Shown here piece after piece: positions 1 to 64,000 of a DNA stretch of 64,000 bases (position 1 is the first letter of the stretch; each line of letters starts with the position of its first letter). The stretch is from Thermosynechococcaceae cyanobacterium MS004 (GTDB lineage Bacteria > Cyanobacteriota > Cyanobacteriia > Thermosynechococcales > Thermosynechococcaceae). A program made the position numbers and the translations under genes. The notes under the pieces were generated by a model. The model made no database searches, was not told where the DNA came from, and saw only the letters and a program-made list of their open reading frames with translations. The stretch is from positions 62,001 through 126,000 of the forward strand of contig JAKRSB010000085.1 in the NCBI GenBank assembly GCA_022402525.1, in the 5' to 3' direction.

Positions 1-715
1 GAGCGGCAAGTTTAGGTTGGCTAGGGCGGCGTCTTTTTGGCGGCTGTGGTGGGCCGCTTAGTGCGTTCCCAGCGGAGGTGCAGAGGTCTGCAAGGGTACA
101 GCGATCGCAGTCTGGTTTGCGGGAATTACAGACGGCGCGGCCATGATAGATCAGCCGGATCGACCAGTTTTCCCAGTCCGGCTGCGGCAGGAGGCGCATG
201 AGGTCGCGCTCTACCTTGACAGGGTCGGTTTCTTTGGTGAGTCCGAGGCGATAGGTGAGGCGCTTGACGTGGGTGTCTACGGTGACGCCTGCATTAATGC
301 CGTAGGCATGAGCCAGCACAACATTGGCGGTTTTTCGCGCCACCCCTGGCAGGGTCAGCAACTGCTCCATCTGCTGCGGCACAATACCCCCATAATCCGC
401 CATGATTTTTTGGCAGGCTCCCTGAATATTGCGCGCCTTATTGCGGTAGAAACCCGTGGAATGAATGAGCTGCTCTAGAATTTCGGGCGGGGCAGTGGCG
501 ATCGCGGCTGCATCGGGGAACTGCTGAAACAGGGCAGGCGTAACCTGATTGACGCGCTCATCGGTACATTGGGCCGAGAGAATGGTGGCAACTAGAAGCT
601 GAACTGGGGTTTCATAGTCTAAGCTGCACTTCGCATCTGGATAGAGCCGCTTCAGGCGAATCAGAATTTCGAGGGCGCGCTGCTTCTTGGCAGACAGTTT
701 GCGGGTAATGGCCAC
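1..715 (-). CDS. nth: endonuclease III, 3' end cut by window edge
   Basis: DNA glycosylase/AP lyase of base-excision repair that removes oxidised pyrimidines. I translated the minus strand directly. It opens at a GTG (713-715) with VAITRKLSAKK and stays open to base 1. The helix-hairpin-helix LPGVARKTANVV carries the catalytic Lys and is followed by VDTHVKR with the catalytic Asp. Near the visible end is the four-cysteine cluster loop C-x6-C-x2-C-x5-C (CNSRKPDC, DRC, TLADLC), which binds a [4Fe-4S] cluster. Everything needed for activity is inside the window; only the extreme C-terminus is missing. No ATG lies just upstream in frame, so GTG is the best start. Confidence 0.93.
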   Translation of the reverse strand, partial: MAITRKLSAKKQRALEILIRLKRLYPDAKCSLDYETPVQLLVATILSAQCTDERVNQVTPALFQQFPDAAAIATAPPEILEQLIHSTGFYRNKARNIQGACQKIMADYGGIVPQQMEQLLTLPGVARKTANVVLAHAYGINAGVTVDTHVKRLTYRLGLTKETDPVKVERDLMRLLPQPDWENWSIRLIYHGRAVCNSRKPDCDRCTLADLCTSAGNALSGPPQPPKRRRPSQPKLAA

Positions 716-718
716 AGC

Positions 719-978
719 TTGATTTGAGCTTGTTATTGCAAGTTTATTGGTTGGGACGTAAGTTCGATAAATGCATTTAAAGCCCCTCACCCCAAACCCC
801 TCTCCCAAAGGCGAGGGGCTTAAGAAGGTTGATTTTTCATTGCCCCTCCTTCTCCCTAGGGAGAAGGAAGATGGGCGGATGAGGGGCGGTTGTTTTTTGT
901 CGAACTCACGTTGGTTGCGAGCTTATTGGTTGTGATCTTATTGACTGCGAGCTTGCTATTGCGAGCGTATTGATTGCC
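719..978. repeat. 15-bp degenerate tandem array split by a MITE copy
   Basis: Imperfect 14-15 bp units of the form TTGGTTGCGAGCTTA occur at 911-925, 926-940 and 941-955, with weaker units to about 978. More units lie on the other side of the inserted element (719-755). The array fills the nth-rseP gap. Its continuity on both sides of 756-911 indicates that the element inserted into a pre-existing array. Confidence 0.7.
756..911 (+). mobile_element. MITE-like element, copy 1
   Basis: About 156 bp bounded by ACGTAAGTTCGA (756-767) and its near-inverse TCGAACTCACGT (900-911). The interior holds a C-rich/G-rich hairpin (CCCCTCACCCC ... GGCGAGGGGCTTAAG) and a palindrome around CTTCTCCCTAGGGAGAAG. 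The flanking direct repeat is TTGGTTGGG / TTGGTTGCG (747-755; 911-919), with one mismatch, overlapping the last T of the element. It contains no coding capacity of its own. Same orientation as copies 4 and 6. Confidence 0.75.
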
Positions 979-1020
979 TAAGTTTGTGATGGAAATAATC
1001 CAGACAAGGCAAATCCACCT

Positions 1021-2115
1021 CTATTGCGAGAGCAGGTTCTGCACCCATGGGAGGTTTGTAGTATCGCGCACGATCAAAAACATCCCTAAACCCAGCAAAA
1101 GAAAGAGTCCAGTCTGCATCACGCCCTGCTGCACTTCATTGGGGAGGGGCTTGCCGCGAAAGGCTTCAACCAGCAAAAAGGCAAGCTGACCGCCATCTAG
1201 GGCGGGGAGCGGCAAGATATTAATCACAGCAAGGTTGATGCTAATGAGTGCCCCAAACTGGAGCAATCGGCTGAGGTCAGAGCGGGCAATATCCGCACCG
1301 ATCGCCACGATCGCCACGGGGCCAGAGACTTGGTTCGCGGTTTCTTGAAAATTGCTAATGAGCTGACCAAAGCCCTGCACCGTCAGTAATACAACCCGCT
1401 GAAATTCTGTGGCGGCTGCGCCAAAGAGGTTAGAAATGGAGGTAGCTTTTTTGCGAACTACCGTGCCGTTGGGCGCAAGGCGGACGCCAATACGCGGCAC
1501 CTGGTCGGCTTCGACCTGGGGCGTCACAGACAGCGAAAGGGTCTGAGACTCTCGCAGAACTTCTAAGCGGATGGGCTGATTGGGGCTATTTTTAATGGCC
1601 GACATCAGGGACTGAATGGCGACATCTCCCGTTGCGAGGGTTTCTCCATTGACCCCAATCACCACGTCCCCGGACTGGAGTCCCGCTTGGGCTGCGGCAG
1701 AACTCACGTCTGCGGCAATCTGGGGCACCAAGACACCGGGCTGCGGCTGAAGCTCTGGCAGTCCCACCCAGCCGATCTGAGTCACCATCAGGAAGTAGGC
1801 AAAAATGAGATTGGCAATCACGCCTGCACTAATGACGATCGCACGGTCTAGGATCGGGCGGTTTTTGAGCAGGCCAGGATCGTCGGATTCGATCTCTTCG
1901 TCCAGCTCATCATCAGGGAAAGCCACATACCCACCCAAGGGGATCGCTCTGAGGGCATATTCTGTGACGGCACCTTGGTGCTTCCACAGCACGGGGCCAA
2001 AACCGATGGAAAACCGAGTCACGGTAATTCCCTGAGCGCGGGCGGCCAGGAAATGTCCCAGCTCATGCACCACGATTAACAGCTCCAAAACTGCGATCGC
2101 CAACAAAACTGGCAT
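1021..2115 (-). CDS. rseP: RIP metalloprotease RseP (site-2 protease family)
   Basis: Membrane-embedded zinc protease that performs regulated intramembrane cleavage, typically of anti-sigma factors or signal-peptide remnants. The first helix carries HELGH (His17, Glu18, His21), the zinc and catalytic motif. A PDZ domain spans roughly residues 120-205. The third zinc ligand sits in LPALDGG (Asp307), followed by the last membrane helices. At 364 aa it is the usual length for the cyanobacterial family. The ATG at 2115 places HExxH within 20 residues of the N-terminus, as expected. It lies downstream of plsC on the same strand with about 95 bp between them; co-transcription is possible but not shown. 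Confidence 0.95.
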   Translation of the reverse strand: MPVLLAIAVLELLIVVHELGHFLAARAQGITVTRFSIGFGPVLWKHQGAVTEYALRAIPLGGYVAFPDDELDEEIESDDPGLLKNRPILDRAIVISAGVIANLIFAYFLMVTQIGWVGLPELQPQPGVLVPQIAADVSSAAAQAGLQSGDVVIGVNGETLATGDVAIQSLMSAIKNSPNQPIRLEVLRESQTLSLSVTPQVEADQVPRIGVRLAPNGTVVRKKATSISNLFGAAATEFQRVVLLTVQGFGQLISNFQETANQVSGPVAIVAIGADIARSDLSRLLQFGALISINLAVINILPLPALDGGQLAFLLVEAFRGKPLPNEVQQGVMQTGLFLLLGLGMFLIVRDTTNLPWVQNLLSQ

Positions 2116-2209
2116 GAAGTCACCCTACCTAATTACTGCATTGTTTGCTTATCTTAACGTTTCTCTCGAACCTCTCGAAATGTGACGGAAAAGCGCTACT
2201 GCAAAGACG

Positions 2210-2926
2210 CTAGTCAAGGGGGCGACCTCTGGGAGGATGCTGGTTCCGGAGAAACTCAAGGCGATCGCGCAGTACTTTTTCAAGGTGTGCGGTGATTTGG
2301 GCGGCCTTCTGCTTATCGGTCGTGCCAGCAAACTGCTCACTGGTGAAAGGCGGAGACACATCAATCCACACGGATGCGCCAAAGTCTGCGCCGGGCACAT
2401 AGTGCAGCGCAATCGGAATAATCGGGATCGCACCTGTCTGTTGTCCAGGTTCTTTGGCATGAGGGGATCTAGCACTAGATTGAGCCTGAAGAATGAGTCG
2501 GGCTAACCCTGGTTTAAGCGATCGCAGGGGTTCATCTCGGACAATGCCACCCTCTGGAAAAATACCTACGGTTTCACCCTGGTGGAGCAGGTCAATCATG
2601 TGCTGGATACTGGACTTTTGGGGTCGTGACAAATCAATGGCAAAAGCCCCCAGACGCATCAGCAGCCATCCCTGAACCCCAGAAAACTGATTGGCATTGG
2701 TCATAAACCGCACGGCGTAGGGCATGAGCTGAGCAATCACTAGCGGATCCCAGCGACTATAGTGCTTAATTGCCAGCACCGCTGGCCCCTGAGCTGGGAG
2801 GTATTCACTGCCCTGAACCACAATTGACTTAAAAAAAAGGTGCCTCAGCACTAGTCGATTTGTGGTTGAAATTAAGGGATACACCCAGGGGGAAACATAG
2901 GATTGAGTCGGATTCAGGTTTGCCAC
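2210..2926 (-). CDS. plsC: 1-acyl-sn-glycerol-3-phosphate acyltransferase
   Basis: Acyltransferase of the PlsC/AGPAT family, which makes phosphatidic acid from lysophosphatidate at the membrane. The catalytic HX4D motif is HYSRWD (His55, Asp60) and the substrate-binding block FPEGG lies around residues 123-127. At 238 aa it matches the family's usual length. The start is GTG (2924-2926), giving MANLNPTQS; no good ATG is closer to the domain. Other lysophospholipid or glycolipid acyltransferases share these motifs, so substrate specificity is inferred. Confidence 0.85.
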   Translation of the reverse strand: MANLNPTQSYVSPWVYPLISTTNRLVLRHLFFKSIVVQGSEYLPAQGPAVLAIKHYSRWDPLVIAQLMPYAVRFMTNANQFSGVQGWLLMRLGAFAIDLSRPQKSSIQHMIDLLHQGETVGIFPEGGIVRDEPLRSLKPGLARLILQAQSSARSPHAKEPGQQTGAIPIIPIALHYVPGADFGASVWIDVSPPFTSEQFAGTTDKQKAAQITAHLEKVLRDRLEFLRNQHPPRGRPLD

Positions 2927-3258
2927 GTCAGACCAAAGGGTTTGCTACTAAAGGTTTTACTACTGCTGTTGAATCTGCTTATCCTAGACAACTGTATGAG
3001 GCGAGATCAATCCCGCGCCAGTGCCTCTGCCCGAATGTGCTCTAGTAAATGTAAATCTGCGCTAGTCAATGCGCGCTAGTCCAAGGCGATTTTTATCAAG
3101 GCGGCGGTCTTTTTCCGCCCTGATCATCCCATCGACCAGGGGAATCCGATCAGGGGTGGTTCGGTTTAACGATCCTCTGGGTAAGCATAAAGCAGCTATG
3201 GTTTGGAGAACAGACCCTATCTTTGGGCAAAGCATTGGGCAGGGCAGGAAAAAGGAGC
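2927..3258. other. intergenic region, nothing recognised
   Basis: 332 bp between the divergent plsC and histidine kinase genes. It must hold both promoters. I see no repeat, terminator or RNA element, and the short open frames in it resemble no family. Confidence 0.6.
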
Positions 3259-4935
3259 ATGAAAGACCTTAAGGCAGCAGAAAAAGCGCTCTCCGTTGAC
3301 CTGCCGGCGGATCATCTCCCTACACTGATGCAGATTTTTGAAGCCGTTGAGCCAGGTGTTTCAGAATCGGGAGGAGGTGAGGTACAGCGGTCATGGCACT
3401 TGGCGATCGCATCTATGGCCAATCTCCTCAAGCAAATGACTTTTGCTGCGGAGCAGTCTGAGATCTCCTCTCTTGACTCCCAAAACAATAATCACTCAGC
3501 CCATAATCACTCAGCTAAAATCTGCCGCCCCCAGGGCGCTATTTTCTGCGGGCCAACCCCAACCTTCGGCGACCTCGCCACCCTCGCCCACTTCAAAACC
3601 TGGATTTTTACAGCAAACCCAGTCTATACAACCTTTCAACTGCCCCCAGCTGACTATACAGCAGCCCCCCAACCTCCTCAGCCCATTGGGCTGCCGCAGA
3701 CATGGCCCATGATTTTGCTCAGCCCAAAAGATCCCTTAGCCCGGGAGCGGTTTTGTCTAATCCAAACCCCCCAATTTTGCTGGGCAGCCGTGGTGGGCTG
3801 CGACGGCCAGGGCGGGTTTCAGTTTAGATTCTCCTTCGATCCTGAAACCGTTCAGGATCTGTGGCAGGTCTTAAAACGACGCCTGCCAGCCGGACTCTCT
3901 GTGGAGCAAGCCGACCAAGTCAATCAGTGGCAGCAGCAACTATCCTGGGTGGCACCCCACTATCGTATTCCTGCACGGTTTAGCCACGAACTGCTTCGAC
4001 AGGCTTCCCTAACGCCTGTCGCTCCGGTGCAGTCAATCCACCATGTCCATTATGAGGACGGCCAAAATAGGCAACTGAGAGATCAACAGACTGGCCTCAA
4101 AGAGTCTGGCTTAACAGAGCAGTCCCTAAAAGACTTCAGCACAAAAGAAACGGGTGCGGCAGCGCCCTGGCATGAAACGACTCCAGAAGGGTTAGAAGAG
4201 GAGGGGGGCGATCCCCTGGGCCGTAGCGTAGCTGACCGAGACGTAGAGCTGCTGAAGGTCATTGCCCACGAGGTGCGCACGCCTTTGACAACCATTCAAA
4301 CCTTGACGCGCCTGCTGCTCAAGCGGACTGACCTACCGTCGGAAGTGATGCGGCGACTGGAGTCGATTTATCGCGAATGCAGCGGACAGATTGATCGCTT
4401 TGGGCTGATTTTTAGGGCAATGGAACTGACCCATGATCGCTGTCAGGCATTATCTAATCGGCTCACGCCCATCTCCCTCCAGGAACTGCTAGAAGAAAAC
4501 CTAGAGCGGTGGCAGACTCAAGCCTCCCGCCGATCGCTCACCCTATCGGTCACGACGCCTAAACTCATGCCGGCGATCGCCATTCGCGACCCTCATCTGC
4601 TAGATCAGGTCTTGACCGGATTGATGGAGTACCTAGGTCATAGCCTGTCTGCAGGCAGCCACATTCACCTTCACGTTGCCGTTGCCGGTTCCCAGATTAA
4701 GCTTCAGCTCAAAACCCGCACGGATGAAACAGATCCATCAGCCCCGTCTCCGATGCTAGAAGCCGTCGGCCAGCTTTTGATGTTTCAGCCAGAGACGGGA
4801 GGATTAAGCCTCAGCCTGCCTGTCACCAAGCACCTCTTTCAAGCCCTTGGCGGCAAACTCACGGTTCGCAAACACCACAACAGTGAAGTGCTGACCATTT
4901 TTCTACCCTTGGGGGGTGAGAGTGATGCATTCTAA
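3259..4935 (+). CDS. sensor histidine kinase with DICT-like N-terminal domain and atypical ATPase domain
   Basis: Two-component sensor, 558 aa from the ATG at 3259, which is preceded by AAAAAGGAGC. A TTG at 3223 would add 12 residues. The N-terminal half contains a block (WPMILLSPKDPLARERFCLI ... RFSFDPETV) that resembles the DICT sensory domain found in cyanobacterial signalling proteins. The dimerisation/phosphoacceptor box is IAHEVRTPL with His337. The C-terminal HATPase-like region is unusual: where an N-box Asn is expected it reads LTGLMEYLGHSL, and no DxGxG motif is visible, although a GGLSLSL block resembling the G2 box and a terminal LTIFLPL strand remain. Autokinase activity is therefore uncertain. 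No response regulator is adjacent. Confidence 0.8.
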   Translation: MKDLKAAEKALSVDLPADHLPTLMQIFEAVEPGVSESGGGEVQRSWHLAIASMANLLKQMTFAAEQSEISSLDSQNNNHSAHNHSAKICRPQGAIFCGPTPTFGDLATLAHFKTWIFTANPVYTTFQLPPADYTAAPQPPQPIGLPQTWPMILLSPKDPLARERFCLIQTPQFCWAAVVGCDGQGGFQFRFSFDPETVQDLWQVLKRRLPAGLSVEQADQVNQWQQQLSWVAPHYRIPARFSHELLRQASLTPVAPVQSIHHVHYEDGQNRQLRDQQTGLKESGLTEQSLKDFSTKETGAAAPWHETTPEGLEEEGGDPLGRSVADRDVELLKVIAHEVRTPLTTIQTLTRLLLKRTDLPSEVMRRLESIYRECSGQIDRFGLIFRAMELTHDRCQALSNRLTPISLQELLEENLERWQTQASRRSLTLSVTTPKLMPAIAIRDPHLLDQVLTGLMEYLGHSLSAGSHIHLHVAVAGSQIKLQLKTRTDETDPSAPSPMLEAVGQLLMFQPETGGLSLSLPVTKHLFQALGGKLTVRKHHNSEVLTIFLPLGGESDAF

Positions 4936-5039
4936 TGGTGCATTTGTGAATGGTGTTGACGATGGTGCCGATTCTTGATGGGGCCGATTATGATGCCCAC
5001 TATGGTGCATACTAGGGAAGTTGAACCCAGCCCCTAGCC

Positions 5040-5579
5040 ATGACGGCAGCGTACCCAGCCCTAGCTGACCTTGACTTTCATCCCTACATTGATGCAGAGG
5101 GGCAGCTACCCCATCAGTTTGAAGGGCAAATTGGTGTATATGCGGTTTATGCTCAAGATAAGACCGTTGCCTATATTGGCTACTCACGGGATGTTTCCCT
5201 GAGTCTGAGGCAGCACATTGTCCGTCAGCCACAGCATTGCTATTGGGTTAAGGTTTACGCCGTACAGAAGCCAGACCGTGCCCTGCTCGAAACCATTAAA
5301 GCAGCCTGGGTCAGTGAAAATGGCTCGATTCCAGCGGGCAATCATGACTCAAAGTCTGTGTGGGAACAGCCCATTGATGTCAAAAGCCAAATGCTGCCAG
5401 AAGAGTCTGCTCAGTACACAGACCCCCAGCTTGATGAGCAAAAGCATCAGTCCGTGCTGAAAAATGCAGCCAGACGGATTGAGAAAGAAATTCTAGCGCT
5501 CCTCTCCCAGCGTGGCGTACAGGAATCGCTCCGGTTTAACCCTAAGCTAAAGGACAATGGGCTGCTGGATTTGAAGTAG
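5040..5579 (+). CDS. GIY-YIG nuclease family protein
   Basis: 179 aa. The N-terminal half has the GIY-YIG fold signature: GVY at 32-34, YIG at 45-47, then an Arg-containing helix (SRDVSLSLRQH, Arg57 at the catalytic Arg position). The C-terminal half is predicted helical and charged, without a recognised domain. Families like UvrC or homing endonucleases share the fold, but the stand-alone size and degenerate first motif (GVY rather than GIY) match small uncharacterised cyanobacterial members. Nuclease activity is inferred only. It follows the histidine kinase by about 100 bp on the same strand. Confidence 0.75.
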   Translation: MTAAYPALADLDFHPYIDAEGQLPHQFEGQIGVYAVYAQDKTVAYIGYSRDVSLSLRQHIVRQPQHCYWVKVYAVQKPDRALLETIKAAWVSENGSIPAGNHDSKSVWEQPIDVKSQMLPEESAQYTDPQLDEQKHQSVLKNAARRIEKEILALLSQRGVQESLRFNPKLKDNGLLDLK

Positions 5580-5696
5580 TTGTGGCTGCCCAGAGGTGTT
5601 ACTCCCCAGAGATGTTACGACCAAGAAGCTGTACCGCAAACAGCCAGCCCTTGAAATCGATCATCAGCACTGACAGGCTCAGGCGGTTCCTTAAGT

Positions 5697-5744
5697 TTTC
5701 TATAAATTCGACTTTCCATAAGTTCGATTTTCCATAAGTTCGAT
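5697..5744. repeat. three 16-bp tandem units
   Basis: TTTCCATAAGTTCGAT at 5713-5728 and 5729-5744 are identical; a third unit at 5697-5712 differs by three bases. The array lies just before the start of the inositol-phosphatase gene. The core AAGTTCGAT resembles the MITE terminus of copy 1. Confidence 0.85.
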
Positions 5745-5767
5745 GATGTTGTGAATCTGATACCGCT

Positions 5768-6634
5768 GTGAACCTGATGCAAGCTCCTTCAACTTTGCCG
5801 CTAACTGCGATTCAAGCAGCACTGTTTGCAGCGGGTCAGTGGGCCGTCGAAATGGCGCGGAAGCCGTTTGAAGTGGAAGAAAAAGGCCCAGAAGATTTTG
5901 TGACGGCCATTGATCGCACCCTAGATCAGCGGTTGGCCGCGCAGTTTCAGCAGTGGTTTCCAGCGGATGGCATTATCACGGAAGAAAATACGGCATCTAT
6001 TCCGCTGATGGAGCAGAATTTTAGTCGCCTTTGGCTGATTGATCCCCTGGATGGCACTGAAGACTTTATCAATGGACGACCAAACTATGCCATCATGGCG
6101 GGCTTACTAGTCGAGGGACAGGCGATCGCGGGCTGGGTGCTGCGGCCAGAGTCTGGTCAGCTTTTCTATGGCGGTGAGGGGCTGGGGTTATGGACGGCTC
6201 AGGGCCTGGAGTTCCCCTCACTGCTTGTTCCGGTAGTGACCCCACCCCCAACCCTAACCTACTGCCCCATTTTGCTGGGCGCTCGCGATCAAAAGCGCTA
6301 TGGTCCAGCACTTCAAGAGATGATTCCAGAAGCACAGTTTTATACCCTTGGCAGCTTTGGCCTCAAGGTGCTGGAAGTCATTTTAGGGCGAGCAGGGCTG
6401 TACCTATACCTTAATCAACGGGTCAAGCTGTGGGACACCGTCGGGCCGATTGCCCTTGCCCACCAAGCCGGACTGGTCTGCTGCGACCTCAACGGCCAAA
6501 CCCTTCAGTTTTCTCCCGACGCCCTAGACCTGTCAACGCTGGCCCACCATCAGCCCATTGTCGTTGGCTGGCCGCACTATATTGAAGCACTCCTGCCACG
6601 ACTCCGGCAGGCAATTGCCAATGCAGCGGCCTGA
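5768..6634 (+). CDS. inositol monophosphatase family protein
   Basis: Metal-dependent, lithium-sensitive type phosphatase superfamily (IMPase/CysQ/FBPase). Metal-binding motifs are in the expected order: Glu72-Glu73 in GIITEEN, then IDPLDGT (Asp92, Asp95) and, near residue 225, WDTVGPIALA. The length (288 aa) is typical. Possible substrates are inositol phosphates or 3'-phosphoadenosine 5'-phosphate; sequence alone does not separate these. The start is GTG at 5768 or ATG at 5777, both giving an intact domain. Confidence 0.88.
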   Translation: MNLMQAPSTLPLTAIQAALFAAGQWAVEMARKPFEVEEKGPEDFVTAIDRTLDQRLAAQFQQWFPADGIITEENTASIPLMEQNFSRLWLIDPLDGTEDFINGRPNYAIMAGLLVEGQAIAGWVLRPESGQLFYGGEGLGLWTAQGLEFPSLLVPVVTPPPTLTYCPILLGARDQKRYGPALQEMIPEAQFYTLGSFGLKVLEVILGRAGLYLYLNQRVKLWDTVGPIALAHQAGLVCCDLNGQTLQFSPDALDLSTLAHHQPIVVGWPHYIEALLPRLRQAIANAAA

Positions 6635-6690
6635 ATGTTCTCTCTTTAGCCAGAGCTGTGGGTCTATCCAGTCTCCAACCTACACAGCCC

Positions 6691-6837
6691 TTAACCTACG
6701 GCGACTGTGGCCTGGGCGATCGCAAAATTAACGCTGCACCCATTAACCCCCGACACAGCACAAATGGCGGCTTCGATGTTGCTGGCACAGGCAGCACAGC
6801 GCATGCCCCGCAACCTTAGTGTGACCGTTTCCATCAT
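6691..6837 (-). pseudogene. truncated N-terminal HMA domain of a copper P-type ATPase-like protein
   Basis: I translated this 48-aa frame by hand: it begins MMETVTLRLRG and contains GMRCAACASNIE, the metal-binding loop typical of the first domain of CopA/PacS ATPases rather than of free chaperones. The frame stops (TAA 6691-6693) just before the last strand of the HMA fold, and nothing resembling the rest of an ATPase follows. I infer a remnant of a deleted copper ATPase gene. A very short functional metal-binding peptide is the alternative. It sits directly upstream of the inositol-phosphatase terminus (convergent) and close to a second HMA gene. Confidence 0.5.
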
Positions 6838-6924
6838 TCTCTCTATTTCCCAAGGCTAACTATTGCCCAATGCTGGATTTAGCATTGGGCTCATGAATGG
6901 GCTGTATTCTGGACAGTTTTGGCG

Positions 6925-7119
6925 CTAGACCACGGCATAGCCAGCGGCAGTAACAGCAGCGATGATGGTTGCTTCTGCTGCTTCTGTTTCGATGATGACC
7001 TGCTTGGTCTTGAGGTCAGCCTGCACGGCTGCTGCGGGGTCAAGGGACTTGACGATATTGGTGATGGTGCTGCTACAGGCAGAGCAGGCCATGCTAGGCA
7101 CGTTTAGGCATAAGGTCAT
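6925..7119 (-). CDS. heavy-metal-associated (HMA) domain protein, copper-chaperone-like
   Basis: 64 aa, a complete ferredoxin-like HMA domain. The metal-binding loop is MACSAC (Cys12, Cys15), preceded by a first strand and followed by a helix, then QVIIET and a final strand ending in GYAVV. By family it would bind Cu(I) and pass it to a P-type ATPase (CopZ/Atx1 role). No copper ATPase gene is in the window, only the truncated HMA piece 90 bp downstream. Specificity for copper is inferred from the CxxC loop. Confidence 0.85.
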   Translation of the reverse strand: MTLCLNVPSMACSACSSTITNIVKSLDPAAAVQADLKTKQVIIETEAAEATIIAAVTAAGYAVV

Positions 7120-7245
7120 GGTTTCACAGCAGTTGGTACTGCTCTCTCGATTAACGTACTCTCTATTATCAACACTCCAAGCAACAAGAGAGTCAAGGTC
7201 TTTGTCCTTGAATCCAGGGTTAGATAGCGGATGGTGGGGTTAGGG

Positions 7246-8202
7246 CTATGATTCTTGAGCAGAAATGGCTTGCGATCGCAGCCACTGCTCCAAGTCATCA
7301 ACATCAGAGAAATCGAATAAGGACTCGCCCAATTCCTCTAGTTGAGAACTTGAGAGCTGCAAGATTTGTGTCTCAAAATCAGGGGAAACTTTGCCAATTC
7401 GGCGAGAGAGTAGCCTTAGGACTAGGGATTGTGACTGTTGCAGCCCTTGTTGCAGCCCTTGTTGCAGCCCTTGTTGCAGCCCTTGCTGTAACCCCTCTGC
7501 TAGCGTCTCTCGTCGCCACTTTTCATAGACTGGGGATAAATTCATCGCCAAAGCCTTCTCGTCTGTATCTGAATTTTGCCCTAAATTCAAGCTGATTTGC
7601 AACACCGCTAAATGCTCTATGGTTCGTTGCTTCATGGGGTGCGCTGGGGGTAAGGCCAATAGCTCGGCGATCGCAGTTTGCTGCGTCCCGTTGCGACCCA
7701 TTAACCGCAGCCACAGGGTTGACTCATTGACCGGAAGTTGATGAATTGCGACCAAAGCAGTGCGAAACTGCGGGGGTAAGCTGTAAAATCCTGTTGGCCA
7801 GTCGGCATCTTTGGCTGCGCCAAAGCCTTGAACTACGCGATCAGAAATTGTGGGGCTTAAAATCCATAATCGGGGTAAAGCCAACGCGGAGAAGACATTA
7901 GGTTCTCTTTTTGACTGCCGCTGAAAGGTTGCGGTCAAATCAATCAGTTTGCCAATACAGCTCATTACGTCTTGGGGTTGAATCGAGTTACGAAATGGCT
8001 CCATGACACAGCACTGAGCTGCCATTTGTCCCAATACGCCCAAGATTGACAAGCGCGTTTGGATGTTCTCGTAGGGGGCAAACCAAAGGTCTACTTCACG
8101 GGTTTCGCTGGTGACCTTGCGGCTGGTGGTGACGGTTCCCAAAGGCTCAAGTAGTGCCTCTAGGTGTTGTTTGGCAAACAGATCGTGGCGGGTACGGGTC
8201 AT
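7246..8202 (-). CDS. PD-(D/E)XK-like nuclease family protein with DUF4351
   Basis: 318 aa member of the large cyanobacterial Rpn/transposase-like group. The N-terminal half carries a nuclease-like core with a REVDLWF strand that could hold the catalytic acid. A low-complexity linker of repeated LQQGLQQG follows, then a DUF4351-type C-terminus (LVLRLLSRRIGKVSP ... DFSDVDDLEQWL). Rpn relatives are described as recombination-promoting nucleases; activity here is inference. The ATG at 8202 begins MTRTRHDLF, typical for the family. TIGR03792 lies just upstream on the same strand, 7 bp away, suggesting joint transcription. Confidence 0.8.
   Translation of the reverse strand: MTRTRHDLFAKQHLEALLEPLGTVTTSRKVTSETREVDLWFAPYENIQTRLSILGVLGQMAAQCCVMEPFRNSIQPQDVMSCIGKLIDLTATFQRQSKREPNVFSALALPRLWILSPTISDRVVQGFGAAKDADWPTGFYSLPPQFRTALVAIHQLPVNESTLWLRLMGRNGTQQTAIAELLALPPAHPMKQRTIEHLAVLQISLNLGQNSDTDEKALAMNLSPVYEKWRRETLAEGLQQGLQQGLQQGLQQGLQQSQSLVLRLLSRRIGKVSPDFETQILQLSSSQLEELGESLFDFSDVDDLEQWLRSQAISAQES
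7438..7499. repeat. 15-bp tandem repeat inside the DUF4351 gene
   Basis: Four near-identical TTGCAGCCCTTGTTG-type units plus a diverged fifth encode the (QQGLQ)n linker. The unit length is a multiple of three, so copy-number change keeps frame. Confidence 0.85.
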
Positions 8203-8208
8203 CCAGGG

Positions 8209-8538
8209 TTAGGGTCGGTTAGGGCTGAGCGGTAGGGTTGTGGTTTTACGGAGCTGATACAGCTTTATGTCTAAAAGCTGAAAGGGTACACCTAGTTTAG
8301 TGATGAACTGCTGGTCGGTTTTGTCTAAGTCGGCTGGGGCGATCGCCTGTTGTTGGGCTAGGGTTGCCCAGTGAATCGCCAGGATCACTTCGCTGGGTTC
8401 ATCGGGGCTAATCCAGACTTCTTTGCGGATGAAGCCGGGGCAGGTGGTTAAAAACGCAGTCCAAACGTCATGGTCAACTTGGACAAATCTCTCGCGATAG
8501 TTGGGGGCAACTTTGAAGCGTATCCATTCCACAATCAT
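8209..8538 (-). CDS. TIGR03792 family protein
   Basis: 109 aa from the ATG at 8538 (MIVEWIRFKV). The frame continues open upstream to 8748, but that would overlap the divergent rpiB start and adds non-conserved residues. The MIVEWIRF opening, DxxVWTAFL segment and GFIRKEVWI strand fit the cyanobacterial TIGR03792 family, an uncharacterised dimeric alpha/beta-barrel-like (ABM-type) fold. Related folds include monooxygenase-like proteins, but no function is assigned. It lies 7 bp upstream of the DUF4351 gene. Confidence 0.75.
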   Translation of the reverse strand: MIVEWIRFKVAPNYRERFVQVDHDVWTAFLTTCPGFIRKEVWISPDEPSEVILAIHWATLAQQQAIAPADLDKTDQQFITKLGVPFQLLDIKLYQLRKTTTLPLSPNRP

Positions 8539-8718
8539 GGCTTCACTATTGGCCTCGTCTTGACCGTATGCATGGGGAATAATGAAGATTATGCTGAAAT
8601 GTGGCCGGTAGTGGTGCGCTGTGACTGGAAACCCCGACCCTTTAGAGAATAAACCGTCGAAAGAGTCGCTGAATGACAAAAGTGCGGATGTTTTGCTCAA
8701 GATTTTGAACAAGAATTT

Positions 8719-9180
8719 ATGAAAATTGCGCTGGGTAGCGATGAACAAACCACCTTGACCGCGCAGCTTATTCAGTCCCTAAAGCAGCGGGGCCATGAAG
8801 TGCTGCTGTACGGGGCGCTGGCAGACCACGATCCGCAGACCGATTGGCCCCTATGCAGCAGTAATGTTGCCCAAGCGATCGCCACGGGTCAGGCAGAGGA
8901 AGGCATCGTTTGCTGCTGGACTGGCACAGGAGCCGCGATCGCCGCCAACAAAGTGTCAGGCATACGCGCTGCGCTCTGTCACGATGCAGAAACCGCAAAG
9001 GGTGCGCGCATCTGGAACCACGCCAATGTGCTGGCCCTGAGCCTGCGGACAACCTCAGAAGCGATCGCCAATGAAATCCTGGATGCCTGGTATAGCACCC
9101 CCTACTCTGACGATGCCTGGAACCACCAGCAAATTGAGCGGATTCGCGCCCTAGAACAGAAGGGGACATCAGGAACGTGA
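8719..9180 (+). CDS. rpiB: RpiB/LacA/LacB family sugar-phosphate isomerase
   Basis: 153 aa. It begins MKIALGSDEQ, the family's opening strand (usually GSDHxG). The active-site loop is CCWTGTGAAIAANKV; the Cys and the GTG phosphate-binding turn match ribose-5-phosphate isomerase B. The AALCHDAETAKGAR and HANVLALS blocks are also typical. It would interconvert ribose-5-P and ribulose-5-P. A second function on allose-6-P or a galactose pathway cannot be excluded, and the His of GSDHxG is replaced here by Glu, so specificity is less certain. It is divergently transcribed from the TIGR03792 gene. Confidence 0.85.
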   Translation: MKIALGSDEQTTLTAQLIQSLKQRGHEVLLYGALADHDPQTDWPLCSSNVAQAIATGQAEEGIVCCWTGTGAAIAANKVSGIRAALCHDAETAKGARIWNHANVLALSLRTTSEAIANEILDAWYSTPYSDDAWNHQQIERIRALEQKGTSGT

Positions 9181-9275
9181 TCCTGTTCGAGAGAGCGCAC
9201 ACTTGACCCACCTCAGACGCACAAGTTGCGATCGCCAAATATCATCGCCGAATATCATCGTCGAATCGTCAGGGC

Positions 9276-9752
9276 TTATTCAGGGAAAAAGGCTGTGTCT
9301 AGAATCTGTTCCAGCGAATAAGGACAGATCTCAGGGAAGTCTTTGTAATTTAGCGGCGTTTCGCGCACCGCCAGATCTAGAGCTGCCAGGTAGGCTTTAG
9401 TACAGGCTTCAGCTAGATAGGGACGCAAACTTGGGCTGTCCTCAAGAAGCTCCATAATTTCTCGACGCTGCTCTCGAAGGGTTGCCAGCCAGCTTTTGGA
9501 TCTTAGTTCAGCTTGAAATTCCCACTTCAACAGATGCCCCAACAGAACACCCAACCGATTCCTCAGTTCTTGGCGTTGCTGTCTACCCAAAGACTCAATC
9601 TCCTCCATTAAATTCTTGCAGTCTAGATGCTCCCATGCCCCTTCACCCAAAAGTTTTGCTTGCGCCTGAGTCCAACCATAGAAGTCAACCTCATACAGAG
9701 GAGACGATATGTGTGGCGATATCTGGTGCGATGTGCTTAGGTTGGCTGTCAT
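9276..9752 (-). CDS. DUF29 domain-containing protein
   Basis: 158 aa from the ATG at 9752, preceded by GGAGG with 6 bp spacing; a TTG 21 bases upstream is less likely. The conserved blocks are YEVDFYGWTQ, LDCKNLMEEIESLG and LLGHLLKWEFQ. DUF29 is common and multi-copy in cyanobacteria. Its function is unknown. All-helical, no membrane segment. Confidence 0.85.
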   Translation of the reverse strand: MTANLSTSHQISPHISSPLYEVDFYGWTQAQAKLLGEGAWEHLDCKNLMEEIESLGRQQRQELRNRLGVLLGHLLKWEFQAELRSKSWLATLREQRREIMELLEDSPSLRPYLAEACTKAYLAALDLAVRETPLNYKDFPEICPYSLEQILDTAFFPE

Positions 9753-9853
9753 CTCTGCCCTCCGCTGTTGCAAACTCTCTCGATCATAGCCACAGTCACG
9801 GACTGGACGAAACTTAGCCTTTTGATGGATTATTTGCTGGATGATTTACTGGA

Positions 9854-10612
9854 TTAAAGCAATCCTTCTAGCTCTAGCTCCTCGATCGCCTGAAGTCCAC
9901 GGGGGTCGCCCAGCCTTAGCAGCGCCCCCCTCGCATCTTCGCGGACGCCCAAATCATCATCGGAAAGGGCTTCAATCAATGCTTCTGTAGACTGACGATA
10001 AAGATCATTCACAGGCACAAACTGGCAGAGCTGCCCCAGCGCCCAAGCACAGTTACTGCGAACCGCAGACAAACAATCCTGCTGAAGCGCCGCCGTAACG
10101 GCAGGGATTGCCTCAACCGCAGCAGTGCTGTCCACCTCCGCCATTTGCCCCAAAGAACTCGCCGCCCATAGCCGGACGGCGGAAATATCGTTTTGGAGCG
10201 CCTCAATTAGCGGCAATAGCGCACGGCGATCGCGGCAGTTACCGAGCGCCCAGACTACCCCTTTGCGGACATAGCCATTCCAGTCAGCGTGATATTGCTG
10301 AATGAGCGGCTCCACCGCCTCTGGACTAGGGTTGCGGCCCAATGCATAGGCCACACTCACCCGCACCAGCGGGCAACCATCCGCCAAGAGTTGAATCAGC
10401 GGCGCAGTGGCGCGCAGGTCTTGTAGCTCACAAAATGCCCGTGCCCCAACCATCCGCTGAGTCACATTCTCAGAGGTCAGGAGCGCCAGCATTTCCTCCA
10501 CATCAGGCTGTTCCGCCTCAGCCTCTGGGTTATCCACAGGCACAAGACGGTCTAGCGGACTTTCGAGGGCGGCATCTGCATCCAGCAGATTGAAATCATC
10601 GTCGTCGTACAT
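9854..10612 (-). CDS. HEAT-repeat domain protein
   Basis: 252 aa, beginning with an acidic stretch (MYDDDDFNLLDADAALESP) followed by about six HEAT/PBS-lyase-like helical repeats (for example VRVSVAYALGRNPSPEAVEPLI and VRLWAASSLGQM). Such proteins include phycobilin lyase subunits (CpcE/NblB types) and the IscA-interacting protein IaiH of Synechocystis. The acidic N-terminus makes an IaiH-like scaffold plausible, but I cannot decide from sequence. No phycobilisome genes are nearby, which argues against a dedicated lyase. Confidence 0.8.
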   Translation of the reverse strand: MYDDDDFNLLDADAALESPLDRLVPVDNPEAEAEQPDVEEMLALLTSENVTQRMVGARAFCELQDLRATAPLIQLLADGCPLVRVSVAYALGRNPSPEAVEPLIQQYHADWNGYVRKGVVWALGNCRDRRALLPLIEALQNDISAVRLWAASSLGQMAEVDSTAAVEAIPAVTAALQQDCLSAVRSNCAWALGQLCQFVPVNDLYRQSTEALIEALSDDDLGVREDARGALLRLGDPRGLQAIEELELEGLL

Positions 10613-10802
10613 ATTGGTAACTCTACCGCACTCTGATCGCCTTTACAGCACTCTGTTTTCACCAATTCGTTTACCAGAATTCCTTCCATGATTTTTGAGT
10701 AGAATCATCTCCACTGTTAGGATTAAGCTACGGAAGGCCGCAAGCATAGGGAGTTGCAATTGGGCTTCTCCAAGAGGGTGAGTGCGGTCTTGCACTAAAG
10801 TT

Positions 10803-10957
10803 ACGTGAGTTCGACAAAAAACAATCGCCCCTCATCCTCCCAGCCTCCTTTTCCCTAGGGAGAAGGAGAAGCCCTGAAAAATCAAGCTTCTTAAGCCCCT
10901 CTCCTTCGGGAGAGGGGTTTGGGGTGAGGGGCTTCAATCGCCTCATCGAACTCACGT
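10803..10957 (-). mobile_element. MITE-like element, copy 2
   Basis: 155 bp with perfect 12 bp terminal inverted repeats ACGTGAGTTCGA / TCGAACTCACGT, reverse orientation relative to copy 1. It is flanked by a perfect 7 bp direct repeat TAAAGTT (10796-10802; 10958-10964). It lies in the divergent HEAT-proS gap, ending about 50 bp before the proS start, so it may contain or disturb the proS promoter. Confidence 0.85.
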
Positions 10958-11005
10958 TAAAGTTGGAAAAATTGGAACTGAAAAATTGGAATTAAAGAGG
11001 GCGTC

Positions 11006-12808
11006 ATGCGGCTATCTCAAATGCTTTTGGTCACGCTGCGGGAAGACCCTGCTGAGGCAGAAATTCCGAGCCATAAGCTGTTGCTGCGGGCGGGCTATAT
11101 TCGCCGGATTGGCAGCGGCATCTATGCCTATTTGCCCTTGCTGTGGCGCGTCCTGAAAAAAGTTACCCAGATTGTCCGTGAGGAAATGGACGCGACGGGG
11201 GCCCAGGAATGTTTGCTGCCCCAGCTTCAGCCAGCGGAGCTGTGGCAAGAGTCTGGACGCTGGGACACCTACACCAAAGCCGAAGGCATTCTGTTTGCCT
11301 TGGGCGATCGCCAAGGGCGCGAGTTAGGGCTAGGCCCCACCCATGAAGAAGTGATTACCGCCGTGGCGCGGGATATGATTCGCTCCTATCGTCAGCTTCC
11401 GGTGCATCTGTATCAGGTGCAGACCAAATTCCGCGACGAGATTCGGCCCCGCTTTGGGCTGATGCGGGGGCGGGAATTTATTATGAAAGATGGCTACTCG
11501 TTCCATGCAGATACGGACAGCCTTAAGCGCACCTATCAAGAGATGTACCAAGCCTACAGCAACATCCTGCGGCGCTGTGGGCTAACCTTTCGAGCCGTGG
11601 AGGCGGACTCCGGCGCAATTGGTGGGTCAGGCTCCCACGAGTTTATGGTGCTGGCGGATGCCGGGGAAGATGAGGTGCTCTACACCGAAGACGGCACCTA
11701 TGCGGCCAATGTAGAAAAAGCGATCGCCCTGCCCCCCGATGCGGTGCCCTCTACCTACACCGAACGCCAGGTTCTAGAAACGCCCAACGCCAACACCATT
11801 GAGCGGCTGGCAGACCAGCTACGGTGCGCCCCCTCCGCGATCGCCAAGACAGTCCTATATCAGGCCACCTTTGACAATGGGCAACTGGTGCTGGTGCTGA
11901 TTAGCATTCGCGGCGACCAGGCCGTCAATGAGGTCAAGCTCAACAATGCGCTAGTGAAGCTGGCGGATCGTTACGACGCCAAAACGCTGCTGAGCCTAGA
12001 AGTGGCGGATACGGGCGGCACCTGGGCGGCAAAAGACCTGCCCGTGGGCTACTTAGGCCCAGATCTTCCCGACTCCTTTATTAACGCGATCGCAAAGGTT
12101 TCGCCTAAATTTTTGCGCTTAGCCGATCAGACGGTGACAGATCTCAAGAATTTTGTGACGGGAGCCAATGCCCCCCAGCAGCACGTGGTAGGAGCCAACT
12201 GGGGCGAGGCGCTACCCCTACCAACGGTGGTGGATATCCGCAAAGCGCAGGCAGGCGATCGCGCGGTGCATGACCAAGCTCAGCTTCTCCAGAGCGCACG
12301 GGGCATTGAAATTGGCCATATTTTCCAGCTTGGCACCAAGTATTCAAAAGCCCTTGGTGCAACCTTCACCAACGAACAGGGTGAAGAGATGCCGCTGGTG
12401 ATGGGCTGCTACGGCGTCGGCGTCTCGCGACTGGCGCAGGCGGCGGTAGAGCAGTCCTACGATAAAGACGGCATCATCTGGCCTGTGGCGATCGCTCCCT
12501 ATCAGGTGGTGGTGGTAATTCCCAACCTTAACGAGACTGCCCAGGTCGAAGCCGCAGAGCAGCTCTACCAAGATCTCCAGGCCGCCGGCATTGAGGCGCT
12601 TTTGGATGATCGCAACGAACGGGCTGGCGTAAAGTTCAAAGATGCAGAGCTAATCGGCATTCCGTTTCGGGTGGTGACGGGGCGATCGCTAGCTCAGGGC
12701 AAGGTTGAAGTGGTGAAAAGACGCGATCGTAGCTCCCTTGATCTCCCGCTTGCGGAGGTTGTCCCAACCCTCAAAGCTTGGATTGATGAAGCAATTCAGG
12801 CCACCTAG
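11006..12808 (+). CDS. proS: prolyl-tRNA synthetase
   Basis: 600 aa class II aminoacyl-tRNA synthetase. The opening [19 protein letters not shown] and [13 protein letters not shown] contain motif 1; motif 2 is in [21 protein letters not shown]; motif 3 in [10 protein letters not shown]. An inserted YbaK-type editing domain spans about residues 240-380, so this is the bacterial (ProS1) form with post-transfer editing. The anticodon-binding domain follows at the C-terminus. The ribosome-binding site AGAGGG is 5 bp before ATG. Confidence 0.97.
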
Positions 12809-12998
12809 CGCTGCACGGAACATCCAGCCTGTTCTAGAGTCTAGATAAGGCGGACAACGCGGTATCTTTGATAGGGACAAAGCGCAAGGACATAAGGTCA
12901 AGACTGTCTTATTTCCGCACCTCTTATTTCCGCACCTTTGTACATCGTGTGGATGCATCATCTCAATGTGAGTCTCTTATCAGCAGTGGAGTGGAGGA

Positions 12999-13625
12999 AT
13001 GCATAAATTCATGGTTAACCCTCGCGGAAGCAGGGCAGTCATCGGCCTACTGTTCGCCCTAACCCTTGGACTAGGGGGATGTCTAGAGAGCAGCAACGCT
13101 CCCACTTCGCCCTCATCTCCCGCTATATCCGCTTCGCCCTCTGACGAGCCATCTCCACCCGTCGCCTCTGATTCCCCTTCACCTGTCGCTCCGATATCAT
13201 CTAAGGCTGATGTCTACTGGCTCTCCAGCAGCGGCACAAAGCTGACGCTCACCCCAGCCAATATTGACCTGCCCAAAGGCGATCGCCCAGAAACTCAGCT
13301 AAGCGACGCCCTAGCGCGGCTTATTCAAGGCCCTGCCAATGCCGATGTAACCACCTCTATTCCAGAAGAAACCAAGCTCAATAGCGTCAAGATTGAGCGT
13401 GATGGGGTGCATGTTGATTTAAGCAAAGCCTTCACCAGCGGTGGCGGGAGTACGTCAATGCAGGCGCGGCTTGGTCAGGTGATCTATACCGCTAGCAGCC
13501 TCAACCCGTCAGACCCAGTGTGGATTTCAGTGGATGGTGAGCCACTCAAGGTGTTAGGCGGCGAGGGACTAGAAGTTCCTCAGCCCATCACGCGCTCAGA
13601 ATTTGATAAAAATTATTCGCTGTAG
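12999..13625 (+). CDS. GerMN domain lipoprotein
   Basis: 208 aa. The N-terminus has a charged start, a hydrophobic segment and lipobox LGLGGC (Cys28), so it should be a membrane-anchored lipoprotein. A Ser/Pro/Ala-rich linker (about 30-68) leads to one GerMN domain (VYWLSSSG ... IPEETKLNSVKIERDGVHVDLSKAF). In spore formers GerM helps engulfment; in cyanobacteria its role in the envelope is unknown. GGAGG lies one base before the ATG at 12999; a second ATG at 13011 is a possible start with better spacing. A terminator follows at 13752. Confidence 0.85.
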   Translation: MHKFMVNPRGSRAVIGLLFALTLGLGGCLESSNAPTSPSSPAISASPSDEPSPPVASDSPSPVAPISSKADVYWLSSSGTKLTLTPANIDLPKGDRPETQLSDALARLIQGPANADVTTSIPEETKLNSVKIERDGVHVDLSKAFTSGGGSTSMQARLGQVIYTASSLNPSDPVWISVDGEPLKVLGGEGLEVPQPITRSEFDKNYSL

Positions 13626-13751
13626 CGTTTCTGGTCAAACTCACTCCGATTGGCCATCACTTCTACCTCAGATCTTTTGGGCCGATCAAAAAACTGGGCG
13701 ATCGCTTGCTCGCCAAATCATAGTTTGCTCGATAGCTCCTACAGGCTTGAA

Positions 13752-13783
13752 AAAAGGCACCCTTTAATGCGAGGGTGCCTTTT
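13752..13783. terminator. bidirectional rho-independent terminator
   Basis: Perfect 12 bp stem AAAAGGCACCCT / AGGGTGCCTTTT with an 8-base loop, between the convergent GerMN and murA genes. The A/T arms give a U-tract in either direction. Confidence 0.85.
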
Positions 13784-13789
13784 GATTTA

Positions 13790-13938
13790 GCGTGAGTTCG
13801 ACCAGAAATAACCTCCCCTCATCTTCGCCTCCCTTTCTCCCTAGGAAAAAGGAGGGGAAAATCAAACTTCTTAAGCCCCTCGCCTTTGGGAGAGGGGTTT
13901 GGGGTGAGGGGCTTCAAGTAGCATCATCGAACTCACAT
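13790..13938 (-). mobile_element. MITE-like element, copy 3
   Basis: About 149 bp from (G)CGTGAGTTCGA to TCGAACTCACAT, same orientation as copies 2 and 5. It is flanked by a perfect 9 bp direct repeat TTGATTTAG (13782-13790; 13938-13946), whose last or first base may belong to the element ends. It abuts the terminator at 13752-13783, so the insertion was just past the U-tract. Confidence 0.82.
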
Positions 13939-13994
13939 TGATTTAGGAATTGCTGCAAGATTGCATTAATTGCATTAATGATGAGGGCAATCGC

Positions 13995-15365
13995 CTAGAC
14001 CAAGCTTGGGGCTTCAACGAGCATCGAACCTGAATTGGGCTGAACCCGCTCAATACGCGCACCCAATCCTCGCAGCTTTGCCTCAATATTTTCGTAGCCC
14101 CGATCTAAATACTGAAGGCCAGAAATCGTGCTTTGGCCTTCAGCCGCCAGCGCCGCCACCACCAGCGCCGCCGAAGCTCTTAGATCCGTTCCGGAGACTG
14201 GCGCACCAGACAAAAATGGTACCCCGCAAATGACCGCATGGTTGCCTTTCACGCGAATATCAGCGCCCATCCGAATCAACTCAGGCACATGGCCCAGACG
14301 ATTTTCAAAGACCGTTTCCGTAATCACGCTGTTGCCTTCGCAAAGCGTGAGCAGAGCCATAAAGAGCGCCTGCATATCCGTAGGGAAGCCAGGGTAAGGA
14401 AGGGTTTCAATATCGGTTCCCCGAAGCACCGCACCGGGCATAACGCGCAGGGTTTGGTGATCTTCCTGTACCACACGCACCCCAATGTCTTTTAACTTGG
14501 CAATAACCGCCGTCAAATGCTCTGGCACAACAGGAGAAAGGGTAATTTCAGACTGGGTAATGGCACCCGCCATCAAAAAAGTGCCCGCCTCAATCCGGTC
14601 TGGAATGATGTTGTAGTCCACACCATGCAAACGAGGAACGCCCTCAATCACAATGCTGTTGGTTCCAGCACCCTGAATTTTTGCCCCCATCGCGTTGCAG
14701 AAATTTGCGAGGTCAATGACTTCTGGCTCTTGGGCTGCATTTTCGAGGATCGTTTCTCCCTCTGCGAGGGCTGCCGCCATCATGAGGGTTTCCGTTGCGC
14801 CAACGCTGGGGTAGTCGAGGTAAATACGAGCGCCCTTCAGCCGCTTAGCATAGGCATGTACGACACCGTGCTCAATGTAGACATCTGCACCCATCTGCTG
14901 AAGACCTCGCACATGGAGCGCCACCGGACGCGCACCGATCGCACAACCGCCAGGGAGAGGCATTTTGGCAACGCCAGTGCGGGCAAGGAGGGGGCCAAGG
15001 GCAAAGAAGCTGGCCCGAAGCTGGCTGACCAATTCGTAGGGCGCTTCGGTTTGGGTAATGGTGCTGGCATCAATCGTGAGAGTTTTCGCACCAGCGGTTG
15101 CATCAGTGTTCGAGTCAAAGTTAATTTTGACCCCCAGCGCTGACAAGATTTGACCCATGCTGCCAATGTCGGCCAGGGCGGGCACATTGCGCAAAATGCA
15201 GGCATCTGAGGCCAGGAGAGCCCCCGTCATGAGGACTAGGGCTGAGTTCTTAGCGCCGCTAATCGACACATGCCCTTTCAGGGGCGATCGCCCCCAGATG
15301 TGAAGGACTGGTTTGTCTTCCACGAGGGAAGCCGTATCTTTCGGTATGCTTTGAGAGAGAGTCAT
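13995..15365 (-). CDS. murA: UDP-N-acetylglucosamine 1-carboxyvinyltransferase
   Basis: First committed enzyme of peptidoglycan synthesis, transferring enolpyruvate from PEP to UDP-GlcNAc; the target of fosfomycin. Lys39-Asn40 (GAKNSAL) and the active-site Cys141 in [10 protein letters not shown] are present, so it is predicted fosfomycin-sensitive at that residue. 456 aa with a short N-terminal extension (residues 1-20) over the E. coli protein. A strong AGGAGG sits 8 bp before the ATG. Confidence 0.97.
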
Positions 15366-15484
15366 GATTCTGTCCTCCTACACCTAGGGATTCGCCAAAA
15401 ACAGCAAATGATGGTCTAGATTCTACCCGAAAGTGTGCGATTTGCAGCATGGAAATCCTAGATTCTCCAAATTTTATTAACCTC

Positions 15485-15580
15485 GAACGCTTGATATCTT
15501 GAATTCTTAATCTCGAATTCTTAATCTTGATCTCTTAATCTCAAATTCTTAATCTCAATTCTTAATCTCAAATTGAACGA
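15485..15580. repeat. A/T-rich degenerate tandem array
   Basis: Repeated (A)TTCTTAATCTC(A/G)A units of 12-15 bp fill the divergent murA-permease gap. The boundaries are approximate because units drift. No promoter could be picked inside it with confidence. Confidence 0.7.
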
Positions 15581-15657
15581 ATCCAGTTCATCCAAAATGA
15601 GTTCAAACCTTCTAATGCTCATTTCTCATGTTCAATACAGGAGACTAAATAAAATCT

Positions 15658-16569
15658 GTGGATTCCCCTATGCCCCCTGCCAAGCTTCGTCGTCCTCACT
15701 TCCTGCACAGGCTGCTCCATTCTGGACTCTCGACACAGTTTATGGCCGTGGGCGTTGTGATGACCTCAGTATATGTACTGGCAGCACTCTGCTCACCCCT
15801 AGCTCAATCTTGGGGATGGCTCCAAAGTCCGACCGAGTTTTTGAGTAACCCCATTAACGAGCCGCCCTCGCTGTCCCACTGGTTTGGGACAGACCTTCAG
15901 GGGTACGACGTCTTTTCGCGGACGCTGTTTGGCTCCCAAGCTGCACTTCAGGTAGTGATTGTCGCCACGCTTTTTAGTCTGGTGATTGGGGTGCCTTTGG
16001 GATTATTTAGCGGTTACCTAGGAGGCCGTTTGGATCGGGTGCTGCTGTTTTTGATGGACACCATCTATACCCTGCCGGGGCTATTGCTTTCGGTCACGGT
16101 TGCGTTTGTGGTGGGTCGTGGGGTGTTTAATGCGGCGATCGCCCTGAGTGTGGCCTATGTGCCCCAGTACTATCGGGTCGTCCGCAACCATACGGTAAGC
16201 GTTAAGACCGAGCTGTTTATTGAGGCCGCCCAGGCGACAGGCGCTTCTCCTTGGCGAGTCTTAACGCGGTACTTGCTGCTCAACGTCATTCAGAGCGTGC
16301 CCGTCCTGTTTACCCTCAACGCGGCGGACGCTATTTTGACCCTAGCCGGACTGGGCTTTTTAGGCTTAGGTCTCCCGGCCGAGATCCCAGAATGGGGCCA
16401 CGAACTGCGGCAGGCGCTGAGCGGCCTTTCTACGGGCGGCATCTGGTGGACGGCCTTATTCCCAGGATTAGCCATGACCCTATTGGTTGTTGGCTTGTCG
16501 CTGATTGGAGAAGGGCTAAACGACTTGATCAACCCTCTCTTGCGTCGGGATAGCTGGCGACAGAATTAG
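15658..16569 (+). CDS. ABC transporter permease, DppC/OppC type
   Basis: 303 aa inner-membrane permease with an N-terminal transmembrane segment, an OppC-like N-domain (LSHWFGTDLQGYDVFSRT) and the binding-protein-dependent transport fold. The EAA loop is EAAQATGASPWRVLTRYLL. It belongs to the peptide/nickel transporter class. Partner genes (DppB-like permease, ATPases, binding protein) are not adjacent, so it must pair with components encoded elsewhere. The start is GTG 15658 or ATG 15670. An AGGAG at 15638-15642 is rather far from either. Confidence 0.88.
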   Translation: MDSPMPPAKLRRPHFLHRLLHSGLSTQFMAVGVVMTSVYVLAALCSPLAQSWGWLQSPTEFLSNPINEPPSLSHWFGTDLQGYDVFSRTLFGSQAALQVVIVATLFSLVIGVPLGLFSGYLGGRLDRVLLFLMDTIYTLPGLLLSVTVAFVVGRGVFNAAIALSVAYVPQYYRVVRNHTVSVKTELFIEAAQATGASPWRVLTRYLLLNVIQSVPVLFTLNAADAILTLAGLGFLGLGLPAEIPEWGHELRQALSGLSTGGIWWTALFPGLAMTLLVVGLSLIGEGLNDLINPLLRRDSWRQN

Positions 16570-16971
16570 AGTGGGGTTGCGCTGGGGCTTACCCATCCAG
16601 TCTTGCTCATCTAGAAGAGCATCTTGTCGAGCTAGGATCTTTCCGCAGGTCGATTGCCAAAATCAGCCTCTCTTCTGATGGATTTGGCAACACCTTGGTC
16701 AATCATGAAGAATTTGTTACACTGTGTTTCAGAATAGCTTCAGAAGCCATAGCTTCAACAACCAAGTCTCCACGCGCCTGTGAAAATCTTGTCTCTGGTC
16801 GCGCGCCATCTCACCTTCCCCAGTGATGGATGGACATGCTAGATTTTCGGAAATCCACTAATACTCAAACTGCGGCAACTGCGTCCTAAAACCCACTGGC
16901 CGTGATTTATCTGGGAAAAGCCGAGAAGCCTGTCACTCTAAACGCTGTTCTATAAAAAATCTAAGGAATCT
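16570..16971. other. 402-bp region upstream of ahcY
   Basis: No gene seen. An imperfect inverted repeat GCCAAA/TTTGGC near 16650-16690 could be a weak terminator for the permease gene but has no U-tract. I compared it by eye with SAM and SAH riboswitch cores and found no match. A long leader for ahcY is possible. Confidence 0.5.
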
Positions 16972-18390
16972 ATGACACCACAAGTTTTAACTCCAGACTA
17001 CGTTCTACCTCAAGATCTTAAGGCTCAAGATTATAAAGTTGCTGATATTAGCCTGGCGGAGTGGGGTCGTAAGGAAATTGCGATCGCCGAAAGTGAAATG
17101 CCCGCACTGATGAAAATTCGCGCCAAGTACCGCGATGCAAAGCCTCTGTCCGGTGCAAAGATCATTGGCTGCATTCACATGACCATTCAGACCGCTGTGC
17201 TGATTGAAACCCTGCAAGAGCTGGGTGCTGAAGTACGCTGGTCTTCCTGTAATATTTTTTCGACCCAAGACCATGCTGCCGCTGCGATCGCCGCTGTGGG
17301 AACCCCCGTCTTTGCCTGGAAAGGTGAAACGGAAGAAGAATATATGTGGTGCATTGAGCAAACCTGCCGCACGCCAGCGGGTGATCTCTGGGATGCCAAC
17401 ATGATTTTGGATGATGGGGGCGACCTCACGGGCTATATCCATGAAACCTATCCCCAACTGCTTCCTGCTATCCACGGCGTGACGGAAGAAACCACCACTG
17501 GCGTACACCGTCTCTTGGAAATGCTGGAAAAAGGCCAGCTCAAGATTCCAGCCATCAACGTCAACGATGCGGTCACCAAGGCCAAAAACGACAACAAGTA
17601 TGGCTGTCGCCACAGCTTGAATGACGCGATTAAGCGCGGCACTGACCACCTCATGGCTGGCAAGAAGGCATTGGTGATTGGCTACGGTGATGTGGGCAAG
17701 GGTTCTGCTGCGTCTCTGCGCCAAGAAGGCATGATTGTGAAGGTTTCGGAAGTTGACCCCATCTGCGCGATGCAGGCCTGCATGGACGGCTTTGAGCTCG
17801 TCTCTCCCTACATCAACGGCATCAATGATGGCACGCCAAACTCCATCAACAAAGATTTGCTGGCCAATACCGACCTGCTGGTGACCACCACGGGCAACAA
17901 AAATGTTTGCGATGCCAACATGCTGAAGGCAATCAAGGCCGGAGCTGTAGTCTGCAACATTGGTCACTTTGACAACGAAATTGACACCGCCTTCATGCGT
18001 CGTGAATGGCGCTGGGATGAAGTGAAGCCCCAAGTGCATCAGGTCTATCGTAGCGATGACAAGCAGGACTTCTTGATTCTGCTCTCCGAAGGCCGTCTGG
18101 TGAACCTGGGCAACGCAACAGGCCACCCCTCCCGAATTATGGATGGCTCTTTCGCCAACCAGGTCTTGGCTCAGATGTTCTTGTTTGAGCGCAAGTTTGC
18201 TGACCTGCCTGAGGCAGAAAAAGCAGCGGCCATCACGGTTGAAGTGCTTCCTAAGAAGCTGGACGAAGAAGTAGCTCGCTACATGGTTGAAGGGTTTGGT
18301 GGGGTCATTACCCAGCTTTCTCAAGAGCAGGCCGAGTACATTCATGTGCCTGTTGAAGGCCCCTTTAAGGCTGAAAGCTACAAGTACTAA
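16972..18390 (+). CDS. ahcY: adenosylhomocysteinase
   Basis: Hydrolyses S-adenosylhomocysteine to adenosine and homocysteine in the methyl cycle, with tightly bound NAD. 472 aa. NAD-binding motif [10 protein letters not shown]; substrate blocks [18 protein letters not shown]-like [11 protein letters not shown], and the terminal [12 protein letters not shown] that reaches into the neighbouring subunit. The opening [17 protein letters not shown], the length and the tail resemble the proteobacterial/plant class rather than the roughly 425-aa class known from Synechocystis, which suggests gene replacement or ancient transfer. A perfect terminator follows at 18461. Confidence 0.96.
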
Positions 18391-18460
18391 GCTCTAGGAC
18401 TATTGCTCTAGGACTATCAAGCTCTTGTTTTGAAGCTCTTGATCTAAAGGTCTGAGTCCA

Positions 18461-18493
18461 AAAAAGCGGGTGATGTAACATCACCCGCTTTTT
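18461..18493. terminator. rho-independent terminator after ahcY
   Basis: Perfect 15 bp stem AAAAAGCGGGTGATG / CATCACCCGCTTTTT with a 3-base loop, 70 bp past the ahcY stop. Symmetric A/U tails may also serve the opposite strand (rca). Confidence 0.92.
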
Positions 18494-18544
18494 CATGCGC
18501 GCTTTTGGTAGGCTTTTGGGGCAAAGCCTATCATTCATACCCCT

Positions 18545-18699
18545 ACGTGAATTCGATGATGCACTTAAGGCCCCTCACCCCAAACCCCTCTCCCAAAGGC
18601 GAGGGGCTTAAGAAGCTTGACTTTTAGTTGCCCCTCCTTCTCCCTAGGAAGAAGGAGGATGGGAGGATGAGGGGCGGTTGTTTCTGGTCGAACTCACGT
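18545..18699 (+). mobile_element. MITE-like element, copy 4
   Basis: 155 bp from ACGTGAATTCGA to TCGAACTCACGT. It has an imperfect 7 bp flanking repeat TACCCCT / TAACCCT (18538-18544; 18700-18706). It sits between convergent ahcY and rca; its right end is 5 bp from the rca stop codon. Confidence 0.78.
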
Positions 18700-18704
18700 T
18701 AACC

Positions 18705-19991
18705 CTATTGGGGACGCACGATCATTTCTTCGAGGAGGCGGGTTTGGGTCTGGGGATTATAGCCAATCAGCTTAATGAAGCGGTTGGGGTTTGCCTGGAT
18801 GCAGTCCAAAATACTTTCTACGGCCTTGGTTGCGTTTTCAGGGGTTTGACTCCAGGGCCAGCTTCGCCAAATGTTGCCGGCTTTTTCGCGGGGGGTGGCA
18901 ATCTCTAGGCTGAGTCGCCCTCCCTGGCGTAAGGCGCGCTCTAGCGATCGCTCAATGTCTCCAAGGGCAACTCCCGTCGGCCAACCTGTATGGCTTTGCG
19001 CTGAGGCAGCAGTGTACTCCAAGGGCTGCTCTGTGGCGCTTAAAGGGTCAATGTTTTCTGAGTTTTCTGAAGCGGACTGGCTGGAGCCGTTGCTTTGAAA
19101 TCCTGGAGGGGCTTCCCCAGAGGTATAGGACTGGGCAAGGCGTGATCGCTCAACGTGGCTTTGTTCTTCTACCATTTGCCGCCCTAGCTCCAGAAGGCGC
19201 TCTAGGGTGACGGCGGCTCTTGCAGTCTGGAGGGTTTTGTCAGGGCTATTGACGAGATGGGCGGAGACGCGCTCTAGTCCCACTTGGCGGATGAAGCTGC
19301 GCACCTGTTCGTCATACAGGCGCGATCGCAGGGCACCAAAAAAGTCGATGGACTGATGCTTAAAATGCGCCACCAGACGCTCCACGTCGGCCTGGGGCAG
19401 GGCGTCTTCGGCATAGATTCCGGCCACAATGCCCACGCGATCCGTCGCAGAAGGCTCCCAGTAAAATTTGTCCATGCGGCCATCTCGCACCAAGGGTGCG
19501 TAGAGGGTTGAAAAATCATTTCCCGTGACGATGATGGGTACGCGATGGATGGCCTGGGTTTCGTAGCTGCCAGGAAGCTGGACATCCGTGGGGTTATCGG
19601 CAATATTCATCAGCGTGCCGTTGACAAGCTGGGTATTGACCGTATACTGCGTGGTCTTATCGACGCGGCCTGCCCCAGCATCTAAGTCATTAATCAGCAG
19701 CACACACATCTTGCCGCGCACCCGAATCAGCTCTGCGGCCTCACGGTAGCGCATCCGAATCAGCCGCACGGGGTCGCCAGCGTCGGGACTTTCTAGCTCC
19801 CCAGCGGACATGCGGACTGGCTCAATGCCCATGAGCTGAAACACCAGCTCACACTGAAAGGACTTCCCTTCTCCCTTACGACCATGAACCCCCAAAATTA
19901 ACGGCACCCGCACATTGGGCAGCGCCATAAAGTTTTTGGTGATGTGGATGGCCACTTTATCTAGGAAGCGAGGTGAAACGTAGTAGCTCAT
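18705..19991 (-). CDS. rca: ribulose bisphosphate carboxylase/oxygenase activase with SSU-like domain
   Basis: AAA+ chaperone that removes inhibitory sugar phosphates from Rubisco. 428 aa from the ATG at 19991 (MSYYVSPRFLDKVAIHITKNF), the usual cyanobacterial start; the frame is open 90 bases further but without conservation. Walker A is GVHGRKGEGKS (34-44, Lys43); Walker B is VLLINDLDAG near residue 105; sensor region VTGNDFSTLYAPL. After a Ser/Gln-rich linker (about 300-340), residues ~345-428 resemble the small-subunit-like module of CcmM (FIKLIGYNPQTQTRLLEEMIVRP), which targets activase to carboxysomal Rubisco in beta-cyanobacteria. The RFRTSSW-like centre of that module is diverged here. 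Confidence 0.93.
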   Translation of the reverse strand: MSYYVSPRFLDKVAIHITKNFMALPNVRVPLILGVHGRKGEGKSFQCELVFQLMGIEPVRMSAGELESPDAGDPVRLIRMRYREAAELIRVRGKMCVLLINDLDAGAGRVDKTTQYTVNTQLVNGTLMNIADNPTDVQLPGSYETQAIHRVPIIVTGNDFSTLYAPLVRDGRMDKFYWEPSATDRVGIVAGIYAEDALPQADVERLVAHFKHQSIDFFGALRSRLYDEQVRSFIRQVGLERVSAHLVNSPDKTLQTARAAVTLERLLELGRQMVEEQSHVERSRLAQSYTSGEAPPGFQSNGSSQSASENSENIDPLSATEQPLEYTAASAQSHTGWPTGVALGDIERSLERALRQGGRLSLEIATPREKAGNIWRSWPWSQTPENATKAVESILDCIQANPNRFIKLIGYNPQTQTRLLEEMIVRPQ

Positions 19992-20047
19992 GCTGAATTC
20001 AAAAGATTTGGAATCGAAATAGAGCCTTTGGGACTCAGCGCAAACGG

Positions 20048-20293
20048 TCAGACTCTTTCTATTATCCTGGGCAACGGACACAAAAAAGCCCCTGGAGTGG
20101 TTCCGGGGGCTGGTGGGCTTGAGGGGCGATCGCGTCTGAGACGCTTTGGGCTATTCTCCTGCTCGTTCGCCTTCAGGCGTTTACGGAGCTGCTGAGTTCG
20201 TTTTTTGAGCTGTCTAAGTCTGGCAGACGCCTGCTTTGACTTATCGTTTCGTCGCCGACCGCTGCGGGGCGACTCCCAAGATTTTAAGCGCAT
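20048..20293 (-). CDS. small basic hypothetical protein
   Basis: 81 aa, beginning MRLKSWESPRSGRRRNDKSK and very rich in Arg/Lys/Gln, with a probable short coiled coil (ARLRQLKKRTQQLRKRLKANE). I do not recognise the family; nucleic-acid binding is a guess from charge. Odd point: a strong minus-strand terminator hairpin (20082-20111) lies inside the last 21 codons, so the real product may be shorter or the coding call wrong. It precedes rca on the same strand. Confidence 0.4.
   Translation of the reverse strand: MRLKSWESPRSGRRRNDKSKQASARLRQLKKRTQQLRKRLKANEQENSPKRLRRDRPSSPPAPGTTPGAFLCPLPRIIERV
20082..20111 (-). terminator. rho-independent terminator, minus strand
   Basis: Stem AGCCCCTGGA paired with TCCGGGGGCT (20087-20096 with 20102-20111; one G-U pair) and, on the minus strand, a T6 run at 20082-20087. 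It would end transcription coming from the small basic gene before rca. Confidence 0.75.
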
Positions 20294-20429
20294 GGTGGGT
20301 GTTGCCTGGTGATACCTAAGGTTCTCTCGCTATCCTAACAAAGGGAGTCTGGATTCCGCCGCTGTGGTTTATCCTACCTTTCAAGATCAATCTGTCCCTA
20401 TGAGCCTCTTTCAATGAGCCGATCTGACA

Positions 20430-21335
20430 ATGAGCCTATCTGACACCCTCCCGCGATCGCAATCTCAGACCTGGCAGTGGCGCGGTTTTCCGATTCGCTA
20501 TCAGTCCGCTGGGGAGACAGGGGCAGCCGTGCTGTGCGTGCATGGGTTTGGCGCATCCTCCGATCACTGGCGGAAAAACCTCCCCGAACTGGCGCTACAC
20601 CATCGGGTCTATGCGATCGACCTGATTGGCTTTGGGCGATCGGCCAAGCCCACCCCCCATCAAGAGATTGAATACTGTTTTGAAACCTGGGCGCAGCAGA
20701 TCCTTGACTTCTGCCAAGACGTTATCGGCACGCCTGTTTTTTTGGTCGGTAACTCTATCGGCTGTATTGCGGCGCTCCAGGCTGCGGTAATGAGTCCTGA
20801 GCAAGTGCAGGGCGTGGTGATGATTGACTGCTCCCTGCGGCTGCTCCATGTGCGGAAGCGACAGGCCATTCCTTGGGTGCGGCGCACCTTTGCCCCCCTA
20901 TTTCAGCAAATTTTAGGCAATCGCGCCCTCGGCCACTTCTTTTTTCAGCGCCTCGCCCAGCCCAAAGTCATTCGCCGCATTTTGACCCAAGCCTATGCCC
21001 GCAAAGCAGCCGTGACCGATGATCTCGTCAATCTTTTAATTGAACCTGCCCGCGATCCGGGCGCAGCGGATGTTTTTTTGGCCTTTATTCAGTACGATCA
21101 AGGCCCCCTTGCCGAAGATTTGCTGCCGCTGCTGAACTGCCCTGTCCTGTGTCTGTGGGGGACAGCAGACCCTTGGGAACCGATTGAGCTGGGCAGAGCC
21201 TTTACCCAATATGACGCGGTACAGGAGTTTATTCCCCTAGAAGGGGTGGGTCACTGTCCTCAAGATGAAGCCCCAGAGCTAGTCAACCCCATTCTGACCC
21301 GCTGGATTGCCCAGCAGACTGCCCTATCCAGGTGA
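20430..21335 (+). CDS. alpha/beta hydrolase
   Basis: 301 aa. Oxyanion-hole motif HGFGASSDHWRKN, nucleophile elbow GNSIG (Ser), acid in WGTADPWEP and a late His in GVGHCPQDEAP: a full catalytic triad. Related cyanobacterial and plastid proteins include pheophytinase-like and other esterases; the substrate is unknown. The start is uncertain: ATG 20430 is used, with a GTG/ATG-rich stretch upstream. Confidence 0.85.
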   Translation: MSLSDTLPRSQSQTWQWRGFPIRYQSAGETGAAVLCVHGFGASSDHWRKNLPELALHHRVYAIDLIGFGRSAKPTPHQEIEYCFETWAQQILDFCQDVIGTPVFLVGNSIGCIAALQAAVMSPEQVQGVVMIDCSLRLLHVRKRQAIPWVRRTFAPLFQQILGNRALGHFFFQRLAQPKVIRRILTQAYARKAAVTDDLVNLLIEPARDPGAADVFLAFIQYDQGPLAEDLLPLLNCPVLCLWGTADPWEPIELGRAFTQYDAVQEFIPLEGVGHCPQDEAPELVNPILTRWIAQQTALSR

Positions 21336-21363
21336 TCTATCCCACTAGCGTCTTTGATAGAGA

Positions 21364-21397
21364 GCTAACCTTGATGGAGCGCTAACCTTGATGGAGG
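21364..21397. repeat. two 17-bp tandem units at the cbiD 3' end
   Basis: GCTAACCTTGATGGAGC (21364-21380) and GCTAACCTTGATGGAGG (21381-21397). The second copy overlaps the last codons of cbiD. Confidence 0.85.
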
Positions 21398-22458
21398 GCT
21401 AGGAGCAAATCTGCGATCGCGTCTTGACTCACCACCTGTCCCTGGCGTTCCGTCAGGATTGTGCCCACCTTGAGAGCCACATTGGCGTACTTTTGGGTGT
21501 AGACCGTCGCTCTCGCGCTAATCGTCTGGGCCAGCGCCCCAAAGACTGAAGCGGCTAACCCCAGCTCAACTAAAGACTGATAGGCAGCATCCGCCGTCTT
21601 ATCGCTAAGTACCTGCTGTGCCGCTGCCAGATCTCCGTGAACCCGCAACACCGCAGCGCTGATGATTTCGAGCTTTGCATCAGCCAAGTGGCTAGAGGTA
21701 TTAAAAATGCCGCCTGCTAGCTTAATGAGTTTGCCCTGATAGCCTAACAGCAGCACCGACTCAGCCCCCCATAGCCCCGCTTCCACCAGTAGCGCTCCAA
21801 TCCAGTTTCCGGTCTGCACCACTGCCGCATCAGGAATGCCCAAGCGCTGAGCCACCTGCATTCCGCTACTACCAATACAAAAAACTAGATTGGGCTGCGC
21901 CTTCACCTTTTTTTGAAGCACTTCCCGAAAAGTTTCTAGATGATCGGCAGCAGAAAGCGGCTGGGAGATACCGCTGGTGCCCAGGAGGGACAGCCCCTCT
22001 AGAATTCCAAAGGCTGCATTGGAGGTGCGCTGGGCGAGCTGACGCCCCTCTGGCAAAATGATGGTGACGATCGCGGTGTAGCGGTCTGGAATGAGCGGCA
22101 GCAGGTTTGCCTCAAATAGCTGACGGGCATAACGATAAATTGCAGGAGTGCCCTCGACGGTCTTGCCCAATCCCTCACCCCCTTCTAATATCAGCGCCTC
22201 GGACTGACGTTCGGTTAGCTTGACCCAAGCCCAAAGGGGCGTGTCGCGGGTCAGGTCTAGATTGTCGCCGGGGTCACTGAGGGCGATCGCCAAGGCGGAA
22301 TCTTCGGTCAGCCGCGCCACCTGCTGAATCTTAATGTCTGCGGTTCCAGGCAAAAGGTCTAGCGCTAGCGACTGGGCAGAGTGCCCTTGAAGATGCAGCA
22401 AAGCAGCCTTGGCTGCAGCCGCAGCAAAAACGGGGAGCGTGTAGCCAGAGCGTGCCAT
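21382..22458 (-). CDS. cbiD: cobalt-precorrin-5B (C1)-methyltransferase
   Basis: 358 aa enzyme of the anaerobic (early cobalt insertion) cobalamin pathway, methylating C1 of the corrin ring. The opening RSGYTLPVFAAAAAKAALL, GEGLGKTVEGTPAI, and LGTSGISQPLSAADHLETFREVL are family blocks. Length typical. Other cobalamin genes are not adjacent, but cobA (shared uroporphyrinogen methylation) is at 56.9 kb. A small unknown gene ends 13 bp upstream on the same strand. Confidence 0.94.
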   Translation of the reverse strand: MARSGYTLPVFAAAAAKAALLHLQGHSAQSLALDLLPGTADIKIQQVARLTEDSALAIALSDPGDNLDLTRDTPLWAWVKLTERQSEALILEGGEGLGKTVEGTPAIYRYARQLFEANLLPLIPDRYTAIVTIILPEGRQLAQRTSNAAFGILEGLSLLGTSGISQPLSAADHLETFREVLQKKVKAQPNLVFCIGSSGMQVAQRLGIPDAAVVQTGNWIGALLVEAGLWGAESVLLLGYQGKLIKLAGGIFNTSSHLADAKLEIISAAVLRVHGDLAAAQQVLSDKTADAAYQSLVELGLAASVFGALAQTISARATVYTQKYANVALKVGTILTERQGQVVSQDAIADLLLALHQG

Positions 22459-22471
22459 GGTTATCTTCTCT

Positions 22472-22810
22472 TCAGGTTGTACATTTCAGGATGTACATTT
22501 CTTGTACATTCAATCTCCCAAGGTTTCTAGAATAGGGCGATACGGAAACGTCGAGGGCTGAATTGTCCGTAGGTTGAAGAGTTTCAATCAAAATATCTGC
22601 AGTTGGGGCACTCATTTCATCCAACGCCATTCCATCGGCAATATTCACCACTGGACTGGGGTTGTTGAGAACAGTCTTTAAACCCTGCACACCTTCGGCA
22701 GCAAGCGGAGCATCAGGGCGCTGCGATCGCCCGTGTCCAATGGGGTACAACAAAGGATTGCAACAATGGACTGCAATAAATGCGGCAAGGTCCATTGAAT
22801 TCTCATCCAT
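22472..22810 (-). CDS. hypothetical protein upstream of cbiD
   Basis: 112 aa, ATG start (22808-22810) with a GAGAAG-type ribosome site; ends 13 bp before cbiD on the same strand, which suggests co-transcription. Contains HCCNPLLYPIGHGR and a low-complexity acidic second half. No family recognised. A spurious frame cannot be excluded. Confidence 0.4.
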   Translation of the reverse strand: MDENSMDLAAFIAVHCCNPLLYPIGHGRSQRPDAPLAAEGVQGLKTVLNNPSPVVNIADGMALDEMSAPTADILIETLQPTDNSALDVSVSPYSRNLGRLNVQEMYILKCTT

Positions 22811-23161
22811 CGGCTTCTCGGTAGTCCCGCTTGCTGAATCTGGCTCTTAAAGGTGACCTAACTTAAATGTGGTCTAAATATAATCTCTGGATTGTTCCCT
22901 ACCTAACATGACAAGTCATTAAGTATTGTTATCTTTTTAGAAGACGAATTGAGTCAAAATGTTCTACGCAGGGCGTATTACTGTTCAACATCTATCTGTG
23001 GATAGATGTCATAGCGTCCCAAGGAAGACAAATTTTATAACAAGATGTAACAAGAATTCATAGTCTGCATCATAAGCTGCCTCCTTCACCGCCGGCCTCT
23101 TCAGCATCTCGGCTGCGCCCCCCTAAAGACCCTCCCTTCACCCATTGGAACCTGACGAGCC
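22811..23161. other. 351-bp A/T-rich intergenic region
   Basis: Between the cbiD-upstream frame and the RND adaptor gene. It must carry promoters for both directions. No repeat, terminator or RNA structure recognised. Confidence 0.5.
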
Positions 23162-24619
23162 ATGAACGCCAATGACCCAATCTCTGCCAATATTTCTGCC
23201 AATAATATCTCTGCCAATAATTCTGGCCAGAATCCATTGCCAGAAGAGGAGGGTTTGTTGCCTCAGTCATCAGAGCAGGAATTAGAGGTTCAGACGTTAC
23301 CGCCCCCTGCCCTAGAATCCTCCACGGAGCAGCGCGCTAATTCGGTTTGGCTTTGGATTTTGGCGGCAGGGGTATTTTTGGGCAGTGGCATTCTGATCGG
23401 ACGATCCTTCACCTCCAACGATCAATCCGTCCCCGCCGTTGCAGCTCAGCAGGCGACTCCTCCACGCCCCGTGGAGGTTACTGCTCTCAGGGCTACGAGT
23501 GCCAGTCGTCGCGTTCAGCTTTCAGGTCAGGTGGAGGCGCAGCAACAGTCAACGATTCGGGCCCAAACCGACGGTGTGATTCAACAGATTTTGGTGCAGC
23601 CCGGCGATCGCGTGTTTCCAGGGCAGGCGATCGCCGTCCTCGACCCAACGGATCAAGCCCTAGCGCTCTCAGAGGCACAAGCGCGATTGGCGCAGCAGCG
23701 CAGCAATCTCGCCCGTTTAGAAGTAGGCACTCGGCGGGAAATTATTGCCCAGCGACAGGCGGCAGTGCGCTCGGCCCAGGCGCGGGAAGCAGAAGCCAAA
23801 GATAACCTCCAGCGCACGACAGAACTGCTCGCCGAGGGTGCCCTCTCCCAACGGCTTTTGGTAGAAGCCCAAACTGCCAAGGCCGATGCCCAAGGGGCGC
23901 GACTGAGAGCTGAGGCTGAGTTGGCTGAGGCCACGGCAGGCCCCCTCCAGGAAGAAATTGACGCGCAGCGCGCCAATGTAGCGGCAGCGGCTGCCGCAGT
24001 CAGGCAGGCGGAAGTCTCCCTCCGCCGTACCCAAATTAAGGCCTCGGCCGCCGGAGTGGTACAGGCCCGTCAGGCTAGCCCTGGAGACTATGTGGAAAGT
24101 GCTGACCCCCTGCTGACCTTGGTGAGCAGCGACAATTTAGATGTCTTTCTTGAAATCCCTGAAAATTTAACGGCTCAAGTACGCCCAGGCCAAACCGTTG
24201 AGCTTTCGAGCCGAGCCTTACCCAACTGGAAAACCCAGGCCGCCATTACTAGCCTGATTCCCGCAGCGGATACCGCCTCGCGGCGATCGCGAGTACGGGT
24301 CAGGCTGACTGCGCCGCCCCAAGGGCTGGTGGCCGGGACTGCGATTCAGGCCAATTTGATCTTACCCACGGGGAAGGCCAGTGTTGAGGTGTCGCGAGAT
24401 GCCCTGACGCGCCGCCAAAATCAGTGGCTGCTGTTTACCCTTCAAGGAGATAATACCGTTCGCGAATACCCCGTTGAAATGGTGGCCGATCAAGGTCAGC
24501 GCGTTGCCATTTACCATCCAGCCTTGCGTCCTGGACAGCAAGCGGTGGTGCGCGGCGGAGATGCCCTACGGGATGGGGCGAAGGTCAAACGGGTGGAGGC
24601 TCCTCCGCAGCAAAGTTAA
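23162..24619 (+). CDS. RND efflux periplasmic adaptor subunit (HlyD/MFP family)
   Basis: 485 aa. N-terminal cytoplasmic tail rich in Asn/Ser with repeated ISANN, one membrane anchor (SVWLWILAAGVFLGSGILIG), then a split biotinyl-lipoyl domain (GQVEAQQQSTIRAQTDGVIQQILVQPGDRV ... IKASAAGVVQARQASPGDYV), a long alpha-hairpin coiled coil between them, a beta-barrel and a membrane-proximal domain. It links the inner-membrane pump encoded just downstream to an outer-membrane channel, which is not in the window. Substrates unknown. Confidence 0.9.
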   Translation: MNANDPISANISANNISANNSGQNPLPEEEGLLPQSSEQELEVQTLPPPALESSTEQRANSVWLWILAAGVFLGSGILIGRSFTSNDQSVPAVAAQQATPPRPVEVTALRATSASRRVQLSGQVEAQQQSTIRAQTDGVIQQILVQPGDRVFPGQAIAVLDPTDQALALSEAQARLAQQRSNLARLEVGTRREIIAQRQAAVRSAQAREAEAKDNLQRTTELLAEGALSQRLLVEAQTAKADAQGARLRAEAELAEATAGPLQEEIDAQRANVAAAAAAVRQAEVSLRRTQIKASAAGVVQARQASPGDYVESADPLLTLVSSDNLDVFLEIPENLTAQVRPGQTVELSSRALPNWKTQAAITSLIPAADTASRRSRVRVRLTAPPQGLVAGTAIQANLILPTGKASVEVSRDALTRRQNQWLLFTLQGDNTVREYPVEMVADQGQRVAIYHPALRPGQQAVVRGGDALRDGAKVKRVEAPPQQS

Positions 24620-24635
24620 ACCAGACCAAGTTAAC

Positions 24636-24710
24636 GCACAGCAGTCTAAACCACAGCAATCTAAGCCACAGCAATCTAAACCACAGCAATCTAAACCACA
24701 GCAAATTGAT
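24636..24710. repeat. 15-bp tandem repeat between RND genes
   Basis: Five units of CCACAGCAATCTAAA: first (24636-24650) and last (24696-24710) degenerate, three central ones nearly identical (24651-24695). It starts 16 bp after the adaptor stop codon. Confidence 0.92.
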
Positions 24711-24780
24711 CGGCAGTGACGCCAGCCAGGTATTTTTTCGCTAATCCTCCTCCCCGCGCTATCCTCTACCCTTCTTCACC

Positions 24781-27700
24781 ATGAACTTCATTGAAACGAC
24801 CGTTCGTTGGCGGCACGGCACCTTTGTGGTGTTTTGCCTGCTGGCCCTTTTTGGGGTGATGTCTCTGCTGAATCTGCCCCTAGAGCTACAGCCCGGTGGC
24901 GATCGCCCCGAAATCACGATCACCACGGCCTATCCGGGGGCGGGGCCATCGGAAGTCGAGGATCTCATTACCCGCCCTATTGAGGAGCGCATGGAGGAAG
25001 TGCTGGGCATCCAGGAAATTCTGAGTAATTCCAGGGGCGGCAATAGCACCATCAACCTGCGATTTAACTGGGGCACCAATATTGAGCGCAGCTTGGTAGA
25101 TGTCCTGAGTAAGCTCCAGCAGGTGCGTAGCTTGCCCGCAGAAGCCAGAGAGTCCAATGTGGAGGTGGTGGGCGGTGCCAGCTCCCCCATGATGTGGGTG
25201 GCCCTCTCTACGAAACCTGGATTTCAGAGTGATCCTGACCACTACCGCGATCTGGTGGAAGATACCATTTTGCCTCGGTTACGCCGGGTGGAAGGGGTGG
25301 GGCAATTTTTGGTGCCCGGTGGGCGAGTGCGAGAGGTGGAGGTTCAGGTAGACCCCCAAGCCCTAGCCGACCGGAACCTGACGGTGGATGAAATTGCCCA
25401 GGCGATCCGGCAAAATAATCGCGACATTCGGGGTGGGCCGCTGGTTTTAGGGCGGCGGGAGTACCGGGTACGCACGGTGAGCCGATCGCAGCAGCTCTCC
25501 CAACTGGAAGATTTTGTGCTGCGCCGCGATCGTGCGGGCAGCGTCTCCGTCAAGGATGTGGCTCAGGTGCAGATGGGGCGCAAGCCCCTGGATAGCGCCC
25601 TGCTGTTTAATGACAATTCCTCGGTGGCCATTGGCATCATTCGGCGGGTGGGGTCTAATGTACCCCAGGTGGCCCAAGGGGTGCGGCAAACTCTAGCGGA
25701 AATTCAAGACCAGTTTAACCGCCAGAATGAAGGCATTGAGTTTGTCTACAACTACGACGAAAGTCTTTATATCAATCAATCCGTTGCCCTGGTTGGCAAC
25801 AACCTCCTCAGCGGTGCGGTGTTGGCAACCCTGGTGCTGCTGCTCTTTCTGGGGTCCTTGAGAACCGTGGCGGTTATTGCCCTCACCATCCCCACCACCC
25901 TACTGAGCGTGTTTATTGTGATGGCGCTTTTGGGGCGATCGCTCAACATCATCAGCTTGGCGGGGCTGGCCTTTGCCGTTGGGATGATTGTGGACAACGC
26001 CATTGTGGTGCTGGAGAACATTTTTACCCACATGCAGCGGGGCAAGTCCCCTATGCGCGCCGCCATCGATGCCACCCAGGAAGTCTGGGGTGCCATGTTG
26101 GGGTCTACCCTCACCAATGTGGTGGTGTTTTTGCCCCTGGCGATGGTGCGAGGAGAAGCCGGACGCCTCTTTTCGGACATGGCGATCGCCCTCTCGGTTT
26201 CTTCTCTCTTCTCTTTATTTGCGGCAGTGACCTTGGTGCCAATGCTGTCTGGGCTATTTCTGGATCAGGCGGAAGCGCAACGAATGTTGGCAGATGGCCC
26301 CACCAGCGCCCAAGGGGCCATCCGAAATGCAGAACCCCATCGGCGATCGCTCTGGCAAGGGGTGCAGTTAGGGGTACTTCGCACCTCCGATGTCTTTCGT
26401 CGGTTCCAGGGCAAGCTAGAGCATTTTTTGACCGCTACGGTGCGATGGTCTTTAGGAGCTAAGCGAATGGGGCGTAGGCTGCTGATTCTGGCAATTCCAT
26501 TGGCGCTCTTGGTGGGCACTGGGCTACTGCTCCCCCCTGCGGACTATCTGCCTGAGGGCAACCGAAACCTGGTGCTGTGGTTGGCAGAGCCACTGCCTGG
26601 CACCAGCGTACCGGAATCCATTCGTCAATCCCAGCCCCTGCGGAATTGGCTGCGCGCCCAGCCCGAAATTAAAAACGTGCTGTTTATTGAACGACCCGGC
26701 AGACGGGCGATCGCCGCCACCCTCAAGGACGAGTACGCCACCGGAGCCAAGCTCGCAGAGATGGTGGATCGGATGCGAACCCAAAGCAATAACTTTGCCG
26801 GCTATCGGTTCTTGGTGCCCACCCGCATTTCCATCTTCCAAGATCCGGGTAAGGAATTTGAAGTCCGGCTGATTGGCCCTGACCTAGCCCAGCTCAGCGA
26901 TTTAGAAAAAACAGTCTCAGGCCAACTCCGGGCGCTACCTGGTGTGCGCAATGTACGCACCAACTTTGTCAATGGTGCCGCCGAACTCCAGGTCGTGCCC
27001 GTGCGAGAACGCTTGGCAGAAGTCGGCATTTCCGAAGCCGATTTAGGCAGCATCGTCGAAGCCTCCCTAGGGGGACGGATCGCTTCTCGATTTGTAGAGG
27101 GTAAAAATGAGCTAGATATTTCCGTCGAGCTGCAAAATACCGCCGTTGAAACCCCAGAGCAACTGCGTCAGCTTCCCATTTTTGGGCGGCAGGGGCGACG
27201 GGTGCAGCTTTCCGATGTAGCCGATGTGGTCGAAACCACCGGCCCCGATGTGATTAACCACGTCAACCTAGAGCGCTCCATTACCCTCACCACCGGACTA
27301 GAGACGGAAGCGCCCCTCGGTGCCCTAGTACAGCAGGCTGAAACAGAAGTCCTCGCGCCGCTCCAGGGCACATTACCTCCAGGCTACCGTGTCGAGCTAG
27401 CTGGCTCCGCCGATCGCCTGACCGAAACCGTCTCTCAGCTCTTGTCCGCCTTTGTGCTGTCGGTGCTGATCACCTATTTGCTGCTGGTGGCTCTGTACCG
27501 CTCCTTTTTATATCCCGTCGTGATCATGGCCACCGTCCCCATGGGGATGAGCGGAGCCTTGTTGAGCCTCGTGGTGGTCAATGCCATCCCAGGGATGAGC
27601 GTTCCCCTAGACATGATTACAGCGCTGGGCTTTGTCATTTTGACCGGGGTTGTGGTCAATAACGCAATTTTGCTCGTCGATCGCGCCCTCCAGCTTCAGC

Positions 27701-27996
27701 AGGATGGGGCAGACTACGATGACTCCCTAGAGCAAGCCACTGGCGATCGCCTCCGCGCCATCTTTATGTCAGCAGGCACCAGCGTGCTAGGGATGCTGCC
27801 CTTGGCCGTAATGCCAGGGCAAGGCTCAGAGCTATACCAGGGGTTAGGCGTTGTCTTAACCGGAGGGTTAGCCTTTTCAACCTTGCTGACCCCCACGGTC
27901 GTTCCTGCTCTGATGGGCTTGCTGCGGGATTTACAGGGAAGACCACCCGTTGCCCCCCAACCCACCGCTCCCCCACAAGCCGCCTACCGCAGCTAA
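24781..27996 (+). CDS. efflux RND transporter permease (AcrB/HAE1-type)
   Basis: 1071 aa proton-driven trimeric pump. N-terminal MNFIETTVRWRH, twelve transmembrane helices in two sets, and the two large periplasmic loops of the family. The proton-relay helix region GLAFAVGMIVDNAIVVLEN has the characteristic acidic residue (a single Asp plus Glu), typical for the family. Encoded 160 bp after its adaptor, so the two form an operon interrupted only by the tandem repeat at 24636. Drug, lipid or metal substrates cannot be told from sequence; lack of a His/Met-rich region argues against a CusA-type metal pump. Confidence 0.94.
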   Translation: MNFIETTVRWRHGTFVVFCLLALFGVMSLLNLPLELQPGGDRPEITITTAYPGAGPSEVEDLITRPIEERMEEVLGIQEILSNSRGGNSTINLRFNWGTNIERSLVDVLSKLQQVRSLPAEARESNVEVVGGASSPMMWVALSTKPGFQSDPDHYRDLVEDTILPRLRRVEGVGQFLVPGGRVREVEVQVDPQALADRNLTVDEIAQAIRQNNRDIRGGPLVLGRREYRVRTVSRSQQLSQLEDFVLRRDRAGSVSVKDVAQVQMGRKPLDSALLFNDNSSVAIGIIRRVGSNVPQVAQGVRQTLAEIQDQFNRQNEGIEFVYNYDESLYINQSVALVGNNLLSGAVLATLVLLLFLGSLRTVAVIALTIPTTLLSVFIVMALLGRSLNIISLAGLAFAVGMIVDNAIVVLENIFTHMQRGKSPMRAAIDATQEVWGAMLGSTLTNVVVFLPLAMVRGEAGRLFSDMAIALSVSSLFSLFAAVTLVPMLSGLFLDQAEAQRMLADGPTSAQGAIRNAEPHRRSLWQGVQLGVLRTSDVFRRFQGKLEHFLTATVRWSLGAKRMGRRLLILAIPLALLVGTGLLLPPADYLPEGNRNLVLWLAEPLPGTSVPESIRQSQPLRNWLRAQPEIKNVLFIERPGRRAIAATLKDEYATGAKLAEMVDRMRTQSNNFAGYRFLVPTRISIFQDPGKEFEVRLIGPDLAQLSDLEKTVSGQLRALPGVRNVRTNFVNGAAELQVVPVRERLAEVGISEADLGSIVEASLGGRIASRFVEGKNELDISVELQNTAVETPEQLRQLPIFGRQGRRVQLSDVADVVETTGPDVINHVNLERSITLTTGLETEAPLGALVQQAETEVLAPLQGTLPPGYRVELAGSADRLTETVSQLLSAFVLSVLITYLLLVALYRSFLYPVVIMATVPMGMSGALLSLVVVNAIPGMSVPLDMITALGFVILTGVVVNNAILLVDRALQLQQDGADYDDSLEQATGDRLRAIFMSAGTSVLGMLPLAVMPGQGSELYQGLGVVLTGGLAFSTLLTPTVVPALMGLLRDLQGRPPVAPQPTAPPQAAYRS

Positions 27997-28133
27997 GGTG
28001 TCTCTGGGTATGGGCTAAACAGCCCTAGGAGGAAGTATTCCAGTGTGCGGAGGGGTTTCAATCTCCTGCGTGCAGGGCTGCACGTTTCATGTCCCGCTCA
28101 GGCCAATATCAGGCCAATAAAGGTGCAGCCTCC

Positions 28134-28958
28134 TTATTTACTGGAACCTGGCGTGACGTTGATGAAAGGCAGAGGAGAATTGCCACCCATATAAATGGGG
28201 AACTTACCATCCCATTTTTCAATGGCCTGCTTTTGGAGTAAGTCTGGCGTCAAGGTGAGCCTTTGTAGCCGCTGCGCCTCAGCTTGCCCCTTCGCTCTGT
28301 TGACTTCAGCCTCGGCATCCTTCGTGGCCTTTAGTGCTACAAATTCCGCTTGTTTTGCCTGCTGCTCTGCAATTTGTTTGGCCTCAATCGATTTATTGAA
28401 CTCTGGTGAAAAGCCAAAGTTCACCAGAGACACATCGTCTACAGCTAGGCCATAGCCATCTAGCCGATTTTTGAGCGCCTGGTCAATTTCCTGTTTCAGT
28501 TCTGTGCGCTTGACCAAAATTTCTTCCACATTTTTCTTGGCTGTTGCAGCCTTCAAGACCTCAGAGACCGCTGGGTTAATAATGCGTTCTAAAATTTGTT
28601 GCTCATCCCCCACCCGTTGATAGACCGTATTCACTTGGTCTGGTTCAATATGCCAGTTCAGCGCCACTTGGGTTGTGACATCCTGTAGATCCCTGGAGGC
28701 AGCTTGGGCGTTAATATCGCTGCGCTGCACCCGTACACTCATCGTTTTGACCGACGTGATAAAGGGAATCACGAAGTGAATGCCTTCCCCCAAGACCTTA
28801 CTCTGCACCTGGCCAAACTGCATGATGACGCCCCGTTCTCCGGCATTCACGATCGCAAAAGGGCGCAGGAATAAAGCGATAAAGACTAAAGCACCGCCGC
28901 CGATTAGGAACTGTTTGCTTTGCTGCGGCAGGCGAAGAGAGGTAGCTGTTTGACGCAT
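28134..28958 (-). CDS. prohibitin family (SPFH/Band 7) protein
   Basis: 274 aa. One N-terminal membrane anchor (FLIGGGALVFIALFL), then the Band-7 domain beginning VNAGERGVIMQFGQV, and a long C-terminal coiled coil (EFNKSIEAKQIAEQQAKQAEF). Such proteins form membrane rings; in Synechocystis the homologue Slr1106 is one of several prohibitins. FtsH, a known prohibitin partner in bacteria and mitochondria, is encoded far away at 58.7 kb. Family assignment is strong; the role is inferred. Confidence 0.92.
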   Translation of the reverse strand: MRQTATSLRLPQQSKQFLIGGGALVFIALFLRPFAIVNAGERGVIMQFGQVQSKVLGEGIHFVIPFITSVKTMSVRVQRSDINAQAASRDLQDVTTQVALNWHIEPDQVNTVYQRVGDEQQILERIINPAVSEVLKAATAKKNVEEILVKRTELKQEIDQALKNRLDGYGLAVDDVSLVNFGFSPEFNKSIEAKQIAEQQAKQAEFVALKATKDAEAEVNRAKGQAEAQRLQRLTLTPDLLQKQAIEKWDGKFPIYMGGNSPLPFINVTPGSSK

Positions 28959-29059
28959 TGGAAGACTCTTACTCTGGACTGAATTTCAGGAAATGTGGCT
29001 GTGTTTCTTTCTTTATCCTATCTGGACATTTACTTAAGCTGAGCTAACGAGCTGCTTCT

Positions 29060-29151
29060 GCCCAACCAGCGCGTACACGCGGAACGGATATATACGCTAT
29101 CGGTTATGATGCAAGCGTTATTGCCGTCCGGTGACGCGCATGCCGTTAGCC
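29060..29151 (+). repeat. attC-like integron recombination site 1
   Basis: R''-like GCCCAAC (29060-29066; fits RYYYAAC) and R'-like GTTAGCC (29145-29151) enclose an imperfect inverted repeat: CGCGTACACGCGGAACGG near the left end pairs with CCGTCCGGTGACGCG near the right end, with unpaired bases. Size (92 bp) fits attC sites. It lies 100 bp upstream of the prohibitin start and directly before the first cassette gene. Confidence 0.55.
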
Positions 29152-29170
29152 CGAAAGAATTACCACAATT

Positions 29171-29506
29171 TTGAACCGTAAATTAAAATACATTACGTAC
29201 TCAACTAAGGCTGTGGTAACCGCAGCTATATGTAGTTATCTTTTACTCACCCTGCCAACCAGTTATCCTGTCAAATGGGATCACATCAGCCAGGGCATGA
29301 AAAGAGAAAAAGCGAACGCAATTTTATCACCATGGGATTGGCAGGAAGAGAATTCCAGCTACATGATTGAGAGTAGATCATGGCTTCGATTATGGAGAAT
29401 TGATGTTAATTTTACTCAAGATAAAGTTTCATCTGTGAGAATTTATCATGAAGATCCACATGAAACACTATGCAAAGAAATTTTCTATATGTTGAGCTAC
29501 TTTTAA
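29171..29506 (+). CDS. cassette A gene: small membrane/exported BamE-like hypothetical protein
   Basis: 111 aa, TTG start in an A/T-rich stretch unlike its neighbours. An N-terminal hydrophobic segment (AAICSYLLLTL) could be a signal or anchor. The segment HISQGMKREKANAILSP resembles the I-x2-GM-x2-xxV-xxxLG pattern of SmpA/BamE-like folds. The gene sits between two attC-like sites, 12 bp before the second, as expected for an integron cassette. Function unknown. Stable A/T bias and lack of any cyanobacterial family support foreign origin. Confidence 0.6.
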   Translation: MNRKLKYITYSTKAVVTAAICSYLLLTLPTSYPVKWDHISQGMKREKANAILSPWDWQEENSSYMIESRSWLRLWRIDVNFTQDKVSSVRIYHEDPHETLCKEIFYMLSYF

Positions 29507-29517
29507 CAATATAAAAA

Positions 29518-29587
29518 GGCTAACAAAGGTTTAAACCGTACAAAAGGAAGCGAAGCTACATTTTGACGGTCAAACTAAACGTTGGTT
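29518..29587 (+). repeat. attC-like site 2
   Basis: GGCTAAC (29518-29524) and GTTGGTT (29581-29587) bound a stem: GTTTAAACCGTACAAAA pairs with TTTTGACGGTCAAAC, leaving one extra A unpaired. The 70 bp length is at the short end for attC. R' departs from GTTRRRY at one base, so this is the weakest consensus of the three but a clear hairpin. Confidence 0.5.
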
Positions 29588-29589
29588 CT

Positions 29590-30081
29590 ATGGACATGAC
29601 CATGAATCGCAAATCTGATTGGCAGAGTATTCCTGTTTGGCGCTGTCCGCAGACTGACATGTGCGGACAGCAGTGGGCGACATGGAACGAAGGTACGACG
29701 TGCCCATTTTGTCACAGCGGGCTTGGAGAACGGACCGGCTTCACATACGGTGACGTCGCCAGAGCAGCAGACAAGTTCGGTTTCTGCGGTGACCTCCCCG
29801 TACACGTGCCTGAGCCGGTGCCAGATCTCGTCCCGCTATCAACGCTTCCTCAACATACTTGGATTGGCTTACCGGTCTTCCATCCCTGCGGCCAGGACGG
29901 AGCCAACGCGAATTGGATTCTCTATGATGTCGGTGTTGTACTCGATGTCTATCCCGACCCTGATTTTCCGAGCGACCTTCAATGCCAATTCGTCACATCG
30001 CAGGTTGGGCGAAGCGCCACCCTGCATTACAGGCCCTCGAACCTTTGGGTACCTCGCATTCTTGCGGAGCGATTAGTTTGA
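29590..30081 (+). CDS. cassette B gene: zinc-finger-like hypothetical protein
   Basis: 163 aa from the ATG at 29590, which is two bases after the attC-like R' box, the normal position for a cassette start; an in-frame TTG at 29563 would begin inside the hairpin. Four cysteines (Cys19, Cys25, Cys38, Cys41; WRCP ... MCGQQW ... CPFC) suggest a treble-clef/zinc-ribbon module. The rest, beta-rich with many Pro/Asp, matches nothing I recognise. The stop is 30 bp before attC-like site 3. Confidence 0.6.
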   Translation: MDMTMNRKSDWQSIPVWRCPQTDMCGQQWATWNEGTTCPFCHSGLGERTGFTYGDVARAADKFGFCGDLPVHVPEPVPDLVPLSTLPQHTWIGLPVFHPCGQDGANANWILYDVGVVLDVYPDPDFPSDLQCQFVTSQVGRSATLHYRPSNLWVPRILAERLV

Positions 30082-30110
30082 AGCTCAACAACGCACCACT
30101 GGAAAGTTGT

Positions 30111-30199
30111 GCCCAACAAAACAATGGAGCCAACGTGGTGACAAGTATGCGCCCTTGCTCTGCCTCGGTTCGCCGCACGGCTCATTTTTAGCGTTAGAC
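30111..30199 (+). repeat. attC-like site 3
   Basis: Best of the three: R'' GCCCAAC (30111-30117) and R' GTTAGAC (30193-30199) both fit the RYYYAAC/GTTRRRY consensus. The left arm ATGGAGCC pairs with GGCTCAT on the right, leaving exactly one extra G on the left arm, the strand-choice feature of real attC sites. Length 89 bp. The R boxes pair with two G-T wobbles. Confidence 0.65.
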
Positions 30200-30246
30200 C
30201 TGCAAGCAACTTCCGGTTTCTGGGTCAGTTCATTTTCTGATATTTT

Positions 30247-31215
30247 TCACACTCTAATTTTGCTGATTAGGGAACGATGATCTGATACTCCTGAAGGACC
30301 AGTAATAACCTGATCAACCTGAATATCTTCACTCAAAAAAATATGGTCGATTGGGATTTTGATTAACTGAAATAGCCAATGGGTGCGAGCAAAAACTTTT
30401 GTGTAGTTTGCATAGTACCAAGTTGGCTGAAGTCCATACCCCAGAGAAGCACTATGCAAGTTTGAGCGCTGAACAAATTCACGCAAATAAAGCGACCATG
30501 AGGTTGTGTTAAAGTCGCCCATAACGATCAAAGAAGAGGACTGCTGTTTCGCGTAATCTGCTAGCGATCGCAGCACCTGATTGCGACGGTTGAAGTGGTC
30601 GATGGTTTGCGGTGCGGGGGGACGTAGGACAATCACCTGCACTGACTTGCCCTGAATATCCAGTGTTGCGAAAAGACCGTGGTGTGGAGAATTTAGGTCA
30701 TCCGTTCTGGCTTCAATTATTCGATAGCGACTGAATAAGCTGAGATTTCCCCCTGTCGCTCGATAGTAGTAAGGATAAACCTCTTGAACGCGCTTCCATA
30801 AATCAGCAGCTTGCTCCTTGTAAGGTTCCACTAATCCAAAGATGTCGGCTGGGTGTGCTCTGACCAATTGTTCGACAGTTCCTGTATACCAGAGTTGATA
30901 GTTCACGTTGTAAGTCATGACAGTCACTGGAATGCCGCTTGATTGGGGCTGACTGAAATTGGGCACATACCAGCCCAGAATGGAATGAGCGTAGAAAATT
31001 AGGGTGATCGTGAGCACAACTAGCAGCCTTCGCTTTTGTCGTAAGGGTTTGAGCAAAAGGAAAATGCTGAACAACAGTAAGGTTGTGCCAGCAAACCATC
31101 AGTAGGCAGTTCCTAGAATCTCGAAAACCCAAAACTTGTACCACCAAGCCGTCGATAAGCTTAATTCCAGCAGTAAAAATGTGGTTAAGTCGAGAATAAT
31201 ATTCACAAATTTCAT
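30247..31215 (-). pseudogene. endonuclease/exonuclease/phosphatase family membrane protein, interrupted by a stop codon
   Basis: The catalytic part (reading to 30247) has EEP motifs MTYNVNYQ, GLVEPYKEQ, MGDFNTTSW and PIDHIFLS ... SDHRSL. Reading back from an ATG at 31215, the same frame gives two hydrophobic helices (LTTFLLLELSLST and TTLLLFSIFLLLKPL), but codon 39 is TGA (31099-31101) where GTAY-Trp-Trp would fit, one base from TGG. Restoring it gives a continuous 322-residue protein. Translation from an internal TTG (31074) would give a 275-aa product missing the first helix. A nonsense-mutated gene is favoured; a sequencing error or a shorter functional form are alternatives. Confidence 0.7.
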
Positions 31216-31475
31216 GGAACTAAATTTCTGCGTATAAAAACTGAATAATAGTGTTGACTCAATAGGTGTTCCAGGGTGGTCTGAGGCTATAATCGCCTCA
31301 AATCCATGCTAGGAAATACTTTCGGGGCTGGGAATGTCAACTTGCCAAAGTTCAAGAGCCGTAATGCTTCCAGACTTTTATGATGGTTCATTGCCCGGAA
31401 ACGCCTATAGAGGCGCTTTTTAAGTTTGCAGTTTTTAAATTTTGTAGTTTTAAGTTCAATCTCAAGGTTTTTCTC

Positions 31476-32462
31476 ATGCGTGCATTCATCACAGGCGCAA
31501 CCGGTTTTGTCGGGGCAAACCTGGCGCGACTGCTTTTATCAAAAGGCCATGAGGTTCGGGCGCTGGTGCGGCCTCACAGCAACCTCAAGAACTTAGCAGG
31601 ACTCGATCTTGAAATCGTGGAGGGGCATTTATGCGACCCGTCTCTGGCGGAATACATTCGGGGTTGCCAGGTAGCGTTCCATGTTGCAGCACACTATAGT
31701 CTCTGGCAGTCAGACCGCGAACAGCTCCATCACAGCAACGTCCTCGGCACCCGCAATATTTTGGCAGCGGCCCAAGAAGCCGGAGTAGAGCGAACGGTCT
31801 ATACCAGTTCCGTGGCGGCCATTGGCGTACCGGGCGGCGGTAAGGTTGCGGATGAAACCTACCAAAGTCCTGTAGAAAAACTGGTGGGAGACTATAAAAA
31901 ATCTAAGTACTGGGCAGAACAAGAGGCCCATGCTGCAGTACGAAACGGCCAGGATGTGGTCATCGTGAACCCCAGTACCCCCATTGGCCCTTGGGATATT
32001 AAGCCCACTCCCACGGGCGATATTATTGTGCGCTTTTTGCGTCGGGGAATGCCCGTATACCTCAATACAGGACTCAACCTCATTCATGTCCAGGATGTGG
32101 CAGAAGGACACCTGCTGGCGCTGGAAAAAGGGAAGACTGGCGATCGCTACATCCTCGGCAACGAAAACATCACCCTTGCCCAGATGCTGCATATTCTCTC
32201 AACGATCACGGGGCTTCCTGCACCCCAACGCCAAATTCCAGCCTGGATTCCCTTAAGCGTGGCCTGGGTGGATGAAACAATCTTGGCTCGTTTAGGGAAA
32301 GCACCTTCTGTGCCGTTAGACGGCGTGCGCATGTCTCAGCAGCTCATGTTTTACGATGCGACCAAAGCCCGACAAGAGCTAAACCTCCCCCAAACCCCGA
32401 TTCAAACCGCCCTTCAAGAGGCTGTGGATTGGTTTCAGGAGAATGGCTATGGTGGTGCTTGA
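31476..32462 (+). CDS. hpnA: hopanoid-associated sugar epimerase
   Basis: 328 aa extended short-chain dehydrogenase. NAD-binding GATGFVGAN at residues 7-15; catalytic SSVAA and YKKSK. The sequence through SKYWAEQEAH and VNPSTPIGPWDIKPTPTG matches HpnA. HpnA is associated with hopanoid side-chain synthesis, though the biochemical step is uncertain. Start ATG at 31476; an earlier in-frame ATG at 31380 adds a Phe-rich stretch that is not conserved. No other hopanoid genes are adjacent. Confidence 0.88.
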   Translation: MRAFITGATGFVGANLARLLLSKGHEVRALVRPHSNLKNLAGLDLEIVEGHLCDPSLAEYIRGCQVAFHVAAHYSLWQSDREQLHHSNVLGTRNILAAAQEAGVERTVYTSSVAAIGVPGGGKVADETYQSPVEKLVGDYKKSKYWAEQEAHAAVRNGQDVVIVNPSTPIGPWDIKPTPTGDIIVRFLRRGMPVYLNTGLNLIHVQDVAEGHLLALEKGKTGDRYILGNENITLAQMLHILSTITGLPAPQRQIPAWIPLSVAWVDETILARLGKAPSVPLDGVRMSQQLMFYDATKARQELNLPQTPIQTALQEAVDWFQENGYGGA

Positions 32463-32574
32463 GGATTTTTGCGGGTCAGCCTTTCAAAAAGGGATTGTCT
32501 TACCCAGACCCAGTGCTTTATATTGGTAGACTGGGTAAATTGCAGATTTTTCAAGATTAATCAGGGGCATCTCC

Positions 32575-32811
32575 ATGAGTCGTAAGTGTCAACTCACCGG
32601 CAAAAAAGCCAACAATGGCTACGCGGTTTCTCACTCCCACGTCCGCACCAAGAAGCTCCAAGAAGTGAACCTTCAGTGGAAAAGAATTTGGTGGCCCGAA
32701 GGCAAGCGGTTTGTGAAGCTCCGCCTCTCTACCAAGGCCATTAAGACCCTCCAGTTTAAAGGGCTAGAAGCGTTTGCCCGTGAAGCTGGCGTGAATCTCA
32801 ATAAAGCTTAG
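32575..32811 (+). CDS. rpmB: 50S ribosomal protein L28
   Basis: 78 aa, [22 protein letters not shown], the bL28 signature, including the C-terminal ARGINxxKA-like VNLNKA end. Typical length. Located 130 bp before prfB on the same strand. Confidence 0.97.
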
Positions 32812-32940
32812 GCTGCGGCAGCTAGGCCCAGCTAATCTCTAGAAAACCAATCTCTAGACAACAGCCTAGCGCTTGACGATAGCGGACTAGGCTATTTTGA
32901 GCAGTCTTTTTCTTCCACAAGCCAATATTAAAGTGCCGGT

Positions 32941-34060
32941 ATGGATGTTCTAGAGCTGAAGCGCGACGCAGATTTGCTAAGTGAGCGCCTGGGTAAAACC
33001 CAGGACTATCTTTGACCTGCCTGCCCTGAATGCCAAAATTAACGACCTCGAACAAGTTGCCGCACAGCCTAGCTTTTGGGACGATCAGGCGATCGCGCAA
33101 AAAACGCTCCAGGAGCTGAACGACCTAAAGTCCCATTTAGAGAGCCTCAACCGCTGGTATGCGACAGTGGAAGATGCCAAAACTGTTGTTGAACTGCTGG
33201 CGGTGGAGAATGACCCGGCGCTTCTCGAAGAAGCCCAGTCCAGCCTTAAAGAGCTTGCCCACCAGCTAGATCAGTGGGAGCTTCAGCAGCTTTTGTCAGA
33301 CACCTACGACAAGAGCGGTGCTGTACTCACAATTAACGCGGGAGCCGGAGGCACCGATGCCCAAGATTGGGCAGAGATGCTGCTGCGCATGTACACTCGC
33401 TGGGCAGAGCGTCACGGCTATAAAGTACACTTAGCCGAACTCTCGGAAGGCGATGAGGCGGGATTAAAGTCAGCCACAGTTGAGATTTCTGGAGCCTATG
33501 CCTACGGCTATCTGAAGTCCGAAAAAGGCACCCACCGCCTCGTGCGTATTTCCCCCTTCAACGCAAACGATAAGCGACAGACAAGCTTTGCGGGGGTGGA
33601 GGTCATGCCTGAGCTAGATCATGGCGTAGAGCTGGATATTCCAGACAAGGACTTAGACATCAGCACCACCCGCGCAGGCGGGAAGGGCGGCCAAAACGTC
33701 AATAAGGTTGAAACCGCCGTGCGGATTGTCCATATTCCGACTGGGCTGGCGGTGCGCTGTACCCAAGAGCGATCGCAGCTTCAAAACAAAGAAAAAGCCT
33801 TGGCAATCTTGAAAGCAAAGCTGTTGATTGTGGCACAGGAGCAGCGCGCCAAGGAAATTGCGGACATTCGTGGAGACATTGTAGAAGCGGCTTGGGGCAC
33901 CCAAATTCGTAACTATGTGTTTCACCCATATCAGATGGTCAAAGATGTGCGTACAGGCCAAGAAACTACGGCCATTGAAGACGTGATGAACGGAGAAATT
34001 GATTCGTTTATTGAAGCCTACTTACGCAAAGAAAATCAGGTGGCGATCGCTGAGGGATAA
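32941..34060 (+). CDS. prfB: peptide chain release factor 2, made by programmed +1 frameshift
   Basis: Begins ATG 32941 ([24 protein letters not shown]), reaches an in-frame TGA at 33013-33015, and continues in the +1 frame from GAC 33014-33016 (DLPALNAK...), giving 372 aa. The slippery site CTT TGA C and the upstream AGGA reproduce the classic prfB autoregulatory frameshift: low RF2 lets the ribosome pause at UGA and slip. RF2 identity is confirmed by the stop-codon-reading SPF (RISPFNAND) and the GGQ peptidyl-hydrolysis motif ([12 protein letters not shown]). Confidence 0.96.
33001..33016 (+). promoter_or_regulatory. prfB recoding (+1 frameshift) site
   Basis: CAGGAC TAT CTT TGA C. AGGA acts as an internal Shine-Dalgarno-like stimulator, CTT is the slippage codon, TGA is the RF2-specific stop sensed by the factor itself. 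Confidence 0.93.
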
Positions 34061-34145
34061 AGCCTGCGTTACGCCGTGCAGTCATCGTGCATCCATCAAG
34101 CTACGGCAGCACAATCATCAAGGCGTACCAAGATAAAGGCATATC

Positions 34146-34178
34146 AAAAAAGGCGTACCGTTCTGGTACGCCTTTTTT
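34146..34178. terminator. bidirectional terminator between prfB and ado
   Basis: Stem AAAAAAGGCGTACC / GGTACGCCTTTTTT with a 5-base loop. Both genes converge on it. Confidence 0.9.
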
Positions 34179-34211
34179 GAGGATTTAATCGGCTAATGAT
34201 GAATGAGATTC

Positions 34212-34907
34212 CTAGGCAGTAGCCAACCCATAGGCCGACATTTTCATGATGTCACGGGTGGTAAAGCCAATATTGCTGAGGGCTTCACCGTACTGAATCA
34301 TGAAGTCTTCAACTAGGGCTTCTTTTTCCATCCCCAGAACCTTCGCATCTTGATCCACTTCGTTTAGCATCCGCCACACAATCGGCAGATTTTGGCGATT
34401 GGCCGCTTCAACCTCTGTCTTAACTTCCTCGAAGTTGGCCTTGAGCCATTCTTCCCCAAAGTTCAGATGAGAGTACTCTTCCTTCACCACAGACTCCGTG
34501 ATCTTACGCGCGAAGTCATCCGCAACGGGAATGTAGATGTTGTAGGCGGCGATCGCAAAGCATTCAATGATGAGCGACTGAATGACCAAACAGGTTGGAA
34601 TCTTATTTTCGCTAGCGGCCTGCTGGAAATTGCTGTGCAGATCTGCAAAAAACTGGCTAGCAAACCCTAAATCAGGAACCACGTTCAGATTCCGACCACA
34701 GGCTTCAAATCCTTTTCTATGGCGGGCTTCCATTTTAGAAAGACCAACCAGTTCATCCTTAGAGTCCGGCAATAGCTCACCAAGACGAATATAGTTTTCG
34801 TGAGCCTCCTGTTCCCCCTCAATGACGATGCCGTTAATGCGGGCGTAAGCATCACGGTAGGCTTCACTATAAAAGTCAGTTTCGGGATTAGCCTGGAGTT
34901 GGGGCAT
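34212..34907 (-). CDS. ado: aldehyde deformylating oxygenase (hydrocarbon biosynthesis)
   Basis: 231 aa ferritin-like di-iron enzyme that converts fatty aldehydes to alkanes plus formate. All metal ligands are at the standard positions: Glu32, Glu60, His63, Glu115, Glu144 and His147. Length and start ([19 protein letters not shown]) match the cyanobacterial family. Its usual partner, acyl-ACP reductase (aar), is not adjacent on either side: downstream is prfB (convergent), upstream is an unrelated membrane protein. An AGGAG lies 12 bp before the ATG. Confidence 0.97.
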
Positions 34908-35165
34908 CGTTGATTGCGCTCCTATTTTGTTTGATTTTATGGATGTTGGATAACAGTTAAGACTTAATTTAACGCCTGATCAATTTTTATCCTTATATAG
35001 CTTACTGTACTCTTTCCGGAGCAATACATTTCGCCCCTGGGAAATGGTCACCTCCAAAGGATGCCCAAATCAGGAATGGGCTATATCTGATGAGCCATAA
35101 AAGCGCCTCTCAAGGCTTTAATGCTAATTGTCTAATGGCAATTATCTCATCCAGGGATCCAGAGA

Positions 35166-36476
35166 TTAATGTCCAGAGCGATCAATGCGCCGCTGCCATT
35201 CTGCATCAATGGCCGCTTGGTTTTTGGCCTCCTGGTCTAGCAAATCTGTTTCGGTGGTATAGACCAAATCTAAGTCATCCACCCTGGTGGCCTTAGCAAA
35301 CTGACGGGCAAATCCTAGCTTTGCCTGAAGCTGGGCTTTGGACTGAGCAAACTGCTGCGCGAGCCGTTCCCGCCGCTGGTTGCGATCGCCAATGCGTTGA
35401 TTCTGCCACTGATTCCAGAAATGACGCCCCAAAGGGATCGCCAAAAAGCCTAGGCCATAGACCAATAAAACAGGATAAATGGCCTGAACAAACCCCAGAA
35501 ATCCCCCTAAACCAGCGCTATCGCTCAGGAGCCTCCCTAGGGCCAAGGCCCCAACGAGGTTGACCCCGCCCAGCCCCATTGCCGCCATCACCTGACCGGA
35601 AGATGCGCTGCTAAATCGCCAAGCTGCCTCTTGCAAGAACGGCACCCTCGGTGCAGTCTGGCTTGACCCGACTGAGGTTTGCAGTTCTGGGAAATAATAC
35701 ACAATTTCACCCTCTGGGCTGACTTCCGGCTGTCCGTTGAAGCGCAGCAGTACGGGCAGCATAGCGTCATCTATCGTTTGCCCTGCATCAACACCATCCA
35801 AAAAAGGAGCAACCTGCTCTGGAATCACAGCGCCCTGGTTGTATCTCAGGGTTTGGCCCACCAGTTGCCAGCGTCGCTCCTCTAGATTTTGGTTGGGATT
35901 CCCCTCTCCAAAGAGAAAGGAGAAGACCGCCTCTAGAAAATTCATGGAGCTGTGCTGGGAAGCCTTGGACGAAAAAGATGCAGGAGTTCTTGGCGTGCCG
36001 TAGGGGCTTGGAGAAAAAAAGTAAAACCAGTCTGAAAACATCCAGGCAATTGGGAATCCACTAAAACCGCCGCTATTGCTGGAGCCGCCATTATCGGAGT
36101 TGTCTGAGTCCTTGAAGACGGTGGCCAGCACAATCAGCAAAATGGCGATCGCAATAATGCAGATGGAGGCAATGAGTAAGATGCCGAAGGAAATCCGAAT
36201 CAGATAAAACAAAACGCCCCAAATTCGCTGCCATAGGTTAAGCAAGCGCAGCTTAAAAAACTTAGCCTGAAGGATCGTGCGGAAGTTGGGCGAAAACAAG
36301 TAGGCCACTTCTCCCGTTTCCGTGACCTGCAGGTGCCCACCCGCCTCTGAGGCTAAGGCCATCAGCGCCTGCTGAGCCACCTGTAAATCAAGCCCTGATT
36401 GAACCGCCACATCACCCACGGTGACGCGGTAGTTTAATTGCTCAATGGCGGTCATGACTTTGGAGTTAAGAGGCAT
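35166..36476 (-). CDS. conserved cyanobacterial/plastid membrane protein, unknown function
   Basis: 436 aa from the ATG at 36476 (MPLNSKVMTAIEQLNYRVTVGDVA), chosen because the preceding in-frame residues derive from a tandem repeat. N-terminal helical domain resembling a winged helix (about 1-75), then a membrane helix (LFYLIRISFGILLIASICIIAIAILL), a loop rich in Ser/Gly, and a second hydrophobic pair near residues 320-370, and a Gln/Arg-rich coiled C-terminus. Similar proteins are found across cyanobacteria and in chloroplasts; I know of no proven role. Confidence 0.7.
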   Translation of the reverse strand: MPLNSKVMTAIEQLNYRVTVGDVAVQSGLDLQVAQQALMALASEAGGHLQVTETGEVAYLFSPNFRTILQAKFFKLRLLNLWQRIWGVLFYLIRISFGILLIASICIIAIAILLIVLATVFKDSDNSDNGGSSNSGGFSGFPIAWMFSDWFYFFSPSPYGTPRTPASFSSKASQHSSMNFLEAVFSFLFGEGNPNQNLEERRWQLVGQTLRYNQGAVIPEQVAPFLDGVDAGQTIDDAMLPVLLRFNGQPEVSPEGEIVYYFPELQTSVGSSQTAPRVPFLQEAAWRFSSASSGQVMAAMGLGGVNLVGALALGRLLSDSAGLGGFLGFVQAIYPVLLVYGLGFLAIPLGRHFWNQWQNQRIGDRNQRRERLAQQFAQSKAQLQAKLGFARQFAKATRVDDLDLVYTTETDLLDQEAKNQAAIDAEWQRRIDRSGH

Positions 36477-36801
36477 AGCACTGCAATGATTGAATGAAAT
36501 GGCTCGAATGAATGGCTCAAATGGCTCGAATGAGTAGCTCGAATGAATGAATGGCTTAAGACGATTTAGTTCCGTTTGCCTTTCTATTCTCAATCATTCT
36601 CGAAGGTTCTGGGTAGGGGGGGTTAGGAGAGGGAGCCTTAAAGACTTCCTTGTTATGATTCGCTTTCTTCACAAATAAATTGACTTGAGCTGGGATAGAG
36701 GGATAAAACCATATGAATACATATTTTTATTGACTTCCCCATTTAGAAACCCTATTCAGAATCCGTACCCAGGATCCCTACCCAGAAACCTTACTCAGAG
36801 C
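36477..36801. other. intergenic region with a GAATGAATGGCTC array
   Basis: 36490-36558 holds degenerate 13-15 bp units (GAATGAATGGCTC type) directly upstream of the membrane-protein start. The rest, up to the start of the next divergent gene, shows CCCA(G/T)-type short duplications near 36760-36795. No other element seen. Confidence 0.55.
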
Positions 36802-38007
36802 ATGTCTTTAAAACCCCTTTATCTATCCATCACCATTGCGATCGCCAGTGCCGCCTCAGTGCAGGCTCCTGGATTTCTGCTCACCTCCCAGCGAGCTTCA
36901 GCTGCCCCCATCCCAAGAACCACCCAGCAAAAAGCGATCGCCGCCACCACTGACCCTCAGACGGGATATCCCCTGATCACCGGAGAACGGTGGGACAAAA
37001 GCAGCGTCTGGTTTAAGCCGGTCTGGGTCAATAGCCCTGAGGGCAAATACCTTGCCGTTTTAGATAAGCAAAAGCAAGGCTCTCTCCGGCTCCCCTCCAT
37101 TAGCCTAGTGAGCAATCTGGGCATGTACAGCAACTGGAGTCGTAATGGCATTCGGGTCTATGCCAATACCCAGTCTCAAGTTTGCTTTTGGGCCCTCTGC
37201 AGCACCAGCTACCCTCGCCTTCAGGTGGACGCCATTGAAGTCAAAATCGATGACCAGGTGTTTAAGCCTCAGCGAGAGGGCGATCGCTTCTTGGTCGATG
37301 CCGAACTAGCCCAGGCGCTCCAAACGGCAACCCCTGGAAAGGCGATCGTGCGGATGTACCTCAAGCCAGGCGTGACCAGCACCCAGCCCATCAACGATGA
37401 AACCGTAAAAGCCTGGGCAACCATTTATCAAGAACCCACTTATCAAGAACCCACTCCCCCTTCAGGCATGTCGGCCCTTCCCATCGGCGGCGCAGCGCTG
37501 CCCAATGCTCGCGTCGTTGCGGTGCAGCCTTTCCCAAAGTTGCCCAGTGATTCATCAGCGCCTAGGTGGGTGAATGACCCCCAGACCGGGCTACCCTTGG
37601 TGAACGGAACCACTTGGCGCACCCGTCAAAATATCCCTTGGTCTCGGCTGGCGCTGGTGCGGGATGAGTTTGATGGAGAGTATCGCGCGGTCTTTTCAAG
37701 GGATGGTGCATTTGCGGGAAGCTGGTCGCGCAATTTTGTAGATGTTTTTGTTTCCACCAGAGTCCTGACGGTACAGTCCGTTTCTAGCGTGCCTGGCCTG
37801 ATGATTTCGGTGGGGGGCCAAACCCTAAATCTGCCCGGCGAATTTAATCGCTTTCCCATTGATGATCAGGCCGCTCGGTTTTTATATAACGCCAGCAAGA
37901 ACCCACTAGCCAAGCCCACAGTCAGCTACTTTGTGAGCAAGAACCGTAAGGCGACCTACGATGTTGACCCCACAACGGTCAAGCTCTGGGGCATTATTTA
38001 CCAGTAG
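36802..38007 (+). CDS. exported protein with internal duplication, unknown function
   Basis: 401 aa from the ATG at 36802; a signal peptide (MSLKPLYLSITIAIASAASVQ...) ends near residue 35. Two homologous halves: DPQTGYPLITGERW ... GMYSNWSRNGIRVYANT and DPQTGLPLVNGTTW ... FAGSWSRNFVDVFVSTR, each followed by a beta-rich block ending VKAWATIYQ or VKLWGIIYQ. A YQEPTYQEPT duplication joins them. Likely periplasmic. No named family recognised. The duplication implies a symmetrical binding or structural unit. Confidence 0.7.
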   Translation: MSLKPLYLSITIAIASAASVQAPGFLLTSQRASAAPIPRTTQQKAIAATTDPQTGYPLITGERWDKSSVWFKPVWVNSPEGKYLAVLDKQKQGSLRLPSISLVSNLGMYSNWSRNGIRVYANTQSQVCFWALCSTSYPRLQVDAIEVKIDDQVFKPQREGDRFLVDAELAQALQTATPGKAIVRMYLKPGVTSTQPINDETVKAWATIYQEPTYQEPTPPSGMSALPIGGAALPNARVVAVQPFPKLPSDSSAPRWVNDPQTGLPLVNGTTWRTRQNIPWSRLALVRDEFDGEYRAVFSRDGAFAGSWSRNFVDVFVSTRVLTVQSVSSVPGLMISVGGQTLNLPGEFNRFPIDDQAARFLYNASKNPLAKPTVSYFVSKNRKATYDVDPTTVKLWGIIYQ

Positions 38008-38063
38008 CATTCAAACCAAGGGCCGTCAGCTTAGCAAGTCGGATTAGTAAGCAAGGCAGATTG

Positions 38064-38218
38064 ACGTGAGTTCGACAAAAAACAATCGCCCCTCATCCTC
38101 TCAGTCTCCTTCCCCCTGGAGAGAAGGAGGAGCCATGAAAAATCAAGCTTCTTAAGCCCCTCTCCTTCGGGAGAGGGGTTTGGGGTGAGGGGCTTCAAGC
38201 GCCTCATTGAACTCACGT
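38064..38218 (-). mobile_element. MITE-like element, copy 5
   Basis: 155 bp with terminal repeats ACGTGAGTTCGA and T(T)GAACTCACGT, flanked by CAGATTG / CAGATTA (38057-38063; 38219-38225). Removing it and one flanking copy rebuilds a continuous array of GGATTAGTAAGCAAG-type units, so the insertion was inside a tandem array. It lies between convergent genes. Confidence 0.85.
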
Positions 38219-38239
38219 CAGATTAGTCAGCAAAACCGA

Positions 38240-38905
38240 TTAGCAAGACTGGGTATGGAGGAGTCCCAGGAGCTGCTGAGCTTCTTCCTGGAAAAAATGT
38301 CCCGTGGATTTGCAGGGAATAGACAGTAAGATTCGGTCAAACCCCTGAAGCGAACTACAGGGAACAGAAAGGGTCAGGGCGAGCGGCTCGGCACACACCG
38401 TTAGCAAAAACGGGCCGCTCTGGTAGTGGCGGGCTTCTTCAGGCTGAGAGGCTTTTGTGGAGAGCACTGGGCTAAAGCAGTAGTGCTCCAAGATATATTC
38501 TGCGTGGGCAAAGGTAATGTATAGCCCACTGGTCTTGACGTGAGGGGGAGGCTGACGCGATCGCGATGCATCAGCGTGGGGCGGAGGTGAGGAAGAGCTG
38601 CGGTGCTTTGTCGCCTCTGGTGGTTTACCTTTGGGTGGCTTCTGTCCAGAGGGCTGCGGTTTAGCCTTAGAGGACGACGTTGTGTGGGTCGCAGCTTCAG
38701 CGCGGGTGTACCACTGCTTCAGGTGCTCATAAGCCTGATTAAACTGCTTCAGCTTGCCCTCGGCTTTTTCTCGCAACCGGACATTCTGACCAAACCGATC
38801 TGGATGCCAGACCATCACCAAGTCTCGATAGGCTTGCTTCATTTCATCCAGGGTCGCAGTTTGATCAAGCTCTAGAAGCTGGAAGTGTGTCTCAAAGGTG
38901 TGCAT
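38240..38905 (-). CDS. DnaJ (J-domain) protein
   Basis: 221 aa. N-terminal J domain (residues ~5-65) with HPD at 34-36 (WHPDRFG), a Ser/Pro/Lys-rich linker (about 75-125), and a C-terminal domain of unknown type with no zinc fingers. A class C J-protein that would stimulate a DnaK ATPase; its client is unknown. Confidence 0.85.
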   Translation of the reverse strand: MHTFETHFQLLELDQTATLDEMKQAYRDLVMVWHPDRFGQNVRLREKAEGKLKQFNQAYEHLKQWYTRAEAATHTTSSSKAKPQPSGQKPPKGKPPEATKHRSSSSPPPHADASRSRQPPPHVKTSGLYITFAHAEYILEHYCFSPVLSTKASQPEEARHYQSGPFLLTVCAEPLALTLSVPCSSLQGFDRILLSIPCKSTGHFFQEEAQQLLGLLHTQSC

Positions 38906-38926
38906 TGTCTACCCCAGATGCGTTGC

Positions 38927-38986
38927 CCCCAGAAGCGCTGACCCCAAAAGCCTTTACCCCAGAAGCCTTTATTCCAGAAGCCTTTA
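38927..38986. repeat. four 15-bp tandem units upstream of the DnaJ gene
   Basis: CCCCAGAAGCCTTTA-type units at 38927-38941, 38942-38956, 38957-38971 and 38972-38986. The remaining 300 bp to the next gene show nothing else except a GCGATCGCC/GGGCGATCG inverted repeat at about 39195-39225. Confidence 0.9.
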
Positions 38987-39281
38987 CCCCAGACTTGATC
39001 TCAGAAGCGTTGACCGATTCCTAAGGCTGTAGCTCTTCTCCATATCCTAGTGAGACGCGATTCTAAATAGCAATGAGATTGTTGTAAGTTCTTTGTACTT
39101 TTCCCTAAGAATTGGCAATAATCATGTTTTTTCATGAACTTTCGCATTTCGAGCTGCCTTTCGAGACGTTCAAGTGTCCCGATGCGTGAGCTTTTGCGAT
39201 CGCCTTTTCATGAAGGGCGATCGTAATTCAAAAGTCTCAGTCCAGTCGAGAGTCATGAACAAAAACCAATAGCAAAAACCA

Positions 39282-41084
39282 TTAGCGAGGATTTAGCCCG
39301 TAGAGCAACACAATGAGCGGTGGTGTGATGATGGCCATCAGTAAGGTCAGGGGGCCACCCACCCGCAAAAAATCGGTAAATTTATAGCCCCCTGGTCCAT
39401 ACACCATCGTGTTAGTTTGATAGCCAATAGGAGTCATAAAACTATTAGAGGCAGCAAAAGTTACCGCAAACATAAACGCATAGACATTTAAATTTAAGCT
39501 CTTTGCTGTTTCAGCTGCGATCGGCAGCATCAGTACCACTGACGCATTGTTTGACAAAATCTCCGTCAGCAGCATTGTGATCACTAAAAAGAAAGCCAAA
39601 ATCCAGAAGCCAGACAGACCAAGATTTCTTCCAAAGCCGACGAGGGTATCTGCAAGCCACTCCGTCGCGCCAGATTTACGCATCGCAGCTTCTAAGGGAA
39701 ATAGACCCGCAAGCAAAAAGATAATGTCCCATCGCACTGACTCGTAAAGTTCCCCTGGCTTTAAGCAGCCTGTGATGACCATCAGCATTGCGCCGATGAG
39801 TCCACTCACTAGAATTGGCAGTAGGTCAAAGGCTGCTGTAAGCACAACGCCTAAAACGATGCCCACCGCGAGCCAGGATCTGTCACGTCGGAGGGTTTCC
39901 ACGTCGCGCTGCTCAAGAACCAGAAGTTCCTGACTGGTCTGAAGGCCTAAAAAACTTTCCTTAGGAGCCTGAACCAGTAGCAAATCCCCAAACCGAAGCG
40001 GAACTTGACCAAACCGTTCGCGGACTAGGTCTTGTCCACGGCGAATTGCTAGAACGGTTGCATTATATCGCTGCCGGAATCTCAGATCCTTAAGGCTTGA
40101 GCCAATGAGGTTCGAGTTGGCCAGAATTAAAAGCTCAGCAACATTTTCCTCAGTCGAGAGCATGTCTTGCTCTGCATTTCCAAATTGCACATCAGGCAAA
40201 ATCTCGATACCCCGCTGATCTCGAATCTTCAAAACATCTTCGCGACCACCACGTACAAGTAAAATATCCCCAGCGGAGAGGACTTTATCGGCAAGGGGCT
40301 GTGGAAAATGCTCTCCCCCTCGAATAATTTCTAAAATGTCAATGTCAAATTTGCGCTGAATTTGACTGGAGCGCAGGGTCTGACCCACCAGACTAGAACC
40401 GGGCGTAATGACAACTTCGCTCACATAATCCCGAATACTGTAGGCATCTCCTACAAAGGCACTCTCTGGCGGCTTGCGATCAGGCAGTAGAATCGGAGCA
40501 ATAAAAACGAGGTACAGCATTCCAATGCCAAAGGTGATCAGGCCCAGGGCGGTAAATTGAAACAAACTAAACTGGCCATAGCCTAATTTCTCAGAGAGTC
40601 CGCTGGCCAAAATATTGGTAGAGGTGCCAATTAGGGTAATCATGCCGCCAAGAACCGTCGCAAAGGACAGCGGCATGAGGAGCTTGGAAGGCGAGATATT
40701 GCGCTTTCGGCACCAGTCTTCAATGATGGGCAAAAAGACTGCAACGACGGCAGTATTGTTAATAAGCGCGGTAATGGGCCCCACAATGATGCCCATCGCC
40801 AATATTTGCTGGCGCGCGCTCCTTCCGCCCCACTTTTGAAGCCATTCACTCACGACCTGAATGACTCCTGTTCTGGCAATGCCTGCACTCAAGATAAACA
40901 TGGCCATGACGGTAATGGTGGCCGGGTTTCCAAAGCCAGAGATACCTTCCTCTGGGGTCACGAGGCCCAAGGCCATCAGCAATATCGCGATACACAGGGC
41001 GGTGACATCAACAGGGAGCCACTCTGCCACAAACATGACCAGTGCTAACACAACAACCCCAAGGGTTAAGGCAATGGGAGACAT
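39282..41084 (-). CDS. SLC13 family permease with two TrkA-C domains
   Basis: 600 aa from the ATG at 41084. Membrane halves (about 1-200 and 390-600) belong to the SLC13/ArsB-type ion transporter family (for example LLTEILSNNASVVLMLPIA near the C-terminal half). Between them are two cytoplasmic TrkA-C-like domains (RDYVSEVVITPGSSLVGQTL; AELLILANSNLIGSSLKDL). Relatives take up sulfate, phosphate, dicarboxylates or similar anions with Na+; the substrate here is unknown. No sulfate-assimilation genes are adjacent. Confidence 0.88.
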   Translation of the reverse strand: MSPIALTLGVVVLALVMFVAEWLPVDVTALCIAILLMALGLVTPEEGISGFGNPATITVMAMFILSAGIARTGVIQVVSEWLQKWGGRSARQQILAMGIIVGPITALINNTAVVAVFLPIIEDWCRKRNISPSKLLMPLSFATVLGGMITLIGTSTNILASGLSEKLGYGQFSLFQFTALGLITFGIGMLYLVFIAPILLPDRKPPESAFVGDAYSIRDYVSEVVITPGSSLVGQTLRSSQIQRKFDIDILEIIRGGEHFPQPLADKVLSAGDILLVRGGREDVLKIRDQRGIEILPDVQFGNAEQDMLSTEENVAELLILANSNLIGSSLKDLRFRQRYNATVLAIRRGQDLVRERFGQVPLRFGDLLLVQAPKESFLGLQTSQELLVLEQRDVETLRRDRSWLAVGIVLGVVLTAAFDLLPILVSGLIGAMLMVITGCLKPGELYESVRWDIIFLLAGLFPLEAAMRKSGATEWLADTLVGFGRNLGLSGFWILAFFLVITMLLTEILSNNASVVLMLPIAAETAKSLNLNVYAFMFAVTFAASNSFMTPIGYQTNTMVYGPGGYKFTDFLRVGGPLTLLMAIITPPLIVLLYGLNPR

Positions 41085-41246
41085 AAGGACAAGGATAGGG
41101 TGCTCAGCGCTATACAGCCTTGAGTAACAACCCAAGGTGGATTAGTTCTTAATTGTATTCCCCTTCAGATAAATTTCACGCTGTTTCTGATTGAACTTCA
41201 TCTAAGGTTTGAGGGTAAGCAACTGTATCGGCTGAACAAGCACAGG

Positions 41247-42530
41247 CTAGCTAGAGGGATAGGGGCGTCGAGGATGTCCTACATAAAGCTGTCGAGGTCG
41301 GCCTATGCCGTGGTTATCCTGGGTTAGTTCCAGCCAGTGACTGACCCAGCCTACGGTGCGCGCCAAGGCAAACACGGCGGTAAACATATTGGTGGGGAAG
41401 CCCATAGCCCTGAGCAAAATGCCAGAGTAAAAGTCCACGTTAGGGTAGAGCTTGCGCTCTACAAAATATTCGTCTTTAAGGGCAATTTGCTCTAGCTGAA
41501 TGGCAATATCCAGCAGCGGGTCGTCAATGCCCAGATGCTCTAGGACGTCTTTGGCTGCTTTTTGAATGACCCGTGCCCGTGGATCTACGTTTTTATAGAC
41601 CCGATGCCCAAACCCCATCAGCCGGAAGGGGTCTTCTTTGTCCTTTGCTCTGGCGATCGCCTTCGGAATATTTTCCACCGTGCCAATTTCCGTCAGCATC
41701 CGAATGACGGCCTCATTGGCTCCACCGTGGGCAGGGCCCCAGAGGCTCGCAATGCCGGAGGCGATACAGGCAATGGGGTTAGCCCCAGAGGATGCCGCCA
41801 GCCGCACGGTCGAGGTGGATGCATTTTGCTCGTGATCGGCATGGAGCAGAAAGATAAGGTCTATGGCCTTTGCCAGCACCGGATCAACCACATAGTCTGC
41901 GCTGGGCAACCCAAACAACATCTGTAAAAAATTAGCCGCATAGCTATGGTCATTGCGCGGATAGCGAATGGGGCGTCCCACACTATAGGCATAGCTCGCC
42001 GCTGCGATCGTGGGCATTTTTGCGATCAGCCGGACTGCCGCTTCTTCTCGACGCACCCGATCCATCTGGTCAATATCATCGTTGTAAAAGGCAGAGAGCG
42101 CTCCCACAACGCCCACCATAATGGCCATCGGGTGGGCATCTCGTCGAAACCCCTGATAAAACTTGAGAATTTGCTCATGAAGCAGGGTATGATGCCGGAC
42201 ATCGTTTTCAAATTTTTGGGCTTCTGCTGAGGTGGGCAGTTCCCCAAACATCAGCAGATAGGACACTTCTAAAAAGTTGCTGTGCTCGGCCAGTTCTTCA
42301 ATGGGGTAGCCACGATAGAGCAGAATGCCTTGCTCGCCGTCAATAAAGGTAATGGCACTGCGGCAGGATGCCGTCGAGCGGAACCCTGGATCAAACGCTA
42401 ATAAATCATGGTCTGCATACAGCCTTTGGATATTGATGGCGGAAGGCCCAAGGGTTCCGTCTAGAATGGGGAGCTGCTTGTCTCCAGATGAATCCGAGAC
42501 GGTTACTTGGTATGGTCTGCGATCGCCCAT
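41247..42530 (-). CDS. gltA: citrate synthase
   Basis: 427 aa. Conserved blocks [23 protein letters not shown] (catalytic His), [12 protein letters not shown] (second His) and NVDFYSGI (catalytic Asp). It catalyses oxaloacetate plus acetyl-CoA to citrate, feeding 2-oxoglutarate for nitrogen assimilation. Length fits the bacterial type II-like short form. The only TCA gene here. Confidence 0.96.
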
Positions 42531-42664
42531 GAAACCCTTGTCCTAAAGTGATGGATGCCTACCCTGTTACCCATTTTAGAGTATTGGCGCTCCGCAGTTT
42601 AGGCAGCTAGGTTCTTGCCCCATGCCGTTCGTGATTCATCTGCACTCCTAACCTGCGCTCTTTA

Positions 42665-43279
42665 TCACCAAGCAATGTAAGGCAGTCGGCCTGCGGTCTC
42701 GCGGATGGCGCTTGCCCGCGCGCGTAGCTGCCCGCAAGCATCCCAGGTGCCAGACAGCAGCATTTGGCGTGGCCCATCTCCAAGGGTGATCGGTGTGGTG
42801 AAATTCCCATAGCGAACCTGAAGCGCTTCGAGATCAACCGTGAGGACGGTCTGCGGATCGCTCAGGAGCTGCTGCTGAATTTGCGCCACCTCAGCGGGCG
42901 TAGCCGTAACGCAGGGCAAACCCATAGCTAAGCAGTTTCCTAGAAAAATTTCGGCAAAGCTTTCCCCCACGATCGCCTGAATGCCCCAGCGCGCGATCGC
43001 CTGGGGCGCATGTTCCCGTGAGGAGCCACAGCCAAAGTTATTATTCACCGCCAGCACCGTTGCCCCTTGGTATTGGGGTTGGTCAAAGGGGTGTTGCCCC
43101 TGAGCGCGATCGTCTACAAACACCTGTTCGCCTAGCCCATCAAAGGTAATGGCCTTCAGAAACCGCGCCGGAATAATGCGGTCTGTATCAATATCGTTAC
43201 CGACTAGGGGGATTCCCCTGCCCGTCAGCTTCTTGATCTCACTACTCTGAATCTCACTGCTCTGAATCTCACTACCCAT
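42665..43279 (-). CDS. leuD: 3-isopropylmalate dehydratase small subunit
   Basis: Small swivel-domain subunit that pairs with LeuC in leucine biosynthesis. 204 aa from the ATG at 43279. The domain starts at [24 protein letters not shown]; the [14 protein letters not shown] substrate loop is intact. The first 15 residues are a repeated SEIQS peptide made by a 15-bp tandem duplication, an extension absent from typical LeuD. LeuC is not in the window. Confidence 0.93.
43233..43275. repeat. 15-bp tandem repeat in the leuD 5' end
   Basis: TCTGAATCTCACTGC (43246-43260), TCTGAATCTCACTAC (43261-43275) and a degenerate third unit (43233-43245) encode (SEIQS)n in frame. Confidence 0.9.
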
Positions 43280-43381
43280 GACTGCACCGCTCACTTTGAC
43301 TGACCTCAAAATTAAATAATCTGGTTATGAATAACCTGCTCATAAATAACCTGCCCAATCTAGTCCAGGCTGAATGTCCGG

Positions 43382-44557
43382 CTAGTTCATCATCGTTGGC
43401 GTCTTAGACCACTGAGAATAATGGGTATAAAACCGCTCCAGATGGTCAATATTCCCGCTCAAAGAATATTTCTCCAAGACACGCTGCCGTGCTTTTCTTC
43501 CCAGCAGCTCAGAAAATTCAGGCTGATCCACAAACATCGGCAACAGCGTCAGCAGCTCGCCCTGAACTCGCTGCGGATTTAGCACAATGCCAGCACCACC
43601 ACTCAGCACCTCCCCATCTGCGCCCACATCTGTTGCTAAGCAGGCCACCCCGCAGCCCATTGCCTCCAGAAGCGACAACGACAGCCCCTCGACAAAGGAG
43701 GGTAGCACAAACACATCCGCACCTCGGAGAATATCAATGCGGCGCTGCTCATCCAGAATATTGCCCAGCCATAGAATGTGGTGTTCTGGCCCGTAGGTCT
43801 GCATGAGCGAATTCAGCAGAGAGCCATTCCCCATCATCACCAGCTTACTGGTGCTGGGCATCGCCGCCTGCCGCCAAGCCTTCAGCAGCGACTCCACATT
43901 TTTTTCGATCGCCATTCGGCCCTGATATACAAAAATATGATCAGCATTCAGCTCCTGTCGAAACTGAGAGAGGCCTGGGGAATATTTATTGACATCCACC
44001 CCATTTGGAATGACCACTAGCCGCTCTAGGGGGACACCCAGGCGGTGCAGCAACTCTCGCTGGGCTTCTGAAAAAATAATGACTGCATCGTAGTTGGCTA
44101 AAAACGGCGCATACAGCTGATACATAAACTGCTGTGTACCCGATGAAATATTGCGGTGCTTATGGCTAAAGGGCGGATGAAAGGTAGCCACCAGCGGAAC
44201 GTTCAGCTCCTCACAGATTTCTGGCAGGACAAAATCTAGAGGCGACAGGGTGAGGGAAGCATGCACTAAATCTGGCTTGAGATCGCGCAGCGCATTGGCC
44301 AGCACCTTACTCGATTTCAGGCTAGGAATCGTATAGATTTGAGACTTATAGATAAACGGCAGCGGAACGTCCTGACACTCGATCAAAGAGCCATAGGATT
44401 CAGCCCGGTCATTTCCAGAAAACTCGATTTCTTCTTCCTGGGCAAAATGCAGAAAGCTGACCTGATAGCCGCGATCCAGCAGTGCGTTTGTAATTTCTCG
44501 GCTATAGGTAACGTTGCCGCACGGGGGTGATTTTTTGCCAATCCAAGCAATATGCAT
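43382..44557 (-). CDS. glycosyltransferase family 4
   Basis: 391 aa GT-B fold. N-terminal domain MHIAWIGKKSPPCGNVTYSREI; C-terminal nucleotide-sugar domain with VYQGRMAIEKNVESLL and the EX7E-type region FVLPSFVEGLSLSLLEAMGCG. Retaining glycosyltransferase acting probably in glycolipid or exopolysaccharide synthesis; acceptor unknown. It stands alone between leuD and an MFS gene. Confidence 0.88.
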   Translation of the reverse strand: MHIAWIGKKSPPCGNVTYSREITNALLDRGYQVSFLHFAQEEEIEFSGNDRAESYGSLIECQDVPLPFIYKSQIYTIPSLKSSKVLANALRDLKPDLVHASLTLSPLDFVLPEICEELNVPLVATFHPPFSHKHRNISSGTQQFMYQLYAPFLANYDAVIIFSEAQRELLHRLGVPLERLVVIPNGVDVNKYSPGLSQFRQELNADHIFVYQGRMAIEKNVESLLKAWRQAAMPSTSKLVMMGNGSLLNSLMQTYGPEHHILWLGNILDEQRRIDILRGADVFVLPSFVEGLSLSLLEAMGCGVACLATDVGADGEVLSGGAGIVLNPQRVQGELLTLLPMFVDQPEFSELLGRKARQRVLEKYSLSGNIDHLERFYTHYSQWSKTPTMMN

Positions 44558-44747
44558 TCAATTCTCAAGGATCACGCGAAAGAGAGTGAGGATGGGCTGC
44601 TGACGAGAGTCGGAGATGTGGGTCAGCGATTCAGTCTTCTGAACTGGAATTTTAGCTCTATATTAGCGGTTTAATGGAGCGGTGAAGTGAGCCGTTTTGT
44701 GAGGTGAGCCGTTTAAATAAACGGGTTAGATATAATCCGTGTAGACA

Positions 44748-46355
44748 TCAGTCTGACGGCTCAGACGCGCTACCGGAAATATACCAGGTTAAGAGCCCTC
44801 CTGAAACGACTAAAACAGCAAGACTCAAGAGCACCCACTTTAATCCCAAAAAGGTTTCCGCAACGCCCGCTAAGGCGAGGGGCAAGCTAAGCGCAATGTT
44901 GACGACGTTATTTTGCAGCCCAAACACCTTGCCACGCAGAGCTTCAGGAGTTTGCTCTTGGATGGTGGTTTGCATCGGCACTCCAATCAGCGCGGCACAG
45001 ACGCCGATCGTAGCCAGTAAGCTCAGGGTTGGCCAAAGATGGAGGGTGTTAAACCCTAAGCCCGAAAAAGCGGCTCCCATGCCCAAGGAGCCATACAGGC
45101 TGAGCTGACGGTAGGAAACCTGCTGGACAAATCGATTCAGAACCCCAATGCCCACCGCCATTCCCACGCCGCCAGCGGCTAGCAGTAGGCCAAACTGGGA
45201 GGGCTCAATGGCAGGCAAGACCTCAGCCATACGCACCACCAGGACGGCAAGCGCTGCAAAGATGGAAAACAAAATCACGAGCTGAATCAGCGCGCCTTTA
45301 ATGCGTCGATGGCTCCCAATAAAAGCCAGCCCTTCTTTGATGTCGCTCCAGACTTGGCTCAGGTTGCTGACCTGGGTGTGGGTGGTTTCGCCTGTCCTGA
45401 GGGCAAGCAATAGCACCCCGGCGATCGCATAGCTGCCACCGACGACCAGTTCCTGGCTAAAGGAATGCACCCACGGCACGTTTGCCAGCAGGGACTTGGC
45501 CAAATTCAGCAGCGGGTCGCCCGAAGCAAAGCCCACCACTACCGCCAGCATCATTGTGAAGGTGTAGAAGGAATTGGCGCTCAAAAGCTGCGATCGCGGC
45601 ACGATCAGGGGAATAGTGGCCTGCTCTGCGGGAGCAAAAAACTGCGTGAGCGTAGAAACCAAAAACGTCGTTACCAGCACCGCCCAAAAGCCAAGGGGCA
45701 CTTGGAGGAAATTTCCGTGGGCCGCCCACAATAGGCCGGGCAGCACAAACACCAAAACCCCTCTCAGGACGTTGGTAAAAATCATCGTCCATTTCTTTGG
45801 CCAGCGATCTACCAAAACCCCCGCAAAGGAGCCAAACAGCACCGCTGGAATGGTAAAAGCCACCATCACTGCAGATACCCACCCGCTGACGGTTTGGCCT
45901 TCTTCCTGAAAGCGAGTCGAAATGAGCGCAATCATCAGGACGAGATAAACTTTGTCCGCCAGCTGGGAAAAGACCTGCCCCGCCCACAAAAACAGAAAAT
46001 TGCGGTTTTTAAGAACCGTCCAAAAGCCGTCTCTAGCCGTCTCTTCCTGAGGTTCTTTTTCTAGATTTTTGAGGGAGAGATCCACTAAGTGTGCTGCGGA
46101 CTTTGCCTGGGGATCTGGGGATAGGTCTACCTGGGGCTCTGCGATCGCTTCTAGGGAAGGTTGCGCACTAGCAGGCGATGCTTGCCCATCGGGCAACCCA
46201 TTCGGCAAACCACTCGGCAGTCCATTCGGCAAGGGGCCAGACCCGTGCGCAAATTCGCTAGTGGCTGGAAGATTTGACCGATGGGTAGGCTTTGAGCCAG
46301 AAAAGCGAGGGGCTAAGCTTTCTCGATGAGACGAAGAATCGGGCGCACGGGTCAT
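44748..46355 (-). CDS. MFS transporter (paralogue 1)
   Basis: 535 aa with a long hydrophilic N-terminus (about 1-105, rich in Ser/Pro/Gly, with repeated GLPNG/PNGLPSGLP) before twelve membrane helices. The conserved A-motif is present as GVLVDRWPKKW. The block LQNNVVNIALSLPLALAG is nearly shared with the MFS at 51.0 kb, so these are paralogues. Its ATG overlaps the recO stop by 4 bases (ATGA), so they are translationally coupled. Substrate unknown. Confidence 0.87.
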   Translation of the reverse strand: MTRAPDSSSHRESLAPRFSGSKPTHRSNLPATSEFAHGSGPLPNGLPSGLPNGLPDGQASPASAQPSLEAIAEPQVDLSPDPQAKSAAHLVDLSLKNLEKEPQEETARDGFWTVLKNRNFLFLWAGQVFSQLADKVYLVLMIALISTRFQEEGQTVSGWVSAVMVAFTIPAVLFGSFAGVLVDRWPKKWTMIFTNVLRGVLVFVLPGLLWAAHGNFLQVPLGFWAVLVTTFLVSTLTQFFAPAEQATIPLIVPRSQLLSANSFYTFTMMLAVVVGFASGDPLLNLAKSLLANVPWVHSFSQELVVGGSYAIAGVLLLALRTGETTHTQVSNLSQVWSDIKEGLAFIGSHRRIKGALIQLVILFSIFAALAVLVVRMAEVLPAIEPSQFGLLLAAGGVGMAVGIGVLNRFVQQVSYRQLSLYGSLGMGAAFSGLGFNTLHLWPTLSLLATIGVCAALIGVPMQTTIQEQTPEALRGKVFGLQNNVVNIALSLPLALAGVAETFLGLKWVLLSLAVLVVSGGLLTWYISGSASEPSD

Positions 46356-47311
46356 AGATGAGCGACGGAAACAGCAGTGGAATGGAGAGCAGCAGGTCTG
46401 GCGTTAAAGCAGCTTTCAATCAGAGCGGCAGAGCGAATCGGGCGTTCGGTTTGGTAATGTACATAGGCTCGGAGGGCTTTTTCAATATTGAGCCACTCTG
46501 CAACTTTTCCATGTTCCGCTGCTAGGGATAAAACGGGCGGGGTCATGAGGTCATCATCTAGGGCTAGCTGCTGCATCAATGATAATTCTGACGCAGATAG
46601 GGTGAATTGAGGCTGATTTCGCACAGATTGGTTTGCTTTAAGAATGGGTCTTGGAGTCGATCGCCCGAAAGTCTGCGGACGGATTGAGTTCTGTCCTGAG
46701 CGATCCGATACAGTTTTCTGGGCGACTTGGCTATAGGGTTGTGGGTCAGGCTTAGTCAATACAATACCGCCCAAAGCCGGACTGAAAGTGACCGTACCGT
46801 TTTCAATAGCCTCAGAGGTTGCCAGTTCTCCAGTGGTGCAACAGCGCTCAAGCTGGGGTGCGACGCCTGCTAAACTCAAAAACTGCATAACGCCATAGAT
46901 GAGATGAATCAAGATGGGCAGGCCAGGTTCGCAGTGGGTGAGATGGGTGAGGCGCTGGCAAAATAGGTCAAAAAGGGCCGCGTTGGGTTCATGAGCCGGG
47001 GTTTGATACAGCACAACCTCTGCCCAATACTGACTGACTGTGAGTTTAGCAAGGTCACGGCTCAATCGCGGGTACGATTCCAGACTCTCAGCCTGAGACA
47101 GGCGATCTAGCGATCGCCCTCGACTCAGGAGCAGATCGTTGACGACAAAAAGTTCGCTCCGGCCCCCTAACTTAGACTTAGCCTTACGAGAACCAGGGGC
47201 AACCACACGAATTAATCCCTGTTCACGGGTCAGAATCGTCAAGATTTTGTCGGCTTCCCCTAGGGGCATACTCTTGAGATTAATTCCCGTGGCTCTATAG
47301 GTTTGGCTCAT
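46352..47311 (-). CDS. recO: DNA repair protein RecO
   Basis: 319 aa. N-terminal OB fold MSQTYRATGINLKSMPLGEADKILTILT; C-terminal helical domain. It loads RecA on SSB-covered ssDNA with RecR in the RecFOR pathway. The zinc-finger cysteines of some RecO proteins are only partly visible (RCCTTGE). An insertion of about 45 residues (Gln/Arg-rich, near 195-240) is present relative to shorter homologues. The downstream MFS gene overlaps it by 4 bp. Confidence 0.88.
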   Translation of the reverse strand: MSQTYRATGINLKSMPLGEADKILTILTREQGLIRVVAPGSRKAKSKLGGRSELFVVNDLLLSRGRSLDRLSQAESLESYPRLSRDLAKLTVSQYWAEVVLYQTPAHEPNAALFDLFCQRLTHLTHCEPGLPILIHLIYGVMQFLSLAGVAPQLERCCTTGELATSEAIENGTVTFSPALGGIVLTKPDPQPYSQVAQKTVSDRSGQNSIRPQTFGRSTPRPILKANQSVRNQPQFTLSASELSLMQQLALDDDLMTPPVLSLAAEHGKVAEWLNIEKALRAYVHYQTERPIRSAALIESCFNARPAALHSTAVSVAHL

Positions 47312-47429
47312 GCCTGTTTGCCCTTTATTCGCTTTTGCAAGCTCTAGTCTTCCTCAGGTGATCTCTTCCTCAGGCTATCTCTTTTCTGAGTGTATGAGAT
47401 TTAGCGCTCCCACCCCCATTCTCTCCTAT

Positions 47430-48101
47430 CTACTCCCCCGCGTTACGCCTTTGGATCAGCTCAACACCTCGGGAAGTGCCCAAACGCGAGGCTCCCGCCA
47501 AAATAAGATCTAGGGCCTGTGCGGGAGACTGGATACCGCCAGAAGCTTTAATGCCAACGCGATCGCGGGTAATTTCTTTTAGGAGCCTCACATCTTCCAC
47601 CGTTGCGCCCCCATGCCAGCCTGTACTGGTTTTGATAAACGCCGTCCCCGCATCAATGCAGACCTTTGCACCAATACGTTTCTCTTCATTCGTCAAGAGA
47701 GTCGTCTCTAAAATTGCCTTGACCGGATACTGGGAGAGCGCACAGATATCGGCTAGCTCTTGGTAGAGAGCGTCTAGATTTCCCTGCTTTAACCAGCCCA
47801 CATTAATCACAACGTCCAGTTCCGTTGCGCCATTTTCTAGGGCTTCTTGCGCTTCATAACGCTTCACGGTGGCGGTGGATGCACCGCTAGGGAACCCAAT
47901 AACGGTACAGACCTTGGGGGATTTGTTGTGGAGCAGCTCAACAGCCTGCCTCACGTGAATGGGATAGACACAGACTGCCGCAAAGTGCAGCGAATCCGCT
48001 TGCTCACAAAGCTGGGCGATCGCCTCTGGGGTTGCGAGGGGATTCAGGAGGGTATGGTCGATATACTCAGCAAGGTCAATATCCGATTGCGTAACAGCCA
48101 C
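47430..48101 (-). CDS. deoC: deoxyribose-phosphate aldolase
   Basis: 223 aa TIM-barrel. GTG start at 48101 chosen because GAGGG precedes it by 5 bp; a TTG at 48113 is possible and there is no ATG. The Schiff-base Lys157 is in AFIKTSTGW, with conserved VCVYP and VVINVGWLK blocks. It cleaves 2-deoxyribose-5-P to acetaldehyde and glyceraldehyde-3-P in nucleoside salvage. Confidence 0.92.
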
Positions 48102-48179
48102 AAAAGCCCTCAAGGATACAAAAGATTTGCAGTACAGTTCGCCGCTACGCCCATCATCTCCGGTACGCAGTCATCTCCG

Positions 48180-48692
48180 TTACGCAATGATGCCAAATTC
48201 CTCGCTATCGAGGGGGTCATGGATGGGGTCACTGAGGAGATTGGTGGGAGAGTCTGGGTGCAGTTGTGCTTCCAGGGTAGCCTGCACCACCGTCTGAAGA
48301 TCGGCACGGTTCAATTCTTTTATTTGATCGGGCTGATGGGCTTCATCCACAAACAGTAGGCTATCGACCTGAGTAAAGGAGAAAAACTGAAACAGCAGCG
48401 GCACCGCCTGGACTGGCGTTGCAATGAGGTCAGCATCCCGACCAGAGCGGGTTGCGTCGGCTAGATGGCCGTAGGCGTAAAGCACCGTTTTTTGGACACC
48501 GGGCTGGGCACGATGCTCTAGGGTTGTGATCTGCCACTGTTTTTCAAGATTTTGCAGGATGTAATACTGGTGGTGCCCTAGCCCCACAGCAACCTGACCC
48601 AAAACCTCGGCCACAATCGCAATGCCTTCCTGCATAGCTTCATCCGCAGGGGCTTCGTTAATTAAGGCCTGAACTTGAGCTGAAATATCCAT
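48180..48692 (-). CDS. conserved cyanobacterial hypothetical protein
   Basis: 170 aa, soluble, beginning MDISAQVQALINEAP at ATG 48692 (a GTG at 48707 is the alternative). Blocks GHHQYYILQNLEKQWQITTLEHR and VLYAYGHLADATRSGRDADLIATPV look like a compact alpha/beta domain. I recognise no named family. It is on the same strand as ilvB and deoC. Confidence 0.65.
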   Translation of the reverse strand: MDISAQVQALINEAPADEAMQEGIAIVAEVLGQVAVGLGHHQYYILQNLEKQWQITTLEHRAQPGVQKTVLYAYGHLADATRSGRDADLIATPVQAVPLLFQFFSFTQVDSLLFVDEAHQPDQIKELNRADLQTVVQATLEAQLHPDSPTNLLSDPIHDPLDSEEFGIIA

Positions 48693-48790
48693 GAGAACAC
48701 CTAACACTACTCTATTCTTAGCGTATGCAGCGACCAGAGGAGTGTTGTTGCAGTAACCTTGCCTGAAGCTGAGCCCCAGAAAATCTAGGC

Positions 48791-48868
48791 TTCAGAAACC
48801 CTAAGCTCCAGAAACCCTAAGCCCCAGAAAACTTAAACTTAACGCTAGAGCTTGAACGCTAGAGCTTA
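48791..48868. repeat. tandem units after ilvB
   Basis: Three 16-bp units TTCAGAAACCCTAAGC / TCCAGAAACCCTAAGC / CCCAGAAAACTTAAAC (48791-48838), then a duplicated AACGCTAGAGCTTG (48841-48868) that overlaps the ilvB stop codon. Confidence 0.85.
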
Positions 48869-50664
48869 GTACCACACTCTGGGCAAAACTGATTGTGGAG
48901 GGTATTTTTAGCGCCACAATTGCTACAGTACACCAGCTCTGCGGCGCGCTCCAGGGTGCGATCCGGTAAGCCGAGCATTTGGGCATTGCTCTTGCCCGGT
49001 GCCACCATGGGATAGCAGTTTTCATCACGGGTAACGTGGGCGTCCAGCAAGACAGGGCCGTCATGGGCCAGCATCTCGGCGATCGCATCCTGCAAATTAG
49101 CACGTTCGCTCAAGACCATGCCCTTGATGCCAAAAGCCTCAGCCAACTTGATAAAGTGGGGGACACCCTTGGTCATGTCTGAGTGGGAATAGCGCTCTCC
49201 ATAGAATGCTTCCTGCCACTGGCGCACCATCCCCTGCCAAAAGTTATTGATCACCACAATTTTGACGTTGATGTCGTACTGGGCGAGGGTGCCTAGCTCC
49301 TGGAGGTTCATTTGGAAGCTGGCGTCACCGCTCACGCAGATCACTTGGCGATCAGGCAGCGCCACCTTAACACCCATCGCCGCAGGCATCCCAAAGCCCA
49401 TCGTGCCCAGACCTGCGCTAGAGATCCACTGACGGGGGCCATTTTTAAGAAACTGGGCGGCCCACATCTGGTGCTGCCCCACATCTGTGGTGAAGTAGGC
49501 ATCTGGGGCCTGTTCGGTCAGACTGAGGATGACCTCTTGCGGCGATAGCTTATCTTCTGGATGGGGCACGACCAGCGGATAGTCTTTTTTCCAACGCTCA
49601 ATGCGAGTATGCCATTCCTGGGTATCGGGCTTTTGAGCTGGGTCAAGATCCTGGGCGAGCCGCAGTAGCTCTTCCAGGACAGGCTTGACGCTGCCTACAA
49701 TGGGGACCTCTGGCGCGCGGTTTTTGCCAACCTCTGCGGGATCAATGTCGATATGAATGACTTTGGCGCGGGAGGCAAATTCGTCTAGCTTACCCGTCAC
49801 ACGATCATCAAAGCGCGCGCCCACCGCAATCAGCAAATCACACTCCGTGACGGAAAAGTTGGCGTAGGCGGTGCCGTGCATTCCCAACATGCCCAGAGAT
49901 AAACTATGGCGCTCATCAAAGGCACCTTTCCCCATGAGGGTGGTGGTGACAGGAATATTAAAGCGCTCGGCGATCGCCGCAAGTTCGGTGTGGGCATTGG
50001 AGGCGATCGCGCCACCGCCTACATAGAGGAGAGGCCGCTCAGACTCCTGAATGAGCTTGAGGGCATTGGCAATCTGTCGCCCATTGCCGCGCACCGTAGG
50101 CCGATACCCCGGCAGGTTCACCTGACCAGCCTCCACCGGCTCATAGTCAAATTCTTCTAACCCAATATCCTTGGGGACATCCACCAAAACAGGGCCAGGT
50201 CTGCCCGTACTGGCAATATGAAACGCCTCTGCGATCGTCCGCGCCATGTCCCTAGGGTTACGCACCACATAGGAGTGCTTCACAATGGGCAGCGTAATGC
50301 CAAAAATATCTGTTTCCTGAAAGGCATCGCTCCCGATGGCCGGCAGCGGCACCTGGCCAGTAATGACCACCAGAGGAATGGAGTCCATGTGCGCCGTTGC
50401 AATGCCCGTCACCAAGTTGGTTGCGCCAGGGCCAGAGGTTGCAAAACAAACCCCAACTTTTCCCGTTGCGCGGGCGTAACCATCGGCTGCGTGAGCAGCA
50501 CCCTGCTCATGACGCACCAAAATATGCTGAATGTCACCCCTAGACTCAGCTCGATAAATTTCGTCGTAGATTGGCAGAATCGCCCCGCCAGGATAGCCAA
50601 AAATATGCTTAACGCCGTGGCGTTTTAAGCTGTCGAGAAGGGCAAATGCTCCAGTTGCACGCAC
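48859..50664 (-). CDS. ilvB: acetolactate synthase large subunit with C-terminal zinc ribbon
   Basis: 601 aa ThDP-, FAD-dependent enzyme of branched-chain amino acid synthesis. GTG start at 50664. Catalytic Glu is in [20 protein letters not shown]; ThDP/Mg motif is [36 protein letters not shown]-like [12 protein letters not shown] is conserved. The last 23 residues add a four-cysteine zinc ribbon (Cys580, Cys583, Cys594, Cys597), not part of the enterobacterial enzyme. It may interact with the regulatory subunit or sense metal; this is inference. Confidence 0.95.
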
Positions 50665-51007
50665 GGGGAGAACCTCTCAAGCCAATCGTAAAGTCAGGGC
50701 ACAGGATCGTCGGGCAGATAGGTCATACAAGCTTGGGCCAGATTGTACAGACACTCTTAAGGAAGTGTCGCCGCTGTTAAGCCCTTGCCATAAGCCTTTG
50801 AAGTAATACTGTCTGTAGTTTACAAGTGTAATTCCTTATACAAAGGATGTCGAGAAATTTAGAGAGTTCATGACATTAGCGCCAAAACAGTGCAAACATC
50901 TTTACAGAAAGCGTTTTAAGGCCATATTTGAGAGGAATAGAGACCTTGAACAGAAATGCTTATCCGCTGGTTTCTAGGGTCTAAATCCATTGGCCCAGAT
51001 TATAGAT
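50665..51007. other. 343-bp region between ilvB and the second MFS gene
   Basis: Holds the ilvB promoter region. Apart from the NtcA-like site at 50828, no other element recognised. Confidence 0.6.
50828..50841. promoter_or_regulatory. possible NtcA binding site
   Basis: GTAATTCCTTATAC fits the palindromic GTA-N8-TAC consensus of the nitrogen regulator NtcA. It is 164-177 bp upstream of the ilvB start. A clear -10 (TAN3T) at the usual ~22 bp distance was not found, so the match may be chance. Confidence 0.35.
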
Positions 51008-52255
51008 TTAGATCGCATCCTGCAAAACCTGCTGGGTTCTTCGCCATGCCCACAGTCCGGCAATAATCACCGTAGCGCCCATGCCAATTAGCACTTGCTG
51101 TAGGCCGATGGCATCCGCAAGGAGTCCTGCGATCGCGAGGGGTAAGCTCAGGGCAATATTGATCACGTTGTTTTGCACCCCAAACACTTTCCCGCGCATC
51201 TCTGGGGGGGTCTGAACCTGGATGAGTGTCTGCATGGGTACACCCACAAAAGCAGCGCCCACGCCCAGCAAAAAGCTCAGCAATAGACCCAGCCATAGGT
51301 AGTTCACAAAGGAAAATACCATTAAGACCAACCCCATGCTAATAAAGCCGAAAAGCGGCAGAGGCTGATGGTGCAGGCGATCGCCCCACTGCCCTAGAAT
51401 TGCAGCCCCCAAAATGAGCCCCACCCCCGCCGCTGCGAGTAAGAAACCAAACTGAGTGGGTTTTAAGCCAATCTCCGCCGCCAACCCAATCGCCAAAACC
51501 GATAGTGCTGCAAACACGCAGTACAAAATCGTGAGCTGTATCATCGCGCTGCTGAGCAGCCGACTTTTTTTGAGATACTTTAGCCCTTGCTTTAAGTCGC
51601 TCAGCGGGTGCAGCTTTACCTCTCCCTCAACCTGAGGATCATCAGCGGGCAGTAAGGACAGCAAAAATGAGGCCAGCAGGTATAGCCCCCCCACCAACAA
51701 GACACCTCCGGCTCTGCCGCCCCAAGTCTTCGCCCAGGTCAGTAGCGGCTCACCCACCGCAAACCCAATCACAAGTGAACCCAGCATGGTGGCCGTAAAG
51801 AGGGCGTTAGCGGGCATTAAATTTTGACGCTCCACCAAGGCAGGGATCGCCGCTTGCTCAGCAGGGGCAAAAAATTGCGTCAAAATCGACTCCAGAAAGG
51901 CAATCAGCAGCAAAAAACCTAAGTCTTTCGGAAGGACGGGGATCATCAAAACCAGGATTCCCCGACCCGCATTACTGAAGGTCATAATCTGTCGCTTAGA
52001 CCAGCGATCTACAAAAATGCCTGCGGCGGTGCCAAAAAAAACGGCCGGCAGGGTATTGGCAATCATGACCGATGCCCTCGAAAAGTTTTCCAGCATCCGA
52101 GGGGTCTGGTAGTCCACCACGAGGGCGATCAGCAGCACAAAAAAGATTTTGTCGGCAAGCTGAGAAATAATCTGGCCGATCCATAGATTGACAAATCCAC
52201 GGTTGTTGATCAGCGCACGGAAGCCGCTAGAGGGCGATGGGCCAGAGGGTTGCAT
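51008..52255 (-). CDS. MFS transporter (paralogue 2)
   Basis: 415 aa, twelve-helix major facilitator. Motif GIFVDRWSKRQIMTF (A-motif) and VQNNVINIALSLPLAIAG are shared with the 44.7 kb MFS, but this copy lacks the long hydrophilic N-terminus. Substrate unknown. Opens with ATG at 52255. Confidence 0.87.
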   Translation of the reverse strand: MQPSGPSPSSGFRALINNRGFVNLWIGQIISQLADKIFFVLLIALVVDYQTPRMLENFSRASVMIANTLPAVFFGTAAGIFVDRWSKRQIMTFSNAGRGILVLMIPVLPKDLGFLLLIAFLESILTQFFAPAEQAAIPALVERQNLMPANALFTATMLGSLVIGFAVGEPLLTWAKTWGGRAGGVLLVGGLYLLASFLLSLLPADDPQVEGEVKLHPLSDLKQGLKYLKKSRLLSSAMIQLTILYCVFAALSVLAIGLAAEIGLKPTQFGFLLAAAGVGLILGAAILGQWGDRLHHQPLPLFGFISMGLVLMVFSFVNYLWLGLLLSFLLGVGAAFVGVPMQTLIQVQTPPEMRGKVFGVQNNVINIALSLPLAIAGLLADAIGLQQVLIGMGATVIIAGLWAWRRTQQVLQDAI

Positions 52256-52634
52256 AGATTAATGCTGACATTGCTTAAGCATATTAATCCCAAATGTAGG
52301 GATGAACATGGCTTGTTGACGAGTATGGCACAGTCTGAAATGCCCCTGAGTCTGCGGCGATTGCCCAATCGACTGCTCAATCCACCGAGCTTCACGAATA
52401 CTTTTCGCACGAACACCTTCTTCACGAATATTTTAAAGACCCCGGCGAAAGTGGATGGAGGCAGAAACTCTTGCGCATAAAAAAAGGGCTTGAGCGATCG
52501 TACACTCAAACCCATGATTCATCGACTGTAGCGTTCAACGCAATGTTTAAGTTAGAGACTTAAGCTAGACGCCTCAGCGCTAAACATCTCGACTGAGCTA
52601 AGCAACAGCCCATCGTGGAGAGATCTCCCGTCTT
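52256..52634. other. 379-bp region upstream of the MFS gene, after lrtA
   Basis: Contains the lrtA terminator at 52479-52513 and, near 52375-52440, GCACGAACACCTTCTTCACGAA-type short duplications. No other gene seen. Confidence 0.55.
52479..52513 (-). terminator. rho-independent terminator of lrtA
   Basis: On the minus strand GGGTTTGAG pairs with CTCAAGCCC (one mismatch), with a GCGATCGC-like loop, followed by a T7 run (52479-52485). It is 120 nt beyond the lrtA stop. Confidence 0.8.
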
Positions 52635-53219
52635 TTACGGGCTTGCAGCGCCATTCTTGGGCTGAATTAGCCCATACCCACCATGGTTACGCTCATAAAT
52701 CACGTTAATCTGACCAGTCTCAGCATTTTGAAAGACATAAAAGTCGTGATCCACCAGCTCCAGCCGCTCTAGCGCCTCATCGACCGACAGAGGACTCATG
52801 GCAAAATACTTAGACCTCACCACATCAGAGGGCAGCTCAGGAACGCGGTTTGTATCTAATCCTTCGACAATATCCTGAGCCGGAAGATCCACCTCTACCT
52901 TTTGACGAGTGTGGACAGAGCCGCTTCTCTTCTCTTTATACTTACGAAGCTGGCGCGTGATTTTGTCGGCAACGAGGTCAATGCTGGCGTATAGATTCTC
53001 AGAACTTTCCTCAGCGCGAATGACAGATCCGTTTACAAACAGCGTGACCTCAGCATTTTGGCTAGGAATAATTCTCGGATTCTTTTCGACGGAAAGATGA
53101 ACATCAATCTCATTGGTGAGGTTTTGGTAATGTCCGGCGGCTTTTTCTATTTTTTGATGCACGTACTCCCGAATGGCTTCTGTAACCTCTATGTTTTTGC
53201 CGTGGATCACAAGCTTCAT
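52635..53219 (-). CDS. lrtA: ribosome hibernation promoting factor, long form (LrtA)
   Basis: 194 aa. N-terminal HPF/YfiA domain ([24 protein letters not shown]...LRKYKEKR) that binds the 30S decoding region, linker, and C-terminal dimerisation domain ([38 protein letters not shown]), which drives 100S ribosome formation. The GGGAGG is 7 bp from ATG. In cyanobacteria the gene is known to be light-repressed with a long leader; the 200 bp upstream here could hold one. Confidence 0.95.
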
Positions 53220-53426
53220 AGAGTTGCCTCCCCTAGTCCTGGTTAAAAATCCTTTGTTAACCTAACCCTAACATCTGCTTTACGTCCTGGAGAGTGCCAA
53301 ATCACAGGAATTTAAGATGATTTTTATTCCTTGATATTTCGTAATTTCTTTTGGAATATTTCGTGATTTCTAATCCGCTTTTTTCTATAGATCTATGCTT
53401 AAGATTCAGGCTTGGCTTGATGTACA

Positions 53427-54116
53427 ATGCCCCATCTCTCACCACCAGCTCCCTCTTTCTCGACCCATCAGCCCCTGATCTGCACCCTTCACAGCCTGGG
53501 GTTGGTGTCCTACGTCGATGCTTGGGAATGGCAGAAAAGGCTGGTGCAGCAGCATCTCAGTCAACCGGACGATCCAGGGACTCTAATTGTCTTAGAACAT
53601 CCGGCGGTCTACACCCTGGGGACGGGTTCATCACTAGCACATCTGAACTTTGACCCTCAGACCTCGCTCTACGAGCTGCATCGAACGGAGCGCGGTGGAG
53701 AAGTGACGTATCACTGTCCGGGGCAGCTTGTGGTGTATCCCATCTTGAATCTGCGCTATTTTCAACAAGATTTACACTGGTACCTCCGACAGCTTGAGGA
53801 GGTCATTATTCTGACCCTGGGCACCTATGGGGTAACGGGCGATCGCATTTCTGGCCTGACGGGGGTTTGGGTGGATGGGCATAAGGTGGCGGCGATTGGT
53901 ATTAAGGTAAGCCGCTGGGTCACGATGCACGGCTTGTCGCTGAATGTCTGCCCTGACTTGGCAGGGTTTCGGCAGATTGTGCCCTGTGGGATTAGCGATC
54001 GCCCGGTGGGTCGGCTGAAGGACTGGATTCCAGAGATTGACCCTGATGAGGTGCGGCAGGTCTTAATCCAGAGGTTTGCTGAGGTTTTTCAGGTTGAGTA
54101 TCGGCGAGTTGAGTGA
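53427..54116 (+). CDS. lipB: octanoyltransferase (LipB)
   Basis: 229 aa. Transfers octanoate from acyl carrier protein to lipoyl domains. Arg89-Gly-Gly, catalytic Lys153 (HKVAAIG) and Cys187 (IVPCGI) are present. The N-terminal 15 residues are a non-conserved extension; an alternative start further in is possible. Stand-alone. Between lrtA and an unknown membrane gene. Confidence 0.94.
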
Positions 54117-54271
54117 CGCGATTGAGTGAAACACTTGACGGATCCTATGGGGCTTGTCATACCAAATTGATACTTTAATTTTTATCCCTTGCTATAGGCG
54201 GCTACCCCATAACTTTTCTAAGATATAGACACATCCTTACTTTATCCCTACGGTCTTGCCCATAACCCAAA

Positions 54272-54718
54272 ATGAACGCGATCGCTAACCATTTGAAAGT
54301 CTTAAGCGTCCTAAATGCTGCCTCCTGGTTTGTCCTGGGGTTGCTGTGGCTTTCCTATGCGCTTGTAGGCTGGGATTTGGCGGCAGACCATGTGATCTGG
54401 TTTGGGGGATTTGTCATCGTTGCGTTTGCGATCGCAAGCTCTTGGTTTGGCGCTGAGTGGGTACTGCGATCGCTGGGGTATATCCCCAAAGCGCTGCTGA
54501 TGGTATTTGCATTGAGCCTCGCCATTTCGCTCATTGTCATCTGGCCTAGCTTCTTAAGATTAGCGATTATCCCGCTGCTGACGACTTTTCTGGCTTGGCA
54601 GGAAATCCGGTTTTGGCGGCTCAGCAAGGCGTATACGTTCTGGCTCATTATTAGCGTTGCCTTGAGCGCCTTGGCAATTGGCGAGTTTTTAGATTTGTGG
54701 GTCTTACCAAGCAATTGA
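54272..54718 (+). CDS. hypothetical membrane protein
   Basis: 148 aa with four to five hydrophobic helices (WFVLGLLWLSYALVG, VIWFGGFVIVAFAIA, ALLMVFALSLAISLIVIW, FWLIISVALSALAIG). No soluble domain and no recognised family. The stop codon overlaps a 13-bp tandem array. Confidence 0.65.
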   Translation: MNAIANHLKVLSVLNAASWFVLGLLWLSYALVGWDLAADHVIWFGGFVIVAFAIASSWFGAEWVLRSLGYIPKALLMVFALSLAISLIVIWPSFLRLAIIPLLTTFLAWQEIRFWRLSKAYTFWLIISVALSALAIGEFLDLWVLPSN

Positions 54719-54751
54719 ATTAAGCGATTAGGTTAAGCGATTGAGTTAAGC
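54713..54751. repeat. three 13-bp tandem units at the end of the membrane gene
   Basis: AATTGAATTAAGC / GATTAGGTTAAGC / GATTGAGTTAAGC. The first includes the stop codon of the preceding gene. Confidence 0.85.
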
Positions 54752-54828
54752 CACCCTCGTATTAACAGGCTCTCTCAAAGCTTCATAGATGATGAATGGG
54801 TAGTCAGCAAAAAGGAACTTAGGTTTTT

Positions 54829-56085
54829 TTGAGCAATACAGGCAAAAAGCTGGGCTTGGCGCTCATCGTTCTGTGGACGGCTCTGCCCGTACTCCCTAGT
54901 GCAGCAGTCTTCAAAAGTAGCCCCAAAGCCCTCGTAGATCAGGCTTGGCAGATCGTACAGCGCAATTACGTGGATCGGACTTTTAACCAGCAGGACTGGC
55001 GTAAGGTGCGATCACAGTATCTTCAGCAGACATACACGACTCAAGAGTCGGCGTATCGCGCGATCTCTACAATGCTAGACAGCCTGGGCGACTCCTATAC
55101 GCGCTTTTTGACGCCCCAGGCGCTAAAGGAATTAACCCAAAATATTTCTGGAGAATTTGTTGGGGTAGGGTTGACCGTTAGTCTCGATGCCAAAACCCGC
55201 GAATGGATCGTCGAAAAAGCCTTTTCAGAATCACCAGCAGCGATCGCTGGCCTCCAGCCCCAGGATGTCATTGTGAGCATCAACGATAGGCCAACCCCCA
55301 GTATTGATCCATCAAAAGCAGCACCCTACCTCGTGGGGCCAGTGGGCAGCAAGCTAGTGGTGCAGGTACGGCGGGGACAGGCGCTTCTAAAGTATGAACT
55401 GGTGCGCGAACCCATTAATCTCAATCCCCTCACCTATGAAGCCATTGCGGGGCAAACGGGCAAGATTGGCTATATTCGGCTACCGGTGTTTACCACCAAG
55501 TCAGCCCAGGCGATGCAGAATGCGCTAAAAGCCCTGGAATCACAGCAAGCTGTAGGGTATCTCTTGGATCTGCGGGGCAACCCTGGCGGAGTGCTGGATT
55601 CCGGCATTGCGATCGCCCGTATGTGGTTAGCCCAGGGCACGATTGTCTTGGTGCAGGAGCGCGATCTGCCCCGTGCAACCCTTCGCGCGACAAATCAGGC
55701 ACTGACGACGCGCCCATTGGTGGTGCTGGTAGATCAGGCGTCCGCCAGCGCAAGTGAGGTGCTAGCCGCAGCGCTCCAGGACAATAAAAGGGCAATTTTA
55801 GTGGGCACAACAACCTTTGGCAAAGGCCTGGTGCAGTCCTTTGAGCCCCTAGACGATAACGCTGGCATTCTCGTGACGGTTGCAAAGTACTTTACACCCA
55901 GCGGCAAAAATATCCACAAGGTTGGCATTACGCCAGATATAGAGGCTGAAGCTCCAGCACAGTCCCCAGGGCAGTCCCCAGGGCAATCTCCAACGCAAGA
56001 TTTGAAAGACTCACAGTACCAGGCTGGCCTCAAGGCCCTTGAGCAACTTCTGGCGCGATCGCCTAAAAAAAAGCTGCCTCAGTAA
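54829..56085 (+). CDS. S41 family peptidase, CtpA type
   Basis: 418 aa. Signal peptide at the N-terminus (LGLALIVLWTALPVLPSAAV). PDZ domain around 115-190 (GEFVGVGLTV ... GLQPQDVIVSIND); catalytic dyad Ser307 and Lys332 (SASASEV, TTFGKGL). Exported to the lumen/periplasm. CtpA matures the D1 protein of photosystem II, but cyanobacteria have several paralogues (CtpA/B/C), so the exact one is unsure. TTG start; a repeat of QSPGQSPGQ (12-bp units) near the C-terminus lies in a low-complexity tail. Confidence 0.9.
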   Translation: MSNTGKKLGLALIVLWTALPVLPSAAVFKSSPKALVDQAWQIVQRNYVDRTFNQQDWRKVRSQYLQQTYTTQESAYRAISTMLDSLGDSYTRFLTPQALKELTQNISGEFVGVGLTVSLDAKTREWIVEKAFSESPAAIAGLQPQDVIVSINDRPTPSIDPSKAAPYLVGPVGSKLVVQVRRGQALLKYELVREPINLNPLTYEAIAGQTGKIGYIRLPVFTTKSAQAMQNALKALESQQAVGYLLDLRGNPGGVLDSGIAIARMWLAQGTIVLVQERDLPRATLRATNQALTTRPLVVLVDQASASASEVLAAALQDNKRAILVGTTTFGKGLVQSFEPLDDNAGILVTVAKYFTPSGKNIHKVGITPDIEAEAPAQSPGQSPGQSPTQDLKDSQYQAGLKALEQLLARSPKKKLPQ

Positions 56086-56340
56086 CGAGTCAGCCTTAAA
56101 ACATCAGTAAAGTTGTATCTATAAGGGAAAAAGCTAAACTGCGCGTTCCCAATCGTGCAGCGGCTTTTGTTAACTTCCTTACATAATTCCATCATAGTGT
56201 AGCAACGGACACAAAAGTTAATTTATAAAAGTTAACATCTTTCAAACTGAGTTTAATAACCTTTGCTAATCAATTCGGTAGAGTGATTGAGTGCAAAACA
56301 GGGTAGAAAAAGCAGGGTTTAAGGTGGCCTATCTACTCAT

Positions 56341-56757
56341 CTAGCAGCAGCGATCAGCAGTTTTCGTTCGGGAGAGCGGCCGAGAGGAGAGAGGCTGCGT
56401 AATGGATTGGGACAGTGCCTGAAGCGCTTCGGGCACAACTTTGTAGTAAATCCAGGTGCCGTGCCGCTCTTTTGTCAGAAAGCCTGCTTCGTGGAGCACC
56501 TTGAGATGATGACTAACCGTCGGTTGGGACAGCCCCAGAGGTGCAATGAGTTCGCACACGCAGGCCGCACCCGTCGGCTGAGAGGCAATGAGGCTCAGCA
56601 GTTGGAGTCGGGATGGCTCCCCTAAAACGCGAAACAGGGCAGCAATCTGCTCGGCATCAGGGCGACTTAAATGCTCTAGCAGCAGAGAGGGACAGTCGTT
56701 GGATGAAGGATCGGGGGTCTGAATAGCGAGATTAACGACAGGAGGAGAGGTATTCAT
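56341..56757 (-). CDS. ArsR/SmtB family transcriptional repressor
   Basis: 138 aa winged-helix repressor. HTH recognition region GLSQPTVSHHLKVLHEAG (residues 75-92). A CVC motif (Cys66, Cys68 in ACVCELIAPLG) at the arsenite-sensing position suggests As(III)/Sb(III) sensing of the E. coli ArsR type; a terminal Cys pair (DRCC) could add to metal binding. No arsenic or metal-resistance gene lies next to it, so it may act in trans or regulate itself. Confidence 0.88.
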   Translation of the reverse strand: MNTSPPVVNLAIQTPDPSSNDCPSLLLEHLSRPDAEQIAALFRVLGEPSRLQLLSLIASQPTGAACVCELIAPLGLSQPTVSHHLKVLHEAGFLTKERHGTWIYYKVVPEALQALSQSITQPLSSRPLSRTKTADRCC

Positions 56758-56901
56758 TGCGGAAGGACTGATGCCTAAAGATATTGGCGGACATAGATAT
56801 ACTGGGCGAGATTCAATAAATTAATTGCCGTCAGTGTATTAGTCCCCCATCCTTCTCAGGAGCTTGAACGCTCCTGTCTGTACCTTGTTTTTTAGCATGT
56901 T

Positions 56902-57723
56902 TTAGTTTTCTTTTGCTGAGGGGCATGGAATAGAGTGGATTGAGGGGCTACTCTGAGACAGCAACCCGTGAAGATTCACCACGTTACCAATCACGGCGAT
57001 CGCTGGGGCATCAAATTCCGCCCTAATCATTTGCTGCACAATGGTTGCAAAGGTGCCCACGAGTTCTTCTTGCTCAGGTCGAGTGCCCCAGCGAATGAGC
57101 GCGATGGGCGTTTCGGGGCCGAGTCCGCCCTGCTGTAGACTTTCTAGAATATGGGGCAGGTTGTGGACGCCCATGTATACCACGATGGTGTCAGAGCTTT
57201 GGGCGATCGCTTGCCAGTTGACCTGGGGCTGGTATTTGCCAGCATGTTCGTGGCCGGTGACAAAAGTAACTGAGGAACTGTAGCTCCGATGCGTGACGGG
57301 AATCCCGGCATAGGCTGGAGCGGCAACGCCAGCAGTGATGCCGGGAATAATTTCAACCGCAACCCCAGCCCGCAGTAAATCCTCCATTTCTTCGCCGCCG
57401 CGACCAAAGACAAACGGATCGCCTCCCTTTAGGCGCACCACCACAGTTTGCTCCTGGGCTTTTGAAATCAGAAGGGCATTGATATCTTCTTGAATGAGAG
57501 AATGATTTCCCCGTCGCTTGCCTGCATGAATGCGCTCAGCATTGGGGTTAATCATGGCCAGGATGCTGGGACTCACAAGGGCGTCATAGATCACAACATC
57601 CGCATGTTCCAGGAGAGTTTTGCCCTTTACCGTCATGAGTCCCGGATCGCCTGGGCCGGCACCAACTAAGTACACCTTGCCCATTGCACCTAACAACTCA
57701 ACCGGACTGGACTGTATTTTCAT
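56902..57723 (-). CDS. cobA: uroporphyrinogen-III C-methyltransferase
   Basis: 273 aa (260 from a second ATG at 57684 whose ribosome site AGGTG looks better). MGKVYLVGAGPGDPGLMT and GGDPFVFGRGGEEM are the SAM-binding signatures; it makes precorrin-2 for siroheme and cobalamin. Downstream on the same strand of sirB, which acts next in siroheme synthesis. It lacks a CysG-type ferrochelatase/dehydrogenase extension. Confidence 0.93.
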   Translation of the reverse strand: MKIQSSPVELLGAMGKVYLVGAGPGDPGLMTVKGKTLLEHADVVIYDALVSPSILAMINPNAERIHAGKRRGNHSLIQEDINALLISKAQEQTVVVRLKGGDPFVFGRGGEEMEDLLRAGVAVEIIPGITAGVAAPAYAGIPVTHRSYSSSVTFVTGHEHAGKYQPQVNWQAIAQSSDTIVVYMGVHNLPHILESLQQGGLGPETPIALIRWGTRPEQEELVGTFATIVQQMIRAEFDAPAIAVIGNVVNLHGLLSQSSPSIHSIPCPSAKEN

Positions 57724-57757
57724 CGTGATGCTGCCGGAACCCTTGAGAACAGAACGA

Positions 57758-57799
57758 AGTGAGACTAATTTAGTGAGGCTAATTTAGTGAGACTAATCC
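57758..57799. repeat. three 14-bp tandem units between sirB and cobA
   Basis: AGTGAGACTAATTT / AGTGAGGCTAATTT / AGTGAGACTAATCC. Confidence 0.9.
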
Positions 57800-57857
57800 T
57801 AAACAACCCACAAGAAGCTACCGTTAAGCTACCATCGCTAATCCACTCACGCTACGT

Positions 57858-58640
57858 TTAAAGGCACAGATTCAATAAAAGCTTGGCCAAGAGAGGGCTG
57901 GGGTTGAGGGGCGACATCATCTCAAGCTGAAGAGTGGGAAACTTGATCTGAAGCTTGCTCACGGCTTCACCCATTGCATCAATGAGTTTCCCTGTAAATA
58001 AAAAGTAGGGCAGAATGCCAACTCGTAGCGTATCTGGAGCCTTTGGATTGAGTTGAGTTTGGAGGTGGGCACTCAACTGAGTCTCTAGGGAAGGTTCTGT
58101 CGACCAGTAGGCGGGCAGTGCGCCCAGATGATTCGCTAGAGCTGCAATGGGTTCGTTGCCGCCCGATCTGCGGGTGCCGTGGGCGATCAGCAACCAGCGA
58201 TCGCAAGGAAGCTCTGCCATCCGCTCCCGCAAGAGCTGAGGGATATCGGGGTGGGTGCCCAAGGCCGGACAAAGCACCAGCTCTACCCGCTGCCTAACCT
58301 CTGAAGACATGAGCGATCGCGCTTTGCTGACGGCTTCTGGCAGATCTTCCTGAACATGGTTGCCCATCATCAGAAAGAGCGGCAGCAAATACACCTTGCG
58401 GATGCCGTCTTGATCGGCAGCTTCAGCAAAGGTGTGAATTTGCTCCGATAGAGGGCGATCGCCAAACTCCAGAACACCATTGCCAACCTGAGGCCAGGGA
58501 TTAGCCCAGTCACTGTGATTGGCTAACTCTTGGCGGACGAGTAAGGTACAAGCCTCCAGCGCCTGACGCGATCGCGCGTCGCGACTGCCGTGGGCAATCA
58601 AGAAATAGGCTGAAGATTCCGACAAAACCCGAAGGGACAA
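57858..58640 (-). CDS. sirohydrochlorin chelatase (SirB/CbiX type)
   Basis: 260 aa two-domain chelatase. First domain LIAHGSRDARSRQAL with LLPLFLMMGNHVQEDL; second LLIAHGTRRSGGNE with GILPYFLFTGKLI. The HG(S/T) histidines bind the metal. It inserts iron (SirB) for siroheme or cobalt (CbiX) for cobalamin; with cobA beside it siroheme is the simplest reading. Likely the same transcription unit as cobA. Confidence 0.88.
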   Translation of the reverse strand: MSLRVLSESSAYFLIAHGSRDARSRQALEACTLLVRQELANHSDWANPWPQVGNGVLEFGDRPLSEQIHTFAEAADQDGIRKVYLLPLFLMMGNHVQEDLPEAVSKARSLMSSEVRQRVELVLCPALGTHPDIPQLLRERMAELPCDRWLLIAHGTRRSGGNEPIAALANHLGALPAYWSTEPSLETQLSAHLQTQLNPKAPDTLRVGILPYFLFTGKLIDAMGEAVSKLQIKFPTLQLEMMSPLNPSPLLAKLLLNLCL

Positions 58641-58734
58641 GCGCTACATACTCCAGCAAAAGAAAACCACAAAGCCGATTTCTGTCCTCAGCCCGATTAG
58701 GAGACTCAGCCTCATGCTAAGCCTCATGAGAATA

Positions 58735-60681
58735 CTAAGCCTGATCCGGGGGCAAAGTCGTATAAGCCGTGGCAATTCCAGCACTTGCTCGGTAGGCTGG
58801 CTCCTTGAGAGGCTGCTGGGTGAACTGCCGCACGATGGCGCGGAATTCGTCCCCGTCAACGGTTTCTTTCTCAAGCAAGACTTCCACCAGCCGATCAATT
58901 AACACACGATGTTCGCGCACCATGCGTCGGGCTTCTTCGTAGCAGTGCATGACAATTTTGCGCACTTCATGGTCAATTTTGACTGCCATCTCCTCGGAGT
59001 ATTCCGAACGACCTGACCAGTCCCCGCCCAGAAACACTTCCCGATCGCGATCGCTATCCAGGGCAATATTGCCCAAGCTCGACATCCCCGCCCGCGTTAC
59101 CATTTCCCGAGCCAGACCCGCTACGGCCTTTAGGTCACTGCTAGCGCCAATGGTGACTTCAGATTCCCCAAAGACCTCCACCTCTGCGGCGCGGCCCCCC
59201 AGGGACACAATAATTCGGTCAATCATCCAGGCACGGCTGAAGCTATAGGGATCGTTATCAATGCGCTCTTCGTCAAATACGGGCTGGGCAAAGCCACCTA
59301 TGCCGCCAGAGCGGGGAATGATGGTGACTTTATTGAGAGGGTCTGTATTTTTAAGCAGGGTCATCAAAAAGGCGTGACCCACCTCGTGGTAAGCAATAAT
59401 TTGCTTTTTCTTATTTTCCAGGAGCGGGGTCAGGGTGAGCCCAATGGTCACTCGGTCAATGGCGTCTTCAATTTCTAGATTGGTGATGGCCTCTTTCCGC
59501 CGCCGCGCGGTCAAAATTGCCGCCTCATTCAGCAGATTGGCCAAGGCCGCGCCTGAAAAACCAGGCGTCCGCCGAGCAATTCCCTCCAGGGAAATATCAG
59601 GGGCTAGCTTTTTGGTGCGGGCGTGCACTTCTAGAATTCCTAGCCGTCCACTCAGGGCGGGAAGGTCTACAGTAATTTGACGGTCAAAACGTCCTGGCCG
59701 CAGAAGGGCAGAATCCAGAACATCGGGGCGGTTGGTGGCAGCAATTACAATAACTCCCGTGTTGCCTTCAAACCCATCCATTTCCGTCAGGAGCTGATTG
59801 AGGGTTTGCTCCCGCTCGTCGTTGCCGCCGCCGATGCCTGTTCCGCGTTGGCGGCCCACGGCGTCAATTTCATCAATAAAGATGAGACAGGGTGCGCTGT
59901 CTTTAGCTTTCTTGAAAAGGTCGCGCACCCGTGATGCGCCCACACCCACAAACATTTCTACAAACTCTGAGCCAGAAATACTAAAGAACGGAACCCCAGC
60001 TTCCCCTGCGATCGCCTTTGCCAGCAGCGTTTTTCCGGTTCCCGGCGGGCCGATGAGAAGCGCTCCCTTTGGAATCCGCGCCCCCACCGCCGTGAATTTT
60101 TCCGGCTGCTTCAGGAACGTCACCACTTCCTGAAGCTCTTCTTTGGCTTCCTCAATGCCCGCTACATCATCAAAGGTAATACCCGTCTGAGCTTCCATTT
60201 GAAAGCGCGCCCGCGACTTCCCAAAATTCAGAATTTGGCCAGGGCCGCCAGGCGCATTACTCGCCTTTCGGAAAAACATCAGCAGCAGACTCACCAGGAA
60301 AAACCCCAGCAACAGGTGAAGCAGTACGCTCACCGCCGGGTTTCCAGGCTCATCGGGAATCGTGCTGACGCTCACGTTTTTCCTTAACAGGCGCTGCGTA
60401 AGCTGAGCATAAATGGACTGGTTGGAGTTGAATAGGTAAACCTCTCGCTCTGGCGCTTTCTCCCCGTCTTCCTTGAGCTTATATCTGGCAAGGTTTTGAT
60501 TGGGATACAGGTTCACTTCACGCACGTCACCCGCATCGACCTGAGTCAGAAACTCGCTGTAGGAGGTGGTGGTGGGCTTGGACTGCCCCATCGCGGGGGT
60601 TCCCTGCATCAACAAAAGGCTGATGGCAAGAACGGATAGCCTTCCGCCAATCCGTCGCTTTTGGTTTACGTTATTCATCAT
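58735..60681 (-). CDS. ftsH: ATP-dependent zinc metalloprotease FtsH
   Basis: 648 aa membrane AAA+ protease. Two transmembrane helices at residues ~16-30 and ~117-137 flanking a lumenal/periplasmic domain. Walker A GPPGTGKT (211-218), Walker [13 protein letters not shown] segment, zinc site HEVGH (His432, Glu433, His436). One of several cyanobacterial FtsH paralogues, which include those for photosystem II repair; which one cannot be told from this sequence alone. Confidence 0.95.
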
Positions 60682-60838
60682 GCTGTGTATAAATGCTCAG
60701 AGTTGAATGCTCAGGGTTGAATGCTTTGGCTTAAAGCTGAGTGCTTAAAGCTTGTGAGCGAAAGGAGTTTACTAATAATTGCTTAATCTATTCTATGCAA
60801 GCTGGCCAGAGTTGGCCTGAAACCTAAGAACCAATTTT

Positions 60839-61018
60839 ACGTGAGTTCGATGATGCCCTTGTGCGTGAGTTCAAGGATGCCCTTGAATTCCCTCACCCCA
60901 AACTCCTTTCCCAAAGACGAGAGACTTAAGAATCTTGATTTTTAATTGCCCCTCCTTCTCCCTGGGAAGAAGAAGGAGGGGAGGATGAGGAGCGGTTGTT
61001 TTTTTGTCGAACTCACGT
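60839..61018 (+). mobile_element. MITE-like element, copy 6, altered left end
   Basis: 180 bp. The left end is duplicated (GTGAGTTCGATGATGCCCTT, then GTGCGTGAGTTCAAGGATGCC), the rest matches the family, and the right terminus is TCGAACTCACGT. No clear flanking direct repeat (CAATTTT vs TTAGTGC). An old or rearranged copy. Confidence 0.75.
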
Positions 61019-61155
61019 TTAGTGCGCAGTTCTAGTGTGAATCTTTGCCATACATCATTTACCCTACAAATAACGCTGTGCAAATCGCGTTAGGTCGTGT
61101 TTCTCTCCCCGCAATCATCTTGCCCTTTAGGTGTGTGCCCTGGTTTGGGCTTTAC

Positions 61156-61677
61156 TCAACCTCTTATGCGTGCATGAGCCTGAGCGAGCCGCTCATAGCG
61201 CCGAGCATGCTCCAATAACTGTTCTGCCTCCTCAGAGCTAACCGTTCGGTGGAGCTTGGCCGGCACACCCATCCACAGGGTATTGGGCGGAACGGACTTA
61301 GAAACCACTGCCCCTGCCCCAATAATGCTGCCTGTCCCGATGCGGACTCCATTGAGAATCACGGCTCCAATACCAATCAAACAGCCGCGCTCAACATGAG
61401 CCCCATGAATCACAGCGCGATGACCGACAGTCACGTAGTCTTCAAGAATTGTTGGCGCATTGGGGTCACCATGCAAAATTGCCCCATCTTGAATGTTCGT
61501 GTGTGCCCCCACTAAGATTCGCTCCACATCGCCTCTCAAAACTGCCCCGTACCAAATACTGACGCCTTCTCTTAGCTCAACGTGCCCCAGCACTGTCGCG
61601 TTGGCAGCGACAAAAGTGGCGTGAGACAAATCAGGCGTCGGCCAGTCATGGGGCCACGGGGCGCTGTGAACCATCAT
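61156..61677 (-). CDS. gamma carbonic anhydrase family protein
   Basis: 173 aa left-handed beta-helix with hexapeptide turns. Zinc ligands by family: His in GAILHGD and the two in VGHRAVIHGAH. Related to CcmM N-terminus and to the YrdA/PaaY group; many such proteins lack proven activity. The ATG pair at 61677/61674 follows AAAGGAAAA. Confidence 0.85.
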   Translation of the reverse strand: MMVHSAPWPHDWPTPDLSHATFVAANATVLGHVELREGVSIWYGAVLRGDVERILVGAHTNIQDGAILHGDPNAPTILEDYVTVGHRAVIHGAHVERGCLIGIGAVILNGVRIGTGSIIGAGAVVSKSVPPNTLWMGVPAKLHRTVSSEEAEQLLEHARRYERLAQAHARIRG

Positions 61678-61894
61678 TTTTCCTTTGGGAGAGCGGCTTA
61701 ATTGCTAGTCCACGGAATCTAATCCAAATTAGCAACTAAGATCAATCTAGGTCAAAACGACAGCGTAGATTTGCAGCATAAGCTCAACTGCGGAAATTCA
61801 GCAGTGTCTAACCCTCCATCCTTGCCTTGAAAATCACCGTTATAATGGAGCCAATTCCAGCGTTCGACTGCGTCGTGCTTACTATCTGCGTCTC

Positions 61895-62407
61895 ATGATG
61901 TATGCCGCTCTCCAATACCCCATTTTTGGGCCTGAGATCCCATGTCCGCACTGTCGCCAGACTTTACCGGCATTAACTCTGACAGATACCTATCTCTGTC
62001 ATCGGCATGGGGCATTTGAGGCCAATCCCGATACCCATGAGCTAGTCCACCTCCAGTCTGGACGGCATTGGCGGCAGTGGAACGGAGAGTGGTATCGGCA
62101 GCATACCCATCCGGACGGAATTCGATTTGAAATTCACGAGGCGCTAGATCGCCTCTGTACAGAAGGGTTTCGTGCAACACGAGTGGTGATTGCACAGCGA
62201 TATCAAGAGCTGATCAGCGCTTACTTAGAACGCGCAACGCCCTGGACGAAAGGTGGCGACGGGACAAGTTCACCTCGGCTCTATGGGTTGCCTGTAGAAT
62301 TTGGCCCCCACGCTAGTGAGTCGCCAGAATGGGAAGTCATTAATTTTTCTCTTGAAAAAGAGCCTGGGCTGCCGACCCATTCCCCTTATTCCCGCTTTTT
62401 TGATTGA
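61895..62407 (+). CDS. TIGR02652 family protein
   Basis: 170 aa cyanobacterial family of unknown function. N-terminal zinc-binding motif CPHC (17-20) and C-x2-H (35-38), then HWRQWNGEWYRQHTHPDGIRFE and a helical middle. Strong family similarity in LQYPIFGPEIPCPHCRQTL. The start ATG at 61895 agrees with it. Confidence 0.85.
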   Translation: MMYAALQYPIFGPEIPCPHCRQTLPALTLTDTYLCHRHGAFEANPDTHELVHLQSGRHWRQWNGEWYRQHTHPDGIRFEIHEALDRLCTEGFRATRVVIAQRYQELISAYLERATPWTKGGDGTSSPRLYGLPVEFGPHASESPEWEVINFSLEKEPGLPTHSPYSRFFD

Positions 62408-62485
62408 TGTTGGCAGTATGCTGATTTTGAGTGCTGGCTGGCGTTCTATTAGATCTACCTTAGATCTAAGGTTGACGGGTAGCTC

Positions 62486-62923
62486 ATGAAGGGGCATCAC
62501 ATCTCGATTCGCACTGCAGATATTCATCGCGCGATCGCATTTTATGAAACCCTGGGCTTTGAGGTTAAAGAGCGCTTTACAACGGGCTATACCCTCGCCT
62601 GCTGGATGGAGGGTGAAGCGGGTCGTCTAGAGTTTATTGAAGTTCCTAGCCCCAAAGCTGCGCCGGATCCTTTTGGGGACGAGCATTATGTGGGGTACTA
62701 CCATCTTTCCTTTGACTTATCTGAGGCGCTAAAGGATGATCTCAGATTAGAGGACTGGCTGAATGCTTGGCGAGAACGTCTGGTAAAAGAATCTTTGCCC
62801 TTTCGGGTTTTGCTATTGCCCACTACCCAGGTTATTGGCGAGCAGTCTTATCGCGTGGCCTTTGCGGCTGACCCAGATGGAATGCCTCTGGAGTTCTTGC
62901 AGCAGTTAAATGGCAGCGATTAG
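62486..62923 (+). CDS. VOC (glyoxalase/bleomycin-resistance) superfamily protein
   Basis: 145 aa. Beta-alpha-beta-beta-beta fold with MKGHHISIRTADIHRAIAFYETLGFEV and the terminal FAADPDGMPLEFLQ metal-edge strand; His5 and Glu near 138 are possible metal ligands. Substrate unknown. The stop codon sits in a 14-bp tandem array, so the last residues (NGSD) come from the first repeat unit. Confidence 0.82.
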   Translation: MKGHHISIRTADIHRAIAFYETLGFEVKERFTTGYTLACWMEGEAGRLEFIEVPSPKAAPDPFGDEHYVGYYHLSFDLSEALKDDLRLEDWLNAWRERLVKESLPFRVLLLPTTQVIGEQSYRVAFAADPDGMPLEFLQQLNGSD

Positions 62924-62959
62924 ATGGCAGCAATTAGATGGCAGCAATTAGATGGCAGC
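62904..62959. repeat. four 14-bp tandem units across the VOC stop codon
   Basis: AGTTAAATGGCAGC / GATTAGATGGCAGC / AATTAGATGGCAGC / AATTAGATGGCAGC. Confidence 0.92.
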
Positions 62960-63122
62960 GAATTTTAATACCTGATGCCGTCCAGGCACAGTAGCTATGG
63001 CAGACTGATGGGGGATGTCCCCGATGGGGGTAATCTCTAGAAAATGGCCTATAAGATGGCCTGTCTTACCCGTGCCTGTCTTATTCCATGATTGAATCCA
63101 TGATAGAAGAAGTGCGATCGCC

Positions 63123-63674
63123 ATGATTGAAGTGTGTCCTCGCTGCTCCTGTCGGTTAGGGTCGCCCCTGAAGTCGGGTCGACTGGTCTGTGCTAACTGT
63201 GGCTGGTCGAATGACCCACCCCCTAGCAAGCGTGGGGTTACGGAGACAAAGCGATCGCCAGTGGTCGAACTTTTGACGGTCTGTTCGCGCATTATCCGTC
63301 GCACCTTTGTCTACGTGGTGCAGGTGATTCAGACCAAAATTCAGGATTTCCGCAGCGCCAGGGCAGACGCACCGCCCACGGGTAAGCGACTGGTCGAAGG
63401 GTTGAGCGATCGGCTGAATGCCCTAGAGAAAGCGATTCCTATCGCCTCAGACGAACCGCGCTGGCTAAGTATCGAAGAGGCTTTTCGGTACCTAGGCGGT
63501 GATCCTAGCGACTCTAATTCTGTAGTTACCACAGAAAACGGTTCCACCACCATCCCTTTCCGGCGGTTTCGCTCGCTGACTAGCGTGACAGACTTTAAAG
63601 CCTTTGGTCTTGATGCAGATCTAGCACGCCGAGATGCTCAGAAGCCCTGGCTGCGCTGGACAATTGAGAAATAA
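63123..63674 (+). CDS. hypothetical protein with N-terminal zinc ribbon
   Basis: 183 aa. Four cysteines (Cys5, Cys8, Cys23, Cys26) form a ribbon; the rest is basic then mixed, with no family I recognise. ATG start after AGAAGTGCGATCGCC. Confidence 0.7.
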   Translation: MIEVCPRCSCRLGSPLKSGRLVCANCGWSNDPPPSKRGVTETKRSPVVELLTVCSRIIRRTFVYVVQVIQTKIQDFRSARADAPPTGKRLVEGLSDRLNALEKAIPIASDEPRWLSIEEAFRYLGGDPSDSNSVVTTENGSTTIPFRRFRSLTSVTDFKAFGLDADLARRDAQKPWLRWTIEK

Positions 63675-63779
63675 TAGGTCTCATGTCAGAGAGGTTTCCT
63701 GTCAGAGAGGTCTTCTGCCAGTGAAATGATTTTCAACTCGGAGGCAAGATCATCTCAGTAGCAAAAATAATGCCCAACG

Positions 63780-64000
63780 CTAGTCTAGGGATTCGTCATT
63801 CCAGGCCAGCGGATCATCAATAGGCTCTAGATGCGTAGTGACGTGGGTACGTGCAACAGACTGCATAATTTTGCGCTCAATTTCGTCACAAAGGTCATGG
63901 CCTTGCTGCACCGTCCATTCCCCTGGCACCAGGACGTGAAATGAAACAAAGTTCCTTGCCCCTGCAACACGGCTGCGGAAGGCATGAAAGGCAATGCCCC
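63780..64000 (-). CDS. cation diffusion facilitator, C-terminal part only
   Basis: Hand-translated from the window edge. GIAFHAFRSRVAGARNFVSFHVLVPGEWTVQQGHDLCDEIE is the cytoplasmic dimerisation (ZT_dimer) domain of CDF zinc/manganese/iron exporters; stop TAG at 63780-63782. The membrane part lies outside the window, so the metal is unknown. Confidence 0.85.
   Translation of the reverse strand, partial: GIAFHAFRSRVAGARNFVSFHVLVPGEWTVQQGHDLCDEIERKIMQSVARTHVTTHLEPIDDPLAWNDESLD

Follow-up and report, generated by a model that had tools for sequence, protein, structure and literature searches.

The 1.14 kb between positions 29060 and 30199 of the window, the whole 64 kb stretch of DNA that was analysed, is very probably a cluster of attC sites lacking an integrase (CALIN), in which a leading orphan attC is followed by two complete cassettes, each closed by an attC of its own. 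The alternation of attC-like sites and ORFs had been described in the initial annotation and its coordinates are exact, the same three sites being matched by the covariance model R2 described below. The label of CALIN, given at the same time, agrees with the finding of three same-strand attC sites within 1.14 kb on a contig without intI. There is no match to intI (TIGR02249) anywhere on this 194 kb contig, C135, which is why the earlier reader saw no integrase gene in the window; the intI and attI that stand beside the array in a complete integron are absent from the locus. The three sites are at contig positions 91,060-92,199, well inside the 193,840 bases of C135, and the layout is therefore not an artefact of a contig end.

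Layout of the locus and its cassettes

The order at the locus is strictly attC, ORF, attC, ORF, attC, with both ORFs on the plus strand. The components of the putative array and its neighbours are as follows.

28134-28958, minus strand: hflC-like SPFH gene (Pfam), left flank of the array
29060-29151, plus strand: attC site 1; R'' GCCCAAC at 29060, R' GTTAGCC at 29145-29151; belongs to the main attC family of the genome; its own upstream cassette gene is absent
29146-29581, plus strand: cassette A; 436 bp, 36% GC; its ends are the G/TT cuts in the R' boxes
29171-29506, plus strand: ORF A; 111 aa, TTG start
29518-29587, plus strand: attC site 2; R'' GGCTAAC at 29518, R' GTTGGTT at 29581-29587; short stem, bulged A, asymmetric loop
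29582-30193, plus strand: cassette B, between sites 2 and 3; 612 bp, 55% GC
29590-30081, plus strand: ORF B; 163 aa, best start the ATG at 29590, 2 nt past R'
30111-30199, plus strand: attC site 3; R'' GCCCAAC at 30111, R' GTTAGAC at 30193-30199; L'' AAT(G)GAGCC pairing with L' GGCTCATT
30247-31074, minus strand: endonuclease/exonuclease/phosphatase-family gene (Pfam), right flank of the array

The A/T bias reported for cassette A is real, its 36% GC being the lowest of any segment of its size within a window of 53% GC. Promoter-like matches in the region number 4, against 1.9 (sd 1.3) in shuffled sequence, which is not clearly above background. In sister genomes only the hflC-like gene is common to this locus, not its neighbourhood, the nuclease gene on the other flank being accessory, and no empty site was found. 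An extra box, AGCTAAC, is present at 29042-29048, 18 bp 5' of site 1, and complements the GTTAGCC at 29145 at 6 of 7 positions; the bottom-strand fold extended to it has a z of -3.5, and it is possibly a remnant of another box.

By eye, ORF A has a single hydrophobic segment close to its N terminus, while the N-terminal part of ORF B is cysteine-rich and zinc-ribbon-like (CPQTDMC...CPFC). Neither has a match in Pfam or NCBIfam, and for ORF A the one PHROG match is non-significant. Across 292 cyanobacterial genomes there is a single weak partial match to ORF A and no convincing homologue; ORF B likewise has one weak partial match, across 194 cyanobacterial genomes, and no homologues were found in viral contigs and plasmids. 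The predicted structures are of low confidence, with a mean pLDDT of 53 for ORF A and 37 for ORF B. Judged from their sequences, both are orphan cargo genes of no recognised family.

Recognition of the three sites as attC

The AAC and GTT cores of the R'' (RYYYAAC) and R' (GTTRRRY) boxes are present in all three sites, with single-base departures from the strict consensus in both boxes of site 2 and in the R' of site 1. The inverted repeats are imperfect and have unpaired bases, as was noted initially: there are two extrahelical bases in the family to which site 1 belongs, a bulged A in site 2, and in site 3 the single extra G that had been seen on its left arm. When folded, sites 1 and 2 are more stable than shuffled sequence (for site 2, z of -2.4 on the bottom strand and -3.1 on the top strand), but the minimum free energy of site 3 shows no extra stability (z +1.7). 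A simple box-and-stem scanner, run across the window, has site 3 as its top match and does not place sites 1 and 2 above background. With weak scanner ranks for two sites and an unremarkable fold for the third, inspection of single sites is insufficient. A search of the window against Rfam matched no family.

Comparison with the rest of the genome is more informative for site 1, which by blastn has seven copies on other contigs (E < 0.01), the best match covering approximately the R''-R' span only; for sites 2 and 3 no close copy was found in the searched regions of the same genome or in the intI loci. Twelve sites of the family align as one stem with a conserved extrahelical G plus a second bulged A, and 11 of the 23 stem pairs are changed on both sides, a level that 0 of 500 shuffles equalled. 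Covariation across 57 sites goes in the same direction, in an alignment that had been fitted to the structure. On the bottom strand this family has a C as its extrahelical base, whereas a G is canonical for attC sites of Vibrio and of class 1 integrons.

A covariance model had been suggested as a check in the initial annotation, and with two models made from this genome the three sites are the top three matches in the window. Model R1 was made from the 12 family sites, excluding sites 2 and 3, and ranks sites 1, 2, and 3 first to third at 97.5, 20.9, and 16.5 bits, with E-values that are rough for models built from the same genome (4e-31, 3.6e-4, and 0.012). Model R2 was made from 50 sites, which included site 1 but neither site 2 nor site 3, and was applied to the entire window unfiltered; its similarly rough E-values are 1.8e-21 for site 1, which was in training, 1.7e-4 for site 2, and 7e-6 for site 3. 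These are the only matches in the 64 kb with E < 1, all are on the plus strand, and the next best has an E of 2.5. Sites 2 and 3 diverge from the main family and their scores are far below that of site 1.

That R2 recognises attC can be seen from 80 loci that were chosen solely for encoding a relative of this genome's IntI. The model matches 102 sites in 40 of these loci, all 102 on the strand opposite to intI and 100 located 5' of it, which is the standard integron layout. Further evidence comes from the boxes. The integron recombination cut falls between the G and the TT of R', which would mean that the first and last boxes of one cassette derive from a single attC. In this genome the start and end boxes of cassettes agree at 3.42 of the 4 variable bases, while permutation gives 2.40 (none of 20,000 permutations being as high) and agreement within single sites is at 2.22 of 4; in other genomes the agreement at cassette ends is 3.53 against 2.15, and is perfect in 34 of 49. 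Such complementarity between start and end boxes is what site-specific recombination predicts. In cassette A the start, GTTAGCC, is the exact complement of the end, GGCTAAC (4 of 4 variable bases); the boxes of cassette B, GTTGGTT and GCCCAAC, are complementary at only 2 of 4. In 26 of the 31 segments between sites in the genome, the longest ORF runs in the attC sense.

Origin of the array

It is highly improbable that site 1 is the sole true attC, with sites 2 and 3 chance hairpins and the ORFs ordinary genes. Their low individual scores and the unremarkable fold of site 3 would be consistent with this, yet both sites are recognised by R2 from outside its training set (E 1.7e-4 and 7e-6), the three share a common strand and spacing with boxes at the edges of the ORFs, and the complementarity of the cassette A boxes is perfect. 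The occurrence of the site 1 family at many places in the genome might instead indicate a dispersed repeat, MITE-like or REP-like, or terminators that happen to resemble attC. This is extremely improbable, given that the orientation opposite intI is fixed in many other genomes, that R boxes have been exchanged between neighbouring sites, that the segments between sites mostly hold a single ORF on the sense strand, and that extrahelical bases are present.

The CALIN is itself probably the leftover of a longer array, eroded by the loss of its integrase end and of the first cassette gene. Site 1 is complete and is preceded by no cassette gene, with the hflC-like gene starting only 101 bp away; this is suggestive of a loss of the integrase side and of the gene that site 1 once closed. 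Off-target insertion, in which IntI would have placed cassette circles at a chromosomal site other than attI, is an accepted origin of CALINs (PMC8618304) and is the rather less likely explanation here. The approximately 55 sites in many small groups across the genome and the lack of an intI remnant on contig C135 are in its favour, but after a single such event no complete attC would be expected on the left, where site 1 is complete, and at many other places in the genome the groups adjoin, in the layout standard for integrons, intI genes that are broken, which favours eroded integrons.

Cassettes A and B were most likely captured at one time by an integron integrase. IntI binds attC as a folded bottom strand and joins it between the G and the TT of R', a mechanism established for integrons (PMC8946536). 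Joining at this position gives every cassette a start box and an end box of its own, as is shown for A. Under erosion, the integrase end and the first cassette gene would later have been lost through deletion or rearrangement. In their folding the three sites resemble the other attC sites of the genome, and cleavage in trans by the intact IntI of another contig, C140, would in principle be possible.

Integrases and attC sites in this genome and across the Cyanobacteriia

The initial annotation had suggested searching the whole genome for intI and for more attC sites, and both are there. Contig C140 carries an intact intI of 324 aa, with 485 bits to TIGR02249 (cut-off 265), which keeps the conserved motifs HTLRH, LLGH, and IYTH and is collinear with IntI4 (structure 2a3v), including the IntI-specific insert NREWKWQYAFPA...RRHH. 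On its divergent side (L001 2440-3391) are GTTAGAC, a 154-aa ORF, and a matching GTCTAAC, in what is apparently an intact integron, cut by the contig end. There are also approximately 14 decayed copies of intI (L002-L008, L054-L060, L109-L116), 49-84% identical to that of C140, and many of these relics adjoin small groups of attC in the standard layout. With R2, the genome has 55 sites at E <= 0.05 in many small dispersed groups, a count limited by the first-look search stage. Window sites 2 and 3 are not included in it and were found by the search of the window alone. Since the assembly is of 150 contigs, some arrays are cut. In one group, on contig C28 (L054 11058-12553), a 750-bp cassette is present in tandem duplicate, the copies being 98.5% identical and their attC sites identical. 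On contig C18 (L061 1455-2983) an ORF in an attC-flanked segment resembles ribonuclease III by eye, and begins a long way past the first site.

The literature already covers the integrons of cyanobacteria, as well as CALINs and the origins proposed for them (PMC2426708, PMC8352920, PMC8618304, PMC9668308). The window array resembles a CALIN in that at least two attC sites in the same orientation enclose cassettes of one ORF each and no intI is nearby, but differs in being very small, with three sites, in having an orphan first site, and in that its host has intI elsewhere. Like the Cyanobacteria-type attC sites modelled previously (PMC8352920), these are cyanobacterial sites with conserved sequence and structure, a likeness drawn here apart from that model. 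Compared with a chromosomal integron with IntI (TIGR02249; IntI4, 2a3v), the genome has a full-length integrase on C140 with a cassette-like ORF on its divergent side, but that integrase is not at the window locus.

The initial annotation held that cassettes are rarely described in cyanobacteria. This is unsupported: intI is present above the curated cut-off in 95 of 291 sampled Cyanobacteriia genomes (102 at E <= 1e-60), R2 finds attC-type sites in at least 221 of the 291 (E <= 0.001, with up to 15 candidates scored in each genome), and cyanobacterial integrons have already been published (PMC2426708, PMC8352920, PMC8618304). Many of these genomes have attC-type sites and no recognisable integrase. 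No paper devoted to cyanobacterial integrons was found in the open literature searched, and one may exist elsewhere; a working attC model is now to hand for a group for which a dedicated integron study was not found. With attC sites and integrases present in such a ratio across the Cyanobacteriia, the way in which CALINs originate becomes a question that can be tested in many related genomes. A speculative reading, more doubtful than not, is that the integron of the Cyanobacteriia is mainly scattered, as tiny chromosomal groups of cassettes seeded and reshuffled in trans by one or a few integrases, with most intI genes decaying and attC sites outlasting and outnumbering them. The locus in the window is an ordinary integron remnant, and it illustrates how dozens of mobile-gene cassettes, many of them with unknown proteins, can be present in one cyanobacterial genome.

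Plasmids also carry parts of such systems. Plasmid pNe_5 of Nostoc edaphicum has two attC sites (L011 7993-8084 and 8229-8312), one of which is 81% identical to site 1, and has no intI. A plasmid of Kovacikia minuta (NZ_CP083584.1, 32024-32983) encodes an integron integrase that shares 65% identity with the IntI of C140, and is a possible vehicle for cyanobacterial integrons.
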